From assembly GCF_003260015.1 (NCBI RefSeq), contig NZ_QCXS01000002.1:2356001-2420000 (forward strand): 64,000 bases of DNA, in the 5' to 3' direction. The DNA is from Nakamurella deserti (GTDB lineage Bacteria; Actinomycetota; Actinomycetes; Mycobacteriales; Nakamurellaceae). Shown one piece after another: positions 1 to 64,000 of this stretch. A program made the translations under genes and the position numbers. The notes under the pieces were generated by a model. That model saw nothing but the letters and a program-made list of their open reading frames with translations. It made no database searches and was not told the DNA's origin. Every line of letters starts with the position of its first letter. The first letter of the stretch is position 1.

Positions 1-60
1 GCTCGCGGCGCTGCCCGGCCCGATCACCGGCACGCCCCACCTGGATTGACGAGGACTGAC

Positions 61-1059
61 ATGACGACGACGTCTGGACCGGTGTACCAACTCCGCGAAC
101 GCAACCTCGGACTCGACCTGATGCGGGTCACCGAGGCCGCCGCGCTGGCCGCGGGCCGCTGGGCCGGCCGGGGCGACAAGGAGGCCGGCGACAAGGCCGC
201 CGTCGATCAGATGCGTCAGATGCTCGCCACCGTGTCGATGCGCGGCGTGATCGTCATCGGTGAGGGCGAGAAGGACGAAGCCCCGATGCTCCACAACGAC
301 GAGGTCGTCGGCGACGGCACCGGCGCCGAGTGGGACGTCGCGGTCGATCCGGTCGACGGCACGACCCTGTTGGCCAAGGGCATGCCCAACGCCATCGCGG
401 TCATCGCCATCGCCGAGCGCGGCACCATGTTCAACCCCAAGGACGTCTTCTACATGGACAAGATCGCCGTCGGCCCCGAGGCCGTCGACGCGATCGACAT
501 CGAGGCGCCCCCGGGCGTCAACGTCCGTACGGTCGCCCGGGCGCTCGGCAAGAACCCCGAGGACATCACCGTCTGCATCCTGGACCGGCCGCGGCACTCC
601 GAGCTGGTCCGCAAGGTCCGCGCGACGGGGGCCCGGATCAAGTTCATCTCCGACGGCGACGTGGCCGGCGCGATCATGGCGGCGCGGCCGAACATCGGCG
701 TCGACCTGATGATGGGTGTCGGCGGCACCCCCGAGGGCGTCATCACCGCGTGCGCGATGCGGGCGCTGGGCGGGGCGATCCAGACCAAGCTGTGGTTCGC
801 CGACGACGCGCAGCAGCAGCGCGCCATCGACGCCGGCCACGATCTGGACCGGGTGCTGGTCACCGAGGATCTCGTCCGTACCGACAACGTGTTCATGGTC
901 GCCACCGGCATCACCGAGGGCGAGCTGCTCAACGGCGTCCGCTACACCGCGGGCGGGGCACTCACCGATTCGCTGGTGATGCGCGGCAAGTCCGGCACCG
1001 TCCGGTCGATCACCGGTGAGCACTCGCTGAAGAAGATCGCCAAGGTCACCCAGGGATAG
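61..1059 (+). CDS. glpX: Fructose-1,6-bisphosphatase class II (GlpX)
   Basis: Hydrolyses fructose-1,6-bisphosphate to fructose-6-phosphate, the committed gluconeogenic step in the cytoplasm. The 332-residue protein has the class II metal and substrate motifs: [10 protein letters not shown] at about residues 67-76, DPVDGTT at 96-102, then DRPRH, SDGDVAG and GGTPEG. Length is normal for the family. The ATG at 61 is preferred over an in-frame TTG at 46 because a GAGGA ribosome site (51-55) is well spaced for it. In mycobacteria fumarase usually follows glpX; here a hairpin and a long repeat region follow, so the gene is probably monocistronic at its 3' side. Confidence 0.95.
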
Positions 1060-1066
1060 GTCGCCG

Positions 1067-1088
1067 GCCCGTCGTTCTGCCGACGGGC
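1067..1088 (+). terminator. Hairpin terminator after glpX
   Basis: GCCCGTCG (1067-1074) and CGACGGGC (1081-1088) form a perfect 8-bp stem with a 6-nt loop starting 7 bp after the glpX stop. There is no U-tract, which is common in GC-rich actinomycetes. Confidence 0.5.
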
Positions 1089-1129
1089 GGCCCCTGACGC
1101 GCAGGCCCCGCTGGCGCCGGTCGCCCGGC

Positions 1130-1813
1130 TGTCGCGGTCAGCGGACCAGCTCCGCACCCACGGCCGGCTGAGCTGGCGCGGAGCCGCAGCTGCGCGGGCC
1201 AGCGCGCCAACTCCGCGACAGGTCCCACGTCTTCGCGACACGTCCAGCCACACGGAGCTGTCGCGAAGCAGACGAAGATGTCGCGAAGTCAACTGCGGAT
1301 CAGGCCGAGTTCGCATCACCTTCGTCACCGGCGCACCCGTTGCAACTGACGCGCGGATTACGGAATCGACGCGGAGGTGGGGCTGCGCGGGCCACCCCGG
1401 CAACTCCGCGACAGGTTCGGCGACTCCGCGACATGTTCAGGCAGACGGAGCTGTCGCGAAGTGGGCGGAGTTGTTGCGAAGTCAGTTGCGGAATGAGCAG
1501 GCCGCCTGCGCACCGTCTCTGTCACCGGCGCATCCGTTGCAACCGGTGCGCGAACGACGTCGATGCGGAGCTGAAGCGGCGCCGCCGGGCCCGCTCCGCG
1601 GCAGCTTCCACCGCATTAACTCCGCGACAGGTTCGGCAACTTCGCGACGAGTCCGACCAGACGGAGCTGTCGCAAAGCCGGCCATGCTGTCGCTGAGCCG
1701 GCCGTGCCGTCCGAGCAGACGGAGCTGTCGTACCGCCCGCCAGCCTGTCGCTGAGCCCGCCGTGCCACCGCGAACCAGACGCAGCTGTCGCGACCGGCGA
1801 AGCTGTCGCGAAG
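1130..1813. repeat. CGCGACA heptamer element, three diverged ~200-bp units
   Basis: This gap holds no convincing gene. I counted 11 exact copies of CGCGACA or its complement TGTCGCG, starting at 1130, 1214, 1234, 1259, 1279, 1407, 1427, 1452, 1623, 1786 and 1804, plus several one-mismatch copies (for example 1472, 1643, 1669). They lie in three units beginning near 1209, 1402 and 1618. Each unit has two forward heptamers 20 bp apart, then, 45-46 bp after the first, an inverted heptamer; units 1 and 2 have a second inverted copy 20 bp further on. Units 1 and 2 also share a tail with CACCGGCGCAYCCGTTGCAAC. The common core is roughly ACTYCGCGACAG. Function unknown. Confidence 0.8.
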
Positions 1814-1859
1814 TCGGCCGAGCACCGCCGGACTCGGCCAGCGGGACCGCCCCGGTCCG

Positions 1860-2525
1860 CTACTCGACGCGCAGTCCGAGGCCGACGGCGAGGGCGGGTG
1901 CCAGGTCGGCGAGCTGCGCGGCGTCGACGACGGCCCCGCGGAGCGACGTGACGTCACCGGTGACGTCGAGGCTGCGCGCCCCGCGGAAGTCGACGTCGGT
2001 CAGCGTGGTGTCGTTGAGGCGCAACCGCGACACGGTCGATCCGGGGAACCGCACGCGCGTCGCCTTCAGCCCGCCGAAGTCGACGTCGGTCAGCTCGCAC
2101 CGGTCGAAGAGGACATCGGTGAGCGTGGCGAACTTCAGGTTGACGGACTCTATCCGGCACTCCACGAGGTGCACCCGCCGCCAGGTCGCTCCCGACATGC
2201 CGGTGGCGGTCAGCGCGCAACCGACCACGGTGACGTCGCGGAGGTCGACCTGGGTGAGATCGGTGCCGATCCAGCGGGACCGCCCGATCCAGCTGTCGTG
2301 CCAGCGGCTGCGGCCGAAGTCGCCGCCGGTGACGGTCATCCCCGACACCGCCGTGTCGGCGAAGCGGGTGCCGCCGGCGTCGACGCGGTCCCACGAGCCG
2401 CCCTCCCACGACGCGTGTTCGTGGTCGTCGCCGTCCAGGGGATCACGGTCCTGCGCGGTGAGCGCCCGCGCGTACGGCAGGTCGGCGAGGGCGGTGACGG
2501 CGGGGCCCGGCGCCCAGGCGGGCAT
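1860..2525 (-). CDS. Pentapeptide-repeat protein
   Basis: A 221-residue protein whose central and C-terminal parts show the five-residue periodicity of pentapeptide-repeat (A(D/N)LXX-like) beta-helices, for example segments built on FATLTD, VLFDRCELTD and VDFGGLKATRV. Such proteins are cytoplasmic right-handed quadrilateral helices; some protect DNA gyrase, most have no known role. There is no signal peptide or membrane segment. Its ATG overlaps the stop of the upstream MFS gene by one base (TGATG at 2523-2527), so translation is probably coupled. The family is clear; the function cannot be told from sequence. Confidence 0.85.
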   Translation of the reverse strand: MPAWAPGPAVTALADLPYARALTAQDRDPLDGDDHEHASWEGGSWDRVDAGGTRFADTAVSGMTVTGGDFGRSRWHDSWIGRSRWIGTDLTQVDLRDVTVVGCALTATGMSGATWRRVHLVECRIESVNLKFATLTDVLFDRCELTDVDFGGLKATRVRFPGSTVSRLRLNDTTLTDVDFRGARSLDVTGDVTSLRGAVVDAAQLADLAPALAVGLGLRVE

Positions 2526-3769
2526 CAGCGCGCCGGGTCGGCGACCGGCCGGCCGGCCGGGGTCACGACCGTCTTCGGCTCGCGCGCCCCACCCGAGATC
2601 AGGCCGGCGACGACGATCAACGCCACCACCACGAGCAGGGCGTTGAGCAGGCCGAAGTGATCGCCGAGGAAGCCCAGCAACGGCGGCCCGACGAGGAAGG
2701 CGACGTAGCCGATGGTGGCGACGGCGCTCACCCGGGCACCGGCGGTGGCCGGATCGTCCGCGGCGGCGCTCATCCCGACCGGGAAGCCCAGCGAGGCCCC
2801 GAGTCCCCAGAGCACGACGCCGACGACGGCGATCGGGGTGGGCGCGAAGATGACCACCAGCAGCCCCACCACGGCCAGCGCCGCGGTGGCCCGCAGCACC
2901 GGGACGCGGCCGTACCGGTCGAGCACCTTGACCCCGGCGATCCGGCCGATGGTCATCGCGGTGAGGAAGACACCGAGGATGAGGGCCCCGGAGGCGTTGC
3001 TGACCCCGTGACCGTCGACCATGGCCAGCGCGAGCCAGTCGTTGGCCGACCCTTCGGCGAAGGCCATGCCCAGCACGATGAGTCCGATCAGGATGGTCCG
3101 GCGGTCGCGCCAGATGGCCATCCGCTCCCGCCAGCCCGACGGCACCGCGGTGTCTCCGGAGATGACGTCCTGGTGCGGCTGCAGCCGGGTCACCGCGAAC
3201 AACGCCCCACCGACAAGCGCCACCGCGACGACCAGGATGTGCACGAGCACCGACACCCCGAGCTTCTCGGCGAGCGCGCCCAGCCCGGCGCCGGCCATGG
3301 TCCCGCCGGAGAACGCGGCGTGGAACAGCGGCATCACGGTGCGGCCGAGCGCGCGCTCGTTGGCGGCGCCCTCGACGTTCATCGACACGTCGGCGGCACC
3401 GTTGCTGGCACCGAAGACCACCAGTCCGGCGATGACCACGACAGGGTTCTCCAGGGCGGTGGCCCCGATCCCGGCGATCACCAGCCCGACCGCGGCCCCG
3501 CTGAGGGTCACCGCGATCGTGCGCCGCGGCCCGAACCGCGCCAGGACCGAGCTCGACAGCAGCAGGCCGATGATCGAACCCACCGCGATGCCGAAGACGA
3601 TCCACCCCATCTGGGCCGTGGTCGCTCCGAGCAGGTCGCGGATGTTCGGCGTCCGCGACAACCACGTCGAGATGGCCAGCCCGCACAGCGCGAAGATGAC
3701 GAACACCGCGTTGCGCCAACGGGTCAGGTCCCGACGGGTCAACGTCGTCGGCTGGGCCTGGTCGCTCAT
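2525..3769 (-). CDS. MFS transporter, YbjJ-like
   Basis: A 414-residue polytopic membrane protein of the major facilitator superfamily. About twelve hydrophobic segments are visible. The N-terminal part (STWLSRTPNIRDLLGAT, then a GxxxG-rich helix and RFGPRRT in the first cytoplasmic loop) resembles the YbjJ group, whose substrates are unknown. It lies 46 bp downstream of the alpha-glucosidase and overlaps the pentapeptide gene, so the three may be one transcript. A role in sugar or drug export is possible but not shown. The start is the first ATG of the open frame. Confidence 0.85.
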   Translation of the reverse strand: MSDQAQPTTLTRRDLTRWRNAVFVIFALCGLAISTWLSRTPNIRDLLGATTAQMGWIVFGIAVGSIIGLLLSSSVLARFGPRRTIAVTLSGAAVGLVIAGIGATALENPVVVIAGLVVFGASNGAADVSMNVEGAANERALGRTVMPLFHAAFSGGTMAGAGLGALAEKLGVSVLVHILVVAVALVGGALFAVTRLQPHQDVISGDTAVPSGWRERMAIWRDRRTILIGLIVLGMAFAEGSANDWLALAMVDGHGVSNASGALILGVFLTAMTIGRIAGVKVLDRYGRVPVLRATAALAVVGLLVVIFAPTPIAVVGVVLWGLGASLGFPVGMSAAADDPATAGARVSAVATIGYVAFLVGPPLLGFLGDHFGLLNALLVVVALIVVAGLISGGAREPKTVVTPAGRPVADPAR

Positions 3770-3815
3770 GGTGTTCCTCGTGCTCGGGTGACGCGGGTGG
3801 ACGGTGCCGGCCGGT

Positions 3816-5456
3816 TCAGGCGGTGGTGAACCAGGTGGTGGTGTTCGCGGGGATCACGCCGGGCGCGCCCGGGGTGCTGGTGACGAGCACGGTGGCACCG
3901 ACCAGCGCGGCCGGCACCGGCTCCTCGGCGTCGGTGAAGTTCGTGACGCTGACGAAGTGGTCGCCGCGGCGCAGGGCGAGGACGCCCGGGTCGGTGTCGA
4001 GCCAGCCCATCGGCCCGTCCCCGAGCCCCGCGGACCGCCGGGCGGCCAGCGCCGCCCGGTACAGGTTCAGCGTCGACGACGGGTCGGCGTCCTGGACCTC
4101 GGCGGTCTGGGTGGCCCAGTCGGCCGGCTGCGGCAGCCACGGGGTGCCGCCCGGGCCGAAGCCGAACGGCGCCTCGGTACCCGACCACGGCAGCGGCACA
4201 CGGCAACCGTCGCGGCCGATCCGCTCGCCGTTCGTCCGGGCGAAGATCGGGTCCTGCCGGAGCGCGCCGGGGATGTCCTCGACCTCCTCCAGTCCCAGCT
4301 CCTCACCCTGGTAGACGTAGGCGCCGCCGGGCAGCGCCAGCGTCAGCAGGGTGCCGGCCGTGGCGCGGGCCAGGCCGACGTCGCCGCCGCCGAAGCGGGT
4401 GCGGTGCCGGGTGACGTCGTGGTTGGACAGCACCCAGGTCGCCGGCGCACCGACGCTGCGAAGCTCCTCGAGGGTCTTGTCCACGACCTTCCGGACGGCG
4501 TCGGCGTCCCAGCCGGCCACCAGGTAGTCGAAGTTGAACGCGGTGTGCAGCTCGTCGGGCCGCAGGTACTGGGCGAAGCGGTCGGGGTTGGGCACCCACG
4601 CCTCGCCGCAGAACACCCGGTCGCCGGCGTATTCGTCCAGGACCTTGCGCCAGCCGCGGTAGATGTCGTGCACGCCGTCGCGGTCCCAGTGCGGGTGGTC
4701 GCCCACGTTCTCCGCGGTCAGCAGGTGGCCGCCCGGCATGTCCGGCAGGTCCGGGTCCTTGACCATGCCGTGGGCGACGTCGATGCGGAAGCCGTCGACG
4801 CCGAGGTCGAGCCAGAACCGCAGGATGTCGTGGAACTCGGCGACGACCTCATCGTTGGTCCAGTCCAGGTCGGGCTGCTCCGGGGCGAACAGGTGCAGGT
4901 ACCAGCTGCCGTCCTCGACGCGGGTCCACGCCGGACCGCCGAAGTTGGACTCCCAGTTGTTCGGCGGCAGCTCGCCGTGCTCGCCGCGGCCGTCCCGGAA
5001 GATGTAGCGCGCCCGCTCCGGACTGCCCGGACCGGCGGCCAACGCCGCCTGGAACCAGACGTGCCGGTACGACGTGTGGTTGGGGACGAGGTCGACGACG
5101 ACCCGCAGGCCGGCGTCGTGCGCCTCGGTGATCATGGCCGTCGCGTCGGCCAGGGTGCCGAAGACGGGATCGACGTCGCGGTAGTCGGCGACGTCGTAGC
5201 CGGCGTCGGCCTGCGGCGACGGGTAGAACGGGCTCAGCCAGATCGCGTCGACACCCAGGTCGGCGAGGTAGCCGATCTTGCCGCGCACCCCGTTCAGGTC
5301 GCCCATGCCGTCGCCGTCGGAGTCGGCGAAGCTGCGCGGATAGATCTGGTAGATCACCGCGGAGCGCCACCACGGGGCGGTCGGGCCGCCCGTGGGCTGT
5401 GCGTCGGCGGTCGTCCGGGAGTCGGCCGGGGCGGGCGCGGTGGTGGTGACGGACAC
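3816..5456 (-). CDS. GH13 alpha-glucosidase
   Basis: A cytoplasmic glycoside hydrolase family 13 enzyme of the oligo-1,6-glucosidase/alpha-glucosidase type, releasing glucose from imported alpha-glucosides. From the chosen start it has 546 residues. The catalytic (beta/alpha)8 motifs are intact: nucleophile Asp about 226 in GFRIDVAHG, acid/base Glu about 285 in FCGEAWV, and Asp about 347 in LSNHDVTRH. I chose GTG at 5456 because GAGAGGA sits 7 nt upstream and the next ~25 residues are only a Thr/Ala-rich leader; an in-frame ATG at 5600 would add 48 unlikely residues and overlap the operator region. Divergent from a LacI regulator with two palindromic sites between them. Exact substrate (maltose, isomaltose, sucrose) is not resolved. 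Confidence 0.93.
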   Translation of the reverse strand: MSVTTTAPAPADSRTTADAQPTGGPTAPWWRSAVIYQIYPRSFADSDGDGMGDLNGVRGKIGYLADLGVDAIWLSPFYPSPQADAGYDVADYRDVDPVFGTLADATAMITEAHDAGLRVVVDLVPNHTSYRHVWFQAALAAGPGSPERARYIFRDGRGEHGELPPNNWESNFGGPAWTRVEDGSWYLHLFAPEQPDLDWTNDEVVAEFHDILRFWLDLGVDGFRIDVAHGMVKDPDLPDMPGGHLLTAENVGDHPHWDRDGVHDIYRGWRKVLDEYAGDRVFCGEAWVPNPDRFAQYLRPDELHTAFNFDYLVAGWDADAVRKVVDKTLEELRSVGAPATWVLSNHDVTRHRTRFGGGDVGLARATAGTLLTLALPGGAYVYQGEELGLEEVEDIPGALRQDPIFARTNGERIGRDGCRVPLPWSGTEAPFGFGPGGTPWLPQPADWATQTAEVQDADPSSTLNLYRAALAARRSAGLGDGPMGWLDTDPGVLALRRGDHFVSVTNFTDAEEPVPAALVGATVLVTSTPGAPGVIPANTTTWFTTA

Positions 5457-5567
5457 GGAGCGGTCCTCTCGTCCTCGGGTGGGGCTCAGGCGGGCGGATG
5501 GTCGACGAGCCGGGGCAGTGGTCGGCCGCACCGCACCGGTCGGGCGCACGATGCTGGTCTCTCGATT

Positions 5568-5578
5568 AAAACGGTTCA
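5568..5578. promoter_or_regulatory. Imperfect LacI-type operator
   Basis: AAAACGGTTCA shares the AACGGTT core with the perfect site centred 77 bp away. It lies about 110 bp before the alpha-glucosidase start, in or near its promoter. It is probably bound by the adjacent LacI protein. Confidence 0.55.
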
Positions 5579-5644
5579 CAGCTCGACCGGTCAAGTCCAT
5601 CCGCGCAGGCTTGTCAAGCCCCTCCAGGCCGTCGTAAAGTCGAT

Positions 5645-5655
5645 TTAACGGTTAA
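5645..5655. promoter_or_regulatory. Palindromic LacI-type operator
   Basis: TTAACGGTTAA is a perfect odd-centred palindrome about 50 bp upstream of the lacI-type gene at 5704. This is one of the few AT-rich spots nearby. Placement between divergent lacI and glucosidase genes suggests autoregulation and co-repression, possibly with looping to the site at 5568-5578. Confidence 0.65.
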
Positions 5656-5703
5656 CCCCGCGATCGCTCCGCATCCGTCCCGACCTCAGGAACGCCACTC
5701 CCC

Positions 5704-6771
5704 ATGCCCCGCCGGATCACCGCACGCGCCTCGCTGACCACCGTCGCCGCCGAGCTCGGGGTGTCCACCGCCACGGTGTCCAACGTCTACAACCGCCCGG
5801 AGAAGGTCTCTCCGGAGCTACGCCGGCGCGTGCTGGCCGCCGCCGAACGGCAGGGCTACGCCGGACCCGACCCGGCGGCCCGCCAACTCAGCCGCGGCCG
5901 TACCGACACCCTGGGACTGCTGTTCACCGGCGAGCTGTCCTACGCGTTCAAGGACCCCGCCGCGGTCGCGTTCCTCGAGGGGCTGTCGTCCAGCTGCCAG
6001 ACCGCCGAACTGAACCTGCTGATCATCTCGGCCGAGTCGACCAGTCACCGCAGCGGCGCCGTGGGCAACGCCATCGTGGACGGCTTCGTGGTCTACGCGG
6101 TCGGCGACGACGACCCCCACTTCCGCCAGATCATCGACCGTCAGCTGCCGACGGTCGTGGTGGACTCCCCCCGCCACACCCCGGGCGTCGACTGGGTCGG
6201 GCCCGACGACCGGGCCGGCGCGCGGGCGCTCGGGGAGGTGCTGGTCAGGATGGGCCACCGCCGCATCGGCGCGATCGCCGCCGGCACCGGTGGACAGTCG
6301 TTCAGCGGCCCCGCCGACGACGTCGCCTTCGGCCCGGCGGCCGCCTCGGTGTTCCAGGACCGGGCGCGCGGGCTGCGGGACGCCCTGGCCGTCGTCGGAG
6401 TCACCGACCTGCCGGTGGAGCTGCGGCCGGCGAACACCGTCGCCGACGGCGTCAGTGCCTGCCACGCCCTGTTGGACCGGCGCCCGGACCTGACCGCGGT
6501 GTGCGCCCTGATGGACGTGATGGCCCTCGGGGCGCTGGAGGCGGCGGCCGCCCGCGGCCTGTCGGTCCCCGGCGATCTGACCGTCACCGGCTACGACGAC
6601 ATCCCCCGGGCGGCCGCCATCGGCCTGACCACGGTCAGCCAGCCGCTGGTGGACAAGGGACGCATCGCCGGGGAGCTGTACCTGAGCCACCGGCGGGGCG
6701 CGGCACCACGCCGCCGTGTGCTGCCCACGCACGTGCAGCTGCGCGCGTCCAGCGGCCCGGCCCGCGCCTGA
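5704..6771 (+). CDS. LacI-family transcriptional regulator
   Basis: A 355-residue repressor with an N-terminal LacI helix-turn-helix (LTTVAAELGVSTATVSNVYN, about residues 11-30) and a periplasmic-binding-protein-like sensor domain ending in a VLPT-type C-terminus. It probably represses the divergent alpha-glucosidase through the TTAACGGTTAA-type operators and responds to an alpha-glucoside or its product. It is clearly paralogous to the second LacI protein of this window (55498-56574): both share the YNRPE, GPDPxAR and VAFLEGL segments. Ligand not determined. Confidence 0.92.
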   Translation: MPRRITARASLTTVAAELGVSTATVSNVYNRPEKVSPELRRRVLAAAERQGYAGPDPAARQLSRGRTDTLGLLFTGELSYAFKDPAAVAFLEGLSSSCQTAELNLLIISAESTSHRSGAVGNAIVDGFVVYAVGDDDPHFRQIIDRQLPTVVVDSPRHTPGVDWVGPDDRAGARALGEVLVRMGHRRIGAIAAGTGGQSFSGPADDVAFGPAAASVFQDRARGLRDALAVVGVTDLPVELRPANTVADGVSACHALLDRRPDLTAVCALMDVMALGALEAAAARGLSVPGDLTVTGYDDIPRAAAIGLTTVSQPLVDKGRIAGELYLSHRRGAAPRRRVLPTHVQLRASSGPARA

Positions 6772-6814
6772 CCATCCGCGTGCGTCACCACGGGCCACCT
6801 GCCAGGCTCGGTGG

Positions 6815-7399
6815 ATGAGCGACGCCAAGGACGATCTGCACCACTATCTCCTCGCAGGACGGGAGGCGCTGCTGTGGAAGCTGGACGGCCTGTCCGACTA
6901 CGACGTCCGGCGGCCGATCACGCCGACCGGCACCAACCTGCTGGGCCTGGTCAAGCACGTGGCAGGCACCTCGGTGGACTACCTGGGCCTGGTCTTCGGC
7001 CGGCCGTTCGGTGAGCCCTCACGGGGACTGGGCGAGGACGACGAGGACAACGCCGACATGTGGGCGACGGCGGACGAGTCTCGGGCGGACCTGCTGGCGT
7101 ACTGGCACCGGGCGTGGGCGCACGCGGACGCGACCGTGGCCGCCCTCGATCTCGACGCCACCGGCACCGTGCCGTGGTGGCCGCCGGACCGGGCGACGGT
7201 GACGCTGCACCGGGTGCTGGTGCACGTGGCGACCGAGGTGCACCGGCACGCCGGCCACGCCGACATCGTCCGCGAGACGATCGACGGCACCGCCGGTCTG
7301 CGGGACAGCGCGTCGAACCTGCCCGACCGGCAACCGGACTGGTGGGAGCGCTACCGGAACCGGCTCGAGGACACCGCCCGCCGCTTCCGCGACCAGTAG
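6815..7399 (+). CDS. DUF664 / DinB-like protein
   Basis: A 194-residue protein of the DUF664 (DinB-like four-helix) family. The diagnostic TNLLGLVKHVAG segment near residue 50 and the HVATEVHRHAGHAD segment near residue 145 supply the conserved histidines expected to hold a metal. Some relatives are thiol-dependent S-transferases using mycothiol or bacillithiol; the activity here is not known. The ATG at 6815 is chosen because this residue begins the conserved fold. The gene runs in the same direction as the LacI gene 43 bp upstream and converges on the VOC gene. Confidence 0.85.
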   Translation: MSDAKDDLHHYLLAGREALLWKLDGLSDYDVRRPITPTGTNLLGLVKHVAGTSVDYLGLVFGRPFGEPSRGLGEDDEDNADMWATADESRADLLAYWHRAWAHADATVAALDLDATGTVPWWPPDRATVTLHRVLVHVATEVHRHAGHADIVRETIDGTAGLRDSASNLPDRQPDWWERYRNRLEDTARRFRDQ

Positions 7400-7417
7400 C
7401 TCACCGCAGGCACCGGC

Positions 7418-7792
7418 TCACTGCACGCACAGGCAGAACGGATGTCCGGCCGGGTCCAGGAACGCCCGGAAGCCCGCGCCCTCGGCGCCGTGCACGCGGG
7501 TGGCTCCGAGCCGCACCGCGAACGCCTCGGACTCGTCCAGGTCGTCGACGTCGAAGTCGATGTGCAGCTGCTGCGGGACCGCGGGATCGGGCCAGGTCGG
7601 TGCAACCAGGTCGGGCGCGAGCTGGAAGGCCAGGCCCGGGCCGCCGGGGCCCCGCACGGTCACCCAGTCGTCCTCGGAGCGCACGACGTCCCAGCCGAGC
7701 AGCTCTGCGTAGAAGGTCGCCGACGCCATCGGGTCGGGCGTGTCGAGCACGGTGAGGTCGAAGCCGACGCGGGGCTTCCGGGGAGCGTTCAT
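7418..7792 (-). CDS. VOC-superfamily (glyoxalase-like) protein
   Basis: A 124-residue single-domain vicinal-oxygen-chelate protein. It begins with FDLTVLDTPDPMASATFYAE, the usual first beta-alpha unit, and ends with FLDPAGHPFCL, the usual final strand. Relatives include glyoxalase I, dioxygenases and antibiotic-binding proteins; the active-site set is too variable to assign a substrate. It converges with the DUF664 gene (18 bp apart) and starts about 40 bp after the DUF445 stop on the same strand. Confidence 0.85.
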   Translation of the reverse strand: MNAPRKPRVGFDLTVLDTPDPMASATFYAELLGWDVVRSEDDWVTVRGPGGPGLAFQLAPDLVAPTWPDPAVPQQLHIDFDVDDLDESEAFAVRLGATRVHGAEGAGFRAFLDPAGHPFCLCVQ

Positions 7793-7833
7793 GCCGGAAT
7801 CCTGCCCACCCCCGACGGTCCCGGCAACCGGGT

Positions 7834-9096
7834 TCAGCCCAGGAAGTTGTGCGCGACCGTGTAGATGACCAGGCCGGCGAGTGAGCCGACGACGGTGCCG
7901 TTGATCCGGATGAACTGCAGGTCCCGGCCGACGAGCAGTTCGAGTTTGCGGCTGGTGGCCTCGCCGTCCCAGTTCGCGACGGTGTCGTTGATGATCGCGG
8001 CCACTTCGTGGGCGTAGTGCCGGGCGCCGTAGCCCGCGGCATCGCCGATCCAGCGGTCGATCTTGCCGGCCAGCTCGGCGTCGTCGAGCAGCTTCCGCCC
8101 GAAGTCGCCGATGGTCGCCGCGGCCCGCACCCGGAGCGTGGACGTGGGGTCGTTCGCGGCGTCGAGCAGGGTGGCCTTCACCGAGCCCCACGCCGACCGG
8201 ACCAGTTTCTGCACCTCCGGGTTGTCGACGATGCGCTGCTTGACGGTCTCGGCGCGGGCCCGGGTGATCTCGTCGTGCTGCAGGTCGTCGGCGAGCTCGG
8301 CGAGGAAACGGTCGACGGCGATCCGCAGCTGATGGTTCTTGTCGTCGCGGACGCCCCGGACGAACCGCTCGACCTCGTTGAACAGCCGGTCGGTGACGAT
8401 GACGTCGAGGAACTTCGGCGTCCACGACGGCGCCCGGTTCAGCACCGCCCCGCTGACCAGGTGCTCGTTGCGCAGCACCCACTCGTGGATGCGCTCGACG
8501 AGCACGTCGACGAGGTCGAGGTGGTCGCCGCGGGAGACGACGTCGCCCAGCACGCGTCCCAGCGGCGGCCCGACCTCGAAGTCGGTGGCCCGGCGCTGGA
8601 TCATCGACGCCATCACGTCGCTCACGTCGTCGTCGTCGAGGACGTTGCCGATGCCGTTGAGAGCCGCCCCCAGCTCCGCCGAGACGCGTTCCGCGGACTC
8701 GGGTCTGGACAACCACTGACCCGCCCGGTGGGCCACCGAGAAACGGGCCAGCTTGGCACGCACCACGTCCTCGTTCAGGAAGTTGTCGGCGACGAATGAC
8801 GTCAACGACTCCCCGATGGCGTCCTTGCGCTCCGGGATGATCGCGGTGTGCGGGATGGGCAGCCCGAGCGGACGCCGGAACAGCGCGGTGACCGCGAACC
8901 AGTCCGCGAGCGCGCCGACCATGCCGGCCTCCGACATCGCCCGCACGTACCCCCAGGCCGGGTGGGTGTCCTGCAGCGTCCACGCGATCACGAAGACGAC
9001 CGCCATCAGCCCCAGCAGGCTGGTGGCGACGACCTTCATCCGGCGCAACGCCACGGCCCGCGCCCGGTCGGCGGGCGACTCCATCGTGATGCTCAT
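7834..9096 (-). CDS. DUF445 family membrane protein
   Basis: A 420-residue protein of the DUF445 (YheB/YjiN) family. It has one membrane segment near residues 23-42 and a second hydrophobic stretch at the C-terminus; the EAGMVGALADWFAVTALFRRPLGLPIPHTAIIP block is diagnostic (seen as GALADWFAV and LPIPHTAIIP). The body between is soluble and helical. Function is unknown; the family is linked to the cell envelope. The start is uncertain between ATG 9096 and ATG 9084; neither has a well spaced ribosome site. Divergent from the aminotransferase at 9189. Confidence 0.88.
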   Translation of the reverse strand: MSITMESPADRARAVALRRMKVVATSLLGLMAVVFVIAWTLQDTHPAWGYVRAMSEAGMVGALADWFAVTALFRRPLGLPIPHTAIIPERKDAIGESLTSFVADNFLNEDVVRAKLARFSVAHRAGQWLSRPESAERVSAELGAALNGIGNVLDDDDVSDVMASMIQRRATDFEVGPPLGRVLGDVVSRGDHLDLVDVLVERIHEWVLRNEHLVSGAVLNRAPSWTPKFLDVIVTDRLFNEVERFVRGVRDDKNHQLRIAVDRFLAELADDLQHDEITRARAETVKQRIVDNPEVQKLVRSAWGSVKATLLDAANDPTSTLRVRAAATIGDFGRKLLDDAELAGKIDRWIGDAAGYGARHYAHEVAAIINDTVANWDGEATSRKLELLVGRDLQFIRINGTVVGSLAGLVIYTVAHNFLG

Positions 9097-9188
9097 CCGT
9101 CCAGTCTGGCCGACGGGCGGCCCGGTCGGCGCCGGCGGCCCGCGGTCCGCCGCGGGCGGGTCGGCCGCCGCCCGGGTAGGAAGGAGCC

Positions 9189-10367
9189 ATGACTGCGTCC
9201 CGGGCGGCACTGGTGCCGCGGATGGCCCCGTTCACCACGACGATCTTCGCCGAGATGAGCGCGCTGGCCGCGGCCACCGGCGCGGTGAACCTGGGCCAGG
9301 GCTTCCCCGACTCCGACGGGCCGGCCGCGATGCTGCGGGTGGCGCAGGAGGCCATCGGGTCGGGACTCAACCAGTACCCGCCGGGACCGGGACTCCCGGT
9401 GCTGCGCAACGCGATCGCCCACGCCCGGTCGCGCGACCACGACCAGGAGTTCGACCCGGACACCGAGATCCTGGTGACGGTGGGGGCCACCGAGGCGATC
9501 GCCGCGGCGGTCCTGGCGTTCTGCGAACCCGGCGACGAGGTGCTGACCCTGGACCCGTTCTACGACTCGTACCCGGCCGTGGCGGCGATGGCCCACGCGC
9601 GGCACGTCGCGGTCCCGCTGCGCCGGGACGGCACCGGCCGGCTCGCTCTGGACGTGGAGGAGTTCGCCGCCGCCGTCACCGACCGCACCCGGATCGTGCT
9701 GCTCAACTCCCCGCACAACCCGACCGGGACGGTGCTCACCCGCGAGGAACTGACCGGGATCGCGACGGTCTGCCGGGAGCGGGACCTGCTCGTCGTCACC
9801 GACGAGGTCTACGAGTACCTGACCTTGGACGGGGTCGCCCACGTCCCGATCGGCACGCTGCCGGGGATGGCCGAACGGACGCTGACCGTGTCCAGCGGTG
9901 GCAAGACGTTCTCGGCGACGGGCTGGAAGATCGGCTGGGTGTGCGGCCCGGCGCCGCTGGTCGCCGCGGTGCGGGCGGTCAAGCAGTTCCTGACCTTCGT
10001 CGCCGGGCCGGCGTTCCAGGTCGCCGTCGCGCACGGCCTACGGCACGAGAAGTCCTGGGTGGACGCCCTCGCCGTCGACCTGGGGCGCAAGCGCGACCGG
10101 CTCTGCGCGGGGCTGGTTGCCGCCGGCTTCGAGGTGTTCCGGCCGCAGGGCACGTACTTCGTGCTGGCCGACATCACCCCCCTCGGCGGTACCGACGGGG
10201 TGGGGTTCTGCCTTGAGCTGCCCTCCCGGGCGGGGGTGGTCGCCATCCCCGCGCAGGTGTTCTCCGCCGACGCCGACCGCTGGCGGACCATCGTCCGGTT
10301 CGCCTTCTGCAAGGCCGATGCGGTCATCGACGACGCCTGCGCCCGGTTGTCCCGGCTGTCGGCCTGA
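9189..10367 (+). CDS. dapC: Class I/II aminotransferase, DapC-like
   Basis: A pyridoxal-phosphate enzyme of 392 residues, strongly reminiscent of mycobacterial DapC (Rv0858c), N-succinyldiaminopimelate aminotransferase of lysine and peptidoglycan precursor synthesis. Visible family landmarks are NLGQGFPDSDGP, NQYPPGPG, VTVGATEAIAAAVL, NSPHNPTGTVL, VTDEVYE and SSGGKTFSATGWKIGW, whose Lys is the PLP Schiff-base residue. The AAGGAG at 9180-9185 sets the ATG at 9189. Kynurenine or other aminotransferases of the same fold are an alternative; no other dap gene is nearby. Confidence 0.85.
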   Translation: MTASRAALVPRMAPFTTTIFAEMSALAAATGAVNLGQGFPDSDGPAAMLRVAQEAIGSGLNQYPPGPGLPVLRNAIAHARSRDHDQEFDPDTEILVTVGATEAIAAAVLAFCEPGDEVLTLDPFYDSYPAVAAMAHARHVAVPLRRDGTGRLALDVEEFAAAVTDRTRIVLLNSPHNPTGTVLTREELTGIATVCRERDLLVVTDEVYEYLTLDGVAHVPIGTLPGMAERTLTVSSGGKTFSATGWKIGWVCGPAPLVAAVRAVKQFLTFVAGPAFQVAVAHGLRHEKSWVDALAVDLGRKRDRLCAGLVAAGFEVFRPQGTYFVLADITPLGGTDGVGFCLELPSRAGVVAIPAQVFSADADRWRTIVRFAFCKADAVIDDACARLSRLSA

Positions 10368-10393
10368 CCTGAACCGCCTGCGATGCTGGACCG

Positions 10394-11563
10394 ATGACGG
10401 AAACCGCGGACCGCATCCGCACCCTGCTCGCCGACCACCCCGTGTTCGACGGGCACAACGACCTGCCCTGGGCCCTGCGCACCAAGGCCGGCTACGACCT
10501 CGAGGCGATGGACATCGCCGAGCCGCAGCCGACCCTGCACACCGACATCCCCCGACTGCGCGCCGGCGGCGTCGGCGCCCAGTTCTGGTCGGTGTACGTG
10601 CCCAGCGACATGCCGGGATCCAGCGCGGTGACCGCCACACTGGAGCAGATCGACTGCGTGCGGCGGATGGTCGCGAAGTACCCGCAGACCTTCGCACTCG
10701 CCCGGACGGCCACCGAGGTCCGCGACATCATGGGCGGCGGCCGGATCGCTTCCCTGCTGGGCGCGGAAGGCGGGCACAGCATCGACAGCTCGCTCGGGAC
10801 GCTGCGGATGCTCCGGGCGCTGGGCGTCGCCTACATGACGCTCACCCACAACCACAACACGCCGTGGGCGGACTCGGCCACCGACGAGCCGCGCTCGGGC
10901 GGGCTCAGCGACGTCGGCCGGGACATCGTCCGGGAGATGAACCGGATCGGGATGCTCGTCGACATCTCGCACGTCGCCCCCGCCACCATGCGCGACGCGC
11001 TGGCGACATCGTCGGCGCCGCTGATCTTCTCGCACTCGTCGTGCCGCGCGCTGTGCGACCACGTGCGGGACGCCCCGGACGACGTGCTCACCGGGCTCAA
11101 GGACAACGGCGGCGTCATCATGGTGACGTTCGTGCCGCAGTTCGTCTCGCAGGAATGCGCCGACCACGACGCCGCCGAAAAGGCCGAGCACGCCCGACTG
11201 GGCCTCACCCCCCACACCGTGTACAGCCTCGACGCTCCCGCCGGCGACCCGGCGGCCCTCGCCGAGATCGACCGGTGGCGCGCCGAGAACCCGGTCCCGC
11301 GGGCGACTCTCGCCCAGGTCGCCGACCATGTGGAGCACGCCCGCGAGGTCGCCGGGGTCGAGCACATCGGCCTCGGCGGCGACTTCGACGGCGTCGCGGT
11401 GCTGCCCGACGGGCTCGAGGACGTGGCGAGCTACCCGCGGCTGCTCGGCGAGCTCGCCGGCCGGGGGTGGTCGGACACCGAGCTGGCCGGGCTCACCTCC
11501 GGCAACGTGCTGCGGGTGCTCGGCCGCGCCGAGGAGATCGCCGATCCGGGCTTCGGGATCTAG
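10394..11563 (+). CDS. Membrane-dipeptidase family (M19) dipeptidase
   Basis: A zinc dipeptidase of the renal dipeptidase family M19, 389 residues, cytoplasmic here as there is no signal peptide. Metal-site motifs are present: DGHNDLPW (His21, Asp23), the bridging Glu in LGAEGGHS, and His residues in THNHN, DISH and FSHSS, followed by GLGGDFDGV near the C-terminus. It probably cleaves dipeptides, including those with D-residues. It lies 26 bp after dapC on the same strand. The stop overlaps that of the convergent gene within CTAG at 11560-11563. Confidence 0.9.
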
Positions 11564-11847
11564 ATCGCGGCGTCGTGCCGGGCGGTGACGCCGGTGCCGG
11601 TGGACTGCAGTCGCCAGATCCGGACGTCGCGCCCCTCGTGGTCCGGGTCCTTCTGGTAGAAGCGCACGTCCGTGCCGCCGGCGTCGAGCACCCCGGTGCC
11701 GCAGACCAGCGAGTGCCGGCCCGCCTGGTGCACCAGGAACGCGGTGTCGCCGACGAACTCCAGGACCGCGCCGGCGGGGCTGCCGTCGGCCCGGGTGACG
11801 GCGTAGGGCACGCCGGAGACGACGGAATCGGTCGCGAGGTCGGTCAT
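11560..11847 (-). CDS. Small hypothetical protein
   Basis: A 95-residue protein I do not recognise. It is soluble and beta-rich looking, with a conserved-looking core ([18 protein letters not shown], then [19 protein letters not shown]). A GGACGG 7 nt upstream supports ATG 11847; a second ATG lies 15 bp further out. Codon composition matches its neighbours, which supports a real gene. Its stop overlaps the dipeptidase stop. No function inferred. Confidence 0.6.
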
Positions 11848-12137
11848 GGTGGGTCCGTCCATCCGGTGTCGGGGGCGGGCGGCGACGGTCGTCGCGGCTC
11901 CGTCGATGCGGGGGAACTCCGGCGATCGGCGTCGTCGACGACCGGCCGGCCCGCGGTGCTGCCGCCGGGCCGACACGTCGAGTCTGGACCGGCCCCCGCG
12001 CCCTGCGCCACCCCCCGGAGGGTGGGAAAACGGTACGGGCCGGCGGCACGGACCGCCGACCGGTCGTGCCTCCACCGCAGTGGCCCGGAACCGACGCTCC
12101 CCGTGATCGTGTCCCGGCTGCCGGCCCCGGCGACGTG

Positions 12138-12192
12138 TCGACGGCGTACCGGCGACGGCGCACCGGCGACGGCGACGGCGGTACGCCGTCGA
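12138..12192. repeat. Long inverted repeat upstream of hsp20
   Basis: TCGACGGCGTACCG (12138-12151) and its exact complement (12179-12192) form a 14-bp stem. The 27-nt loop is itself made of GCGACGGCG repeats. This may be a terminator or structured site. From 11848 to 12137 I see nothing but GC-rich sequence. Confidence 0.6.
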
Positions 12193-12245
12193 GCGGCTCC
12201 GGCGCACCGTCTGTCGGCACCGCGACCGGTGTCCGTGACGATGGG

Positions 12246-12259
12246 CGGAAAATTTTCCG
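12246..12259. promoter_or_regulatory. AT-core palindrome near hsp20 promoter
   Basis: CGGAAAATTTTCCG is a perfect 14-bp palindrome ending 8 bp before the CIRCE. Its AAAATTTT core is exceptional in this GC-rich DNA, so it looks like a second operator or an upstream promoter element. The binding protein is unknown. Confidence 0.5.
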
Positions 12260-12267
12260 GGAAGCCC

Positions 12268-12294
12268 TTGGCACTCAGCGGTGCCGAGTGCTAA
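12268..12294 (+). promoter_or_regulatory. CIRCE element (HrcA operator)
   Basis: TTGGCACTC-N9-GAGTGCTAA matches the canonical CIRCE TTAGCACTC-N9-GAGTGCTAA with one mismatch. A promoter can be read across it: TTGGCA as -35 and TAAAAA at 12292-12297 as -10 with 18-bp spacing. HrcA binding here would repress hsp20 until heat stress. Confidence 0.88.
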
Positions 12295-12363
12295 AAAAGT
12301 GACTGTAGCTGTACCGCAGGGGTTCTCGGACCGACTGGAGCGGCGACCGGGGCGCCTGCGGCT

Positions 12364-12417
12364 CACACCACGTCCCCGGACGGTCCGGGGACGGACCGTG
12401 AGGAGGTGGTTGGTGTG
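12364..12417 (+). promoter_or_regulatory. Structured hsp20 leader pairing the start codon
   Basis: CACACCA (12364-12370) is complementary to TGGTGTG (12411-12417), which contains the GTG start. Just inside lies a perfect stem-loop, arms 12371-12381 and 12383-12393. An alternative stem (12380-12387 with 12392-12399) would end next to the AGGAGGT ribosome site. The arrangement resembles an RNA thermometer, which is inference only. Confidence 0.4.
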
Positions 12418-12876
12418 GCTACCCGATTCGATCCCTTCCGCGAGTTCGAGCGCCTCTTCGACACGGCGCAGGCCACGAACCGCGCCGCGTCGGCGATGCC
12501 GATGGACCTGTTCCGGACCGGTGATCACTTCGTCATCCGGGTGGATCTGCCCGGCGCCGATCCCGGGTCGATCGACGTCAGCGTCGACGACCGCATGCTC
12601 ACCATCCGCGCCGAGCGCACGCCGTCGGACCAGGGCGAGGCGCAGTGGCTCGTCCACGAGCGTCCGACCGGCACCTACGCCCGGCAGATCGCCCTCGGCC
12701 GTGGGGTCGCGCTGGACGACATCTCGGCGACCTACACCGACGGTGTGCTCACGCTGACCATCCCGGTGGCCGCCGAGGCGAAGCCACGGCGCATCGAGGT
12801 GGCGCACAGCGGCCAGCAGCGCCAGGTCGGCGACGGTACGACCGCTGACGACAGCCGCGTGGTCACGTCCGGCTGA
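12415..12876 (+). CDS. hsp20: Hsp20 / alpha-crystallin small heat-shock protein
   Basis: An ATP-independent chaperone of 153 residues that holds unfolding proteins during stress. A short N-terminal arm (RFDPFREFERLFD) is followed by the alpha-crystallin domain from about residue 28 to 120, with VRVDLPGxDPxSIDVSV-like strands (seen as VIRVDLPGADPGSIDVSV) and a C-terminal tail. GTG at 12415 is chosen because AGGAGGT (12401-12407) lies 7 nt before it; an in-frame GTG at 12406 overlaps that site. The CIRCE, the adjacent palindrome and the 120-nt leader point to heat control at both transcription and possibly translation. Followed by a strong bidirectional hairpin at 13039. Confidence 0.93.
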   Translation: MATRFDPFREFERLFDTAQATNRAASAMPMDLFRTGDHFVIRVDLPGADPGSIDVSVDDRMLTIRAERTPSDQGEAQWLVHERPTGTYARQIALGRGVALDDISATYTDGVLTLTIPVAAEAKPRRIEVAHSGQQRQVGDGTTADDSRVVTSG

Positions 12877-13038
12877 GGCACCACGGATCCACGGGTTCAC
12901 CGGGCGGAGGGAGGTCCGATCGCGCGACACGCACGTAACAGTCAGCGGTCCCGGCACCCTGCGGGGGGCGGGACCACCGCGGTGAGCCGACGGAGGGAGA
13001 CCTGATCGACTGACAGCACATCCTGTATCGACGACGAC

Positions 13039-13071
13039 GTGAGCCCGCGCCGCCCGACGGCGCGGGCTCAC
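13039..13071. terminator. Bidirectional terminator between hsp20 and dhaM
   Basis: A perfect 13-bp stem (13039-13051 with 13059-13071, GTGAGCCCGCGCC and complement) with a 7-nt loop sits between convergent hsp20 and dhaM. The rest of the 297-bp gap holds no gene that I can see. Confidence 0.75.
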
Positions 13072-13173
13072 GCGCGCGTCCGGGGGCTCGGTCGAGCCTG
13101 CACAGCGTGGGCTCGGCCCCGTGTCCGAGGCTCGGTCGCGCCCGGACGGCGGAGGTTCAGCCCCGTCCGGGAC

Positions 13174-13872
13174 TCAGTCGAGGCCGGCGTCGATCATCCG
13201 GGCCAGCGTGGCCGCCGCATCCTCGGAACCGTCGCCGCCGGCCGTGAACTCGACCGTCTCCCCCTGCCGGAGCCCCAGACCGATCAGCTGCAGCACATCC
13301 GTCACCGGGACCGGCGATTCCCCGGGGCGGCCCAGCCTGACGGTGGCACCGGGCCAGCGTCCCGCCTCCCGGGCCAGCAGCGACGCCGGCCGGGCGTGGA
13401 CGCCGTCGGCGTCCGCGACCGTCGCGGTGCGACGGACCGCACCTGCGGTGTCCGGCGCCGGGTCGGTGCCGGTCTCACCGGAGCCGTCCCAGCTCGCACC
13501 GGCCCGCCGTGCCGCGGTCGCCACGGACGCGAGGTCGGTGCCGCTCTGGGCGGCCACGGCGGCGGCCACCGCCCCCTCGACCAGCGGGGCGTCGACGACC
13601 GTGATGCGCCCGGCCGCGTCGGGATCGCTGAACTCCAGGGCGGTCTCGGTGGTCAGCAGCGCGCTGCCGAGGTCGTAGAGCACCACCACCCCGTCGCCGC
13701 TGTCGGCGTCGGCGAGGGCGGCGGTGACCAGGTCGAAGGACGTCCCGACGCCGCCGTCGTCGGTGCCGCCGGCGACGGCGATGGTCACCTCCGGTGCCAT
13801 CTGGGCCGCGAGCTCCCGGACGCCGGCGGCCAGCGCCGCGCTGTGCGAGACGATGACCAGACCGACGGTCAT
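13174..13872 (-). CDS. dhaM: PTS-dependent dihydroxyacetone kinase phosphotransferase subunit DhaM
   Basis: Passes phosphate from the PTS to DhaL-ADP. The 232-residue protein has an N-terminal EIIA-mannose-like domain (VSHS with His10 as phosphoryl site; DLGSALLTTE) and a C-terminal HPr domain with His159 in DGVHARPAS. There is no enzyme-I-like third domain, unlike E. coli DhaM, so it must be charged by a separate EI, directly or through HPr. Last gene of dhaKLM; its ATG overlaps the dhaL stop by 4 bp (ATGA). Confidence 0.92.
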   Translation of the reverse strand: MTVGLVIVSHSAALAAGVRELAAQMAPEVTIAVAGGTDDGGVGTSFDLVTAALADADSGDGVVVLYDLGSALLTTETALEFSDPDAAGRITVVDAPLVEGAVAAAVAAQSGTDLASVATAARRAGASWDGSGETGTDPAPDTAGAVRRTATVADADGVHARPASLLAREAGRWPGATVRLGRPGESPVPVTDVLQLIGLGLRQGETVEFTAGGDGSEDAAATLARMIDAGLD

Positions 13873-14501
13873 GCCGCCCCGGGCGTCAGCGCGCCGAGCA
13901 GGTGGCCGACGCTCGTCGCGCCCGGGTCGGCGTGCCCGATCGAGCGTTCGCCGAGGTAGCTGGCCCGTCCCTTGCGTGCCCGCAACGGCACGGTGTCCGC
14001 CGCGCCGGTCACCGCAGCGGCCGCGGCCGCGGCCAGCACCGCGGCCACATCACCGCCCCCGTCGGCCGTCGCGGTCGCCGCGGCGACCGCGGGCGTCAGC
14101 GCGTCGACCATCGTCTTGTCCCCGGGCTCAGCCTTGCCGCGGGCCACCACCCCGGTGCGAGCGGCCTCCAGCGCACTGGCGACCGCCGGGCCGTCCAGCT
14201 CTGCGGCATCCCCGACGGACGTCGCCGCCCGCAGGAACGCGGTGCCGAACAGCGGCCCGGACGCGCCGCCCACCGTCGAGATGAGCGTCGTGGCAACCAG
14301 TTTGAGCACCGCTCCCGGCGTCTCGGGGGTGGCCGCGTCCAGCTTGGTCAGCACCGCCGCGAACCCCTTGGCCAAGTTCTCGCCGTGGTCGCCGTCACCG
14401 ATCTCGCGGTCGAGGTGGGTGAGTTCGGTCTTGTGCTCGGCGACGGCGGCGGCCATCGCACGGACCGCCGCGACGACGTCGGACGCGGTGCAGCCGGCCA
14501 T
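13869..14501 (-). CDS. dhaL: Dihydroxyacetone kinase ADP-binding subunit DhaL
   Basis: Carries the tightly bound ADP that is rephosphorylated by DhaM and gives its phosphate to dihydroxyacetone on DhaK. The 210-residue, all-helical DhaL domain shows the Mg-ADP aspartates in LDREIGDGDHGENLAKG near residue 35, GGASGPLFGTAF near residue 80, and GDKTMVDAL. It starts at ATG 14501, 2 bp after the dhaK stop, with the upstream bases still inside dhaK. Confidence 0.93.
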   Translation of the reverse strand: MAGCTASDVVAAVRAMAAAVAEHKTELTHLDREIGDGDHGENLAKGFAAVLTKLDAATPETPGAVLKLVATTLISTVGGASGPLFGTAFLRAATSVGDAAELDGPAVASALEAARTGVVARGKAEPGDKTMVDALTPAVAAATATADGGGDVAAVLAAAAAAAVTGAADTVPLRARKGRASYLGERSIGHADPGATSVGHLLGALTPGAA

Positions 14502-14503
14502 CG

Positions 14504-15505
14504 TCAGACCCCCCACCGCAGGGCGGCGGTGTGCACCGGGGCGTCCCACAGCGACACCATCTCGTCGTCGAGCTTGAGCAGGGTGATGGAGCAGCCCTGC
14601 ATCTCCAACGAGGTGATGTAGTTGCCGACCAGCGACCGCTCGACCTCGATTCCCTTACCGGCGAGGTACTTCCGGGCCGCGTTGTAGGCCAGGTACAGCT
14701 CGACCTGCGGGGTGCCGCCGAGGCCGTTGACGAACAGCAGCGTCCGGTCGCCGGCCGCGAACGGCAGGTCCTCGGTCACCGAGCTGAGCAGGATCTCGAC
14801 GATGTCGTCGGCGGGGACCAGCTTCATCCGCTCCCGGCCGGGCTCACCGTGGATACCGACGCCCATCTCGATCTCGTCGTCGGCCAGGGTGAACGAGGGC
14901 TCCCCCGAGTGCGGCACCGTGCACGGGGTCAGCGCGACGCCCATCGTGCGGACTCCGGCGACCACCCGCTCGGCGATGGCGGCCACCGCGTCGAGGTCGT
15001 CGCCCCGGGCCGCGGCCGCGCCGGCGATCTTCTCCACCAGCACGGTGCCGCCGACGCCGCGGCGGCCGGCCGTCCAGGTCGAGTCCTCCACGGCGACGTC
15101 GTCGTCGACCAGCACCGTATGTACCGGGGTGCCCTCGGCGTCCATCAGCTCGGCGGCGGTCTCGAAGTTCAGCACGTCGCCGGTGTAGTTCTTCACGATC
15201 AGCAGCACCCCGGCGCCGCCGTCGACGGCGGCCGCGGCGGCCGAGACCTGGTCGGGGGTGGGCGAGGTGAACATCGCCCCGGGGCAGGCGGCGGCGAGCA
15301 TGCCGGCGCCGACGAAGCCGCCGTGCAGTGGTTCGTGACCGGAGCCGCCGCCCGAGACCAGCGCCACCTGCCCGGTGGCCGGGGCGTCGGCCCGGGTGAT
15401 GAACATCGGGTCGTAGGACACCTTCAACAGGTCCGGGTGGGCCGCGGCCATCCCGGCCAACGCCTCCTCGACCACCGTCGCGGGGTCGTTGATGATCTTC
15501 TTCAC
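14504..15505 (-). CDS. dhaK: Dihydroxyacetone kinase substrate-binding subunit DhaK
   Basis: Binds dihydroxyacetone covalently and accepts phosphate to yield dihydroxyacetone phosphate for glycolysis. The 333-residue length is standard. [16 protein letters not shown] near residues 51-66 forms the substrate pocket, and His219 in GIHGEPG is the hemiaminal-forming histidine. GTG 15505 is chosen because CGGAGGA lies 7 nt upstream. First gene of dhaKLM; no DhaR/DhaS regulator is adjacent, so its control is not evident. Confidence 0.94.
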
Positions 15506-15540
15506 GGGGGTTCCTCCGCTCGACACTGAACGACGTGGGG

Positions 15541-15569
15541 GTCGCCGGGACTGACGGGCCCCCGGCGAC
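15541..15569 (-). terminator. Hairpin between yjbR-like gene and dhaK
   Basis: GTCGCCGGG (15541-15549) and CCCGGCGAC (15561-15569) form a perfect 9-bp stem. It lies after the YjbR-like gene and before dhaK on the minus strand, so it probably separates the two transcripts. Confidence 0.45.
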
Positions 15570-15637
15570 AGGCCGAGCCTGTCACGGCTCCCGCAGGGCC
15601 GCGAGCGGCGTCGTTCGGGATTGTCGAACCGCGGTCG

Positions 15638-15991
15638 TCAGCGCGGCGGGTGGTCCTCGTCGAAGGCCCGGACCCGGGCGGCCGGCGCGATCCGCCGCCA
15701 GGCGGCGGTGAGGATCTCGGTCAGTTCCGCCTCGTCCAGGCGCGGCAGCCGCGCCCGGGCGAAGTGGTAGCGGTCGTCGTGCCCAGGCTCGAGGAAGTAG
15801 GTGTCCGGGTCGGAGGCGATCAACCCGGTGCGTTCGTCCCGGTCGATCGAGAATCCCAGCACCTGGTCGCCGTCGTCCAGGGACGCGAAGATCCGGTCGC
15901 GCACCCGGAAGCAGGGCTGTCCCCAGGCCGCCTTCTCGGCGGCACCCGGCAGGGTGCCGACGATGCGGCGGACGTCCTCGGCGGTGGCCAT
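15638..15991 (-). CDS. MmcQ/YjbR family protein
   Basis: A 117-residue single-domain protein of the MmcQ/YjbR fold: AEDVRRIVGTLPGAAEKAAWGQPCFRVRDRIFASL, then DPDTYFLEPGHDDRYHF and the terminal LTEILTAAWRRIAP helix, are typical pieces. The family has a double-stranded-DNA-binding-like fold (CyaY-like) and no settled function. It starts 13 bp after the aspartate aminotransferase stop on the same strand and is likely co-transcribed. Confidence 0.85.
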   Translation of the reverse strand: MATAEDVRRIVGTLPGAAEKAAWGQPCFRVRDRIFASLDDGDQVLGFSIDRDERTGLIASDPDTYFLEPGHDDRYHFARARLPRLDEAELTEILTAAWRRIAPAARVRAFDEDHPPR

Positions 15992-16004
15992 CCCGGTCGG
16001 AGGG

Positions 16005-17303
16005 TCAGGCGGCGGCGAGCCGCTGCTCGGTGGCCGCCAGCAGCACGCACAGCGTAAGTGCCTCGGTGGCCGTCGCGACGTCGTCCGGTGACGGGAAGGT
16101 CGGCGCGATCCGGATGTTGCGGTCCTGCGGGTCCCGGCCGTAGGGGAAGGTCGCACCGGCCGGGGTCAACGCCACGCCGGCGCCCTTGGCCAGCGCGACG
16201 ACCCGGGACGCGGTGTTCGGCAGCACGTCGAGGCTGATGAAGTAACCGCCGGTGGGTGTCGTCCAGACCGCGGTGCCGGTGCCGGTCAACCGTTCGTCGA
16301 GGATCTCCAGCACCCGGGCGAACTTCGGCGCGATGATCTCGCGGTGCCGGCGCATCAGCTCCTGCACGTGCAGGTGATCGGGCAGGAAGCGGAAGTGGCG
16401 GAGCTCGTTGAGCTTGTCCGGGCCGATCGTCCGGCGGGACAGGAACTTCTGCATCCACGCCACGTTCGCCGGCGAGCCGCCGAAGAAGGACATACCCGAG
16501 CCGGCGGTGGTGATCTTGGAGGTGGAGCCGAAGACGACGGCCCGGTCCGGGTGGCCGGCCTCGGCGGTCAGGGTGAGGATGTCGGGCACCCTGGGCTCGG
16601 CCTCGGTGAGGTGGTGCACGGCGTAGGCGTTGTCCCACAGGATACGGAAATCGTCGGCGGCGGTGGGCATCTCGGCCAGCCGGCGGGCGACGTCGGTGGT
16701 GTAGGAGACGCCGGTCGGGTTGCTGTAGGACGGCATCCCCCAGATCCCGCGGATCGACGCGTCCCCGGCGACGAGGGACGCCACGACCTCCATGTCGGGG
16801 CCGGTGGCGGTCATCGGCACGTTGATCATCCGGATGCCGAGGCCTTCCAGGATGGTGAAGTGGCGGTCGTAGCCCGGCACGGGGCAGAGGACCGCGACGC
16901 CGCCCTCGACCTGTCCCCACGGGGTGGCGCCGGCGCCCGTGCCGTTGAGGACGAAGTTGGTCAGGCAGTCGTGCATCAGGGCGAGGCTGGAGTTGCCGGC
17001 CTCCAGGACCTGGTCGGTCGGGATGTCGAAGATCTGGCCCCACAGCTCGCGGATCTCCTCGATACCGGCGAGGCCGCCGTAGTTGCGGCAGTCGGTGCCG
17101 TCCTTGGCGGTGAAGTCGCCCTCCCCCGGCAGCGACAGCAGCGGGTCGGACAGCGACAGCTGAGCCGACGACGGCTTGCCCCGGGTCAGGTCCAGCCGCA
17201 GGCCGCGGTCGACGAGCCGGTCGTAGTCCGCCTGCAGGTCCGCGTGCAGCGCGGCGAGGGTCTCACGGTCGGCGGTGGTCACGTCGATGCTGGGTGCAGA
17301 CAT
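16005..17303 (-). CDS. Aspartate aminotransferase, Rv3722c type
   Basis: A PLP-dependent aminotransferase of 432 residues in the atypical alanine/aspartate group that includes M. tuberculosis Rv3722c, the main glutamate:oxaloacetate aminotransferase of that species. Diagnostic segments are LDLTRGKPSSAQLSLS, GTDCRNYGGLAGI, EAGNSSLALMHD, NPTGVSYTTD, ILWDNAYAVHHL and the Lys in GSTSKITTAGSG. It lies 53 bp downstream of nei2 on the same strand. The ATG at 17303 starts the conserved N-terminus. By family it should link nitrogen assimilation to the TCA cycle. Confidence 0.9.
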   Translation of the reverse strand: MSAPSIDVTTADRETLAALHADLQADYDRLVDRGLRLDLTRGKPSSAQLSLSDPLLSLPGEGDFTAKDGTDCRNYGGLAGIEEIRELWGQIFDIPTDQVLEAGNSSLALMHDCLTNFVLNGTGAGATPWGQVEGGVAVLCPVPGYDRHFTILEGLGIRMINVPMTATGPDMEVVASLVAGDASIRGIWGMPSYSNPTGVSYTTDVARRLAEMPTAADDFRILWDNAYAVHHLTEAEPRVPDILTLTAEAGHPDRAVVFGSTSKITTAGSGMSFFGGSPANVAWMQKFLSRRTIGPDKLNELRHFRFLPDHLHVQELMRRHREIIAPKFARVLEILDERLTGTGTAVWTTPTGGYFISLDVLPNTASRVVALAKGAGVALTPAGATFPYGRDPQDRNIRIAPTFPSPDDVATATEALTLCVLLAATEQRLAAA

Positions 17304-17356
17304 GGGCCAGACGTTACCGTCCGGGCCGGAACGGTCGCGAACGCCGCAGCGACCGG

Positions 17357-18298
17357 TCAACCCTTCCGGTACGAGCCGCCGCGCCCACCGGACGTACCCA
17401 GCGGGGCCTGGGCACGGCCGTCGTCGGTCGGCGTGGGACCCACCTGGCAGCGCGGGCAGTAGAACGCGGTGCGCTCGATGCCCGCGGTCTGACCGGGACT
17501 GCGGCGGTGCACCTCGATCATCGCCACCCGCACCGGGATCCCGCAGCGCCGGCACGGCTGCCCGGACCGGGCGTGCACGTACTGCCGCTGACCGTTGCGC
17601 AGGTCACCGGTGGTGCTGGGGGTGGCGCGCACGACGTTGGTCGCGAGCATCCGGCGGGCGCGGTCGACCACCGCGACCGGGTCGGAGACGTCCCCGATCG
17701 GCGTCCAGGGCGAGATGCCCTTGGAGAACAGCGCCTCGGACATGTAGAACGTGCCGATCCCGGCGAGGTTGCGCTGGTCGAGCAGGGCGGCCCCGATCGC
17801 GGTGGCGGGGTCGGTGGTGAGCCGGCGGACGGCCTCGGTGATCCCCCACGGCGAGGCCGGGTCGGCGAAGTCGTCGGCGAGGATGTCCGGTCCGAGATGC
17901 CCGACGAGCGTGGACTCCTCCGCGGTGGCCACGAGGTCGAGCATGCCCAGCGTCATCCCGACGGCGGTCCACTCGGCGTTGGCGAGCGCGGCCCGCACCC
18001 CGGGCCGGTTCGGATGCGGCCACGACGACGGGCCGGTGGCCGCCACCCGCCAGGAGCCGTCCATCCGCAGGTGGGAATGCAGCGTCAACGCCACGTCCCC
18101 GTCGGGGGCATCGGTGGTCGCGGGCGCCAGCCGGGTCAAGATGTGCTTGCCGTAGGCGAGGACCTCGGTGACGGTGCGGCCGGCCAGCTGCACCGCGCCG
18201 AGGTTCGGCCAGCGCAGCTCGGCGCGGGTCAGCTCACGGCCGGCCAGGGCCTGGTGCAGCCGTCCGGCGCTGCGCCGGACGGTGTCCCCTTCGGGCAT
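17357..18298 (-). CDS. nei2: Fpg/Nei family DNA glycosylase (endonuclease VIII)
   Basis: A 313-residue bifunctional DNA glycosylase/AP lyase for oxidised bases. Catalytic Pro2 and Glu3 of the N-terminal MPEGDTV are intact. The helix-two-turn-helix (RNLAGIGTFYMSEALF) is near residue 190. A C-terminal zinc finger has CRRC near residue 257 and CPRC near 287. It ends in a ~25-residue Gly/Arg-rich tail beyond the finger. In mycobacteria nei (Rv3297) lies next to lhr (Rv3296); here about 4.8 kb of other genes separate them. Confidence 0.92.
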   Translation of the reverse strand: MPEGDTVRRSAGRLHQALAGRELTRAELRWPNLGAVQLAGRTVTEVLAYGKHILTRLAPATTDAPDGDVALTLHSHLRMDGSWRVAATGPSSWPHPNRPGVRAALANAEWTAVGMTLGMLDLVATAEESTLVGHLGPDILADDFADPASPWGITEAVRRLTTDPATAIGAALLDQRNLAGIGTFYMSEALFSKGISPWTPIGDVSDPVAVVDRARRMLATNVVRATPSTTGDLRNGQRQYVHARSGQPCRRCGIPVRVAMIEVHRRSPGQTAGIERTAFYCPRCQVGPTPTDDGRAQAPLGTSGGRGGSYRKG

Positions 18299-18382
18299 GC
18301 TCGGCTCCCACCGGTGCGATCGGTCTTCGCGGCCACGGTACGCGGCGGGCCGCAACGGGCGGCCCGTCGTAGGGTGGGCCGC

Positions 18383-19246
18383 ATGCCGGGGACGGGCACC
18401 GAACGCGCGTCGCGGACGCCGCTGGGTCTGCCCCTCCGACGCCCGGCACCCCCGCTCGCCCCGTACGTCACCGGGATGACCGGGTACGACATGGCCGGGG
18501 TCGACGTCGTGCACCACGGCGTGCCGTCGCCGGAGCTGACGTTCATCCTGGCGATCGGCCGACCGCTGAGTGTCGGCTGGTCGGCCGACCGGAGCCGGAG
18601 CCGCGACTTCTCCGGGATGGTCTCGGGCCTGCACGACGCACCGGCGTTCATCTTCCCGACGGCGGGACACGCCGGCGTCCAGCTGGGGCTGACGCCGCTC
18701 GGCGCGCGGGCACTGTTCGGGCTGCCGGCCGGTGCGATGGCGGCGGGGATCGTCGGGTTGGACGAGCTGTGGGGCCCGGTCGCCGACGATCTGCTGGGCC
18801 GGCTCGAGGACGGCGACGGCTGGGCGGACCGCTTCGACCGGATCGAGGCGGCGCTGATCGCGCGGCTCGCGCCGGAGTCGGCGATCCGGCCCGAGCTGGC
18901 TTGGGCCTGGCGACGGATCGTCCACGGCGGGGTCACCGCCACCGGCGGGCTGGCCGACGAGATCGGCTGGAGCCGGGGCTACTTCGCGCGCCTGTTCGCC
19001 ACCGAGTTCGGGTTGAGGCCGAAGGAGACGGCCCGGGTCGCCCGGTTCACCCGGGCCCGGGCGGCCGCCGCCCGGCCGGGCACCGGCCTGGCCGCCGTCG
19101 CCGCCGCACACGGCTACGCCGACCAGGCGCACCTGACCCGGGAGTGGCGCCGCCTGGCCGGGTGCACGCCCACCGACTGGCGCGCGGAGATGTCGACATT
19201 CGTTCAAGACGACGCCGACGGAACCGGCGCAGAGTGGTCGTCATGA
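18383..19246 (+). CDS. AraC-family transcriptional regulator
   Basis: A 287-residue regulator with a non-cupin N-terminal domain like that of the DUF6597/AraC group and a C-terminal AraC double helix-turn-helix: GGLADEIGWSRGYFARLFATE near residue 190, then LAAVAAAHGYADQAHLTREWRRL. The gene diverges from nei2 across 84 bp and overlaps the following VOC gene by 4 bp (ATGA). It may control that gene; the ligand is unknown. Confidence 0.88.
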   Translation: MPGTGTERASRTPLGLPLRRPAPPLAPYVTGMTGYDMAGVDVVHHGVPSPELTFILAIGRPLSVGWSADRSRSRDFSGMVSGLHDAPAFIFPTAGHAGVQLGLTPLGARALFGLPAGAMAAGIVGLDELWGPVADDLLGRLEDGDGWADRFDRIEAALIARLAPESAIRPELAWAWRRIVHGGVTATGGLADEIGWSRGYFARLFATEFGLRPKETARVARFTRARAAAARPGTGLAAVAAAHGYADQAHLTREWRRLAGCTPTDWRAEMSTFVQDDADGTGAEWSS

Positions 19247-19677
19247 GCGACAACACCACGGACGACGCCCGCCCCGCACCGCAGATCTGGCCCGGGCTGC
19301 GCTACCGCGACGCCCCCGCCGCCCTGGAGTACCTGACCGGCGTGCTGGGGTTCCGGCTGGTCGCGGCCTACCGCAGCGCCGACGACGACCGCATCGTCGA
19401 GCACGCCCAGCTCAACTGGCCCGAGGGCGGCGGCATCATGATCGGCTCGCACCGCGACAGTCCGGAATGGCCCGCGCAGCCGGGGACCGGCACGAACTAC
19501 GTCGTCACCGGGCACGCCGCCGAGATCGCCGAGCGGGTCCGCCGGGCACCCGGCTTCGAGGTGCTCACAGAGCTGGCCGACGATCCGTACGACGCCGGCG
19601 GCGGCGCCTCGATCGGGGTGCGCGATCCCGAGGGCAACCTGTGGAGCTTCGGGACCTACCGGGGCGAGCCGGGGTGA
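19243..19677 (+). CDS. VOC-superfamily (glyoxalase-like) protein
   Basis: A 144-residue glyoxalase/bleomycin-resistance-fold protein. It shows the typical LRYRDAPAALEYLTGVLGFRL start and the DPEGNLWSFGTY final strand. Translationally coupled to the upstream AraC regulator through ATGA. The AraC-VOC pairing is seen in other actinomycetes, but the substrate is unknown. Converges with the HAD gene 13 bp away. Confidence 0.87.
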   Translation: MSDNTTDDARPAPQIWPGLRYRDAPAALEYLTGVLGFRLVAAYRSADDDRIVEHAQLNWPEGGGIMIGSHRDSPEWPAQPGTGTNYVVTGHAAEIAERVRRAPGFEVLTELADDPYDAGGGASIGVRDPEGNLWSFGTYRGEPG

Positions 19678-19690
19678 GCCGCCGCCGGTC

Positions 19691-20560
19691 TCAGGCCAGC
19701 CAGGACGCGGCGGCGGCGAGGGCGTGGGCGACCCCGTCGGCGGCGACCTCGGGGACGACCAGGTGCGCCGCCTGCTGCACCACGGCGGGCGCCTGACCCA
19801 TGGCGATGGCGGTGCCGGCGACGGTGAGCATCGACAGGTCGTTGGGGCCGTCGCCGACGGCGACCACGTTCTCGATCCCGATCCCGAGGTACCCGGCGGC
19901 CCACCGCACGGCCCGGCCCTTGTCGGCCTGCGGGCTGGTGACGTTGATGAACTGGTCGCCGGGGAACACCGGCGAGGTGGAGGTCTCGGCGGTCAGGCCG
20001 AGCGCGCGGAGACCGGCCAGCAGCGTGTCCGCGCCGCGTCCCTGGTACGCGACGACCGTGGCCTTGATGACATCGGCGCTGCGCCAGTCGATGTCGCCCA
20101 CGACGCCGTGCGGGTCGCCGCTGATCAGGTCCCAGAAGGTCTGCGCGGCGGGCTGACGCTCGGTGACGACGAACTCCTCGCCGAGGTAGAACTCGGCGTA
20201 GAGACCGCGGGCGACGCACCAGTCGACGAGCGCGGATGCGACCGGCCGATCCAGCGACCACGTGTGGATCGGCAGACCGGCTTCGCGGACCTGCGCGCCG
20301 TTGTGCACGATGTGCGGCCCGGGGACCCGCAGCTGGTCGTGCAGGTCGCGCAGACCGGCCGGCAGCCGGCCGGTGGCGAAGCCGACCCGAAGCCCGGCGG
20401 CGGTGGCGTCGGCGACCGCCGCGGCCACCCCGGGCGTGGCGGTGGACCCCTCGAGGATCAGCGTCCCGTCCACGTCGGCGACCACGTACCCGGCCGTGGG
20501 GCGCCGCCAGGTGTCGAAGCGTCCGCCCGGGCGGAGACCGGCGGGAAGAGTGTGCGGCAT
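19691..20560 (-). CDS. HAD-IIB (Cof-like) phosphatase
   Basis: A 289-residue haloacid-dehalogenase hydrolase of the Cof subfamily, with the large C2B cap between motifs. Motif I is VADVDGTLI (nucleophile Asp about 28), motif II FATGR, motif III the Lys in SPQADKGRAV, and motif IV VVAVGDGPNDLSML. Such enzymes dephosphorylate sugar phosphates, pyridoxal phosphate or flavin mononucleotide; the substrate here is not predictable. The gene is preceded on its strand by the 17-bp repeat array. Confidence 0.9.
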   Translation of the reverse strand: MPHTLPAGLRPGGRFDTWRRPTAGYVVADVDGTLILEGSTATPGVAAAVADATAAGLRVGFATGRLPAGLRDLHDQLRVPGPHIVHNGAQVREAGLPIHTWSLDRPVASALVDWCVARGLYAEFYLGEEFVVTERQPAAQTFWDLISGDPHGVVGDIDWRSADVIKATVVAYQGRGADTLLAGLRALGLTAETSTSPVFPGDQFINVTSPQADKGRAVRWAAGYLGIGIENVVAVGDGPNDLSMLTVAGTAIAMGQAPAVVQQAAHLVVPEVAADGVAHALAAAASWLA

Positions 20561-20616
20561 ACCGGGCACGGTAGGGCACGGCGAGCCCCGGTCCGGCGTC
20601 GCGCCGGCCGGACGGG

Positions 20617-20905
20617 CGGCACCGGCGGACGGACACCACCGGCGGACGGGCAGCACCGCCGGACGGGCAGCACCGCCGGACGGGTGGCACCGCCGGACGG
20701 GTGGCACGGGCGGTCGGGCGGCACCGGCGATCGGACAGCACCGCCGGACGGGCAGCACCGGCGGACGGACAGCACCGACAGTCGGACAGCACCGACAGTC
20801 GGACAGCACCGGCGATCGGGCGGCACGGGCGGACGGGCGGCACCGGCGGCCGGACAGCACCGACAGTCGGACAGCACCGGCAGTCGGGCGGCACCGACGG
20901 TCCGG
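20617..20905. repeat. 17-bp tandem array, 17 units
   Basis: Exactly seventeen consecutive 17-bp units fill 289 bp between the CHAP and HAD genes with no insertion or deletion. The commonest form is CAGCACCGCCGGACGGG, and variants swap single bases (CAGCACCGACAGTCGGA occurs three times). As 17 is not a multiple of three, all frames read through as Arg/Thr/Gly-rich strings, which I regard as spurious. There are no spacers, so this is not CRISPR. Confidence 0.92.
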
Positions 20906-20928
20906 CGGCCGGGCCACCACACGCCCGG

Positions 20929-22230
20929 TCAGCCCAGGTGGCTCCACAGTCCGGGGCCGCCGGCGTTGTCGATGGCGACCTGGTCGACGGCGATGCTGGG
21001 CTGGGGGCCGCCGATCTGCGACCAGTCCGACACGTACACCGGGTGGCCGCCGCGGATGACGTAGACGCGACCGGTCTGGCCACCGCGGATCACGGTGCCC
21101 TCGTGCGGTCGCATGGCCACGTGGTTCCAGCGGCCACCGCCACTGCCGCGGTCCACGACGACCTGGTCGACGGTCAGCATCGGCGCCCACCCGCCGATGG
21201 CGTCGAACGTGGAGACGTACAGCGGCGCGCCGCCCGCGAAGCGGTAGACCTCGCCGTTCGGCCAGGTCGTCACGGTGGTGCCGTCGGCGGGCTGGATGCG
21301 CAGGTGGCTCCAGACACCGTCGGCGCCGGCGTTGTCGAGGGCGGCCTGGTCGACCCAGGTCACCGCCTGCGGCCCGCCGATCGCGTCGAACGTGGACAGG
21401 TACAGCGGGGCACCGCCGGTCACGCGGTACACCTCGCCGGTCTGCGCACCGGCGAGGATGGTGCCGTCCCGGACGACCGACCGCAGGCTCGCGAACTCGG
21501 CGTCGGTGAGGGTGGTCGAGGGCTGCGGTCCACCGACGGCGTCGTAGGTCGACACGTACAGCGGCGCGCCACCCACGATCTTGTAGACGTCACCCCGGAA
21601 GTCGACGAGGGCGTTCTCCCCGATGGCGCCCTGCTGCACCCGGTCGACCGGCGGCGGCGGCGCGGCCACGGCGGCGGGCTGCGCGTCGCGGACGTGGATG
21701 AAGTCGGCGTCGGCGAACATCTGGCTGCTGCGCTCGATCCGGCGGATCGTCGAGGTGCCGGACCCGCTGGAGGCGAAGTTGTCCTCGCTGACGTGGATGT
21801 AGGTGTCGGTCACCAGGTCGACGTGACCGACGTGGCCGGCGCCGTAGTCGTCCCACTGGGCGATGGAGCCGACCGTCGGGTTCTTGTCGACGAGAACGCC
21901 TGCGGCGCGGGCCTTGTCGTCCCACTCGATGCCGTTGCCGATGCGGTCGGGCCACGGCCGCGCCACGCCGGTCTGCGCGAGCCGGAAGGCGGCGTAGCTG
22001 ACGCAGTTGTGGCCGGGGCCCCAGGATCCCCAGACCGACTGGCCCGAGTAGCCGGTGCTCGCGAGGCAGCCGTAGTCGGTGCTCGAGCACAGGTAGGTCA
22101 CGCCGGGCGCGGCCGCCGAGGCGGGCGGGGCGACGACCACCGCGCTGGTGACGACCGAGGCCGAGGCGAGCACGCCGACCGTGGCGATCCGCCGGAGGGC
22201 GGCTGAGAACGTCTTCGAGCCCGTGCGCAT
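20929..22230 (-). CDS. Secreted CHAP-domain protein with four C-terminal repeats
   Basis: A 433-residue exported protein. The signal peptide (charged n-region, hydrophobic core, ASA/AAA cleavage near residue 40) is followed by a CHAP amidase/peptidase domain with Cys76 in GPGHNCVSYAAF, His136 in GHVGHVDLV and Glu149 in IHVSEDNF as the probable catalytic set. From about residue 205 come four ~55-residue repeats of the pattern GxVYRVxGGAPLYVSTFDAIGG. Likely a peptidoglycan hydrolase; the repeats may bind the wall or another ligand. The 17-bp array follows it. Confidence 0.88.
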   Translation of the reverse strand: MRTGSKTFSAALRRIATVGVLASASVVTSAVVVAPPASAAAPGVTYLCSSTDYGCLASTGYSGQSVWGSWGPGHNCVSYAAFRLAQTGVARPWPDRIGNGIEWDDKARAAGVLVDKNPTVGSIAQWDDYGAGHVGHVDLVTDTYIHVSEDNFASSGSGTSTIRRIERSSQMFADADFIHVRDAQPAAVAAPPPPVDRVQQGAIGENALVDFRGDVYKIVGGAPLYVSTYDAVGGPQPSTTLTDAEFASLRSVVRDGTILAGAQTGEVYRVTGGAPLYLSTFDAIGGPQAVTWVDQAALDNAGADGVWSHLRIQPADGTTVTTWPNGEVYRFAGGAPLYVSTFDAIGGWAPMLTVDQVVVDRGSGGGRWNHVAMRPHEGTVIRGGQTGRVYVIRGGHPVYVSDWSQIGGPQPSIAVDQVAIDNAGGPGLWSHLG

Positions 22231-22643
22231 GCGACACCGATCTGTGGTCGTGGGAAGGTCTGCGCGGCCCGCCCCCCACGCGTTGTCGCCGGACGCTACC
22301 CACGGTCATCGGAGCGTGGCGAGACCGAACCGTGATCTGACCTGACCCTCGACATGAGGGTGAGAGCGTCCGCCCCGGCACCGATGCGGGCCGGCCCGGC
22401 GGGTCCGTGCGTCCGTGACGCGCCGAGTGACCAGCGGGGACGGCGGCGGCCGTCGCGTCCGGGCGCCGTGGCACCGGGGTTGCGCCCGGGGGGCCGATGC
22501 GACGTACATCACGTCGACCGCGGACGCCCCACCGACGCCGGATCACCGGGCTGCGGGACGTCCCTGTGGGCGGCCTGCAGACCGGGCCGGCACCCGGGCC
22601 GGACCGGCGCAGGCGTCGGCGTCGGCGGCGGCGTCGGCGGTGC

Positions 22644-23010
22644 GGTAGCTCGCCGTGGCCACCGGACCGGCCGCGGGCGTCGGCGGCGGCCGGCGTCGGC
22701 GGTGCGGTAGCTCGCCCTGGCCACCGGACCGGCCGCGGGCGTCGGCGTCGGCGGTAGCTCACCCGGGCCACCGAACCGGCCGCAGGAGTCGGCAGTAGCT
22801 CACCGGGGCCACCGGACCGGCCGCAGGAGTCGGCGTCGCCGGTGCGCGGTAGCTCACCGGGGCCACCGGACCGGCCCCGGGAGTCGGCGGTAGCTCACGG
22901 GGGCCACCGGACCGGCCGCGGGCGCCGGCGGTAGCTCGCCGTGACCACCGGACCGGCCGCGGGGGTCGGCGGTGCGGGGTAGCTCGCCGTGGCCACCGGA
23001 CCGGCGACAG
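22644..23010. repeat. ~41-bp interspersed tandem repeat, eight copies
   Basis: Eight copies of a unit beginning GGTAGCTCRCC and continuing into CCACCGGACCGGCCGC start near 22644, 22706, 22753, 22794, 22848, 22889, 22930 and 22978. Core spacing is 41 bp, lengthened in some units by an extra GTCGGCGGTGC-like insert. They lie between lhr and the CHAP gene. From 22231 to 22620 I see no gene and no clear riboswitch. Confidence 0.8.
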
Positions 23011-23139
23011 TCGCCGGTCGCCTCCCCCACGCCGGGCCGTCGTGGCGGACCGACGGACAGCGGACCGACGGACACCGGACCGACCGCAGCAAGCCGGTGA
23101 CAGCGAGCCGACGACAGCGAGCCGATGACGGTGGACCGG

Positions 23140-27915
<4,776 letters not shown>

Positions 27916-27961
27916 CCCGCCATTGTGGACCGCGGCACCGACAGTGCCCTGCGGAGCGCGG

Positions 27962-28612
27962 TCAGCGGCGGTGCCGGTCGAACCATCCCCCCGCCGGCGG
28001 CTCCGGGACACCGAACACGGGCGGCTCGCCGGGTTCGACGGGTTCGGGCTCGACCCACAGCACCTCGACCCGGCCGGCCGCCTGGCGCAGCGCCGTCGCG
28101 TCGAGTTCGGTCCGGTGCTCCGGGATGTCGAGGTCGGGTGCGGCGACGACCAACGTGAGCGGCCCGTCCGGCGGGAGCGGCGTGAGGTAGAAGGTGGAGT
28201 CCGCCGTGCGACCGGACGCGCTGCCCCCGGCCCGTACCAGCGAGACGGCCCCGGATGCGGCGGTCGGCAGGAATCCGCGGGGGCCGCCCAGGTTCGAGGC
28301 CCGCCGACCGTCGGAGAACTCCACGCCCAGCATCACCTCGGTCCCCCGCAACCCCGGGAACCGTGCCCCACCGGGTCCGATCTCCCGCGGCGGCAGGTTC
28401 TGGCGGGTCCTGGTCTGCAGGGCGAGCTGCACACCGGTGCTGAAGACACGCAGGGCGCCGAGGAGGACCGCGGCGTCAGCCGTCCGCGCCAGGACGAGGG
28501 GCCCCGGCACCGGGACACCGACCTCGTTCGGTGGCATCCGGGTCGCCTTCATCAGCGCGCGCATCCGCGCCCGCTCCTCCGGGGTGTCGCCGGGGACGTG
28601 GTCACTGTGCAT
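27962..28612 (-). CDS. Hypothetical protein
   Basis: A 216-residue soluble protein I do not recognise. The N-terminus is Met/Arg-rich, the middle carries FPGLRGTEVMLGVEFSDGRR, and the C-terminus is Pro/Glu-rich. The pattern suggests a beta-sandwich-like fold but no family is assigned. ATG 28612 follows a G-rich stretch that may act as ribosome site; an in-frame GTG lies 15 bp further upstream. Lhr starts 46 bp downstream on the same strand, so the two may be co-transcribed. Confidence 0.7.
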   Translation of the reverse strand: MHSDHVPGDTPEERARMRALMKATRMPPNEVGVPVPGPLVLARTADAAVLLGALRVFSTGVQLALQTRTRQNLPPREIGPGGARFPGLRGTEVMLGVEFSDGRRASNLGGPRGFLPTAASGAVSLVRAGGSASGRTADSTFYLTPLPPDGPLTLVVAAPDLDIPEHRTELDATALRQAAGRVEVLWVEPEPVEPGEPPVFGVPEPPAGGWFDRHRR

Positions 28613-28651
28613 GGCCCACCCCACCACCGGAGCGGGGGTACGGCAACCCCG

Positions 28652-29581
28652 TCAGCGTGCGGGCACGACGACCCGGCGTTCCGCGGGGGCGGTGACCGCC
28701 CGTGCCGCGACGAGCACCGACGCGACGTTGGCCGTGATGATGACGCCGATCCCGGCCCACTGCCCGGCGCCGAGGTGCTGACCGAGACCGATCAGGCCGA
28801 CGAGGGCGGCGAACACGGGGTGCGCGCTCATCAGGATGCCGAACACCGCGGCGGGCAGCCGGCGCAGCGCCAGCAGGTCGGCGATCTGCGGAACCACCGA
28901 CGACAGCAGCCCCACCACCACGGCGGCGACGAGGGCGGTGCCGGTCGGCGGGTGGTGCACGAAGGTGACGATGCCGATCGGGATGAAGCACAGCGCCGAG
29001 AGGGTCGCCGCGGCGGCCGATCCCTGGACACCCGGCAGCCGCCGGCCGACCTCCCGGTTGAGCAGGATGTAGGCCGCCCAGCAGCCGGCCGCCAGCAGGC
29101 CGGCGCCGACGCCGATCCAGTCGGTCGTCGGTGACGGGTCGGTCAGCAGCACCACACCGGCCACGGCCAGCGCGGCGATCGCCGCCGTCCGGACCGTCCA
29201 GGCGGTGGCCAGGGCGACGGCCAGCGGACCGAGGAACTCCAGCGTCACCGCGAGACCGAGGCCGATCCGGTCGACCGCGGTGTAGAGGCCGAAGTTCATC
29301 ACCCCGAAGACCAGCCCCAGCAGGATCGTCGGCCGCCACTGGAACCAGCTGAACGTCCACAGCCGCGGGCGGGCGACGACGAGCAGCGCGATCGCCGAGA
29401 CGAACTGCCGCACCGCGACCACCCCGACGGGGCCGATCACCGGGAACGCGGTGCTGCCCACGGCCGCACCCACCTGCGCCGAGAGCGCGCTGCCCAGCAG
29501 CATCGCCAGGCCGCTGCGGCTCCCGCGGGTGTCGGCGGCCGTCGGGGCGGAGACGGAGGCGGCGCCGGTGGTGGTGGTCAT
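28652..29581 (-). CDS. EamA-family (DMT/RhtA-like) exporter
   Basis: A 309-residue inner-membrane protein with ten hydrophobic segments in two EamA halves. TAFPVIGPVGVVAVRQFVSA, then VFGVMNFGLYTAVDRIGLGLAVTLEFLGPL, match the RhtA/YddG-like group, which exports amino acids such as threonine and homoserine. The C-terminal half has FGILMSAHPVFAALVGL. It diverges from a LysR regulator, a usual arrangement for regulated exporters. Substrate is inferred only from family. Confidence 0.88.
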   Translation of the reverse strand: MTTTTGAASVSAPTAADTRGSRSGLAMLLGSALSAQVGAAVGSTAFPVIGPVGVVAVRQFVSAIALLVVARPRLWTFSWFQWRPTILLGLVFGVMNFGLYTAVDRIGLGLAVTLEFLGPLAVALATAWTVRTAAIAALAVAGVVLLTDPSPTTDWIGVGAGLLAAGCWAAYILLNREVGRRLPGVQGSAAAATLSALCFIPIGIVTFVHHPPTGTALVAAVVVGLLSSVVPQIADLLALRRLPAAVFGILMSAHPVFAALVGLIGLGQHLGAGQWAGIGVIITANVASVLVAARAVTAPAERRVVVPAR

Positions 29582-29606
29582 GGCGTCCAGCTTCACGGCC
29601 GCTCTC

Positions 29607-29621
29607 GCATTCGCACAATGC
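29607..29621. promoter_or_regulatory. Inverted repeat, possible LysR site
   Basis: GCATT-N5-AATGC lies in the 69-bp gap between the divergent eamA-like and lysR-like genes. The size and AT content fit a T-N11-A type LysR target, but this is positional inference. Confidence 0.45.
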
Positions 29622-29650
29622 ATTCACTGCCGCAGCTATACGCTCGACGC

Positions 29651-30511
29651 ATGGATGTGGAACCCGGGCAGTTGCGCAGTCTCGTCGCGGTGGTCGAGCA
29701 GGGCACTTTCACCGACGCCGCCATCGCGCTCGGGGTCTCCCAGGCCGCGGTGTCCCGGTCGGTGGCGCGGCTGGAGGCCGTCCTCGGCGTGCGGCTGTTC
29801 CGGCGGACCTCGCGCGAGGTGACCCTGACCACGGCCGGGACCCGGGTGCTGCCGCACGCCCGGCAGTTGCTCCGCGACCTCGACCGGCTCGTCGTCGACG
29901 CCCGTGCCGGGCAGGACCGGGTCCGGCTCGGGTACGCCTGGTCGGCGGTGGGCCGGCACACCGTGGAGTTCCAGCGGCGCTGGCACCGCGCCCACCCCGA
30001 CGTCGAGCTGATCCTGACCCGGACGAACTCGCCGACCGCCGGGATGTCGGAGGGCCAGTCGGACCTGGCCATCGTGCGCAGCCCGGTCGACGCCCGCCGC
30101 TTCGAGTCGGTGGTGGTGGGCCTGGAGCGGCGCTACGGGGTGTGCGCGGCCGACGACCCGTGGGCGCGGCGGCGCTCGCTGCGGATGGCCGACTTCGTCC
30201 CCCGCCGGATGGCCGTCGACCACCGGACCGGGACCACCACCACCGCGCTGTGGCCCACCGACGCCCGGCCGACGGACGTCGTGGGGACGTCCGACATCGA
30301 CGACTGGCTGGGGCTGATCGCCGCCGGCGACGTCGTCGGGATGACGTCGGAGGCGACGGTCGCGCAGTATCCGCGGCCCGGCATCGCCTACCGGGTGGTT
30401 CGCGACGCCCCGCCGATCACCGTCCAGCTGGTGTGGTGGCGTGACGAACCGCCCCCGGCGGCGGCGCCGTTGGCCGAGTTGTTGTCGGAGCTGTACCGGA
30501 CCGTGCGCTGA
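29651..30511 (+). CDS. LysR-family transcriptional regulator
   Basis: A 286-residue LysR-type regulator. The N-terminal winged helix-turn-helix (LRSLVAVVEQGTFTDAAIAL, then GVSQAAVSRSVARLEAVLG, about residues 8-47) is textbook; the effector domain follows. It is divergent from an EamA exporter and most likely activates it. The effector is unknown. Confidence 0.9.
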   Translation: MDVEPGQLRSLVAVVEQGTFTDAAIALGVSQAAVSRSVARLEAVLGVRLFRRTSREVTLTTAGTRVLPHARQLLRDLDRLVVDARAGQDRVRLGYAWSAVGRHTVEFQRRWHRAHPDVELILTRTNSPTAGMSEGQSDLAIVRSPVDARRFESVVVGLERRYGVCAADDPWARRRSLRMADFVPRRMAVDHRTGTTTTALWPTDARPTDVVGTSDIDDWLGLIAAGDVVGMTSEATVAQYPRPGIAYRVVRDAPPITVQLVWWRDEPPPAAAPLAELLSELYRTVR

Positions 30512-30588
30512 CGACCGGCCGGCCGCGCGGGGTGCGATAGCGTTCCGCTCCTGGTCAGCCGACCTCCCCGCCCGGCGAAAGGCCCTCG

Positions 30589-32133
30589 ATGACGACCTCC
30601 CCCGCCCGCAACGGCTGGCGCCGGACCAAATCCGTCGAACAGTCCGTCCGCGACACCGACGAACCCGGCAGGAAGCTCAAGCGCACGTTGACCTCCTGGG
30701 ACCTGACGGTCTTCGGTGTCGCCGTCGTCATCGGCGCCGGCATCTTCACCCTGACCGCCCGCGCGGCCGCGACGGTGGCCGGACCGGCCGTGTCGGTGGC
30801 GTTCGTGATCGCGGCGATCGCCTGCGGGCTGGCCGCGGTCTGCTACGCCGAGTTCGCCTCCACGGTGCCGGTCGCCGGGTCGGCGTACACCTTCTCCTAC
30901 GCCACGCTCGGCGAGCTCGTCGCCTGGATCATCGGCTGGGACCTCGTGCTCGAGCTGGCGCTGGGCGGTGCGGTCGTGGCCAAGGGCTGGTCGCTGTACC
31001 TGGGCAACCTGTTCACCCAGTTCGGCGGGTCGCTGACCACCACGGTGGACCTGGGCGGCGTCGAGTTCGACTGGGGCGCCGTGATCATCGTCGCCGTCAT
31101 CACCGTGCTGCTGATGCAGGGCGCCAAGGTGTCGGCGCGCGTGAACCTCGTCATCACCTCCATCAAGGTCGCCGTGGTCCTGCTGGTCATCGTGGTCGGC
31201 TTCTTCTACTTCAAGGCGTCGAACCTGTCGCCGTTCGTGCCGCCGAGCCGGCCGCCGGCCGAGGGCACCGTGGCGGGCCTCGAGCAGCCGCTGCTGCAGC
31301 TGATCACCGGCGGGGCGCCGTCCAGCTTCGGGGTCTTCGGGGTGCTGTCGGCGGCGTCGCTGGTCTTCTTCGCGTTCATCGGCTTCGACATCGTCGCGAC
31401 CGCCGCCGAGGAGACGAAGAACCCCCGGCGGGACCTGCCGCGGGGCATCCTGGGGTCGCTGGTCATCGTCACCGTGCTCTACGTGCTGGTCACCGTCGTG
31501 CTGACCGGCATGGTCCCCTACGACCAGCTCGGGCCGCAGCTGCCGGACGGCACCCACGACGGCTCCGCCGCCACCCTGGCCACCGCGTTCAGCGCGGTCG
31601 GGGTCGGCTGGGCGGCCAACGTCATCGCCATCGGCGCGCTGGCCGGCCTCACCACGGTCGTGCTGGTGCTGCTGCTCGGCCAGAGCCGCATCATCTTCGC
31701 GATGAGCCGCGACGGGCTGCTCCCGCTGGGGATGTCCCGGGTGAGCGAGAAGTCGGGCACCCCGGCACGGATCACCCTGGGCGTCGGCGCCGTGGTCGCC
31801 GTCATCGCCGGGTTCTCCGAGATCAGCGTGCTCGAGGAGATGGTCAACGTCGGCACGTTGTTCGCCTTCGTGCTCGTGTCCATCGGCGTGGTCGTCCTGC
31901 GGCGGACCCGACCCGACCTCGAACGGTCGTTCACGGTGCCGTTCATGCCGGTGCTGCCCATCCTGTCGGTGCTCGCCTGCCTGTGGCTGATGATCAACCT
32001 GACCGCCATCACCTGGGTGCGCTTCCTGGTCTGGATGGCCCTCGGGGTCGTCGTCTATTACGCCTACGGCAGACGAAAGTCACTGGTCGGACGGCGCGCC
32101 CGGGAGCAGGATGGCGGAGGGCCGACCGGCTGA
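30589..32133 (+). CDS. APC-superfamily amino acid permease
   Basis: A 514-residue cytoplasmic-membrane transporter of the amino acid-polyamine-organocation superfamily, nearest in look to cationic amino acid transporters. The first helix contains VVIGAGIFTLTARAA, the unwound substrate-binding GAGIF motif; later FFAFIGFDIVATAAEETKNPRRDLP is the family hallmark. Twelve or more hydrophobic segments are visible. GAAAGG about 7 nt upstream supports ATG 30589. The amino acid carried is not determinable. Confidence 0.9.
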   Translation: MTTSPARNGWRRTKSVEQSVRDTDEPGRKLKRTLTSWDLTVFGVAVVIGAGIFTLTARAAATVAGPAVSVAFVIAAIACGLAAVCYAEFASTVPVAGSAYTFSYATLGELVAWIIGWDLVLELALGGAVVAKGWSLYLGNLFTQFGGSLTTTVDLGGVEFDWGAVIIVAVITVLLMQGAKVSARVNLVITSIKVAVVLLVIVVGFFYFKASNLSPFVPPSRPPAEGTVAGLEQPLLQLITGGAPSSFGVFGVLSAASLVFFAFIGFDIVATAAEETKNPRRDLPRGILGSLVIVTVLYVLVTVVLTGMVPYDQLGPQLPDGTHDGSAATLATAFSAVGVGWAANVIAIGALAGLTTVVLVLLLGQSRIIFAMSRDGLLPLGMSRVSEKSGTPARITLGVGAVVAVIAGFSEISVLEEMVNVGTLFAFVLVSIGVVVLRRTRPDLERSFTVPFMPVLPILSVLACLWLMINLTAITWVRFLVWMALGVVVYYAYGRRKSLVGRRAREQDGGGPTG

Positions 32134-32215
32134 CCGCGCTCCGACCGGCGGCTCCACCCCGGGACACCCCGACGTCCGCCGCCGCGGCGCCGACCCGTGC
32201 GATCCGGAGCCGCCC

Positions 32216-33949
32216 GTGTTGATCCGCCTGCTGCGCCTGTTCCTCGGTCGCTACCGGGGCCCGTTGACGGTCGTCGTCGTCCTGCAACTCGTCCAGACCG
32301 TGGCCACCCTCTACCTGCCCGACCTCAACGCCGACATCATCGACCACGGGGTCGCGGTCGGCGACACGGGCTACATCTGGCGCACCGGCGCGATCATGCT
32401 GGGCGTCTCGCTCATCCAGATCGCGGCGGCCATCGGCGCCGTCTACCACGGCGCCCTGACCGCCATGAGCTTCGGCCGGGACGTCCGGCTCGGCCTCTTC
32501 CGGCAGGTCGGCTCGTTCTCGGCGCGGGAGCTCAACACCTTCGGCGCACCCTCGTTGATCACCCGCAACACCAACGACGTCACCCAGGTCCAGATGCTGG
32601 TGCTGATGGTCTGCACGATGTTCGTCTCCACCCCGATCATGTGCATCGGCGGCATCGTCATGGCGCTGCGCACCGACGGCCCGCTGTCGTGGCTGCTGGT
32701 GGTGTCGGTGCCGGTGCTGGTGATCTGCATCGGGCTCATCGTCGTGCGGCTGGTCCCGCAGTTCCGGATCATGCAGGTCAAGATCGACGCCATCAACCGG
32801 GTGCTGCGCGAGCAGATCGCCGGGATGCGCGTGGTGCGCGCCTTCGTCCGGGAGGACACCGAGACGCAGCGGTTCGCCGACGCCAACACCGACGTCACCG
32901 CTACCGCCCTGAAGGTCGGCCGGCTGCTCGCGCTGATGTTCCCCACCGTGATGCTGGTGCTCAACGTGTCCAGCGTCGCCGTGCTGTGGTTCGGGTCGTT
33001 CCGGGTGGACAGCGGTCAGATGCAGGTCGGGGACCTGGTCGCCTTCCTGCAGTACCTCATGCAGATCCTCATCTCGGTCATGATGGCGACCTTCATGGCC
33101 ACGATGATCCCGCGCGCCACCGTCTGCGCCGACCGCATCATGGAGGTGCTGGAGACCGACAGCTCCGTCGTCCCGCCTCCCGACCCGGTCACCGCGGTGA
33201 CGGAGCACGCGACGGTCTCCCTGCGCGGCGCCGAGTTCGCCTACCCGGGCGCGGCCGAACCGGTGCTCTGCGACGTCACCTTCGACGCCCGCGCCGGTGA
33301 GACCACCGCCATCATCGGCAGCACCGGCTCCGGCAAGACCACCCTGCTGGGGCTGGTCCCCCGGCTGTTCGACGCCACCGGCGGCCGGGTCCTCGTCGAC
33401 GGCGTCGACGTCCGGCGGCTGGACCCCGACCTGCTCGCCCGGCTGGTCGCCGTCGTACCGCAGAAGCCGTACCTGTTCTCCGGCACCGTCGCGACGAACC
33501 TGCGCTACGGCAATCCCGCCGCCACCGACGACGAACTGTGGGCGGCCCTGCGGGTCGCGCAGGCCGAGGACTTCGTCCGCGAGATGCCGGACGGCCTGGA
33601 CACCGCGATCGCGCAGGGCGGCACGAACGTCTCCGGCGGCCAGCGGCAGCGGCTCGCCATCGCCCGCGCCCTCGTCCGGCGGCCCGAGATCTACCTCTTC
33701 GACGACTCGTTCTCCGCGCTCGACCTGGCCACCGACGCCCGGCTGCGCGCAGCGCTGCGCCCGTGGGTGCGCGATGCGGCGGTCATCGTGGTGGCGCAAC
33801 GGGTGTCGACGATCATCAGCGCCGACCGCATCGTCGTACTCGAGGACGGCCGGGTGGTCGGCACCGGCACCCACGCCGAGCTGCTCGAGACCTCGCCCAC
33901 CTACCGCGAGATCGTGGAGTCGCAGATGACCGTGGAGGCGTCGGCATGA
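32216..33949 (+). CDS. ABC exporter half-transporter, degenerate-site subunit
   Basis: A type IV ABC exporter subunit of 577 residues: six transmembrane helices then a nucleotide-binding domain. Walker A is GSTGSGKT and the signature is canonical NVSGGQRQR. Walker B reads YLFDDSFSALD, with Asp where the catalytic Glu should be, and the H-loop is VVAQRVSTI with Gln for His. So this chain carries the degenerate ATP site of a heterodimer. GTG 32216 is chosen because GGAG lies 6 nt upstream; an ATG at 32111 would add 35 Pro/Arg-rich residues and overlap the permease gene. Confidence 0.9.
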   Translation: MLIRLLRLFLGRYRGPLTVVVVLQLVQTVATLYLPDLNADIIDHGVAVGDTGYIWRTGAIMLGVSLIQIAAAIGAVYHGALTAMSFGRDVRLGLFRQVGSFSARELNTFGAPSLITRNTNDVTQVQMLVLMVCTMFVSTPIMCIGGIVMALRTDGPLSWLLVVSVPVLVICIGLIVVRLVPQFRIMQVKIDAINRVLREQIAGMRVVRAFVREDTETQRFADANTDVTATALKVGRLLALMFPTVMLVLNVSSVAVLWFGSFRVDSGQMQVGDLVAFLQYLMQILISVMMATFMATMIPRATVCADRIMEVLETDSSVVPPPDPVTAVTEHATVSLRGAEFAYPGAAEPVLCDVTFDARAGETTAIIGSTGSGKTTLLGLVPRLFDATGGRVLVDGVDVRRLDPDLLARLVAVVPQKPYLFSGTVATNLRYGNPAATDDELWAALRVAQAEDFVREMPDGLDTAIAQGGTNVSGGQRQRLAIARALVRRPEIYLFDDSFSALDLATDARLRAALRPWVRDAAVIVVAQRVSTIISADRIVVLEDGRVVGTGTHAELLETSPTYREIVESQMTVEASA

Positions 33950-35964
33950 CCCGCAGCACCGTCGACACCACCAAGGCGCCGACCCCGCCGGCCGGACCAC
34001 CCGCGGGCGGTGCCCCACCCGGCCGGCCGGCAGGTGGGCGGCCCGGCGGCGGCGGGCCGATGGGCGGGATGGGAATGCCCGTGGAGAAGGCGCTCAACTT
34101 CCGCGTCTCCGTCCGCCGGCTGCTCCGGATGCTGCGGCCGGACCTGCCGGGCGTCGTCGCCGTCGTCGTGCTGGCCGTGATCAGCGTGGCGCTCAACGTG
34201 CTCGGCCCCAAGATCCTGGGTCAGGCCACCGATCTCATCTTCGACGGCTTCATCAGCCGCAACCTGCCCCCCGGGGTGACCCAGGCCGACGCGGTCGCGG
34301 CCGCCCTCGCCGCCGGCGACCCGAACCGGGCGCAGCTGCTGTCCTCGCTGCAGCTCACCCCCGGCGTCGGCATCGACTTCCCCCGGCTCGGGGGCCTGCT
34401 GACGCTGGTGCTGGCGCTGTTCGTCGGGGCGTCGCTGTTCAGCTGGCTGCAGGGCTTCATCCTCAACGGCATCATCGCGCGGACGATGTACACGCTGCGG
34501 TCGGACGTGGAGAACAAGCTCAACCGGATGCCGCTGTCCTACTTCGACGCCCGCACCCGCGGCGAGGTGCTCAGCCGGGTCACCAACGACATCGACAACG
34601 TCTCGCAGAGCCTGCAGCAGACGATGAGTCAGCTGCTGAACTCGCTGCTGACGGTGATCGGCGTGCTGACCATGATGTTCGTGATCTCGCCGCTGCTGGC
34701 GCTGATCGGCCTGGTCACGGTGCCGCTGTCGGCGGTGGTGACCGCGCGGATCGCCAAGCGCAGCCAACCGAGGTTCATCGCCCAGTGGCGCACCACCGGC
34801 GAGCTGAACGGCCAGATCGAGGAGGCCTTCACCGGTCACTCGCTGGTGAAGGTGTTCGGCCGGCAGCGGGAGGTCGAGGAGCAGTTCACCGGCAAGAACG
34901 AGGAGCTGTTCCGCGCGAGCTTCGGCGCGCAGTTCGTCAGCGGCGTCATCATGCCGGCGATGATGTTCATCGGGAACCTCAACTACGTGCTGATCGCCGT
35001 GGTCGGAGGGCTGCGCATCGCCTCCGGTTCGATGACCGTCGGCGACGTGCAGGCCTTCATCCAGTACTCCCGGCAGTTCACCCAGCCGTTGACCCAGCTG
35101 GCGTCCATGGCCAACGTGCTGCAGTCCGGTGTCGCGTCGGCCGAGCGGGTGTTCGAGCTGCTCGACGCGGAGGAGCAGACCCCCGACACGGTGAACACCG
35201 CGGCGCCGGCCGTGACCCGCGGCGAGGTGCGCTTCGAACACGTCGACTTCTCCTACCGCGCCGACTCCCCGCTGATCACCGACCTGTCGCTGGTCGCCGA
35301 GCCCGGCCAGACCGTGGCCATCGTCGGGCCGACCGGCGCCGGCAAGACCACGCTGGTCAACCTCGTCATGCGGTTCTACGAGATCGACGGCGGCCGGATC
35401 ACCCTGGACGGGGTGGACGTCCGGTCGATGTCGCGCCACCAGTTGCGCTCCGAGATCGGCATGGTGCTGCAGGACACCTGGCTGTTCGGCGGCACCATCT
35501 ACGACAACATCCACTACGGGAATCCGCGGGCCACCCGGGAGGACGTCCTGGCCGCCGCGGAGGCGACGTTCGTCGACCGGTTCGTGCACTCGCTGCCCGA
35601 CGGCTACGAGACCGTCATCGACGACGAGGGCGGCAACGTCAGCGCCGGTGAGAAACAGCTGATCACCATCGCGCGGGCGTTCCTCGCCGATCCGGCCCTG
35701 CTGATCCTGGACGAGGCGACCAGCTCGGTCGACACCCGTACCGAGCTGCTGGTGCAGCGGGCGATGGCGGCGCTGCGGTCGGAGCGGACGAGCTTCGTGA
35801 TCGCGCACCGGCTCTCGACCATCCGTGACGCCGACCTGATCCTGGTGATGGAGGCGGGCGCGATCGTCGAGCAGGGCACGCACGACGAGCTGCTCGCCGC
35901 CGGCGGCACCTACGCCCGGCTGTACCGGTCACAGTTCGCCGGGAGCTCCGCCGAGGACGGGTGA
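33946..35964 (+). CDS. ABC exporter half-transporter, consensus-site subunit
   Basis: Partner of the preceding chain, 672 residues, coupled to it by an ATGA overlap. An N-terminal ~45-residue Pro/Gly-rich cytoplasmic arm precedes six transmembrane helices and the ATPase domain: Walker A GPTGAGKT, Walker B LLILDEATSSVD with the catalytic Glu, and H-loop VIAHRLSTI. Its signature is altered (NVSAGEKQL). With its partner this gives one active and one degenerate site, as in TM287/288- and BmrCD-type exporters. Probable substrates are drugs or lipids. Confidence 0.92.
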   Translation: MTRSTVDTTKAPTPPAGPPAGGAPPGRPAGGRPGGGGPMGGMGMPVEKALNFRVSVRRLLRMLRPDLPGVVAVVVLAVISVALNVLGPKILGQATDLIFDGFISRNLPPGVTQADAVAAALAAGDPNRAQLLSSLQLTPGVGIDFPRLGGLLTLVLALFVGASLFSWLQGFILNGIIARTMYTLRSDVENKLNRMPLSYFDARTRGEVLSRVTNDIDNVSQSLQQTMSQLLNSLLTVIGVLTMMFVISPLLALIGLVTVPLSAVVTARIAKRSQPRFIAQWRTTGELNGQIEEAFTGHSLVKVFGRQREVEEQFTGKNEELFRASFGAQFVSGVIMPAMMFIGNLNYVLIAVVGGLRIASGSMTVGDVQAFIQYSRQFTQPLTQLASMANVLQSGVASAERVFELLDAEEQTPDTVNTAAPAVTRGEVRFEHVDFSYRADSPLITDLSLVAEPGQTVAIVGPTGAGKTTLVNLVMRFYEIDGGRITLDGVDVRSMSRHQLRSEIGMVLQDTWLFGGTIYDNIHYGNPRATREDVLAAAEATFVDRFVHSLPDGYETVIDDEGGNVSAGEKQLITIARAFLADPALLILDEATSSVDTRTELLVQRAMAALRSERTSFVIAHRLSTIRDADLILVMEAGAIVEQGTHDELLAAGGTYARLYRSQFAGSSAEDG

Positions 35965-36560
35965 CCGCTCGGCCGGGCCGGCGGTGCGGGCGGGCCGGTG
36001 ACGCCGGCGGTGCGGGTCGGCCCGGTGGTGACGAGATGTGTTGCCGGAACGGTGATCCGGTCCTGCGGATCACGGTCGGGCGGTGCGGTCCGGCCCGGCC
36101 CGGTCACCAGACGTGGTGCCGGGCCGGGGACCCGATGCCCGGGACCACGGCCGACGTGAATCCGACCCGGGCGTGGTGTCGGCTCGCCGGTGACGAAACC
36201 TCCTGCCGCGCCACTGCTTCCGGCCGACGGCACCACCCTCGGGGCGAGACGGGCTGTGCTGCCGCATCTCCCGGCGCACACCGGTTCGGCGGCGGACCCC
36301 GGGAGGCCCGAACACCGACCGACATCCGGGGACGGCCACCGGCCGGAGCTGACGCCGCCCCCGCACCACGTCGCCGGCCGCGCTCCGGCGTGCGTCGCGC
36401 GCCCCGGGAGCGACATGCCCGGCGGGGACAGTGGGTGATCTCTCACGCGACCGGACGCAGGTCCGATCGTCGGAGCGGTATCGTGATGAGCGTAGGTGCA
36501 CCCACGATGGGTCCCTGCGGTCGTTGCTGAGTGTGGCCAGCACAGCGGCCAACCCAGCCA
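35965..36560. other. Gene-free region upstream of DEAD-box helicase
   Basis: No convincing coding region. The first ~60 bp carry a two-copy GC-rich repeat (GCCGGCGGTGCGGG). The last ~130 bp are less GC-biased and probably hold the promoter and long leader of the DEAD-box gene. Nothing else is recognised. Confidence 0.5.
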
Positions 36561-36579
36561 GGGCGGTTCTGTGCCGCCC
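36561..36579 (+). promoter_or_regulatory. Leader hairpin before DEAD-box helicase
   Basis: GGGCGG and CCGCCC form a 6-bp stem with a 7-nt loop, followed by GTTT, 27 bp before the start codon. It could act as an attenuator or simply structure the leader. Evidence is weak. Confidence 0.3.
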
Positions 36580-36606
36580 GTTTCCGCAGAGGAATGTCCC
36601 CCTTTC

Positions 36607-38217
36607 ATGTCTTCTCCCCGTTCCGGCTCGTCCTCGTCCGGTCGTCGTTCCGACACCGCCCCGGCGCGCCAGAGTTCGTACTCCACCGAGTCCTTCCGCA
36701 CCGCCAACGGTGACCGGGTGGTGACCACCACCGACAACACGTCCGGCGGCGGCGCCCGCGGTGGCCGTGGCGGCGCCGCCCGCTCCGGCGGCCAGGGCCA
36801 GTCCCGCGGCGCCGGCCGCAGTGCCCAGCCGACCCAGGGCGGCCCGTCCGGTCAGGGCGGCCGCGGTCGCGGCCAGTCCACCGGCACCGCGACCCGCTCC
36901 GGCGGTCAGGGCCCGAAGTCCCGTGGCTCCGAGGCGATCAAGACCCGCCAGGACCTCGACCGCGCCGACCGTCGCAGCGAGAAGGGCCAGGGCGGCCGCC
37001 CGCAGTCGGTCTCCGCGAGGCTGTCGACGCAGGCGCTGTTCGCCAACGAGCAGAAGGTCACCACCGCCGACGGTCGCTCGTTCGCCGAGTTGGGCGTGCC
37101 GGCTCCGTTGATCCCCGCGCTGACCGCGCTGGGTGCGGCGTCGCCGTTCCCGATCCAGTCCGCCACCCTCGAGGCCACCCTCGCGGGCAAGGACGTGCTG
37201 GGCCGCGGCCGTACCGGCTCCGGCAAGACCATCGCCTTCGCCATCCCGCTCGTCGCCCGCCTGATGGGCGGCCGCAGCAAGCCGGGCCACCCCCGCGGCC
37301 TGGTCCTGGTGCCGACCCGTGAGCTCGCGCTGCAGGTCGAGAAGACCATCGCCGCGCTGGCCCGGCCGGCCGGCCTGAAGACCATGGTCGTCTTCGGCGG
37401 CGTGGGCTACGGCGGTCAGACCTCGGCCCTGCGTGCCGGTGCCGACATCGTCATCGCCTGCCCCGGCCGCCTCGAGGACCTGATCCACACGGGCAGCGCC
37501 GACCTCGGCTCCGTCGAGGTCACCGTGCTCGACGAGGCCGACCACATGGCCGATCTCGGCTTCCTGCCGGGCGTGCGCCGACTGCTCAAGGCAACCGACC
37601 CGAACGGTCAGCGCCTGCTGTTCTCCGCGACGCTGGACAACGGCATCTCGGTCCTGGTGAACGACTTCCTGACCGACCCGGCCGTGTTCTCCGTCGACGA
37701 CGCGCAGTCCAAGGTCGAGACCCTGGAGCACCACGTGTTCGCCGTCAGCCGTGACCACCGCAACCAGGTGGTGCGCGAGCTGGCCGATTCCGGCGACCGC
37801 CGACTGCTGTTCACCCGGACCAAGCACTCCGCGCGCAAGTGGGCCGAGCAGCTGACGAAGTCCGGCATCAACGCCGTCGACCTGCACGGCAACCTGAGCC
37901 AGAACGCCCGTGAGCGCAACCTCGCCGCGTTCGCCGACGGCTCGGCGAAGGTGCTCGTCGCGACCGACATCGCCGCCCGCGGCATCCACGTCGACGACAT
38001 CGCGCTCGTCGTGCACATCGATCCGCCGACCGAGCACAAGGCCTACCTGCACCGCTCGGGCCGCACCGCCCGGGCCGGCGCGGCCGGCACCGTCGTCACG
38101 ATCATGCTCCCGGAGCAGCGGGGCGACGTGCAGCAGTTGATGCGCCAGGCCGGCATCACCCCGACCACCTCCGTGGTCACCCCCGGCGCGACGATCATCG
38201 GTCAGCTCTCCAACTGA
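36607..38217 (+). CDS. DEAD-box ATP-dependent RNA helicase
   Basis: A 536-residue RNA helicase for ribosome assembly, mRNA turnover or cold adaptation. The first ~150 residues are a disordered Gly/Ser/Arg/Gln-rich arm with RGG-like pieces. The core then shows the Q motif (FPIQSATLE), Walker A GRTGSGKT near residue 200, VPTREL, the DEAD box in VLDEADHMADLGF near 308, SATL, and HRSGRTAR. Unusually the low-complexity arm is N-terminal and there is no C-terminal extension. AGAGGA at 36588-36593 is 13 nt before the ATG. A strong hairpin terminator follows. Confidence 0.92.
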   Translation: MSSPRSGSSSSGRRSDTAPARQSSYSTESFRTANGDRVVTTTDNTSGGGARGGRGGAARSGGQGQSRGAGRSAQPTQGGPSGQGGRGRGQSTGTATRSGGQGPKSRGSEAIKTRQDLDRADRRSEKGQGGRPQSVSARLSTQALFANEQKVTTADGRSFAELGVPAPLIPALTALGAASPFPIQSATLEATLAGKDVLGRGRTGSGKTIAFAIPLVARLMGGRSKPGHPRGLVLVPTRELALQVEKTIAALARPAGLKTMVVFGGVGYGGQTSALRAGADIVIACPGRLEDLIHTGSADLGSVEVTVLDEADHMADLGFLPGVRRLLKATDPNGQRLLFSATLDNGISVLVNDFLTDPAVFSVDDAQSKVETLEHHVFAVSRDHRNQVVRELADSGDRRLLFTRTKHSARKWAEQLTKSGINAVDLHGNLSQNARERNLAAFADGSAKVLVATDIAARGIHVDDIALVVHIDPPTEHKAYLHRSGRTARAGAAGTVVTIMLPEQRGDVQQLMRQAGITPTTSVVTPGATIIGQLSN

Positions 38218-38229
38218 CCCCGCTCGACC

Positions 38230-38267
38230 CGAACGCTCCCCCGGCCCACGGCCGGCGGGAGCGTTCG
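38230..38267 (+). terminator. Terminator after DEAD-box helicase
   Basis: CGAACGCTCCC (38230-38240) pairs with GGGAGCGTTCG (38257-38267). The stem is extended inside by CCGGC/GCCGG with one bulged C, and a TCGTCGTTT tract follows. Confidence 0.75.
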
Positions 38268-38507
38268 TCGTTTCGGGCCACCGGGCGGTCGAATGTCATG
38301 AGAGCTCCCGGCCGTTCGCGGGACACCGGGCGATCCGGTCGTCGCCGGCCCCAGGGCCCGCCAGCGGGCCACCGGCCACCGGGTTGCCGGCGGAACACCG
38401 GGCCGTCGCCGGCCCTGAGGATCCTCGTCGTTGCACCGGGTCGTCGCCAGAGCTCCGGGCCGATTGCGACACCCGGGCAGCAGGACCGTCGGCTGACCCC
38501 GGACCGG

Positions 38508-38773
38508 CGGCGGAACACCGGGCCGCCGACGGAACACCGGGCCGGCAGCGGGCGACCGGGCCGCCGGCGGGCCACCGGGCTGGCGGCGGAACACCGGGCC
38601 GACGGCGAAACACCGGGCCGACGGCGAAACACCGGGCCGACGGCGAAACACCGGGCCGCCGGCGGAACACCAGGCCGCCGGCGGAACACCAAGCCGCCGA
38701 CGGAACACCGGGCCGCCGACGGAACACCAGGCCGCCGACGGGCGATCGGGTCGTCGGCGTCTCACCGGGCCGG
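38508..38773. repeat. 19-bp tandem array, 14 units
   Basis: Fourteen consecutive 19-bp units, consensus CGGCGGAACACCGGGCCGC, fill 266 bp without an indel. Three successive units read CGGCGAAACACCGGGCCGA or nearly so. More degenerate units in a shifted phase extend back to about 38310 (one near-perfect copy at 38388-38406). No spacers and no convincing gene. Confidence 0.92.
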
Positions 38774-38892
38774 GCGGGTCGTCATCGGGCCACGAGGAGG
38801 CCGTCGAACCACGACGTCGTCGCCGACGGGTGGCCGGCCCGGAAGCGCAGGATCTCGGCGCAGCCCCCGGGTCGTGGTCGAGAACCCGGCGC

Positions 38893-39573
38893 TCAGCGCA
38901 GCCCGACGACCTCGACCAGGCCGGCCAGCTGCACCGCGAACAACGCGTCGAAATCATCGGTGATGCCGACCGAGTGGCCGAACAGTTCGAAGCTCACCAC
39001 GCCGAACAGCGACGCCCACGCGGTGAACCCGCGGGCGAACAGGGCCGGGTCCACTCCGGCGCGGTCGACGACCGCCAAGCCGGCGACGATGTCCCTGCGG
39101 AGCCGCTCGGGCACCTCGACCGGCGCCGGTCGCAGCCCGAGACCCGCAGCGTCGACGAGAATCTCGACCAGGATGCGGGTCATCCGCAGCACCGGCGCCA
39201 CCGTTTCCGCGGGCGCCGCGTACCCCGGAACCGGGCTGCCGTAGAGCAGCGCGTACTCGGCGCGGTGCGCACGGGCCCAGTCGCGCACCGCGTGCCCGAC
39301 GGCGGTGAACCGCTCGGCCGGCCGGTCCCGGGGCACCGCCCCCTCCTGCGCCTCGACCCGATCGGCCAGTGCGGTGTAGCCGTCGACGATGAGGGCGGTG
39401 AGCAGCTCGTCGCGGCCGGCGAAGTAGCGGTAGATCGCCGACGACACCATGCCCAGCTCGCGGGCGATGGCCCGCAGCGACAGGTCGGCTCCGTCGACGG
39501 CCAGCTGACGCCGCGCGCAGGCCTTGATGCCGTCGATGGTCTCGGCGCGGACGCGGTCGCGGACGGTGCTCAT
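38893..39573 (-). CDS. TetR-family transcriptional regulator
   Basis: A 226-residue TetR/AcrR repressor. The N-terminal helix-turn-helix (LSLRAIARELGMVSSAIYRY, about residues 32-51) is followed by FAGRDELLTALI and an all-helical ligand domain. It diverges from an NAD-binding epimerase-like gene, with a perfect palindrome in the gap that it probably binds. The inducer is unknown. Confidence 0.9.
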   Translation of the reverse strand: MSTVRDRVRAETIDGIKACARRQLAVDGADLSLRAIARELGMVSSAIYRYFAGRDELLTALIVDGYTALADRVEAQEGAVPRDRPAERFTAVGHAVRDWARAHRAEYALLYGSPVPGYAAPAETVAPVLRMTRILVEILVDAAGLGLRPAPVEVPERLRRDIVAGLAVVDRAGVDPALFARGFTAWASLFGVVSFELFGHSVGITDDFDALFAVQLAGLVEVVGLR

Positions 39574-39625
39574 ACCGCGAGTATGCCGCATTCGAGAGCA
39601 CCTGTCGTCGATGTGAGCACCGCTC

Positions 39626-39654
39626 TTGACAGTGCGGCTCGACGCGTCCACGAT
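39626..39654 (+). promoter_or_regulatory. Predicted sigma-70-type promoter of epimerase-like gene
   Basis: A perfect TTGACA -35 (39626-39631) is followed after 17 bp by CACGAT (39649-39654) as -10. This places the start of transcription near 39661, just before the palindromic operator. Confidence 0.55.
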
Positions 39655-39665
39655 GGAGGCACCCC

Positions 39666-39680
39666 GAGAGCAGTGCTCTC
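39666..39680. promoter_or_regulatory. Palindromic TetR operator
   Basis: GAGAGCAGTGCTCTC is a perfect 15-bp palindrome just downstream of the predicted transcription start, where a repressor would block initiation. A degenerate copy, GTGAGCACCGCTCTT (39613-39627), overlaps the -35, and a GAGAGCA half-site lies at 39594-39600 near the tetR start. Confidence 0.7.
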
Positions 39681-39702
39681 CTTCTGGAGCAGGAGTAACG
39701 TC

Positions 39703-40641
39703 ATGGCCCTTCACGTCGTTCTGGGAGCCGGCCCGGTCGGGACCGCGATCGCCGAGGACCTGCTGACCCGCGGCGAGACCGTCCGTGTCCTCACCCGCCG
39801 CGGCACCGGGCCCGACGGCACCGAGCGGATCGCCCTCGACGTCACCGACGTCGACGCACTGGTGCGAAACACCGCGGGCGCCGCCGTCATCTACAACGCG
39901 GTCAACCCGCCCTACGACCGGTGGACCACCGACTGGCCGCCGCTGGCAGCGGCGATGCTCACCGCCGCCGAGGCGGCCGGCGCGGTGCTCGCCGTCGTGG
40001 ACAACCTCTACCCCTACGGGCCGGTCGACGGTCCCATGAGCGCAGCCCTCCCCGACCGGCCGAGCAGTGTGAAAGGTGCCGTCCGGCAACGGATGTGGGA
40101 GGACGCACTGGCCGCCGCCGCGGCCGGGCGGATCCGGGCCGCGGTAGCCGTCCGCGGGTCGGACTACGTCGGCCCCGGACCGTCGTTGCTGACCATCCTG
40201 ATCATGGACAAGCTGCGCGCCGGCCGGACCGCGCTGGTACCGGCCGATCTCGACGCACCGCACGCCTGGACCAATCCGGCCGACGCCGGCCGGTTGCTGG
40301 TCGCCGCAGTTCTGGACCCGCGGGGCTGGAACCGGTACTGGCTGGTGCCCGGCCCGCCCGCGGTGTCGCTGCGGGAGCTGGTGGACCGGGCCGCGCGGAT
40401 CGAGCACACGCCGGCGCCCCGGCTGCGCTCGATGCCGGTCTGGATGCTCCGCCTGGCGGGCCTGTTCGACCGCACGGTGCGGGAATTGGTGGAGATGAAC
40501 TACCAGTTCCGTCGCCCGTTCACCCTCGACACCGCCGACACCGTGGCCGTGTTCGGTGACCACCACACCCCGTTGGACGAGGGCATCCGGCAGACGCTGG
40601 GTAGTCCGGCGGGCAACTGGACGGTCACCCGGGCGTACTGA
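39703..40641 (+). CDS. NAD(P)-dependent epimerase/dehydratase-like protein
   Basis: A 312-residue Rossmann-fold protein of the atypical short-chain dehydrogenase/NmrA-like group. The nucleotide-binding VLGAGPVGTAIAEDLL is at the N-terminus, and a DNLYPYGPVDGPM segment in the middle holds the active-site Tyr region. There is no signal or membrane segment. AGGAG at 39691-39695 supports ATG 39703. Control by the divergent TetR protein is likely. The substrate is unknown; such pairs often deal with reactive or antibiotic compounds. Confidence 0.85.
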   Translation: MALHVVLGAGPVGTAIAEDLLTRGETVRVLTRRGTGPDGTERIALDVTDVDALVRNTAGAAVIYNAVNPPYDRWTTDWPPLAAAMLTAAEAAGAVLAVVDNLYPYGPVDGPMSAALPDRPSSVKGAVRQRMWEDALAAAAAGRIRAAVAVRGSDYVGPGPSLLTILIMDKLRAGRTALVPADLDAPHAWTNPADAGRLLVAAVLDPRGWNRYWLVPGPPAVSLRELVDRAARIEHTPAPRLRSMPVWMLRLAGLFDRTVRELVEMNYQFRRPFTLDTADTVAVFGDHHTPLDEGIRQTLGSPAGNWTVTRAY

Positions 40642-40644
40642 CCG

Positions 40645-41073
40645 TCAGCTCCAGCCGCCGGCCCGACCGCGTTTGACGTCGCTGCGCACCTTCTTGGCCG
40701 CCAGCCGACGTTCCTTCGACCCGCGGGTCGGCCGGGTGGCCCGGCGGGTGGCCGGCGGCGGCGCAGCGGCGGCGCGAAGCAGCGCGGCGAGTCGCAGCCG
40801 GGCGGCGCGGCGGTTGGCCAGTTGGGTGCGGTGCTCGCTCGCGGCGATGGTGAGCACCCCGTCGACCAGCCGCCCGGCCAGGGCCGCCAGGACCCGGTCC
40901 CGCGCCCCGGCCGCGGCCAGCGCCGGCGACGCCGCCGCGTCCCACGACAACTCGACCCGGCTGTCGGCGGTGTTCACGCCCTGGCCACCTGGCCCACCGG
41001 AGCGCGAGAAGCGTTCGGACAGCTCCGCACCCGGGATCACCAGGGTGCGGCTGACGGGCAGGTCGTCGGGCAC
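40645..41073 (-). CDS. arfB: Alternative ribosome-rescue factor ArfB (YaeJ-like peptidyl-tRNA hydrolase)
   Basis: Releases stalled peptides from ribosomes lacking a stop codon. The 142-residue protein has the catalytic GGQ (residues 29-31) inside SRSGGPGGQGVN and an Arg/Lys-rich C-terminal tail (KERRLAAKKVRSDVKRGR) that enters the empty mRNA channel. There is no stop-codon-reading domain, as expected for ArfB. The GTG at 41073 has only a weak upstream ribosome site. It converges with the epimerase-like gene 3 bp away. Confidence 0.9.
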   Translation of the reverse strand: MPDDLPVSRTLVIPGAELSERFSRSGGPGGQGVNTADSRVELSWDAAASPALAAAGARDRVLAALAGRLVDGVLTIAASEHRTQLANRRAARLRLAALLRAAAAPPPATRRATRPTRGSKERRLAAKKVRSDVKRGRAGGWS

Positions 41074-41120
41074 CGGTCCAGTGTGGCCCGGTCCCCGCGG
41101 TCCGTGGGTTCGGACCGCTC

Positions 41121-41560
41121 CCGTCGGGCATCCGTGCCCACCGGCCGCCGGGTCCGCGGCCACGGCCACGGCCACGGCCACGGCCCGTCGCGCGCTGCGC
41201 GGGCCGCCGGAGTCCAGCACAGCCCGTCTGACATCCGTGTCCACCAGCTGCCGGGTCCGCGGCCACGGCCACGGCCACATCCCGTCGCGCGCTGCGCGGG
41301 CCGCCGGGGTCCAGCACAGGCCCGCCGGGCATCCGTGTCCACCGGCAGCCGGGTCCGCGGCCACGGACGGGTCCCGTCGGGTGCGCGGGCCGCCGGGGTC
41401 CAGCACAGGCCCGTCGGATCCACGCACAGGCCCGTCGGACGTCCGCCGACGGCCGGGTCCACGGGCACGGCCACGAGACACGGACAGCCCGTCGGGAGTA
41501 CAGCCCGACCACCGGGTCAGCGACCACGGACGGATCCCGTCGGGCGGAAGCGTCCACCCG
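41121..41560. repeat. ~98-bp tandem repeat, three full and two degenerate copies
   Basis: Three copies at 41121-41222, 41223-41320 and 41321-41409 read CCCGTCGGGCATCCGTG, then CCGGGTCCGCGGCCACGG, GTCGCGCGCTGCGCGGGC and GGGGTCCAGCACAGG. Two decayed copies follow to about 41560. The first copy carries a run of four CCACGG hexamers, the second fewer, so unit length varies by slippage. No gene is supported between arfB and the M48 protease. Confidence 0.85.
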
Positions 41561-41601
41561 ACGCCGATCACCGTGCCCGGCGAGCCCGGTCGGCACCGCG
41601 G

Positions 41602-42699
41602 TCAGCGGGTGTCGGGACCCCGGTTGAACATCCGTCCCGCCGCCTCGCCGATCTTCGAGCCGGCCTTGGCCAACTGCTCCCCCAGCGAGGTCAGCGTCGT
41701 CACGATCGGGTCGGTGGAGTCCGCTGCGGCGTTCACGTACGACGTCGCCGCCGAGCCGAGGTCGTCGCCGAGGTCGCCGGCCGGCCTGTCCTGGTCGCGC
41801 CGCTGGTAGGTACCGCCCAGGATGGCGCGGTAGTCCTCCGACGCCGCCCAGCGCTGCAGCTGCGCGGCGCGGACGACCGCCATCGGGTGGCTCATCCCTT
41901 CCACGGCCCGGAACTTGTGGATGGAGTCGCGGATGTCGCCGATGTTCTCGTACTCGGTGGCCTGCTGCAGGAACGAGGGGATGTCGATCTCGTCGGTGTC
42001 GGTCCCGCCGGCCAGGAACAGATGGGTGCGCAGGGCGGCACCCGGGTCCTGGCTGCACAGCAGCCCCGCACGGTCGGCGGTCAACTCGGCCTTGCGGAAC
42101 CACTCGCGCAGCGCGGCGATCACCGCACGCAGGCCCAGCGCCCCGGCCGGCACCCAGGACACGGTGTGCTGCAGGCTGAGCAGCCGCAGCAGCAACGTCC
42201 GCAGCACCGCGTGACCGGACAGCACGTGCCCCATCTCGTGGCCGATGACGAACCGCAGGCTGTCGTCGTCGAGCGCCTCGACCAGTCCGGTGGTGAGCAC
42301 GATGAACGGCTCGTCGATGCCGACCGTCATGGCGTGGGCGACCGGATTGCGGTCGATGAAGACGTGCGGGACGGCTTCGAGATCCAGGGTCGCCGCGCAC
42401 TCCTGGCGCATCGCCTCGATCCGCGGATACTGCTTCTCGCCCACCCGGATGGAGGAGGCCAGCGCCATCAGCCGCTCACCGCGTTCGGGAAAGATGCCGG
42501 ACAGTGTGCGCAGGATGTCCGACAGCCCGGGGACCGCGCGCATCGTGGCCAGCACGCCGCGGTCGGCCGGGTGCTCGTAGGCCCGTGGGCTGATCCGCGG
42601 GAACATCACGGTGCCGGGCCGCGGGGTGATGCCCGTCGGCCGCCGCCCGCCCGTCGCGTCGCCGGTGCCCGTGTCGTTCGCGTCGTTGTGGTCGGTCAT
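41602..42699 (-). CDS. M48-family zinc metalloprotease
   Basis: A 365-residue HtpX/Ste24-type peptidase. The zinc site is HEMGH (His154, Glu155, His158) and the third ligand is Glu205 in ELTADRAG. The segments flanking the site are hydrophobic (about 163-178 and 183-198) but no clear N-terminal membrane anchor is seen. An N-terminal ~30-residue polar tail precedes FPRISPRAYEHPADR, a start shared by many actinobacterial M48 proteins. Probably involved in membrane-protein quality control. Confidence 0.88.
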   Translation of the reverse strand: MTDHNDANDTGTGDATGGRRPTGITPRPGTVMFPRISPRAYEHPADRGVLATMRAVPGLSDILRTLSGIFPERGERLMALASSIRVGEKQYPRIEAMRQECAATLDLEAVPHVFIDRNPVAHAMTVGIDEPFIVLTTGLVEALDDDSLRFVIGHEMGHVLSGHAVLRTLLLRLLSLQHTVSWVPAGALGLRAVIAALREWFRKAELTADRAGLLCSQDPGAALRTHLFLAGGTDTDEIDIPSFLQQATEYENIGDIRDSIHKFRAVEGMSHPMAVVRAAQLQRWAASEDYRAILGGTYQRRDQDRPAGDLGDDLGSAATSYVNAAADSTDPIVTTLTSLGEQLAKAGSKIGEAAGRMFNRGPDTR

Positions 42700-42820
42700 G
42701 CGATTCCCCCCGGTCGCGCAGCCCTGTCGGCCACGACCCGAGAGTCACTGTAGGGCGGCCGGTCCCCGACCGGGTCGGTTCCGCCGGATCGCGACCGCCC
42801 GGAAGGGACCGGGCGCCGCC

Positions 42821-43825
42821 TCAGGTGAAGAACGCGGCGACCGTCGCGTCGGACACGTCCTCCCACCGGTCGGGTGTCCACCGGGGCGTGCGGTCCCTGT
42901 CGATGAGCGCGGCCCGGATGCCCTCGGGGAGATCGGGGTGCCGGGTGAACTCGCTGCTGACCCGGAGGTCCTGCGCGAGCACCTCGGCCACCGTGGTCAG
43001 CGTCGCGGCGCGCCGGACCGCCGCCAGGGTCACCTTGACCGCGGTCGGCGACATCGCGCGCAGCAGGGCCAGCGACGCCTCGGCGGCCGGCTCGGGCCGG
43101 GCGGCCAGGGCCGCCGCGATGTCGTCCACGGTGTCGCGGGTGTAGGCGTCGTCGATCCACGCCCGATCGGCATCGGTCACCGAGGCCGCCGGCGCCGCCA
43201 CCCCGTCGACCGGGCGCGGCACCCACCCGGTGCGCATCCGGGACACCAGCTCGGCGTGCCCGTCGACCGGCCAGCACAGATCGGCCAGTCCCGCCGCCAG
43301 GGCGTCACCGGCGCCGAGCCGCGCACCGGTGAGCGCGGCCCAGGTGCCCAGACCGCCGGGCATCCGGGCGTACCAGTACAGCGCCCCGACGTCCGGGGCG
43401 AGTCCGATCGCGGTCTCCGGCATCGCCAACGACGACCGCGCCGTCACGAGCCGGACGCTGCCGTGCACCGAGACACCCATCCCGCCGCCGAACACGATCC
43501 CGTCCATGTAGGCCACGAACGGCTTCGGGAACGCGGCGATGGCGGCGTTCATCCGGTACTCGTGCGTCCAGAACTCCAGCGGCACCACCGAGTCGCCGCG
43601 GATCCCGGCGTACAGCAGCTTGATGTCGCCGCCCGCGCACAGGCCGCGGTCGCCGGCCCCGTCGATCAGCACGGCCGACACCGCCGGGTCGTCCGCCCAG
43701 TCCCGCAGCGCGGCGTGCAGATCGCCGATCATCGTCGGGGTCAGCGCGTTCAGGCTGCGCGGCCGGTTCAGCGTGAGGTGCCCGAGGGCACCCTCCACCC
43801 TGGCCAGCACCTCGGGTTCGCTCAT
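42821..43825 (-). CDS. 3-hydroxyisobutyryl-CoA hydrolase-like enoyl-CoA hydratase family protein
   Basis: A crotonase-fold enzyme of 334 residues. Length and signature segments (GLCAGGDIKLLY, EYRMNAAIAAFPKP, MDGIVFGGGMGVSVHGS, MPETAIGLAPDVGA with the usual catalytic Glu) match 3-hydroxyisobutyryl-CoA hydrolase of valine breakdown rather than shorter enoyl-CoA hydratases. ATG 43825 is chosen; an in-frame GTG lies 9 bp upstream and neither has a clear ribosome site. No other valine-pathway gene is nearby. Confidence 0.87.
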   Translation of the reverse strand: MSEPEVLARVEGALGHLTLNRPRSLNALTPTMIGDLHAALRDWADDPAVSAVLIDGAGDRGLCAGGDIKLLYAGIRGDSVVPLEFWTHEYRMNAAIAAFPKPFVAYMDGIVFGGGMGVSVHGSVRLVTARSSLAMPETAIGLAPDVGALYWYARMPGGLGTWAALTGARLGAGDALAAGLADLCWPVDGHAELVSRMRTGWVPRPVDGVAAPAASVTDADRAWIDDAYTRDTVDDIAAALAARPEPAAEASLALLRAMSPTAVKVTLAAVRRAATLTTVAEVLAQDLRVSSEFTRHPDLPEGIRAALIDRDRTPRWTPDRWEDVSDATVAAFFT

Positions 43826-43860
43826 CGGGCCCACGGTAGTGCGGGTGGTCCGAGCCGGCG

Positions 43861-45810
43861 TCAGCCCCCCGCGGGAGGCGCCTCGGGGGCCGGCGGAGTG
43901 GACGGCGCGGCCGGCGGAGTGGACGGCGCGGGCGGCGGCTGGCAGCTGATCCTGACCTGCCCGTTGTAGACGGTGGTGGTGGTCTCGCGGGACAGCTCGA
44001 CGCCGGCGAGGTCGCGGATCACCCGGGTGTTGTCGATGGAGAACCCCTGGGTGCCGTTCGTGGCGCGGCAGGTCTGGCCGTAGGGGATGGTCTTGGTGGG
44101 CGCGGAGGTGAAGTTGTAGCGCTCACCCGAGATGGACTCCACCTCGACCGACTTCGTCCCCCAGAACCGGACGGTGATGTCGTCCGGCGTCCACACCGTC
44201 TGGACCAGCACCGCCGTCGCCGTCGGGTTGCTGAACTTGACGTCGATGATGCTGGTGCCGTCCTCCGCCTCGAAGACGGTGGCCTCCCGCCCCGGGGGGT
44301 AGCGCGAGATGTAGTACGAGTGCGCCTTGTGCTCAACGTCGGTGAACCCGGCGAAGTAGCTGGCGTTGTACAGGGTGGTGGCGAACTGGGAGATGCCCCC
44401 GCCGACGGCCCGCGACGCGACGCCGTCCTGGATGATGCCGGCCTCCACGTACCCCTGGGCCGCGCTGCGTTGCCCGGTGTACCCGTTGAGCGAGAACGTC
44501 TCCCCCGGCCGGATGATCGCGCCCTGCACCTGCTCCGCGACCCGCCGGACGTTCTGCCCGGAGTCGCTGGCGAAACCGCCGGTGGTGAACTCGCTGACGA
44601 CCTCCTTGATGCCGAGCGCCTCGATGTCGGCGGTGGTGACCGCCGGCGGGGTGGTCGCGTACGCGACGGTCAGGGTGCGGTCGGGTGCGCGCAGGGCGGC
44701 GTCGAGGGCGGCGTCGGTCGCCGCCGCGTCGAGGGTCCGGCCGTCCACCGCGGGGGTGATGACCGGCGCGTTGTCGACGATGCCGATGGACGCGTCGACG
44801 GGCGGGGTCTGCGCGGCCTCGGCCTGCGGCAGGAAGGCCGCCCCGACGGCGGCCCGGTCGACGGCCACGGTGAAGCCGTCGGCGGCGTCGGGCGTGACCG
44901 ACAGCGCGGCGGCGATGGTCTCGACCGGGACGGTGACGGTGGTGTCGGCGGCGACGACGGTCAGTGGACCGGCCAGCACGGCCCGGGCGTCGGCCGCGGC
45001 GGCGGCCAGCGCTCCGGGCGACACCCGGACGGGCTGCTCAGTCACCGGCAGCGTCAGACCGCGGGCCGCGGCCGGGTCTCCGCTGGTCCAGGCGTCGGCG
45101 ACGAGCGTGGTGGCGGCGGCGACGTCGAGCTGCTCGCCGGGCACGGGCTCGACGGTGGTGACCTCGGTACCGGTCACCGTCAGCTGCCCCTCGACCGCGG
45201 CGACGTCGGAGGTCAGGCCGATGTAGCGGAGGGCACCGCCGAGGGTGGCCTCGTCGGCGGTGGCGATCAGCGGGACCTCCGTGGTCCGGCCGAAGAGCGA
45301 GCCGATCCGGGTGAACGGGTTGGCCGATCGGGTCCCGGCCGCGGCGACGGTCGCCGCCGTGTCGGTGGACAACCCCGACGCGGTGGGGTCGAGGGTGATG
45401 TCCGCACCGTGGGACGACATCGGGATCGGTGCCCGCAGGGTGTCGAGCTCGCGCTCCAGCCGGGCCTGCGCCTGCTCGGGGCTGAGGCCGCCGACGTCGA
45501 CGCCGGCGATGGTGGTGCCGCGCTCCAGGTCGTTCTTGGTGAGCAGCCAGTCGACGAGGTACACCCCGCCGAGCAGCAGCACGACCGCGGCGACGACGAG
45601 CGCCGTCGTCCTCCCCCGCCGAGCGGGGGCCGGCTCGGGCTCCTCCTGCTCGAGCGGCAGCACGTCCGCCGCCTCGTCGTCCGCGGCCCGGGCGTCGACC
45701 GCGGGCGACACCCTGGTCGGGGTCGCGTCGGCCGCCGGCACCACGGTCGTCGGTGTCTCGTCGGCGGTCGGGGTCTCGGAACCCGGAGAGGGACGGACGT
45801 CGTCAGGCAC
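43861..45810 (-). CDS. VanW-family protein with peptidoglycan-binding-like repeats
   Basis: A 649-residue envelope protein. A ~65-residue acidic cytoplasmic arm is followed by one membrane helix (about residues 68-88), so most of the chain is outside. The extracellular part has PG_binding_4-like (YoaR) domains and then the VanW domain (FSLNGYTGQRSAAQGYVEAGII, GGGISQFATTLYNASYFAG). It ends in a Pro/Ala-rich tail with TPPAAPS repeats. The family is linked to cell-wall metabolism, without known catalysis. GTG 45810 is favoured by TGAGGA 8 nt upstream. Confidence 0.87.
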   Translation of the reverse strand: MPDDVRPSPGSETPTADETPTTVVPAADATPTRVSPAVDARAADDEAADVLPLEQEEPEPAPARRGRTTALVVAAVVLLLGGVYLVDWLLTKNDLERGTTIAGVDVGGLSPEQAQARLERELDTLRAPIPMSSHGADITLDPTASGLSTDTAATVAAAGTRSANPFTRIGSLFGRTTEVPLIATADEATLGGALRYIGLTSDVAAVEGQLTVTGTEVTTVEPVPGEQLDVAAATTLVADAWTSGDPAAARGLTLPVTEQPVRVSPGALAAAAADARAVLAGPLTVVAADTTVTVPVETIAAALSVTPDAADGFTVAVDRAAVGAAFLPQAEAAQTPPVDASIGIVDNAPVITPAVDGRTLDAAATDAALDAALRAPDRTLTVAYATTPPAVTTADIEALGIKEVVSEFTTGGFASDSGQNVRRVAEQVQGAIIRPGETFSLNGYTGQRSAAQGYVEAGIIQDGVASRAVGGGISQFATTLYNASYFAGFTDVEHKAHSYYISRYPPGREATVFEAEDGTSIIDVKFSNPTATAVLVQTVWTPDDITVRFWGTKSVEVESISGERYNFTSAPTKTIPYGQTCRATNGTQGFSIDNTRVIRDLAGVELSRETTTTVYNGQVRISCQPPPAPSTPPAAPSTPPAPEAPPAGG

Positions 45811-45990
45811 GGAGTGGATCCTCAGGTCGCAACGGAGGGCGTCCGCACCGGCATAGCGGCCGGGCAGCACGCGACCACCGCCGAGAGGCGGTGGGTCTCC
45901 ATTGTGGCTGACGATCGCGTCACGTCACCCCAGTGAGGGGATCACCACGCGGACGCAACCTCGGACCGACGTGCGGTCGTGGCGCCGGGC

Positions 45991-46021
45991 GCCGGGCGCC
46001 GGACACCGCCCGGCGCCCGGC
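45991..46021 (-). terminator. Terminator after XRE regulator
   Basis: GCCGGGCGCCGG (45991-46002) and its exact complement (46010-46021) form a 12-bp stem with a 7-nt loop, 2 bp beyond the regulator's stop codon on the minus strand. Confidence 0.65.
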
Positions 46022-46023
46022 GG

Positions 46024-46539
46024 TCAGGAGTGCTCGGTGAGCATCCGGCGGAGGTCGGCCGGGCTCACCTGCATGAGGTCGGCGAGAGCGCGCAGGGCGT
46101 CGTTGTCGAGGTTGACGACCTCGTCCTCGGTGGCCTCGGCGGCGCTCCCACGGCGCAGCCCGAACCAGCGGCGCACCGGATCCAGCCGCGGATCGGTGCC
46201 ACGCATCAGCTGGGCGACCCGGACACCGATCGCGTCCGGGGCCTCGTCGGTGACGGCCCCGGCGACCTCGTGCTCGACCAGGGTCAACAGGTGGCCCAGG
46301 TCCTCCCCGAGCGCCCGGGCGATGACCCACAGGACGTCGATCCGCAACGAGCGGTGACCGGTCTCGTAGTTGGCCAGCGCGGCCTTGGAGACCAGACCCT
46401 TGGTCCGGTTGGCCACGTCGGCCTGGGTGAGCTTCTGGCGGCGCCGCGACTCGCGCAGCTTCTCCGTCACGACCTGCGCGAATCGCTGCTGGTCGTTGTT
46501 GGACAACCCCGGATGGCTCGTCATCACCTGCTGCGTCAT
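46024..46539 (-). CDS. XRE-family helix-turn-helix regulator
   Basis: A 171-residue DNA-binding protein. The Cro/C1-type helix-turn-helix (RRQKLTQADVANRTKGLVSKAALANYETG, seen as KLTQADVANRT and SKAALANYETG) lies at about residues 33-65, followed by a helical C-terminal part ending ALADLMQVSPADLRRML. No metal or peptidase domain. AAGAG about 5 nt upstream supports ATG 46539. Its promoter region is the most AT-rich part of the window and carries a perfect inverted repeat, suggesting autoregulation. Target genes are unknown; VanW lies downstream. Confidence 0.87.
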   Translation of the reverse strand: MTQQVMTSHPGLSNNDQQRFAQVVTEKLRESRRRQKLTQADVANRTKGLVSKAALANYETGHRSLRIDVLWVIARALGEDLGHLLTLVEHEVAGAVTDEAPDAIGVRVAQLMRGTDPRLDPVRRWFGLRRGSAAEATEDEVVNLDNDALRALADLMQVSPADLRRMLTEHS

Positions 46540-46791
46540 GGCGACTCTTCCCCTGCGCTGACGATCAGCTGTTCGACGTTGACATCCACCGGTGGTTCCC
46601 CTTGTTCTCGCGCTGTGCACTGAGCCGACTGCAGAACCGACGACCGGTGTCGAGGACGCTCCGATGCCGGCGCCACCGGACCAACCACCTCCGGGAGCAC
46701 CCCGCGGAACCCGCGGTCGGGCGGGACACGGTCCCGTCCACAGCATCACTCCGCCGAACACCTGCGATCGACTCGTTGATTGCTATCACAC

Positions 46792-46826
46792 TATCGGACC
46801 TATAGTAGCGGGGCCGATGTCCGATA
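46792..46826 (-). promoter_or_regulatory. Operator-promoter of XRE regulator
   Basis: TATCGGAC (46792-46799) and GTCCGATA (46819-46826) form a perfect 8-bp inverted repeat with a 19-bp spacer. Inside it, on the minus strand, TACTAT fits a -10 with TGAATA 17 bp before it as -35. A repressor binding the arms would bracket the promoter. Confidence 0.55.
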
Positions 46827-47240
46827 TTCACTCACTTCGCCGAGTTTTTCTCCGCGTTTGACTCCTTCAGCTCGCCCGAGGCACCCGAATGCCATGAATT
46901 CGCTGTGGCATCTCACTATGAGTAACCAGCATAGGGGGCCGGACCGCCCGTGACGAGGGGGTGAAGGATGCGCACGCATGAGCGAGGTGCCGCATCGGTG
47001 ACGCAACGCAGGCGGTGGTGTCACGCGGATCGTCCGAACGGTGAGAGGCACCCACCCGGAGTTCGCGTCTCGACACCGACGACAAAACCGGGCGGAGGGA
47101 CCGGTCTCCGGCGACGACCGGCACAGCAGGTCGCCGGGACATCGGGACGTCGGGACACCCGAACGCCGCAGCCCGGTGGGCGGCTCTCCGGACGGACGGG
47201 CGGTTCGTCGGGACGTCGTGGCCCGCGCGGCGGCGGCCCG
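46827..47240. other. Gene-free gap between efeB and XRE regulator
   Basis: The part from 46827 to about 46935 is unusually AT-rich for this genome and contains a further inverted repeat, ATGCCA-N11-TGGCAT (46889-46911). The remainder is ordinary GC-rich DNA. Short open frames exist but none has a recognisable protein or ribosome site. Confidence 0.5.
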
Positions 47241-48632
47241 TCAGAGGTCGAAGAGCGCCTTGCCGTACCAGTCACCGGGACCGGTCAACCCGGGCGGCAC
47301 GGCGAACAGCGCGCTGCTGACGTGCGCGACGTACTCGTTCATCAGGTCCGACGATCCCAGCCTGGTCTGCACCACGGAGAACTGTTCGTGGGCGTCGCGC
47401 TGGAAGCAGATGAAGAAGAGTCCGGCGTCGAGCAGCCCGGTTCGGCTGTCCTGACCGTCGGTGTAGTTGTAGCCGCGGCGCAGCATCCGGACGCCGCCGT
47501 TCTCCTCCGGGGAGGCGAGCCGCGCGTGGGCGGCGACGTCGATCGCCGGGCCGCTGCCGGTGCCGGCCACGGCGGCGAGGTCCAGCGGGGTGAACTCGGT
47601 GCCGCCCGACAGCGGGGCGCCGGTCGTCTTGACCCGACCGAAGGTGCGTTCCTGGTCGGCCAGCGGCGCCGCGTCCCAGGACTGGATCTCCATCCGGATC
47701 TTGCGGGCCACCAGGTAGCTCCCGCCGACCATCCACGGTTGGTCGGTCGAGGCGTCGACCCAGACGTGCGCGGCGGTGGCCGCGGTGTCGTCGGCGTGGA
47801 TGTTGTTGGTGCCGTCCTTGAAACCGAACAGGTTGCGCGGGGTGGACTGGCCGGCACCGGTGGACGACGCCCGGCCGAACCCGAGCTGGGACCAGCGCAT
47901 GGTGGCCACCCCGCGGGCCGCCCGCGCGAAGTTGCGGATCGCGTGGAACACCACCTGCGGGTCGTCCGCGCAGGCCTGCACGCACAGGTCACCGCCGGAG
48001 ATCTCGGGCCGCAGTACGGAGTCGCCCGGCAGCTGGTCGAGCGGGCGCAACGCCGCGGGCATCTTGGCGGCCAACCCGAACCGCTCGTCGAACATCCCGG
48101 GGCCGAAGCCGACCGTGACGGTGAGCGAGTAGGGGCCCAGATCGGAGGCCTCGCCGGTGTCGGGCGGCGGCTGCTCCGGCCGCACGTCACCGGAGCGGAC
48201 GGGCTGACCGGCGGTGAACCGGGCGGCCATGGCCGCCCAGGTGCCGAGCAGATGGGCCACGGCGACCGGGTCCCCGGTGACCAGGTCGAAGGAGGCGAAC
48301 ATCAGCCGGTCCTGCTGCGCGGTGGTGATACCGGCCTGGTGCTCCCCGTAGAACGGCACGGTGGCCTGGGCGCGCAACGCGTCGAGGTCGGCCAGGGTCA
48401 GCGGCGCCGCGGTGGCCACCGGCGACGGACCCCGCAGCGCCGTCGACGCCGCGACACCTGCGGCGGCGCCGGCCGCCGTCAGGGCGGCGCCACCGAGGAA
48501 GCGACGGCGGCTGGCGCGGCGGGGATCCGACGCGCCCCCGGCGGTGCCGCCCCCGCCGGCCGGATGACCCACCGGACATCCGGTCGGCTCCGGTCCGGCG
48601 GCGGGGGTCGGCGTCCCGTGCTCGCTGGTCAT
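47241..48632 (-). CDS. efeB: Dye-decolourising peroxidase EfeB
   Basis: Haem peroxidase of the EfeUOB system, exported folded by Tat; proposed to oxidise ferrous iron or handle haem outside the membrane. The 463-residue protein has a twin-arginine signal (SRRRFLGG near residue 45) and the DyP GxxDG motif in NLFGFKDGTNN. The probable proximal haem His is in DVAAHARLASP, with Arg in the following MLRRGYNY region. GAGGA 7 nt upstream selects ATG 48632 over a GTG 6 bp further out. Third gene after efeU and efeO. Confidence 0.93.
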   Translation of the reverse strand: MTSEHGTPTPAAGPEPTGCPVGHPAGGGGTAGGASDPRRASRRRFLGGAALTAAGAAAGVAASTALRGPSPVATAAPLTLADLDALRAQATVPFYGEHQAGITTAQQDRLMFASFDLVTGDPVAVAHLLGTWAAMAARFTAGQPVRSGDVRPEQPPPDTGEASDLGPYSLTVTVGFGPGMFDERFGLAAKMPAALRPLDQLPGDSVLRPEISGGDLCVQACADDPQVVFHAIRNFARAARGVATMRWSQLGFGRASSTGAGQSTPRNLFGFKDGTNNIHADDTAATAAHVWVDASTDQPWMVGGSYLVARKIRMEIQSWDAAPLADQERTFGRVKTTGAPLSGGTEFTPLDLAAVAGTGSGPAIDVAAHARLASPEENGGVRMLRRGYNYTDGQDSRTGLLDAGLFFICFQRDAHEQFSVVQTRLGSSDLMNEYVAHVSSALFAVPPGLTGPGDWYGKALFDL

Positions 48633-48703
48633 GCTCACATCCTCGTCGGGTGGTGCGGTGGCGCCCCCGGGGAGACGTCCCGCGGGGAACCGGACCGGGT
48701 CGG

Positions 48704-49969
48704 TCAGGCGGTGGCGATCTTGGACGGCACCACCGACAGCGGCTCGATGACCGTCGACAGCGCGTTGGACAGCTCGGTGATCTGGGCGTCGGTGAGGTCG
48801 TCGTAGAGGGTGAACCCGCCGACGGCGGCCGGGTCGCGGTGGGTGTCCAGCAGCGCGAGCAGGGTGTCGAACCGGGTGCCGACGTCGGTCACCAGGGCCG
48901 GGTCGATCTCGTTCAACGCCGGCTTGAGGGCGGCGAAGGCCTGCAGCGAGCCCTCGACGTTGGCCTGGAAGTCCAACAGGTCGATCTTGGAGTAGAACTC
49001 CTCCTCGCCGGTGATCTTGCTGGCCTGCACCTCGCCGAGCAGCGCCACGGCGCCGTTGGCGACCTCGTCGACCAGGTAGCGGTCGCCGTCGGCGGCGTCG
49101 GCGCGGGTGTTGGCCGACAGCTCCGCGGTGCGTGACTGCAGCTCACCGATGTCGGTGACGAGGGTGGCGGCGAGCTTCTCCGCACCCACCGTGGTCCCGC
49201 CCTCGAACAGCAGCTGCTCGATGGGGTGGAAGCCGGTCCAGGCGGCGGGGTCCCCGACGTCGCCGATGCGCAGGTCGATGGCCGGGTCGAGGTCGCCGAA
49301 GGACTCGGCGACGGGCTCGATCCGCTCGTAGTACGGGCGGGCGGCGGCGTAGGCGTTCTGCGCCGCGGTCAGGTCACCGGCGTCGATCGCGGTCTGCAGA
49401 GCGGCGACCGCCTCGGTGAGGAACCCGACCTGGGAGTCGATGTAGTCGGCGTAGTCCACGGTGGCCTGCTGCAGCAGCGCGGCGGTGTCCCCGGAGCTCA
49501 CGGCGGCCTCGCCGGTCACGGTGAACGGCGTCCGGTCGGTGCTCGCGCCCGGGCAGTACAACTCGTAGCTGCCGCCGTCGAGGGTGGCGGTGAAGGTGGC
49601 GTCGAAGCCGGGGGCCAGGTTCTCGCGCTCGCCGCGGATGCGCTGGTCCGACAGCAGTTCGACCTCGCTCACGCCGACCGCGTCGACGTTGGTCACGTTG
49701 AACGTGACCGCTCCGGCCGGGACCGTGTCGGGGGTGGCGACGCACCCACCGGCGTCGGTGACGGCGACGGCCACCACGGCCTCCCCGGCCGGACCGGTGG
49801 CCGCCGGAGCCGCGGACGTCGTGGCGTCGGTACTCGTCGCAGCGGCGGGCGCGGGGGACGCTCCGGACGCGGCGGAACCACACCCGGCGAGCACGACGCC
49901 GGCGAGGGCGACGGCGGTGGCGGTACGCAGGCGGGGTGCGCGGCGGCGGGTCGACGTTGCGGAGGACAT
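48704..49969 (-). CDS. efeO: Iron-uptake lipoprotein EfeO
   Basis: Extracytoplasmic iron-binding component of EfeUOB, 421 residues. A lipoprotein signal ends in LAGC (Cys about 30). Then comes a Thr/Ala/Ser-rich linker, a cupredoxin-like domain (about 60-150, with the CVATP start and ELYCPGAS) and an M75/imelysin domain with the HxxE metal motif in GFHPIEQLLFEGG. It lies 71 bp before efeB. Both domains are kept, unlike the M75-only EfeM-type proteins. Confidence 0.93.
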   Translation of the reverse strand: MSSATSTRRRAPRLRTATAVALAGVVLAGCGSAASGASPAPAAATSTDATTSAAPAATGPAGEAVVAVAVTDAGGCVATPDTVPAGAVTFNVTNVDAVGVSEVELLSDQRIRGERENLAPGFDATFTATLDGGSYELYCPGASTDRTPFTVTGEAAVSSGDTAALLQQATVDYADYIDSQVGFLTEAVAALQTAIDAGDLTAAQNAYAAARPYYERIEPVAESFGDLDPAIDLRIGDVGDPAAWTGFHPIEQLLFEGGTTVGAEKLAATLVTDIGELQSRTAELSANTRADAADGDRYLVDEVANGAVALLGEVQASKITGEEEFYSKIDLLDFQANVEGSLQAFAALKPALNEIDPALVTDVGTRFDTLLALLDTHRDPAAVGGFTLYDDLTDAQITELSNALSTVIEPLSVVPSKIATA

Positions 49970-50032
49970 GGCGGGACTCTTTCTGCAGGGTTCAGGGCGG
50001 AGCGGGGCGGCGCCGGGCGCGCGCCCGGGGGG

Positions 50033-51691
50033 TCAGCGGGTGCCGGCGGGTTCCGGCCGGCGGACCGGCGGCGGTGCGGCCGGCGCGGCGGGTCGGCGGA
50101 GCGCGAGCCGCAGGCCGGCGGCGAACAGCACCAGGGCGGCGACGCCGAGCAGGGCGGGGACGACCTGTCCCCAGACCTCGGCCCGCTGCCGGGCGGCGTC
50201 ACCCGCCGCCGCGGCGGCGAGCCGCCCGGCGGCCACGGCCGGGGTGGCGGCGGTGGTGACGTCGGCGACGACACCGACCGAGACGGAGACCCCGGTGGAG
50301 TTGACCACCTGCAGGGAGCGGACCAGCCGCGTCTGCGCGTCGAGCACGACACCGGACGCGGGATCGACGCTCACCGTCACCCGCCAGGAGTCGAGCCAGG
50401 TGGCCGGCAGGTCCGCGGAGCTGTCGGCACCGGTCAGGCCGATGGGTAACCGCCCGCCGGTGAGGGCGGTGATGTCGGCGCCGGAGACCGTGACCGGCAG
50501 CGCGCCACCGGCGCCCCCGGTCGACGGTGCGGCGGCCTCGTACCGGTTGACGGTCACGCCGTCGACGACGGCGGCGCCGGCCAGCGTCATCGTCACGTCG
50601 CCACCGACCGCGAAGGACGCGTCGGAACCGGCGTCGGCGGTCGCGGTGACCGTGGCCTGCAGACTCGCACCGGTGAGCTGCCGCACGGTCACGGCGGTGA
50701 CCCCGCTGTAGCTGCGGTCGGCGTCCGCGCCGCGGCCGGCGCCGACACCGACCACGTCCAGGTCCACCGCCGAGGTACCGACGGGGCCGGCGGGGACCAG
50801 CGCGACGAGGAGCACCGCCACCGCGGCCAGCCCGGCACCGGCACCCAGGACGAGCTTCGCGGCGGCCGGCCGGCGCAGTCGGCGGGTGCGCGGCCACAGC
50901 ACGATCGCCAGCATCGGCACCACGTAGAGCAGCCAGGCGACGACCTGCACGACGACCGGCTGTGGCTGGACGCCCAGCACCCCACCGAGGAGCGACGCCT
51001 GGATCGAGCCCGGCCGCACGAGCCGGCCGAGATCGGCGACCGGCTGCTGGCCGACGGTGAGCCAGGCCGCCTCGTGGGCGGCCTGCAGCGCCGACATCAC
51101 CAGCCCTCCGGCGACCAGCACCAGCACGACGCCGGTGACGCGGAAGAAGCGGGACAGGTCGAGGCGGGTGCCGCCGCGGTAGACGAGGTATCCGAGCACG
51201 ACGGCCACGGCCAGGCCCAGCACGACGCCGCCGGCCGCGGCGACCGGCGACACCGCCGCCCCGAACGCCGCCAGCAGGAACACCGAGGTCTCGAAGCCCT
51301 CGCGCAGCACGGCCAGGAAGGCCATCGACACCAGCGCCCAGGACGAGCCGCGGGCCAGCGCCCCCGCGGCGGCCGTCTCGAGCTCGCCCTTCAGCCCCCG
51401 GGAGTGGCTGTTCATCCACAGGATCATGTAGGTGACCATCACCACGGCGACGACCGCGACGATGCACTCGAGCATCTCCTGCTGGCGCTGCGGCAGGTGC
51501 GCGTTGACCGCCGACAATGCGATGCCCCCGGCGAGGCAGATGGCGACGGCGGCGCCGACACCGACCCACATCCGGCGCAGTGCCCGGGAGGCGTCGGCAC
51601 CCGCGTTGCGACGCAGGAACGCGGCCACGATGCCGACGATGAGGGAGGCCTCGAGGCCTTCGCGCAGCCCGATGACGAACGTGGTGAGCAC
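50033..51691 (-). CDS. efeU: Ferrous-iron permease EfeU with C-terminal extension
   Basis: Membrane iron permease of the OFeT/FTR1 family. The first ~300 residues hold seven hydrophobic segments with both REGLE-type motifs (REGLE at 10-14, REGFE at 130-134) that move iron. A typical EfeU ends there; this chain continues to 552 residues with a ~210-residue extracytoplasmic beta-rich domain and a final membrane helix (about 515-535). That extra domain resembles DUF3068/PorA-like regions in its strand pattern, but the match is uncertain. GTG 51691 has GGGAA close by. First gene of efeUOB, behind tandem iron boxes. Confidence 0.9.
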   Translation of the reverse strand: MLTTFVIGLREGLEASLIVGIVAAFLRRNAGADASRALRRMWVGVGAAVAICLAGGIALSAVNAHLPQRQQEMLECIVAVVAVVMVTYMILWMNSHSRGLKGELETAAAGALARGSSWALVSMAFLAVLREGFETSVFLLAAFGAAVSPVAAAGGVVLGLAVAVVLGYLVYRGGTRLDLSRFFRVTGVVLVLVAGGLVMSALQAAHEAAWLTVGQQPVADLGRLVRPGSIQASLLGGVLGVQPQPVVVQVVAWLLYVVPMLAIVLWPRTRRLRRPAAAKLVLGAGAGLAAVAVLLVALVPAGPVGTSAVDLDVVGVGAGRGADADRSYSGVTAVTVRQLTGASLQATVTATADAGSDASFAVGGDVTMTLAGAAVVDGVTVNRYEAAAPSTGGAGGALPVTVSGADITALTGGRLPIGLTGADSSADLPATWLDSWRVTVSVDPASGVVLDAQTRLVRSLQVVNSTGVSVSVGVVADVTTAATPAVAAGRLAAAAAGDAARQRAEVWGQVVPALLGVAALVLFAAGLRLALRRPAAPAAPPPVRRPEPAGTR

Positions 51692-51772
51692 GGGTTCCCT
51701 GCTTCCGCTACGACCGGGGGCATCCGGTCGGGTCGCGCTCCGGCCGGGGCACCCGGGGCCGGTCAGCGGACC

Positions 51773-51828
51773 TTAGGCAGCCCTAACTGAGCTGAGGCTA
51801 ACACAACACTGAGCTGAGGCTAACACAA
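51773..51828 (-). promoter_or_regulatory. Tandem IdeR/DtxR-like iron boxes
   Basis: TGAGCTGAGGCTAACACAA occurs at 51788-51806 and again at 51810-51828 inside a perfect 22-bp tandem duplication (51786-51829). Each matches the IdeR/DtxR consensus TTAGGTTAGGCTAACCTAA at 14 of 19 positions. A third, weaker site starts TTAGGCAGCCCTAA at 51773. Iron-loaded repressor here would shut off efeUOB; peptide deformylase diverges from the same gap. Confidence 0.75.
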
Positions 51829-51923
51829 CCTTTCACGCCCACCGAGGCCCCGGGAAGGTGGCGCGGACCACCCTGTTGCGGTGTCGCCGGACCCCTGCCG
51901 GACCGGGCGATAAGCTCCCGGGA

Positions 51924-52496
51924 ATGACCATCCGGCCCATCGTGATCTGCGGTGAACCCGTCCTGCACCGCCCGACGACCCCGGTGACGGTGTTCGACGA
52001 CGAGTTGAAGACCTTCGTCGACGACCTGTTCGAGACCAACACCGCCGCGCACGGCGCGGGGCTCGCCGCCAACCAGGTCGGCGACCCCCGGCGGGTGTTC
52101 ATCTACGACTGCCCCGACGACGAGGGGGTGCGCCACCGCGGGTACGTCGTCAATCCGTCGATCACCACGTCGCCGGTACCGGAGACCATGCCCGACCCGG
52201 ACGACGACTGGGAGGGCTGCCTGTCGGTGCCCGGCGAGAACTACCCCACGGGCCGGGCGACCTGGGCCAGGGTCACCGGCGTCGACACCGACAACCAGCC
52301 CGTCGAGGTCGAGGGCACCGGGTTCTTCGCGCGCTGCCTGCAACACGAGGTCGACCACCTCGACGGCTTCCTCTACACCGACCGCCTCATCGGCCGGCAC
52401 CTGCGCGCGGCTCGCAAGATGATCAAGGCCAACGGCTGGACCCGACCCGGACTGACCTGGATGCCCGGGGTGGACGAGGACCCGTTCGGCCACTGA
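51924..52496 (+). CDS. def: Peptide deformylase
   Basis: Removes the N-formyl group from nascent proteins, using a metal ion. The 190-residue protein has all three deformylase motifs: [10 protein letters not shown] near residue 48, EGCLSVPG near 94 with the metal Cys, and QHEVDHLDG near 140 with the two metal His and catalytic Glu. The ATG at 51924 is preceded by a short GGGA. A C-terminal Trp/Arg-containing tail is usual in actinomycetes. Divergent from efeU. Confidence 0.94.
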
Positions 52497-52656
52497 GCAG
52501 GCGCGACGCCGCCGCCACGGCCGGCACCACCGGACCGGCGATCCGTCGCCGGGACGTCTCGCCGACCGCCGGATCGGTTGCGCCGTCCCGGGTTTGCCCG
52601 TGGCCGATCCGGACGGGCGGCCGACCCGTCGGGGGCACGACGATAGGGTTGCGGTC

Positions 52657-54912
52657 GTGACGGCCACCGAGAGTCCTGCCCGGTCCACCGCGTCGATGGT
52701 GGTGGTGGCGAACCGGCTGCCGTTCGACATCGAGAAGCACGCCGACGGGACGACCACCACGCACCAGTCTCCCGGCGGCCTCGTCACCGCCCTCGAACCG
52801 ATCCTGAGCCGGCGCGCCGGTGCCTGGATCGGCTGGACCGGGACGGCCGACCACGACCTCGAACCCGTCCTCGCCGACCAGCTGACCCTGGAGCCGGTGA
52901 CGCTCTCGGCCGACGAGGTGCAGCAGTACTACGAGGGCTTCTCCAACGGCACGCTGTGGCCGCTCTACCACGACGCGGTCGCCGGGTCGGAGTTCCACCG
53001 GGACTGGTGGGAGCGCTACGTCGAGGTGAACCAGCGCTTCGCCGACCGGGCGGCCGAGGTGGCCGCGCCCGGCGCGACGGTGTGGGTGCACGACTACCAG
53101 CTGCAGCTGGTGCCGGCGATGCTGCGCGCGCTGCGCAGCGACGTCCGGATCGGCTTCTTCCTGCACATCCCGTTCCCGCCCGCCGAGCTGTTCAACCGGT
53201 TGCCGTGGCGCACCCAGATCATCAGGGGCCTCCTCGGGGCCGACCTCATCGGCTTCCAGCTGCCCGGCGGCGCCCGCAACTTCGCGCGGCTCGCCCGCAC
53301 GTTGGTGGACGTCACCGGCAAGGGACACCGGCTGTTCTACGAGGGACGCACCGTCCGGGTGGACGCGTTCCCCATCTCCATCGACTCGTCGGCGCTGGCC
53401 GACCTGGCCGCCGAGCCGGAGGTGCTGGAGCGGGCCAAGCAGCTGCGCGCCGAGCTGGGCAACCCCCGGCGGATCATCCTCGGCGTCGACCGGCTCGACT
53501 ACACCAAGGGCATCAACGTCCGGCTGCAGGCGTTCCAGGAGCTGCTCGCCGAGAAGGACCCGTCGGTCGAGGGCACCGTGATGGTGCAGATCGCGACGCC
53601 CAGCCGGGAGCGGCTGGAGTCCTACATCCGGATGCGCGAGGAGATCGAGCGCCAGGTCGGGGCGATCAACGGCAACTACGGCCGGATCGGCGCCCCCGCC
53701 GTGCACTACCTGCACCAGTCCCTCCCCCGCGAGGACCTGTCGGCGTTCTACGCGGCCGCCGACGTGATGACCGTGACGCCGCTGCGCGACGGGATGAACC
53801 TGGTGGCCAAGGAGTACGTCGCGGCCCGGGTGAACGGCGGCGGGGTGCTGCTGCTCAGCGAGTTCACCGGTGCCGCCAAGGAACTCAAGACCGCATTGAT
53901 GGTCAACCCCTACGACACCGACGGGGTCAAGGAGGCGCTGCGGACGGCGCTGACGATGCCGCCGGCCGAGGCCCGCCGCCGGATGCGCTCGATGCGGCGC
54001 CATGTCCTGGTCAACGACGTCGACAAGTGGGCGCGCCGCTACCTCACGGTGCTGGAGGGCCAGCCCGACCAGCTCACCGACGCCGCCGGCCGGTTGCCCG
54101 CCGACGTGCTCACGGCCATGCACGACGTCGCGGGCACCACCCGGCTGCTGGTGGCCGTGGACTTCGACGGCACGTTGGCGCCGATCGTCGACGACCCGGC
54201 GGCGGCGCGGCCGCTGCCGCGGTCCATGGAGGCACTGCACCAGTTGGCCTCGGTGACCGGCACCGAGGTGTGCGTCATCTCCGGCCGGGCCCGCGCGCTG
54301 CTGCCGGAGCTGCTGGACGACGACGTCAGCGACCTGCACCTGGTCGGCAGTCACGGCGCCGAGGGCGTCGACGCCGATGTGGCCGCCGAGGGCACGCTGG
54401 AGTTGACCCCGACCGCCCGCAAGCGGCTCGGCGAGCTGCTGCGGTCGCTGCAGCAGATCGCCGCCGAACACCACGGGGTGACGCTGGAGATCAAGCCGAC
54501 CGGCGTGGCGGTGCACCTGCGCGGCGCCACCGAACGCGCCGCCGCCGCGGTCGCGGCCGAGGTGGAGGACGGCCCGGCCACCTGGCCCGGCGTGCACCTG
54601 CTGCGCGGCAAGCAGGTGCTCGAGCTCACCGTCATCTCCACCGACAAGGGCCGGGCCGTGGAGGCGCTGCGCAAGCAGTACCACGCGACCGCGGTGATCT
54701 ACGTCGGCGACGACATCACCGACGAGAACGCGTTCGGGGCGCTGCGTCCCGGCGATCTCGGGATCAAGGTCGGCGGCGGCACCACGTCGGCCGACGTGCG
54801 GGTCGCCGACCCGGGAGCGGTCGCCGACCTGCTCACCGTGCTGACGTCCATCCGGCAACGGGTCAGCCGCCGGCTGGCCGCGAACGCGGCCGACGTCGAC
54901 GACGAGGACTGA
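52657..54912 (+). CDS. otsA-otsB: Bifunctional trehalose-6-phosphate synthase/phosphatase (OtsA-OtsB fusion)
   Basis: Both steps of trehalose synthesis in one 751-residue chain. The GT20 synthase half (about 1-465) shows NRLPF near residue 19, HDYQLQLVP near 145, [10 protein letters not shown] near 275 and [13 protein letters not shown] near 377. The HAD phosphatase half (about 495-745) has DFDGTLAPI near 502 with the nucleophile Asp and [10 protein letters not shown] near 684. The start is GTG 52657; an ATG 39 bp later at the MVVVANRLP segment is possible. otsA and otsB are more often separate genes in actinomycetes. Confidence 0.93.
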
Positions 54913-54914
54913 CG

Positions 54915-54936
54915 CCTCCGCGGAGGTCGACCTCCG
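54915..54936 (+). terminator. Overlapping palindromes after otsAB
   Basis: CCTCCGCGGAGG (54915-54926) and CGGAGGTCGACCTCCG (54921-54936) overlap and compete directly after the stop codon. A further GGCCCC/GGGGCC stem follows to 54961. Together they probably terminate transcription. Confidence 0.5.
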
Positions 54937-55135
54937 CCGGCCCCGGGATCGCGGCGGGGCCGTAGCAGCATCTGACCGGCGGGGTCGGACCGGCGACGGT
55001 CGCCCGGCGGAGTCTGGCCGGCGACGGTCAGCCGGCGCGGGTTCGTCCGGGGCGGGTCGGGACGGCGCGGGTCGGACCGGCGCGGTGGGGACGGCGACGG
55101 TCAGCCGGCGCGGGAGTCGACCCGGGGCAGGTCGG

Positions 55136-55195
55136 GCCGGCGCGGCTCGGGCCGGCGCGGCTCGGGCCGGCGCGGGTCGGGCCGGCCTGGGTCGG
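55136..55195. repeat. 15-bp tandem repeat, four clean units
   Basis: Four units of GCCGGCGCGGCTCGG and close variants cover 60 bp, with more degenerate related copies back to about 54976. The gap from 54913 to 55292 otherwise holds no supported gene. Confidence 0.75.
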
Positions 55196-55292
55196 ACCGC
55201 CGGGGCCGCCTGCGGGGCGTCGGGCCGGCGAGGGGAACCCGGGGGTGGTGTCCGCCCCGGGTGATGCCGGCCGAGGATGACCGGGCCGGCCT

Positions 55293-55481
55293 TCAGACCG
55301 GCGGCGGCCCGTCCGTCCGGTCCGCGCCGGCGTCCCGGGCCCGGTGCCGGTCGGCCTCCCGGCGGGTGTGTCGGCGCGCGAGCCAGAGCGCCGCCAGGCC
55401 CAGGACCAGCGCCAGCACGGCGATGACCAGCATCGTCCCCAAGGCCGGCACCCCGGCCGCCACCACCACGGCCCCACCCAT
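55293..55481 (-). CDS. Small single-span membrane protein (putative)
   Basis: A 62-residue frame with one strong hydrophobic helix (about residues 3-34) and a basic, then acidic, hydrophilic tail. It begins 16 bp after the stop of the LacI-family gene on the same strand, so it could be co-transcribed. No ribosome site is obvious and I recognise no family. It may be real, or a chance frame in GC-rich DNA. Confidence 0.4.
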   Translation of the reverse strand: MGGAVVVAAGVPALGTMLVIAVLALVLGLAALWLARRHTRREADRHRARDAGADRTDGPPPV

Positions 55482-55497
55482 CGTCGGTCGCCGCCGC

Positions 55498-56574
55498 TCA
55501 GGTCCGCGGAGCCGCGGTCGTCGAGCCCGGCAGGAACTCCGTCGGCAGCACGACCCGGCGGCCGCCCGGCTGTGGGTTCTTCTCCAGCAGCAGCTGACCG
55601 GCGCGGCGCCCCTTCTCCACGAACGGCTGGTGGACCGTGGTGAGGCCGCGGGCCACCGCGTCCTTGACGCCGTCGAAACCGGTGACGGCGACGTCCTGCG
55701 GAACCCGCTGGTGTCGCCGCTCGAGCTCCTGCAACACCCCGAACGCCAGCACGTCCGACGTGGTGATGATGGCGGTCAACCCCGAGTCCAGACCGAGCAG
55801 CTCGGCGGCCGCCGAGGCACCCGCCTCGACCGAGTTGTCGAACCGTTCGACGACCGGGATCCGGTCCCACGCCACCCCGGCCTCGACGAACGCGCTCCGC
55901 AGCCCGGCGAGCCGGTTGCGCTGCGCGTGGTAGCGGGCCCGCAGCTGGCGTTCCAGATCGACGGGACCGTCCCGGTGCGCGCGGCCGAGCCGCATGCAGG
56001 CCACCCCGATCCGCCGGTGCCCGAGAGCGAGGAGGTGCTCGGCGACGGCGCGCATCGCCTGCTCGTCGTCGATGCCGACCGAGTCGACGCCGGGGACGAC
56101 CGGCTGATCGCAGATCACCGTGGGCACGCCGCGGGCCAGCACCGCTTCCAGGTGCGGGTCCTCGTCCGCCATCGCGAAGGCCACGAAGCCGTCGATGGAG
56201 GCCGAGGCGACGGCGGCGACGTCCTCGGCGTCGGGATCGGCCGGCACGAGCAGCAGCCCGACCCGGGCCCGGTCACACTCCTCGGTGAGTCCCTCGAGGA
56301 ACGCGATCGCGACCGGGTCACGCACGGCGTAGGACACCTTGTCCGCCAGCACCAGGCCGATGGCCCCGGCCCGTTTGGTCCGCAGCGACCGCGCGACGGG
56401 GTCGGGTCCGGGGTAGCCCAGGGCGCGGGCCGCCTCCAGGATCCGGGTCCGGAGCTGCGCGGACAGCTGTTCGGGCCGGTTGTAGGCGTTGGAGACGGTG
56501 GTCCGGGAGATCCCCAGTTCGGCCGCGAGTGACGCCAGGGTCGCGGGCGGCCGCCGCCGGGGTGAACGGTCCAT
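55498..56574 (-). CDS. LacI-family transcriptional regulator (paralogue)
   Basis: A 358-residue LacI/GalR repressor: helix-turn-helix LASLAAELGISRTTVSNAYN at about residues 12-31, then a sugar-binding-protein-like sensor domain. It is a paralogue of the regulator at 5704-6771, sharing YNRPE, GYPGPDPVAR and the VSYAVRDPVAIAFLEGL region. It diverges from the MsiK-type ATPase with a perfect palindromic operator in the gap, so it probably represses sugar import. The inducing sugar is unknown. Confidence 0.92.
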   Translation of the reverse strand: MDRSPRRRPPATLASLAAELGISRTTVSNAYNRPEQLSAQLRTRILEAARALGYPGPDPVARSLRTKRAGAIGLVLADKVSYAVRDPVAIAFLEGLTEECDRARVGLLLVPADPDAEDVAAVASASIDGFVAFAMADEDPHLEAVLARGVPTVICDQPVVPGVDSVGIDDEQAMRAVAEHLLALGHRRIGVACMRLGRAHRDGPVDLERQLRARYHAQRNRLAGLRSAFVEAGVAWDRIPVVERFDNSVEAGASAAAELLGLDSGLTAIITTSDVLAFGVLQELERRHQRVPQDVAVTGFDGVKDAVARGLTTVHQPFVEKGRRAGQLLLEKNPQPGGRRVVLPTEFLPGSTTAAPRT

Positions 56575-56674
56575 GGCGCCACGCTATCGCCCGGCGGGGC
56601 CCGTTCCTGCGGTGAGCCGTTCGGGTGGACCGCCGCGCTTTCGGGTTGGTCCGCGGCCGTCGGGCGCGGAGCTG

Positions 56675-56692
56675 CGAGAAATCGTTTTCTCG
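56675..56692. promoter_or_regulatory. LacI-family operator upstream of msiK
   Basis: CGAGAAATCGTTTTCTCG is an inverted repeat with 7-bp perfect arms and a central CG, the classical LacI-family layout. It lies in the 272-bp gap between the lacI-type and msiK-type genes. Confidence 0.7.
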
Positions 56693-56846
56693 GATCCCTT
56701 GGCAACCCGCCCCGGGGCCGCTACCGTGGCCTGGACGGCAGCGGGCTGTGGGCGACGGCACACAGCGCAGGGTGTCCGTGCAGTGCCGCCCCCCGCGTGG
56801 GCACCGGGACACCGGACCGCTTTCAACGACGAAGGAGAACCACCCG

Positions 56847-57944
56847 ATGGCCAACGTGACCTACGAGAACGCTTCCCGGATCTACCCGGGCAACCCGCCG
56901 GTGAAGGCGGTCAACCGGGTCAACCTCGACATCGCCGACGGCGAGTTCCTCGTCCTCGTCGGCCCGTCGGGCTCCGGCAAGTCCACCGCGCTGCGGATGC
57001 TCGCGGGCCTCGAGGAGGTCAACGAGGGCCGCATCCTCATCGGCGGCCGCGACGTCACGAACCTGCCGCCGAAGAACCGCGACATCGCGATGGTGTTCCA
57101 GTCCTACGCGCTGTACCCGCACATGTCCGTCGCCGACAACATGGGCTTCGCGCTCAAGCTCCGCGGCGTCGCCAAGGACGAGATCGCCAAGAAGGTCAAG
57201 GAGGCCGCCGGCCTGCTCGACCTGGTCCAGTACCTCGACCGCAAGCCCAAGGCCCTCTCCGGTGGTCAGCGTCAGCGCGTCGCGATGGGCCGCGCCATCG
57301 TGCGCGAGCCCTCCGTGTTCCTCATGGACGAGCCGCTGTCGAACCTGGACGCGAAGCTGCGCGTCGAGACCCGCGCGAACATCGCCGAGCTGCAGGCCCG
57401 CCTGGGCACCACCACCGTCTACGTCACCCATGACCAGGTCGAGGCCATGACCATGGGTCACCGGGTCGCCGTCCTGCAGGCCGGTGGCTTCCTCCAGCAG
57501 GTCGACACCCCCCGCAACCTGTACGACCGCCCGGCCAACGTCTTCGTCGCCGGCTTCATGGGCTCTCCCTCGATGAACCTCTGCAAGGCCAGGCTCGTCG
57601 AGGGTGGCGTGCAGTTCGGCAGCGAGGTCGTGCCGCTCAAGGCCGAGGTGTGGAACGAGGCCAAGGCCGCGAACCTGACCGAGGTCACCTTCGGCGTCCG
57701 TCCCGAGGCCGTCACGCTGTCCTCCGAGGGCATGCCGGTGATCGTCGATCTGGTCGAGGAGCTGGGCGCCGACGCGTTCGTCCACGGCCACACGCCCGAC
57801 GGCGACCGGATGGTGGTCCGGGCCGACGCCCGCGTGCAACTGACCGGCGGCGCGACCGTCAAGGCGCACGTCACCGACCTGAACAACATCCACGTCTTCC
57901 ACCCGGAGACGGGCGAGCGTCTGGGTGCGGCCGCCGGACACTGA
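56847..57944 (+). CDS. msiK: Sugar ABC transporter ATPase, MsiK/UgpC type
   Basis: A 365-residue ATPase of the MalK/UgpC family that powers carbohydrate importers. In streptomycetes one MsiK serves several sugar permeases. Walker A GPSGSGKST is at 39-47, signature LSGGQRQRV, Walker B VFLMDEPLSNLD and H-loop THDQVEAM. A C-terminal regulatory OB-like domain follows from about 240. No permease or binding-protein genes are adjacent, which fits a shared ATPase. AAGGAGA sits well before ATG 56847. Codon use is more strongly biased than in neighbours, suggesting high expression. Confidence 0.93.
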   Translation: MANVTYENASRIYPGNPPVKAVNRVNLDIADGEFLVLVGPSGSGKSTALRMLAGLEEVNEGRILIGGRDVTNLPPKNRDIAMVFQSYALYPHMSVADNMGFALKLRGVAKDEIAKKVKEAAGLLDLVQYLDRKPKALSGGQRQRVAMGRAIVREPSVFLMDEPLSNLDAKLRVETRANIAELQARLGTTTVYVTHDQVEAMTMGHRVAVLQAGGFLQQVDTPRNLYDRPANVFVAGFMGSPSMNLCKARLVEGGVQFGSEVVPLKAEVWNEAKAANLTEVTFGVRPEAVTLSSEGMPVIVDLVEELGADAFVHGHTPDGDRMVVRADARVQLTGGATVKAHVTDLNNIHVFHPETGERLGAAAGH

Positions 57945-57980
57945 TCCGCGGCGGTCGACCGCGACCACGCCGCCGACCTG

Positions 57981-58020
57981 ACAGGGCCGGGCCCCGGAGC
58001 CATCCGGGACCCGGCCCTGT
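57981..58020 (+). terminator. Terminator after msiK
   Basis: ACAGGGCCGGG (57981-57991) pairs with CCCGGCCCTGT (58010-58020), with a further inner stem CCCGGA/TCCGGG. This long GC-rich hairpin isolates msiK from the zinc operon. Confidence 0.75.
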
Positions 58021-58087
58021 GCCGTTCTCCGGTGTCTCCGGCACCGCACCGGAACGCGGAGTTGCCCCGACCGGCGACCGCCTGATC

Positions 58088-58108
58088 TAATGGGAACCGT
58101 TCCCATTA
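58088..58108 (+). promoter_or_regulatory. Zur-like operator of znuACB
   Basis: AATGGGAACCGTTCCCATT, extended by one matching base on each side, is a perfect 21-bp palindrome ending 16 bp before the znuA start. It fits the AATGNNAACNNTTNNCATT form of actinobacterial Zur boxes. Zinc-loaded Zur would repress the importer. Confidence 0.75.
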
Positions 58109-58124
58109 TTGATTGAAGGCTTCC

Positions 58125-59069
58125 GTGATCCGACTGCGTTCCGCCCTGCCCGCCGCCCTGCTGACCGGCGCGCTGTTCCTCACCGCCTGCGGGTCGTCGT
58201 CCGACGAACCCGCCGCGTCGTCCACCTCCGGCGGCGCGGGGACCGCCGCAGCGGCCGGCCTGTCCGTGGTCGCCTCGACGAACGTCTGGGCCTCGGTCGC
58301 CCGCGCGGTCGGCGGCGACGCCGTCACCGTCACCTCGGTGCTCGACGACCCCAGCGCCGACCCGCACTCCTTCGAGGCGAGCCCGAAGGTCAAGCTGGCC
58401 ATGAGCCAGGCCGCCGTGGTCATCGTCAACGGCGGCGGCTACGACGACTGGGCGGTCAGCACCGCCGACTCGCTCGACCCGGTACCGACGATGATCGACG
58501 CGACCGAGGCCTCCGGCCTCGACACCTCGGTCGAGGGCTTCAACGAGCACGTCTTCTACGATCTGGACGCGGTGGGCACCGTCGCCGACGCGATTGCCGC
58601 CCGGCTCGGTGAGGCCGATCCGGCGCAGGCCGCGACCTTCACCGCCAATGCCGCCACCTTCACCGGCGAGCTGGCCACGCTCGAGGACGAGGTCGCCGCC
58701 CTGGGCGCCCAGCACCCGGGCACGGAGGTCGTCGTCACCGAGCCGGTGCCGGGCTACCTGATCCAGACCCTGGGCTTCACCGATGTCACCCCGCCGTCGT
58801 TCTCCGAGGCCGTCGAGGCCGAGTCCGAGGTCTCGGTCAAGGACCTCGCCGACACCGAGGCGCTGATCACGTCCAAGACCGCCACCCTGCTGTTCAACAA
58901 CACCCAGACCGGCGGTCCGGTCACCGACCAGCTGGTGGCCGCGGCCGAGTCGGCCGGGGTGGGCGTCGTCGGGGTCACCGAGACGCTGCCGGCGGGCGTC
59001 GACGACTACCTGACCTGGATGCGCGACAACCTGGCGGAGGTCGCGACCGCGCTCGGCGGCTCGGCGTGA
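58125..59069 (+). CDS. znuA: Zinc ABC transporter substrate-binding lipoprotein ZnuA
   Basis: A cluster A-I metal-binding lipoprotein of 314 residues. The lipobox LTAC puts the lipidated Cys at 22. The first metal His is in DPHSFEASPK near residue 85, another in NEHVFYDLD near 143, and the fold continues with the VVTEPVPGYLIQTLGF segment. There is no His-rich loop. GTG 58125 is chosen because GAAGG lies 5 nt upstream; a TTG at 58113 would overlap it. Head of znuACB under a Zur-like box. Manganese is an alternative substrate, but the operator favours zinc. Confidence 0.9.
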   Translation: MIRLRSALPAALLTGALFLTACGSSSDEPAASSTSGGAGTAAAAGLSVVASTNVWASVARAVGGDAVTVTSVLDDPSADPHSFEASPKVKLAMSQAAVVIVNGGGYDDWAVSTADSLDPVPTMIDATEASGLDTSVEGFNEHVFYDLDAVGTVADAIAARLGEADPAQAATFTANAATFTGELATLEDEVAALGAQHPGTEVVVTEPVPGYLIQTLGFTDVTPPSFSEAVEAESEVSVKDLADTEALITSKTATLLFNNTQTGGPVTDQLVAAAESAGVGVVGVTETLPAGVDDYLTWMRDNLAEVATALGGSA

Positions 59070-59188
59070 GCCGTGCCGGGCTGCGCACCGGTGCGGTGCG
59101 TGGGCCCGGCGACCGGGCCGACGGCGGGCTCGTCCGGGCCGGCCTCGCCCACGGCGGCGGTGACCGGAACGGCAGGGTGGTAGAAACA

Positions 59189-60034
59189 GTGACCGAGATG
59201 ACTGCGACGACGGACCGGCCGCCGAGCGGCCCGCCGGGTACGTCCGCGGTGTCGCTGCGGGGCGCTCGACTGGCCTACGGCGACCACGTGCTGTGGGACG
59301 GCCTGGACCTGGACGTCTCCCCCGGCGAGTTCGTCGCCGTCCTCGGCCCCAACGGCGCGGGGAAGACGTCGCTGTTGCGGGTGCTGCTCGGGCAGACCGC
59401 CCTGGCCGGTGGCTCCGTCGAGGTCGGCGGACGCCAGGTCCGTCGCGGCTCGCCGCGGATCGGCTACGTCCCGCAGCAGAAGAGTTTCGATCCGGGGCTG
59501 CCGCTGCGTGCCCGCGACCTCGTCGGTTTCGGGATCGACGGGCACCGGTGGGGCGTCGCCTGGCCGACCCGGAGCCGGAAGGCCCGGGTGGACCGGGCGC
59601 TGGCAGAGGTCGGTGCGCTGTCCTACGCCGACGCCCCCGTCGGGCTGCTCTCCGGTGGTGAGCAGCAACGGCTGCGCATCGCCCAGGCCCTCATCACCGA
59701 TCCGGACGTGCTGCTCTGCGACGAACCGCTGCTGTCGCTGGACCTGTCGCACCAGCGGTCGGTCAGCGAGCTGATCGACGAACGCCGGCGGGCCACCCGC
59801 ACGGCCGTGCTGTTCGTGACCCACGAGATCAACCCGATCATGGACAAGGTCGACCGGGTGCTGTACCTGGCCAACGGCCGCTTCCGCATCGGCACCCCCG
59901 CCGAGGTCATGTGCACCGAGGTGCTCAGTGACCTCTACCAGGCGCACGTCGAGGTGGTCACCGTCGCCGGCCGGTTGATGGTGCTCGGCGTCGAACAGGA
60001 ACCGCACCACCACGACCACGGGGACGCCGCGTGA
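59189..60034 (+). CDS. znuC: Zinc ABC transporter ATPase ZnuC
   Basis: ATPase of the zinc importer. Walker A is GPNGAGKTS, signature LSGGEQQRL, Walker B VLLCDEPLLSLD and H-loop VTHEINPI. It ends in a His-rich tail, HHHDHG, that may bind zinc. The start is uncertain: GTG 59189 gives 281 residues, while an in-frame GTG at 59066 overlaps the znuA stop (GTGA) and would add 41 low-conservation residues. The gene overlaps znuB by 4 bp. Confidence 0.9.
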   Translation: MTEMTATTDRPPSGPPGTSAVSLRGARLAYGDHVLWDGLDLDVSPGEFVAVLGPNGAGKTSLLRVLLGQTALAGGSVEVGGRQVRRGSPRIGYVPQQKSFDPGLPLRARDLVGFGIDGHRWGVAWPTRSRKARVDRALAEVGALSYADAPVGLLSGGEQQRLRIAQALITDPDVLLCDEPLLSLDLSHQRSVSELIDERRRATRTAVLFVTHEINPIMDKVDRVLYLANGRFRIGTPAEVMCTEVLSDLYQAHVEVVTVAGRLMVLGVEQEPHHHDHGDAA

Positions 60035-60915
60035 CCGGCGACGCCGTGGGCCTCGGCCGGTTCCTCTCCTTCACCGACTTCTGGGATCTGCTCCCGCTCG
60101 TGACCCTGTCCCTGGCGGCGGCGGTGCTGATGGGCATCATGGCCGGCGTCGTCGGGCCGATGGTGCAGGCCCGGGACCTGGCCTTCGCCGTCCACGGCAT
60201 CGCCGAACTGTCGTTCACCGGCGCGGCCGCGGCGCTGCTGCTGGGGGTCTCGGTGGTCGGCGGGTCGCTGGTCGGCTCGCTCATCGCCGCGATGACCTTC
60301 GGCCTGCTCGGGGTGCGCGCCCGTGAGCGGAACTCCGCGATCGGCGTCGTGATGGCGTTCGGGTTGGGTCTCGGCGTGCTGTTCGCCTCGCTGTACAGCG
60401 GGCGGACGGCGAACAAGTTCGGAGCCCTCGTCGGGCAGCCGAGCGCGGTCACCGGCGAGGCCCTCGGGGTGCTCGCCGTCGTCGCGGTGCTGGTCATCGG
60501 GGCCATGACGCTGCTGTGGCGGCCGCTGTTCTTCGGGTCCGTCGACCCGGACGTGGCGGTCGCCCGCGGCGTACGGATGGGATTGCTCGGACCGGCGTTC
60601 ATGGTGGTGCTCGGGTTGACCGTGGCGATGGCGGTGCAGATCATCGGGGCGCTGCTGGTGCTGTCGCTGCTCATCACGCCGACCGCGGCGGCGTCCCGGG
60701 TCACGGCGTCCCCGCTCCGGGTGACGCTGCTGTCCGTCCTCTTCGCGACCACCTCCGCCGTCGGCGGCGTGCTGCTGGCGCTGTCGCCGGGACTGCCGAT
60801 CAGCCCGTACGTCACGACCCTGTCGTTCCTCATCTACCTGGTGTGCCGGCTGATCGGCCGTCGCCGGACCCGGCGCGGCTGGGGTGCCCGGGCGCGCGTG
60901 GCCGTCCCGGCCTGA
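60031..60915 (+). CDS. znuB: Zinc ABC transporter permease ZnuB
   Basis: A 294-residue membrane permease of the ABC-3 family with about eight hydrophobic segments. AVHGIAELSFTGAAAALLLG, then VRARERNSAIGVVMAFGLGLGVL, are typical pieces, and LVLSLLITPTAAASR is the family's late conserved helix. GTG 60031 overlaps the znuC stop (GTGA), indicating coupled translation. It completes znuACB. Confidence 0.92.
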   Translation: MTGDAVGLGRFLSFTDFWDLLPLVTLSLAAAVLMGIMAGVVGPMVQARDLAFAVHGIAELSFTGAAAALLLGVSVVGGSLVGSLIAAMTFGLLGVRARERNSAIGVVMAFGLGLGVLFASLYSGRTANKFGALVGQPSAVTGEALGVLAVVAVLVIGAMTLLWRPLFFGSVDPDVAVARGVRMGLLGPAFMVVLGLTVAMAVQIIGALLVLSLLITPTAAASRVTASPLRVTLLSVLFATTSAVGGVLLALSPGLPISPYVTTLSFLIYLVCRLIGRRRTRRGWGARARVAVPA

Positions 60916-60958
60916 GAGACTGCTGTCCCTTCTCCTCGGTACCGGACGGCGGTCGACG

Positions 60959-61474
60959 ATGGACATCCGCGTGGCCCGGCCGGACGACGCCGCGGCGATC
61001 CTGGAGATCCACAACGCCGCGGTGACCCGGTCGACGGCCATCTTCACCGACCGGCTGGAGACCCTGGCCGAACGGCAGGCCTACCTGGCCGACCACGCGG
61101 CCGCCGGGCACACGGTGCTGGTGGCCGAGGTGGACGACCGGGTCGTCGGGTACGCGAGCTTCGGGACCTGGCGGAAGAAGAACGGCTACCGGCTGACCGT
61201 GGACGACTCGGTCTACGTGCGCGACGGCCACCAGGGCGCCGGCATCGGGTCGGCCCTGCTGACCGCTCTCGTCGCGCGGGCGCGGGCGGCCGGCTTCCAC
61301 GTGATGGTCGCCGACATCGAGGCCGGCAACGCCGGCTCGATCCGACTGCACGAGCGGCTGGGGTTCGAGGTCTGCGGCAGCGTGCGGCAGGTCGGCACCA
61401 AATACGGACGCTGGCTGGACATCACCATCATGCAGCTGCTGCTCGACCCCGGCCAGGACGCGCCCGCGGGCTGA
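60959..61474 (+). CDS. GNAT acetyltransferase, phosphinothricin-acetyltransferase-like
   Basis: A 171-residue acetyl-CoA-dependent N-acetyltransferase. IRVARPDDAAAILEIHN and STAIFTDRLETLAER at the N-terminus, VDDSVYVRDGHQGAGIGSALL (acetyl-CoA loop) and AGNAGSIRLHERLGFE match the PAT/MddA group, which acetylates phosphinothricin, methionine sulfoximine and related compounds. Whether it confers resistance is not known. It starts 43 bp after znuB and converges with the DUF3224 gene. Confidence 0.88.
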   Translation: MDIRVARPDDAAAILEIHNAAVTRSTAIFTDRLETLAERQAYLADHAAAGHTVLVAEVDDRVVGYASFGTWRKKNGYRLTVDDSVYVRDGHQGAGIGSALLTALVARARAAGFHVMVADIEAGNAGSIRLHERLGFEVCGSVRQVGTKYGRWLDITIMQLLLDPGQDAPAG

Positions 61475-61496
61475 CGGCCGTGCCCGGCGGCGTCGC

Positions 61497-61904
61497 TCAG
61501 CCGACGGTGTAGTCCAGCCGGAACCGCTCGGTGTCGCCGTCGATCACGAGCGCCCCGCCACCGGTCATTCCGGCCAGCTCTCCGGTACCGCTGCCCGGCA
61601 CGATGAGGAAGAACTCATTGCTCCGGGTCACCCCGTCCGTGGTCGCCGAGTGCGCCAGGTTGAGGGTGCCGCGACGCCCGTCGACGCTGCCCTCGAACGA
61701 CTCCAGAGCCACGTAGGTGCCGGTGCCCGTCTCCTCGGAGAAGGCGTAACTGAACTGCGTCTCCGACCGCCCCTCGACCGCTCCGGTGAAGGTCTTCACC
61801 ATGTGGGCGTGGCCGACCCCGAGGGCCGTGACGATCCCGGGGACGTGGTCGGTCGGGACGAACTGCGAGACGGTGAACGTGCCCTCGGCACTGGCGGTTG
61901 TCAT
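61497..61904 (-). CDS. DUF3224 domain protein
   Basis: A 135-residue beta-barrel-like protein of the DUF3224 family: the TFTGAVEGRSETQF, GTGTYVALESFEGSVDGRRGTL and LIVPGSGTGELAGMTG segments are typical (each a strand-turn-strand unit). Actinobacterial relatives have an allene-oxide-cyclase-like fold and no established function. No signal peptide. A hairpin separates it from the upstream AAA ATPase gene. Confidence 0.87.
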   Translation of the reverse strand: MTTASAEGTFTVSQFVPTDHVPGIVTALGVGHAHMVKTFTGAVEGRSETQFSYAFSEETGTGTYVALESFEGSVDGRRGTLNLAHSATTDGVTRSNEFFLIVPGSGTGELAGMTGGGALVIDGDTERFRLDYTVG

Positions 61905-61921
61905 GTCGTCGAACCCTAGGT

Positions 61922-61942
61922 CCGGGCACCGACAGTGCCCGG
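61922..61942 (-). terminator. Terminator after AAA ATPase
   Basis: CCGGGCAC (61922-61929) and GTGCCCGG (61935-61942) form a perfect 8-bp stem with a 5-nt loop between the AAA ATPase stop and the DUF3224 start on the minus strand. Confidence 0.55.
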
Positions 61943-61969
61943 CGGGACCTGCGGTCGGACGCCCGCCGG

Positions 61970-63442
61970 TCAGCCGCTCCAGGCCGGCGGCGCGAGACCG
62001 GGCACGGGTCCGAAGCCACCGTGACCCTGAGCTGTCCGGTCGCCTCCGGGCCGACCGGACAGCAGCGCCCGGGTGACCTCCTGGGTGGCGTCCAGCATGT
62101 CGTCCAGCGCCGCGTCGAGGTCGGCGCCGTGCACCACGGCCGCCCCGGGTTCCCCGTCGGTGCGGGTGAGCGACTCCAGCACGGCCCGGCGCAGCAGCTC
62201 CTTCACGAACGACGCCGTCATCCCCCCGGTCCGCTCGACCACCCGGTCGACGTCGGCGTCGGACACACGCATCGGCACCCGTGCCCCGTACACCGCGAAC
62301 AACCGGCGACGGGCGTCGGCGTCGGGCAGGCCGATCTCCACGGCGACGTCGACCCGGCCGGGCCGGGCGGCGAGGGCCGGCTCGAGCAGGTCCGCGCGGT
62401 TGGTGGTCAGCAGGAAGACGAGGTCCGCGTCGGCGGCGGCCCCGTCCATCACGTCGAGCAGCTCGAACAGCACCGGGCTGGGGCCGGGTCCGTATCCGCG
62501 GTCCTCGGCGACGAGGTCGACGTCCTCCAGCACCACCGCCGCCGGCTGCAGCGTCCGGGCCAACGGGGCCACCGACCCGATGAGGTGCAGGGACCGACCG
62601 GACAGCAGCAGCACCGTGTAGCCCGTCAGCCGACCGACGACATAGCGCACCGTGTGTGTCTTGCCGGTACCCGGCGGCCCGTACAGCAGCAGCCCCCGCT
62701 TCAGGTGCTGGCCGGCGGCCCGCATCCGGTCGCGCAGGCCCGCCATGTCGACGGTGTGCCGTTCCACGCGGCGCAGCACCGCTTCGGGGAGCACCACGTC
62801 CTCCCGTCGGGTCTCCGGTAGCGACACGAAGGCGATCGACAGCCCGCCCTGGTTGTCGGCCACGAGTTCCAGCACGTGTCCGCGGTACACGTTGAGCGCG
62901 GTCGCCAGCTCGACGAGCTCCTGCTGCACAGCCTGCGCCGCGGCCACCGACAGCCCCACCACCTCCAGGGTCAGGGTGGGTTGCTGGTGCGGCTCGGGTC
63001 CGCGGACCATCAGCACGTAGGGCCCGCGGCTGTCGGTGACGAGCAGCAGGCCGGTGCGCAGGCACGCGAGCGTGCTGCCGGGTCCGTTCGGCAGGTCGAC
63101 GAGGTCGGGCGCGGACAGTCGCAGCGGCGGCAGACCCTCCCCGCTGAGCAGCTGGCTGAGGGTGACGCCGCCGTAGTGCGGCGGCAGAGCCAGCCCGTGC
63201 ACCGCCACCGTGCGGCCCGGTGACGTCGTCCAGGCATCCAGTGCGGTCTGGACGTTGACCTGTTCGTACGGCGGGAGGTCGCGGGCGACGACCGAGGCGT
63301 GTCGACGCTCCTCGCCCAGGTGACCGACCAGCAACTCGGTGACCCGGCGGCCGACGCCGGGGTCGGCCGCCTGGTGCACCCACTCGAGGAAGGCGACGTA
63401 GCGACGGGCGAACGCGCGTGCGTCGTCCTCGGATGCGGTCAT
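61970..63442 (-). CDS. AAA-family ATPase with uncharacterised N-terminal domain
   Basis: A 490-residue classical AAA ATPase. The first ~230 residues form a helical/beta domain I do not recognise. The ATPase core has Walker A LYGPPGTGKT near 258, Walker B VVLEDVDLVAED near 310, sensor-1 LTTNR and arginine-finger region RPGRVDVAV, then a helical lid. The LEDVD form of Walker B recalls Bcs1-like AAA proteins. No protease domain or membrane span is seen, so it probably remodels protein partners. GAGGGGG upstream supports ATG 63442. Confidence 0.85.
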   Translation of the reverse strand: MTASEDDARAFARRYVAFLEWVHQAADPGVGRRVTELLVGHLGEERRHASVVARDLPPYEQVNVQTALDAWTTSPGRTVAVHGLALPPHYGGVTLSQLLSGEGLPPLRLSAPDLVDLPNGPGSTLACLRTGLLLVTDSRGPYVLMVRGPEPHQQPTLTLEVVGLSVAAAQAVQQELVELATALNVYRGHVLELVADNQGGLSIAFVSLPETRREDVVLPEAVLRRVERHTVDMAGLRDRMRAAGQHLKRGLLLYGPPGTGKTHTVRYVVGRLTGYTVLLLSGRSLHLIGSVAPLARTLQPAAVVLEDVDLVAEDRGYGPGPSPVLFELLDVMDGAAADADLVFLLTTNRADLLEPALAARPGRVDVAVEIGLPDADARRRLFAVYGARVPMRVSDADVDRVVERTGGMTASFVKELLRRAVLESLTRTDGEPGAAVVHGADLDAALDDMLDATQEVTRALLSGRPGGDRTAQGHGGFGPVPGLAPPAWSG

Positions 63443-63514
63443 CTGCGGGCCCCCTCGATGCGCGATGGCGCTCACCGTACCGGTGACCGGTGACCGCTCA
63501 CCTTCCAAGACCGG

Positions 63515-64000
63515 TCAGCCGGGTTCGGGGGTGCGGTGCCGGTCGACGGCGGCCTCCGCGGCGAGGGGCACCGCGGCGGGCACCGTCCCGGCGACCAGGT
63601 CGTAGCGCGCGCCGTAGGCCGCGACGACGGCGTCCGCGACGGCCTCCACCGGCGTGCCGGACACGGTGTCCTCGACGGCGCCGACGGTCTCCGGCCGCCA
63701 GCTCAGGCCCAGGTGGCGGTAGGCCGGCTCCAGGACGTCGCGGACGGCAGCCGCGTCGGTCACCACGATCATCGAGCTGAAGAGCCAGCCACCGGGAACC
63801 AGCCGCTGGGCGGTGCCGACGAGCTTGCGGCCGCCGCCGTCGTGCACGCTGAACTCACCGGGGCAGTACTCGCCCGGCACCTCGCCCACGCCGGCCGGCA
63901 CGCCGAGCTGCCGCAGGGCACCGGCGAGGAGCTCCCCGAAGTCGGCGAACCGGGCCCGGATGTCGATGGCTCCGCGCGGCGCGGCCGACACGTGGTCCAG
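63515..64000 (-). CDS. Lipoate-protein-ligase-like protein, 5' end outside window
   Basis: The frame is open to the window edge, so its start lies beyond 64000. The visible 161 residues include PGEYCPGEFSVHDGGGRKL, then VGTAQRLVPGGWLFSSMIVV, which match the catalytic half of the biotin/lipoate ligase (LplA/LipB) fold, with the conserved Lys of GRKLVGTAQR. It probably attaches lipoate or octanoate to proteins. Its partner proteins are not in view. Confidence 0.8.
   Translation of the reverse strand: MDHVSAAPRGAIDIRARFADFGELLAGALRQLGVPAGVGEVPGEYCPGEFSVHDGGGRKLVGTAQRLVPGGWLFSSMIVVTDAAAVRDVLEPAYRHLGLSWRPETVGAVEDTVSGTPVEAVADAVVAAYGARYDLVAGTVPAAVPLAAEAAVDRHRTPEPG

Follow-up and report, generated by a model that had tools for sequence, protein, structure and literature searches.

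Iron passage through permeases of the FTR1 family involves paired glutamate residues. In E. coli, the EfeU permease of the EfeUOB system (YcdN type) is a protein of 276 amino acid residues with seven transmembrane segments, as described in PMC9174327; the role of EfeO/M is called unclear in the same source, and the hand-off of iron from EfeO to EfeU is not settled. EfeO fused to an N-terminal EfeU-like permease has already been noted (PMC3143127). A second protein of importance here is MSMEG_0317 of M. smegmatis, which is named both LmcA and PgfA. Under the name LmcA, it has been reported to form a barrel of elongated shape that encloses cavities, has a proposed lipid-binding function and resembles the CD36 superfamily (PMC8972800). 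Under the name PgfA, it has been reported to bind TMM in the periplasm, to partner MmpL3 and to be cross-linked by a TMM analogue (PMC9678360). The latter source calls the DUF3068 family exclusively actinobacterial.

The gene presented here lies in a window of 64,000 nucleotides (64 kb) of Nakamurella deserti, which is the whole stretch of DNA that was analysed. It belongs to an efeU-efeO-efeB operon on the minus strand (51691-47241). As in E. coli, an FTR1 permease with conserved glutamates is followed by efeO and efeB; however, the Nakamurella EfeU has 552 residues, with nine membrane helices in the predicted model. The features of the locus are as follows:

51788-51828, no strand assigned: two tandem DtxR/IdeR-like sites, TTGTGTTAGCCTCAGCTCA, in tandem 22-bp repeats of the efeU promoter, resembling the DtxR/IdeR consensus at 14 of 19 positions
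50033-51691, minus strand: efeU, 552 residues, FTR1 permease with an LmcA-like C-terminal domain (open reading frame, Pfam and NCBIfam matches)
50894-51691, minus strand: FTR1/EfeU permease, residues 1-266 (Pfam, NCBIfam, 56-row alignment)
50798-50872, minus strand: predicted helix TM8, residues 274-298 (model), preceded by a basic linker (sequence)
50243-50797, minus strand: predicted extracytoplasmic eight-stranded barrel of LmcA/DUF3068 fold, residues 299-483 (models, fold comparison, PF11271)
50438-50458, minus strand: GGRLPIG, residues 412-418, the top conservation within the extension (56-row alignment)
50099-50242, minus strand: predicted long helix, residues 484-531, with TM9 as its C-terminal half and a basic, proline-rich tail after it (model)
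48704-49969, minus strand: efeO, with the M75/imelysin domain at residues 170-407, a match to the EfeO model from residue 56, a lipoprotein-type signal with an LAGC lipobox (Pfam, NCBIfam, sequence) and an N-terminal part that is presumably the cupredoxin domain of the family
47241-48638, minus strand: efeB, DyP-type peroxidase/deferrochelatase subunit (TIGR01412, 463.1 against a cut-off of 428 bits)

The permease is intact. The Pfam FTR1 model PF03239 spans residues 1-266 with an E-value of 1.3e-54 and 185.9 bits (cut-off 25.3), and the NCBIfam equivalog NF041756 for EfeU is passed with 287.8 against 255 bits; the cut-off of the older subfamily TIGR00145 is missed (204 against 303.8 bits). 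Residues Glu11, Glu14, Glu72, Glu75, Glu131, Glu134 and Glu207 each have a weighted conservation of more than 90% across the 56 aligned rows. The start codon is GTG, in register with the starts of the relatives. After the permease, about 285 residues follow in one open frame. The same frame is found in 17 other genomes, which were picked because their match spans the extension (39 of 61 genomes had a match), and in 56 of 80 genome loci; its retention across relatives rules out a frameshift or read-through artefact. The preliminary description took known EfeU proteins to end after about 280 residues. This is correct for the E. coli protein of 276 residues and seven transmembrane segments (PMC9174327), but it does not hold as a general rule.

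AlphaFold2 models were built with 56 sequences, and both were predicted confidently: the mean pLDDT is 89.8 with a pTM of 0.73 for the whole EfeU, and 90.1 with a pTM of 0.81 for the extension. The extracytoplasmic beta-rich domain that had been read from the letters is thus borne out, as a predicted barrel. The same description added one membrane helix. Extra helices are indeed present in the model, but there are two of them, TM8 and the TM9 part of helix 484-531, and the span of 50033-50800 given to the added part leaves TM8 (50872-50798) almost wholly outside. The basic stretches that follow TM7 and TM9 in the sequence indicate that these two ends are cytoplasmic and that the barrel is outside; the linker ahead of TM8, being basic, is probably cytoplasmic. 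The model shows an elongated barrel with a C-terminal helix that continues into a transmembrane helix, as in DUF3068/PorA proteins.

In a Foldseek search of the PDB with the extension, the only matches with E-values of 0.001 or below were the four LmcA chains of M. smegmatis in 7n3v and 7shw (4.8e-9 to 3.3e-8, probability 1.00, TM-score 0.43-0.46), and the same four chains were found with the whole EfeU at 2.3e-7 to 1.4e-6. VIA-align superposes the extension on LmcA with a Z of 11.0 and an rmsd of 4.2 over 185 residues, which is the entire barrel. The next rows are OmpA with a Z of 8.4 and a Bacteroides outer-membrane protein with 8.1, followed by nitrobindin and PsbO barrels near 5; all of these were judged to reflect a general likeness of barrels and were rejected as relatives. 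The proteins of the CD36/LIMP-2 superfamily also follow a helix-barrel-helix plan. Chains of LIMP-2 and CD36 align with the extension at a Z of 5.1-5.7 over 142-157 residues, which is below the unrelated OmpA and in a range, under 8, that perhaps means a mere shared arrangement, and no sequence relation between them and the extension was seen. The fold of the extension is therefore predicted to be that of LmcA/DUF3068.

The sequences lead to the same family. The extension scanned alone matches PF11271 (PorA/DUF3068) with 33.7 bits, above the gathering cut-off of 29.5, as the preliminary description had guessed. In a search of the genome EfeU was matched at 33.3 bits, with no second PF11271 match in the genome by this profile, and PF11271 was not listed when the whole EfeU was scanned. 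Among the 56 extensions, 24 match PF11271 at E-values of 1 or below, and 16 match the PgfA model NF053601 at 0.01 or below. The extension of the window itself matches NF053601 with an E-value of 2.2e-8 and 33.9 bits; the curated cut-off of 160 bits rules out a close PgfA orthologue. The profile of the 56 extensions aligned with that of 21 stand-alone DUF3068 proteins gave an E-value of 2.2e-9 over the C-terminal part, and 4.8e-8 when only the 18 closest sequences were used. In the reverse direction, the 56-extension profile was run over 396 genomes. Two of the 52 matches listed are extended EfeU; of the others, 24 of the 27 matches to the C-terminal part of the profile fall on PF11271 genes, while none of the 23 matches to the TM8 part does.

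The extension is thus homologous to LmcA/DUF3068. It is a divergent relative and not a full-length member, since the alignment covers only positions 161-296 of the 297 in PF11271; for the first half of that model, the extension shows no match by sequence. A search for solved structures by sequence gave only chance-like matches for the extension profile, none of them LmcA and none with an E-value below 0.037, and nothing at 1 or below for the EfeU alignment, whereas the alignment of stand-alone DUF3068 proteins recovered LmcA in the same kind of search. The extension shares with LmcA/PgfA the order of helix, extracytoplasmic beta-barrel and helix, the predicted fold, and sequence similarity over the C-terminal half. 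It differs in that it is joined to an iron permease, in that its barrel has about 185 residues compared with 254-266 in the LmcA chains, and in that its N-terminal half is not recognisable by sequence and its score is far below the PgfA cut-off.

The extension is not peculiar to this genome. Among the best 80 of 298 relatives, 56 loci are extended and 23 short, and in the remaining one (L084) EfeU is fused to EfeO; these loci are the best relatives of an extended query, so the fraction is not a frequency. Within the genus Nakamurella, EfeU was found in 13 of 17 sampled genomes, including that of the window, and all 13 are extended. Other extended loci occur in Gordonia, Tsukamurella, Curtobacterium, Microbacterium, Arthrobacter, Subtercola, Humibacter, Luteimicrobium, Streptacidiphilus, Actinoplanes and others. 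At least 150 of the 298 genomes of the order have a match to EfeU, and in 24 of them the match also spans the extension; with G483, extended by profile, and G556, cut by a contig end, which can be added, at least 25 of 150 matching genomes are extended. The preliminary description would have counted as refuted by an extension that is common in actinobacterial EfeU and has a known role. The first half holds in several lineages, but not across evenly sampled genomes of the phylum, where FTR1 is present in 102 of 396 genomes and a strong adjoining match to the extension in two of these (G000, G440). No role for the extension was found in the literature searched, in which few subscription journals were covered and the extended architecture of EfeU is not described.

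Most of the 56 extended loci are actinobacterial, but six lie in proteobacterial records, in contrast to the range given for DUF3068 in PMC9678360. Two are Rahnella strains with DSM numbers (L129, L140), one is Acidisoma (L128) and three are MAGs (L086, L136, L137). These extensions score 155-199 bits against a profile of the 51 non-proteobacterial rows. In all six records the G+C content of efeU is slightly higher than that of its flanks, which fits transfer without demonstrating it. No relative of the whole EfeU was found in viral contigs in a search for close relatives, and plasmids gave no match to the extension at an E-value of 0.001 or below. A second weak match in G001 (L183) was dropped, having no match to the extension profile. 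In one MAG (L094, 5605-6161) the extended EfeU has no EfeO downstream and is followed by what appears by eye to be a collapsed efeO/efeB remnant, either a deletion or an assembly fault.

A tree of 98 FTR1 domains, made by a quick method with SH-aLRT support only and with many weak forks, requires four changes of the label "extended", compared with a mean of 31.5 for shuffled labels. This suggests that the extension passed on mainly by descent and was seldom gained or lost. EfeU and EfeO are fused in one frame in five loci (L084, L174, L175, L176 and L178), at three separate places in the tree. Those of G032, G570 and G617 (L174, L175 and L176) sit together on a distant branch of EfeU, L084 is on yet another branch, and the G544 fusion (L178) is nested inside the extended group with supports of 82 for a group of 15 rows, 99 for one of five rows and 91 for the pairing with its extended sister L020. 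All fusions resemble the extended EfeU in having an extracytoplasmic domain on the C-terminus of the permease and differ in that this domain is EfeO and not an LmcA-like barrel. In G544 the barrel is absent and EfeO follows directly after a linking helix, which resembles TM8 of L020 and L182 and can also be aligned with an EfeO signal peptide; this genome is 76% complete. In G660 a short EfeU (C1:2126318-2127115) pairs in the tree with an extended one, on a long branch, and the only imelysin match of the genome (4249479-4250138) lies 2.1 Mb away.

The conservation of the extension is uneven. In the 56-row alignment the mean JSD is 0.585 for the FTR1 domain, 0.306 for the barrel and 0.453 for the segment 404-424. 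Pro416 and Gly418 are invariant in all 56 rows and, together with Arg414 and Gly413, make up the four top columns of the extension; the best columns after these are Pro300 and Pro512, near the membrane ends. Counting strands from TM8 in the model would place the GGRxPxG motif as a cap at the membrane-distal end of the barrel. No column of Asp, Glu, His, Cys or Met in the extension exceeds 68% by weight in the 56 rows, the highest being Asp451. That no metal ligand is conserved argues against the barrel handling iron alone. An iron-binding domain is thus unsupported and, as judged from these columns, the barrel would hardly bind iron.

The neighbourhood of the gene was also compared. EfeO lies directly downstream in 54 of the 56 extended loci, including three in which the homology starts upstream of the efeU stop codon, by 4-58 bases. 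The operon includes EfeB in 54 of the 56. EfeO also adjoins 22 of the 23 short EfeU, which means that an EfeU can use EfeO without having the barrel. Pairwise distances were correlated in 54 loci: between the extension and EfeO the partial r is 0.52 given FTR1 and 0.39 given EfeB, and between the extension and EfeB it is 0.37 given FTR1 and 0.16 given EfeO. EfeO and EfeB are closer to each other (0.73 given FTR1) than either is to the extension, and the test is weak because of this stronger tie, of shared descent and of differing saturation.

These observations allow us to propose, tentatively and with close to an even chance, that the DUF3068/LmcA-type unit on EfeU is a dock, likeliest for EfeO. 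A unit of helix, extracytoplasmic barrel and helix, joined to the cytoplasmic C-terminus of the permease, would hold the barrel over the permease mouth. The conserved distal cap GGRxPxG could then be the docking site, most likely for EfeO; docking would concentrate this iron carrier locally, and EfeO might hand its iron to the FTR1 glutamates. The position of EfeO after almost every extended efeU is consistent with this, although it has the same position after the short ones. The distances of the extension follow EfeO beyond FTR1 more closely than they follow EfeB, but in the weak test described above. The top conservation is in the cap, and no metal ligand is conserved. In G544, EfeO is covalently attached in the place of the barrel; however, this is a single incomplete genome, and its linking helix possibly derives from the EfeO signal peptide and not from TM8. 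The short EfeU of G660 has its only imelysin gene far away, but its branch is long. The EfeU proteins with the barrel, without it, or with EfeO fused form a natural series in which the hand-off could be tested by truncation.

Alternatively, the cavity of the barrel might bind an amphiphile, either an envelope lipid or a porphyrin or haem linked to EfeB, and so link the import of iron with the handling of lipid or haem. The fold match with LmcA (Z 11.0) favours this, as do the enclosed cavities and proposed lipid-binding function of LmcA (PMC8972800) and the cross-linking of PgfA by a TMM analogue (PMC9678360). It is nevertheless unlikely: the extension reaches only 33.9 of the 160 bits of the PgfA model, its barrel is shorter than the LmcA chains, and the mean conservation of the ectodomain is low with its peak in the distal cap. 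In addition, since the extension occurs in proteobacterial records, a ligand specific to mycolates could not be the general one.

The extension could also be a gate, a stabiliser or an oligomerisation module of the permease that is indifferent to EfeO and EfeB. A membrane protein that gains two helices, and the occurrence of short EfeU proteins, which lack the extension, in operons of this type, would both suit such a role. We consider it improbable in view of the EfeO gene adjoining 54 of 56 extended loci (but 22 of 23 short ones too) and of the one relative in which EfeO replaces the barrel.

A more far-reaching version, which we hold to be distinctly improbable, is that a CD36/LmcA-type tunnel has been recruited as a covalent periplasmic entry to the permease, where its cavity would guide an amphiphilic iron source or product (haem or porphyrin from EfeB, or a lipid-like chelator) or would sense an envelope lipid; if true, this would be the first domain of the type known to act in metal import. 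That the barrel docks the peroxidase/deferrochelatase EfeB and not EfeO is very unlikely, in spite of EfeB being in the operon of 54 of 56 extended loci, because the extension follows EfeB at 0.16 given EfeO compared with 0.39 for EfeO given EfeB, and the covalent partner of EfeU here is EfeO, in fusions of the kind noted in PMC3143127. In any case, the LmcA fold, hitherto tied to lipid and lipoglycan handling in mycobacteria, extends by prediction to iron import and to proteobacterial records.

EfeB scores 16.1 bits against a generic Tat signal model, just below the cut-off of 16.7. Nothing was found by Rfam at gathering scores within 46000-53000. The window was scanned with the DtxR/IdeR consensus. 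No site with three or fewer mismatches occurs in the window, but the two tandem sites have 5 mismatches in 19 positions each and an overlapping third has 6; the 64 kb contain no further site with up to six mismatches. Shuffled windows (10 shuffles) contain on average 0.4 sites with 6 mismatches and none with fewer. These DtxR/IdeR-like sites support iron control of the efeUOB operon. A DUF3068 gene has a metal-related neighbourhood in C. diphtheriae as well: the zinc/Zur-responsive cluster dip0438-dip0445, which encodes a metal ABC transporter, ends with the DUF3068 gene dip0445, as described in PMC6711530, a hint that the family can accompany metal import.
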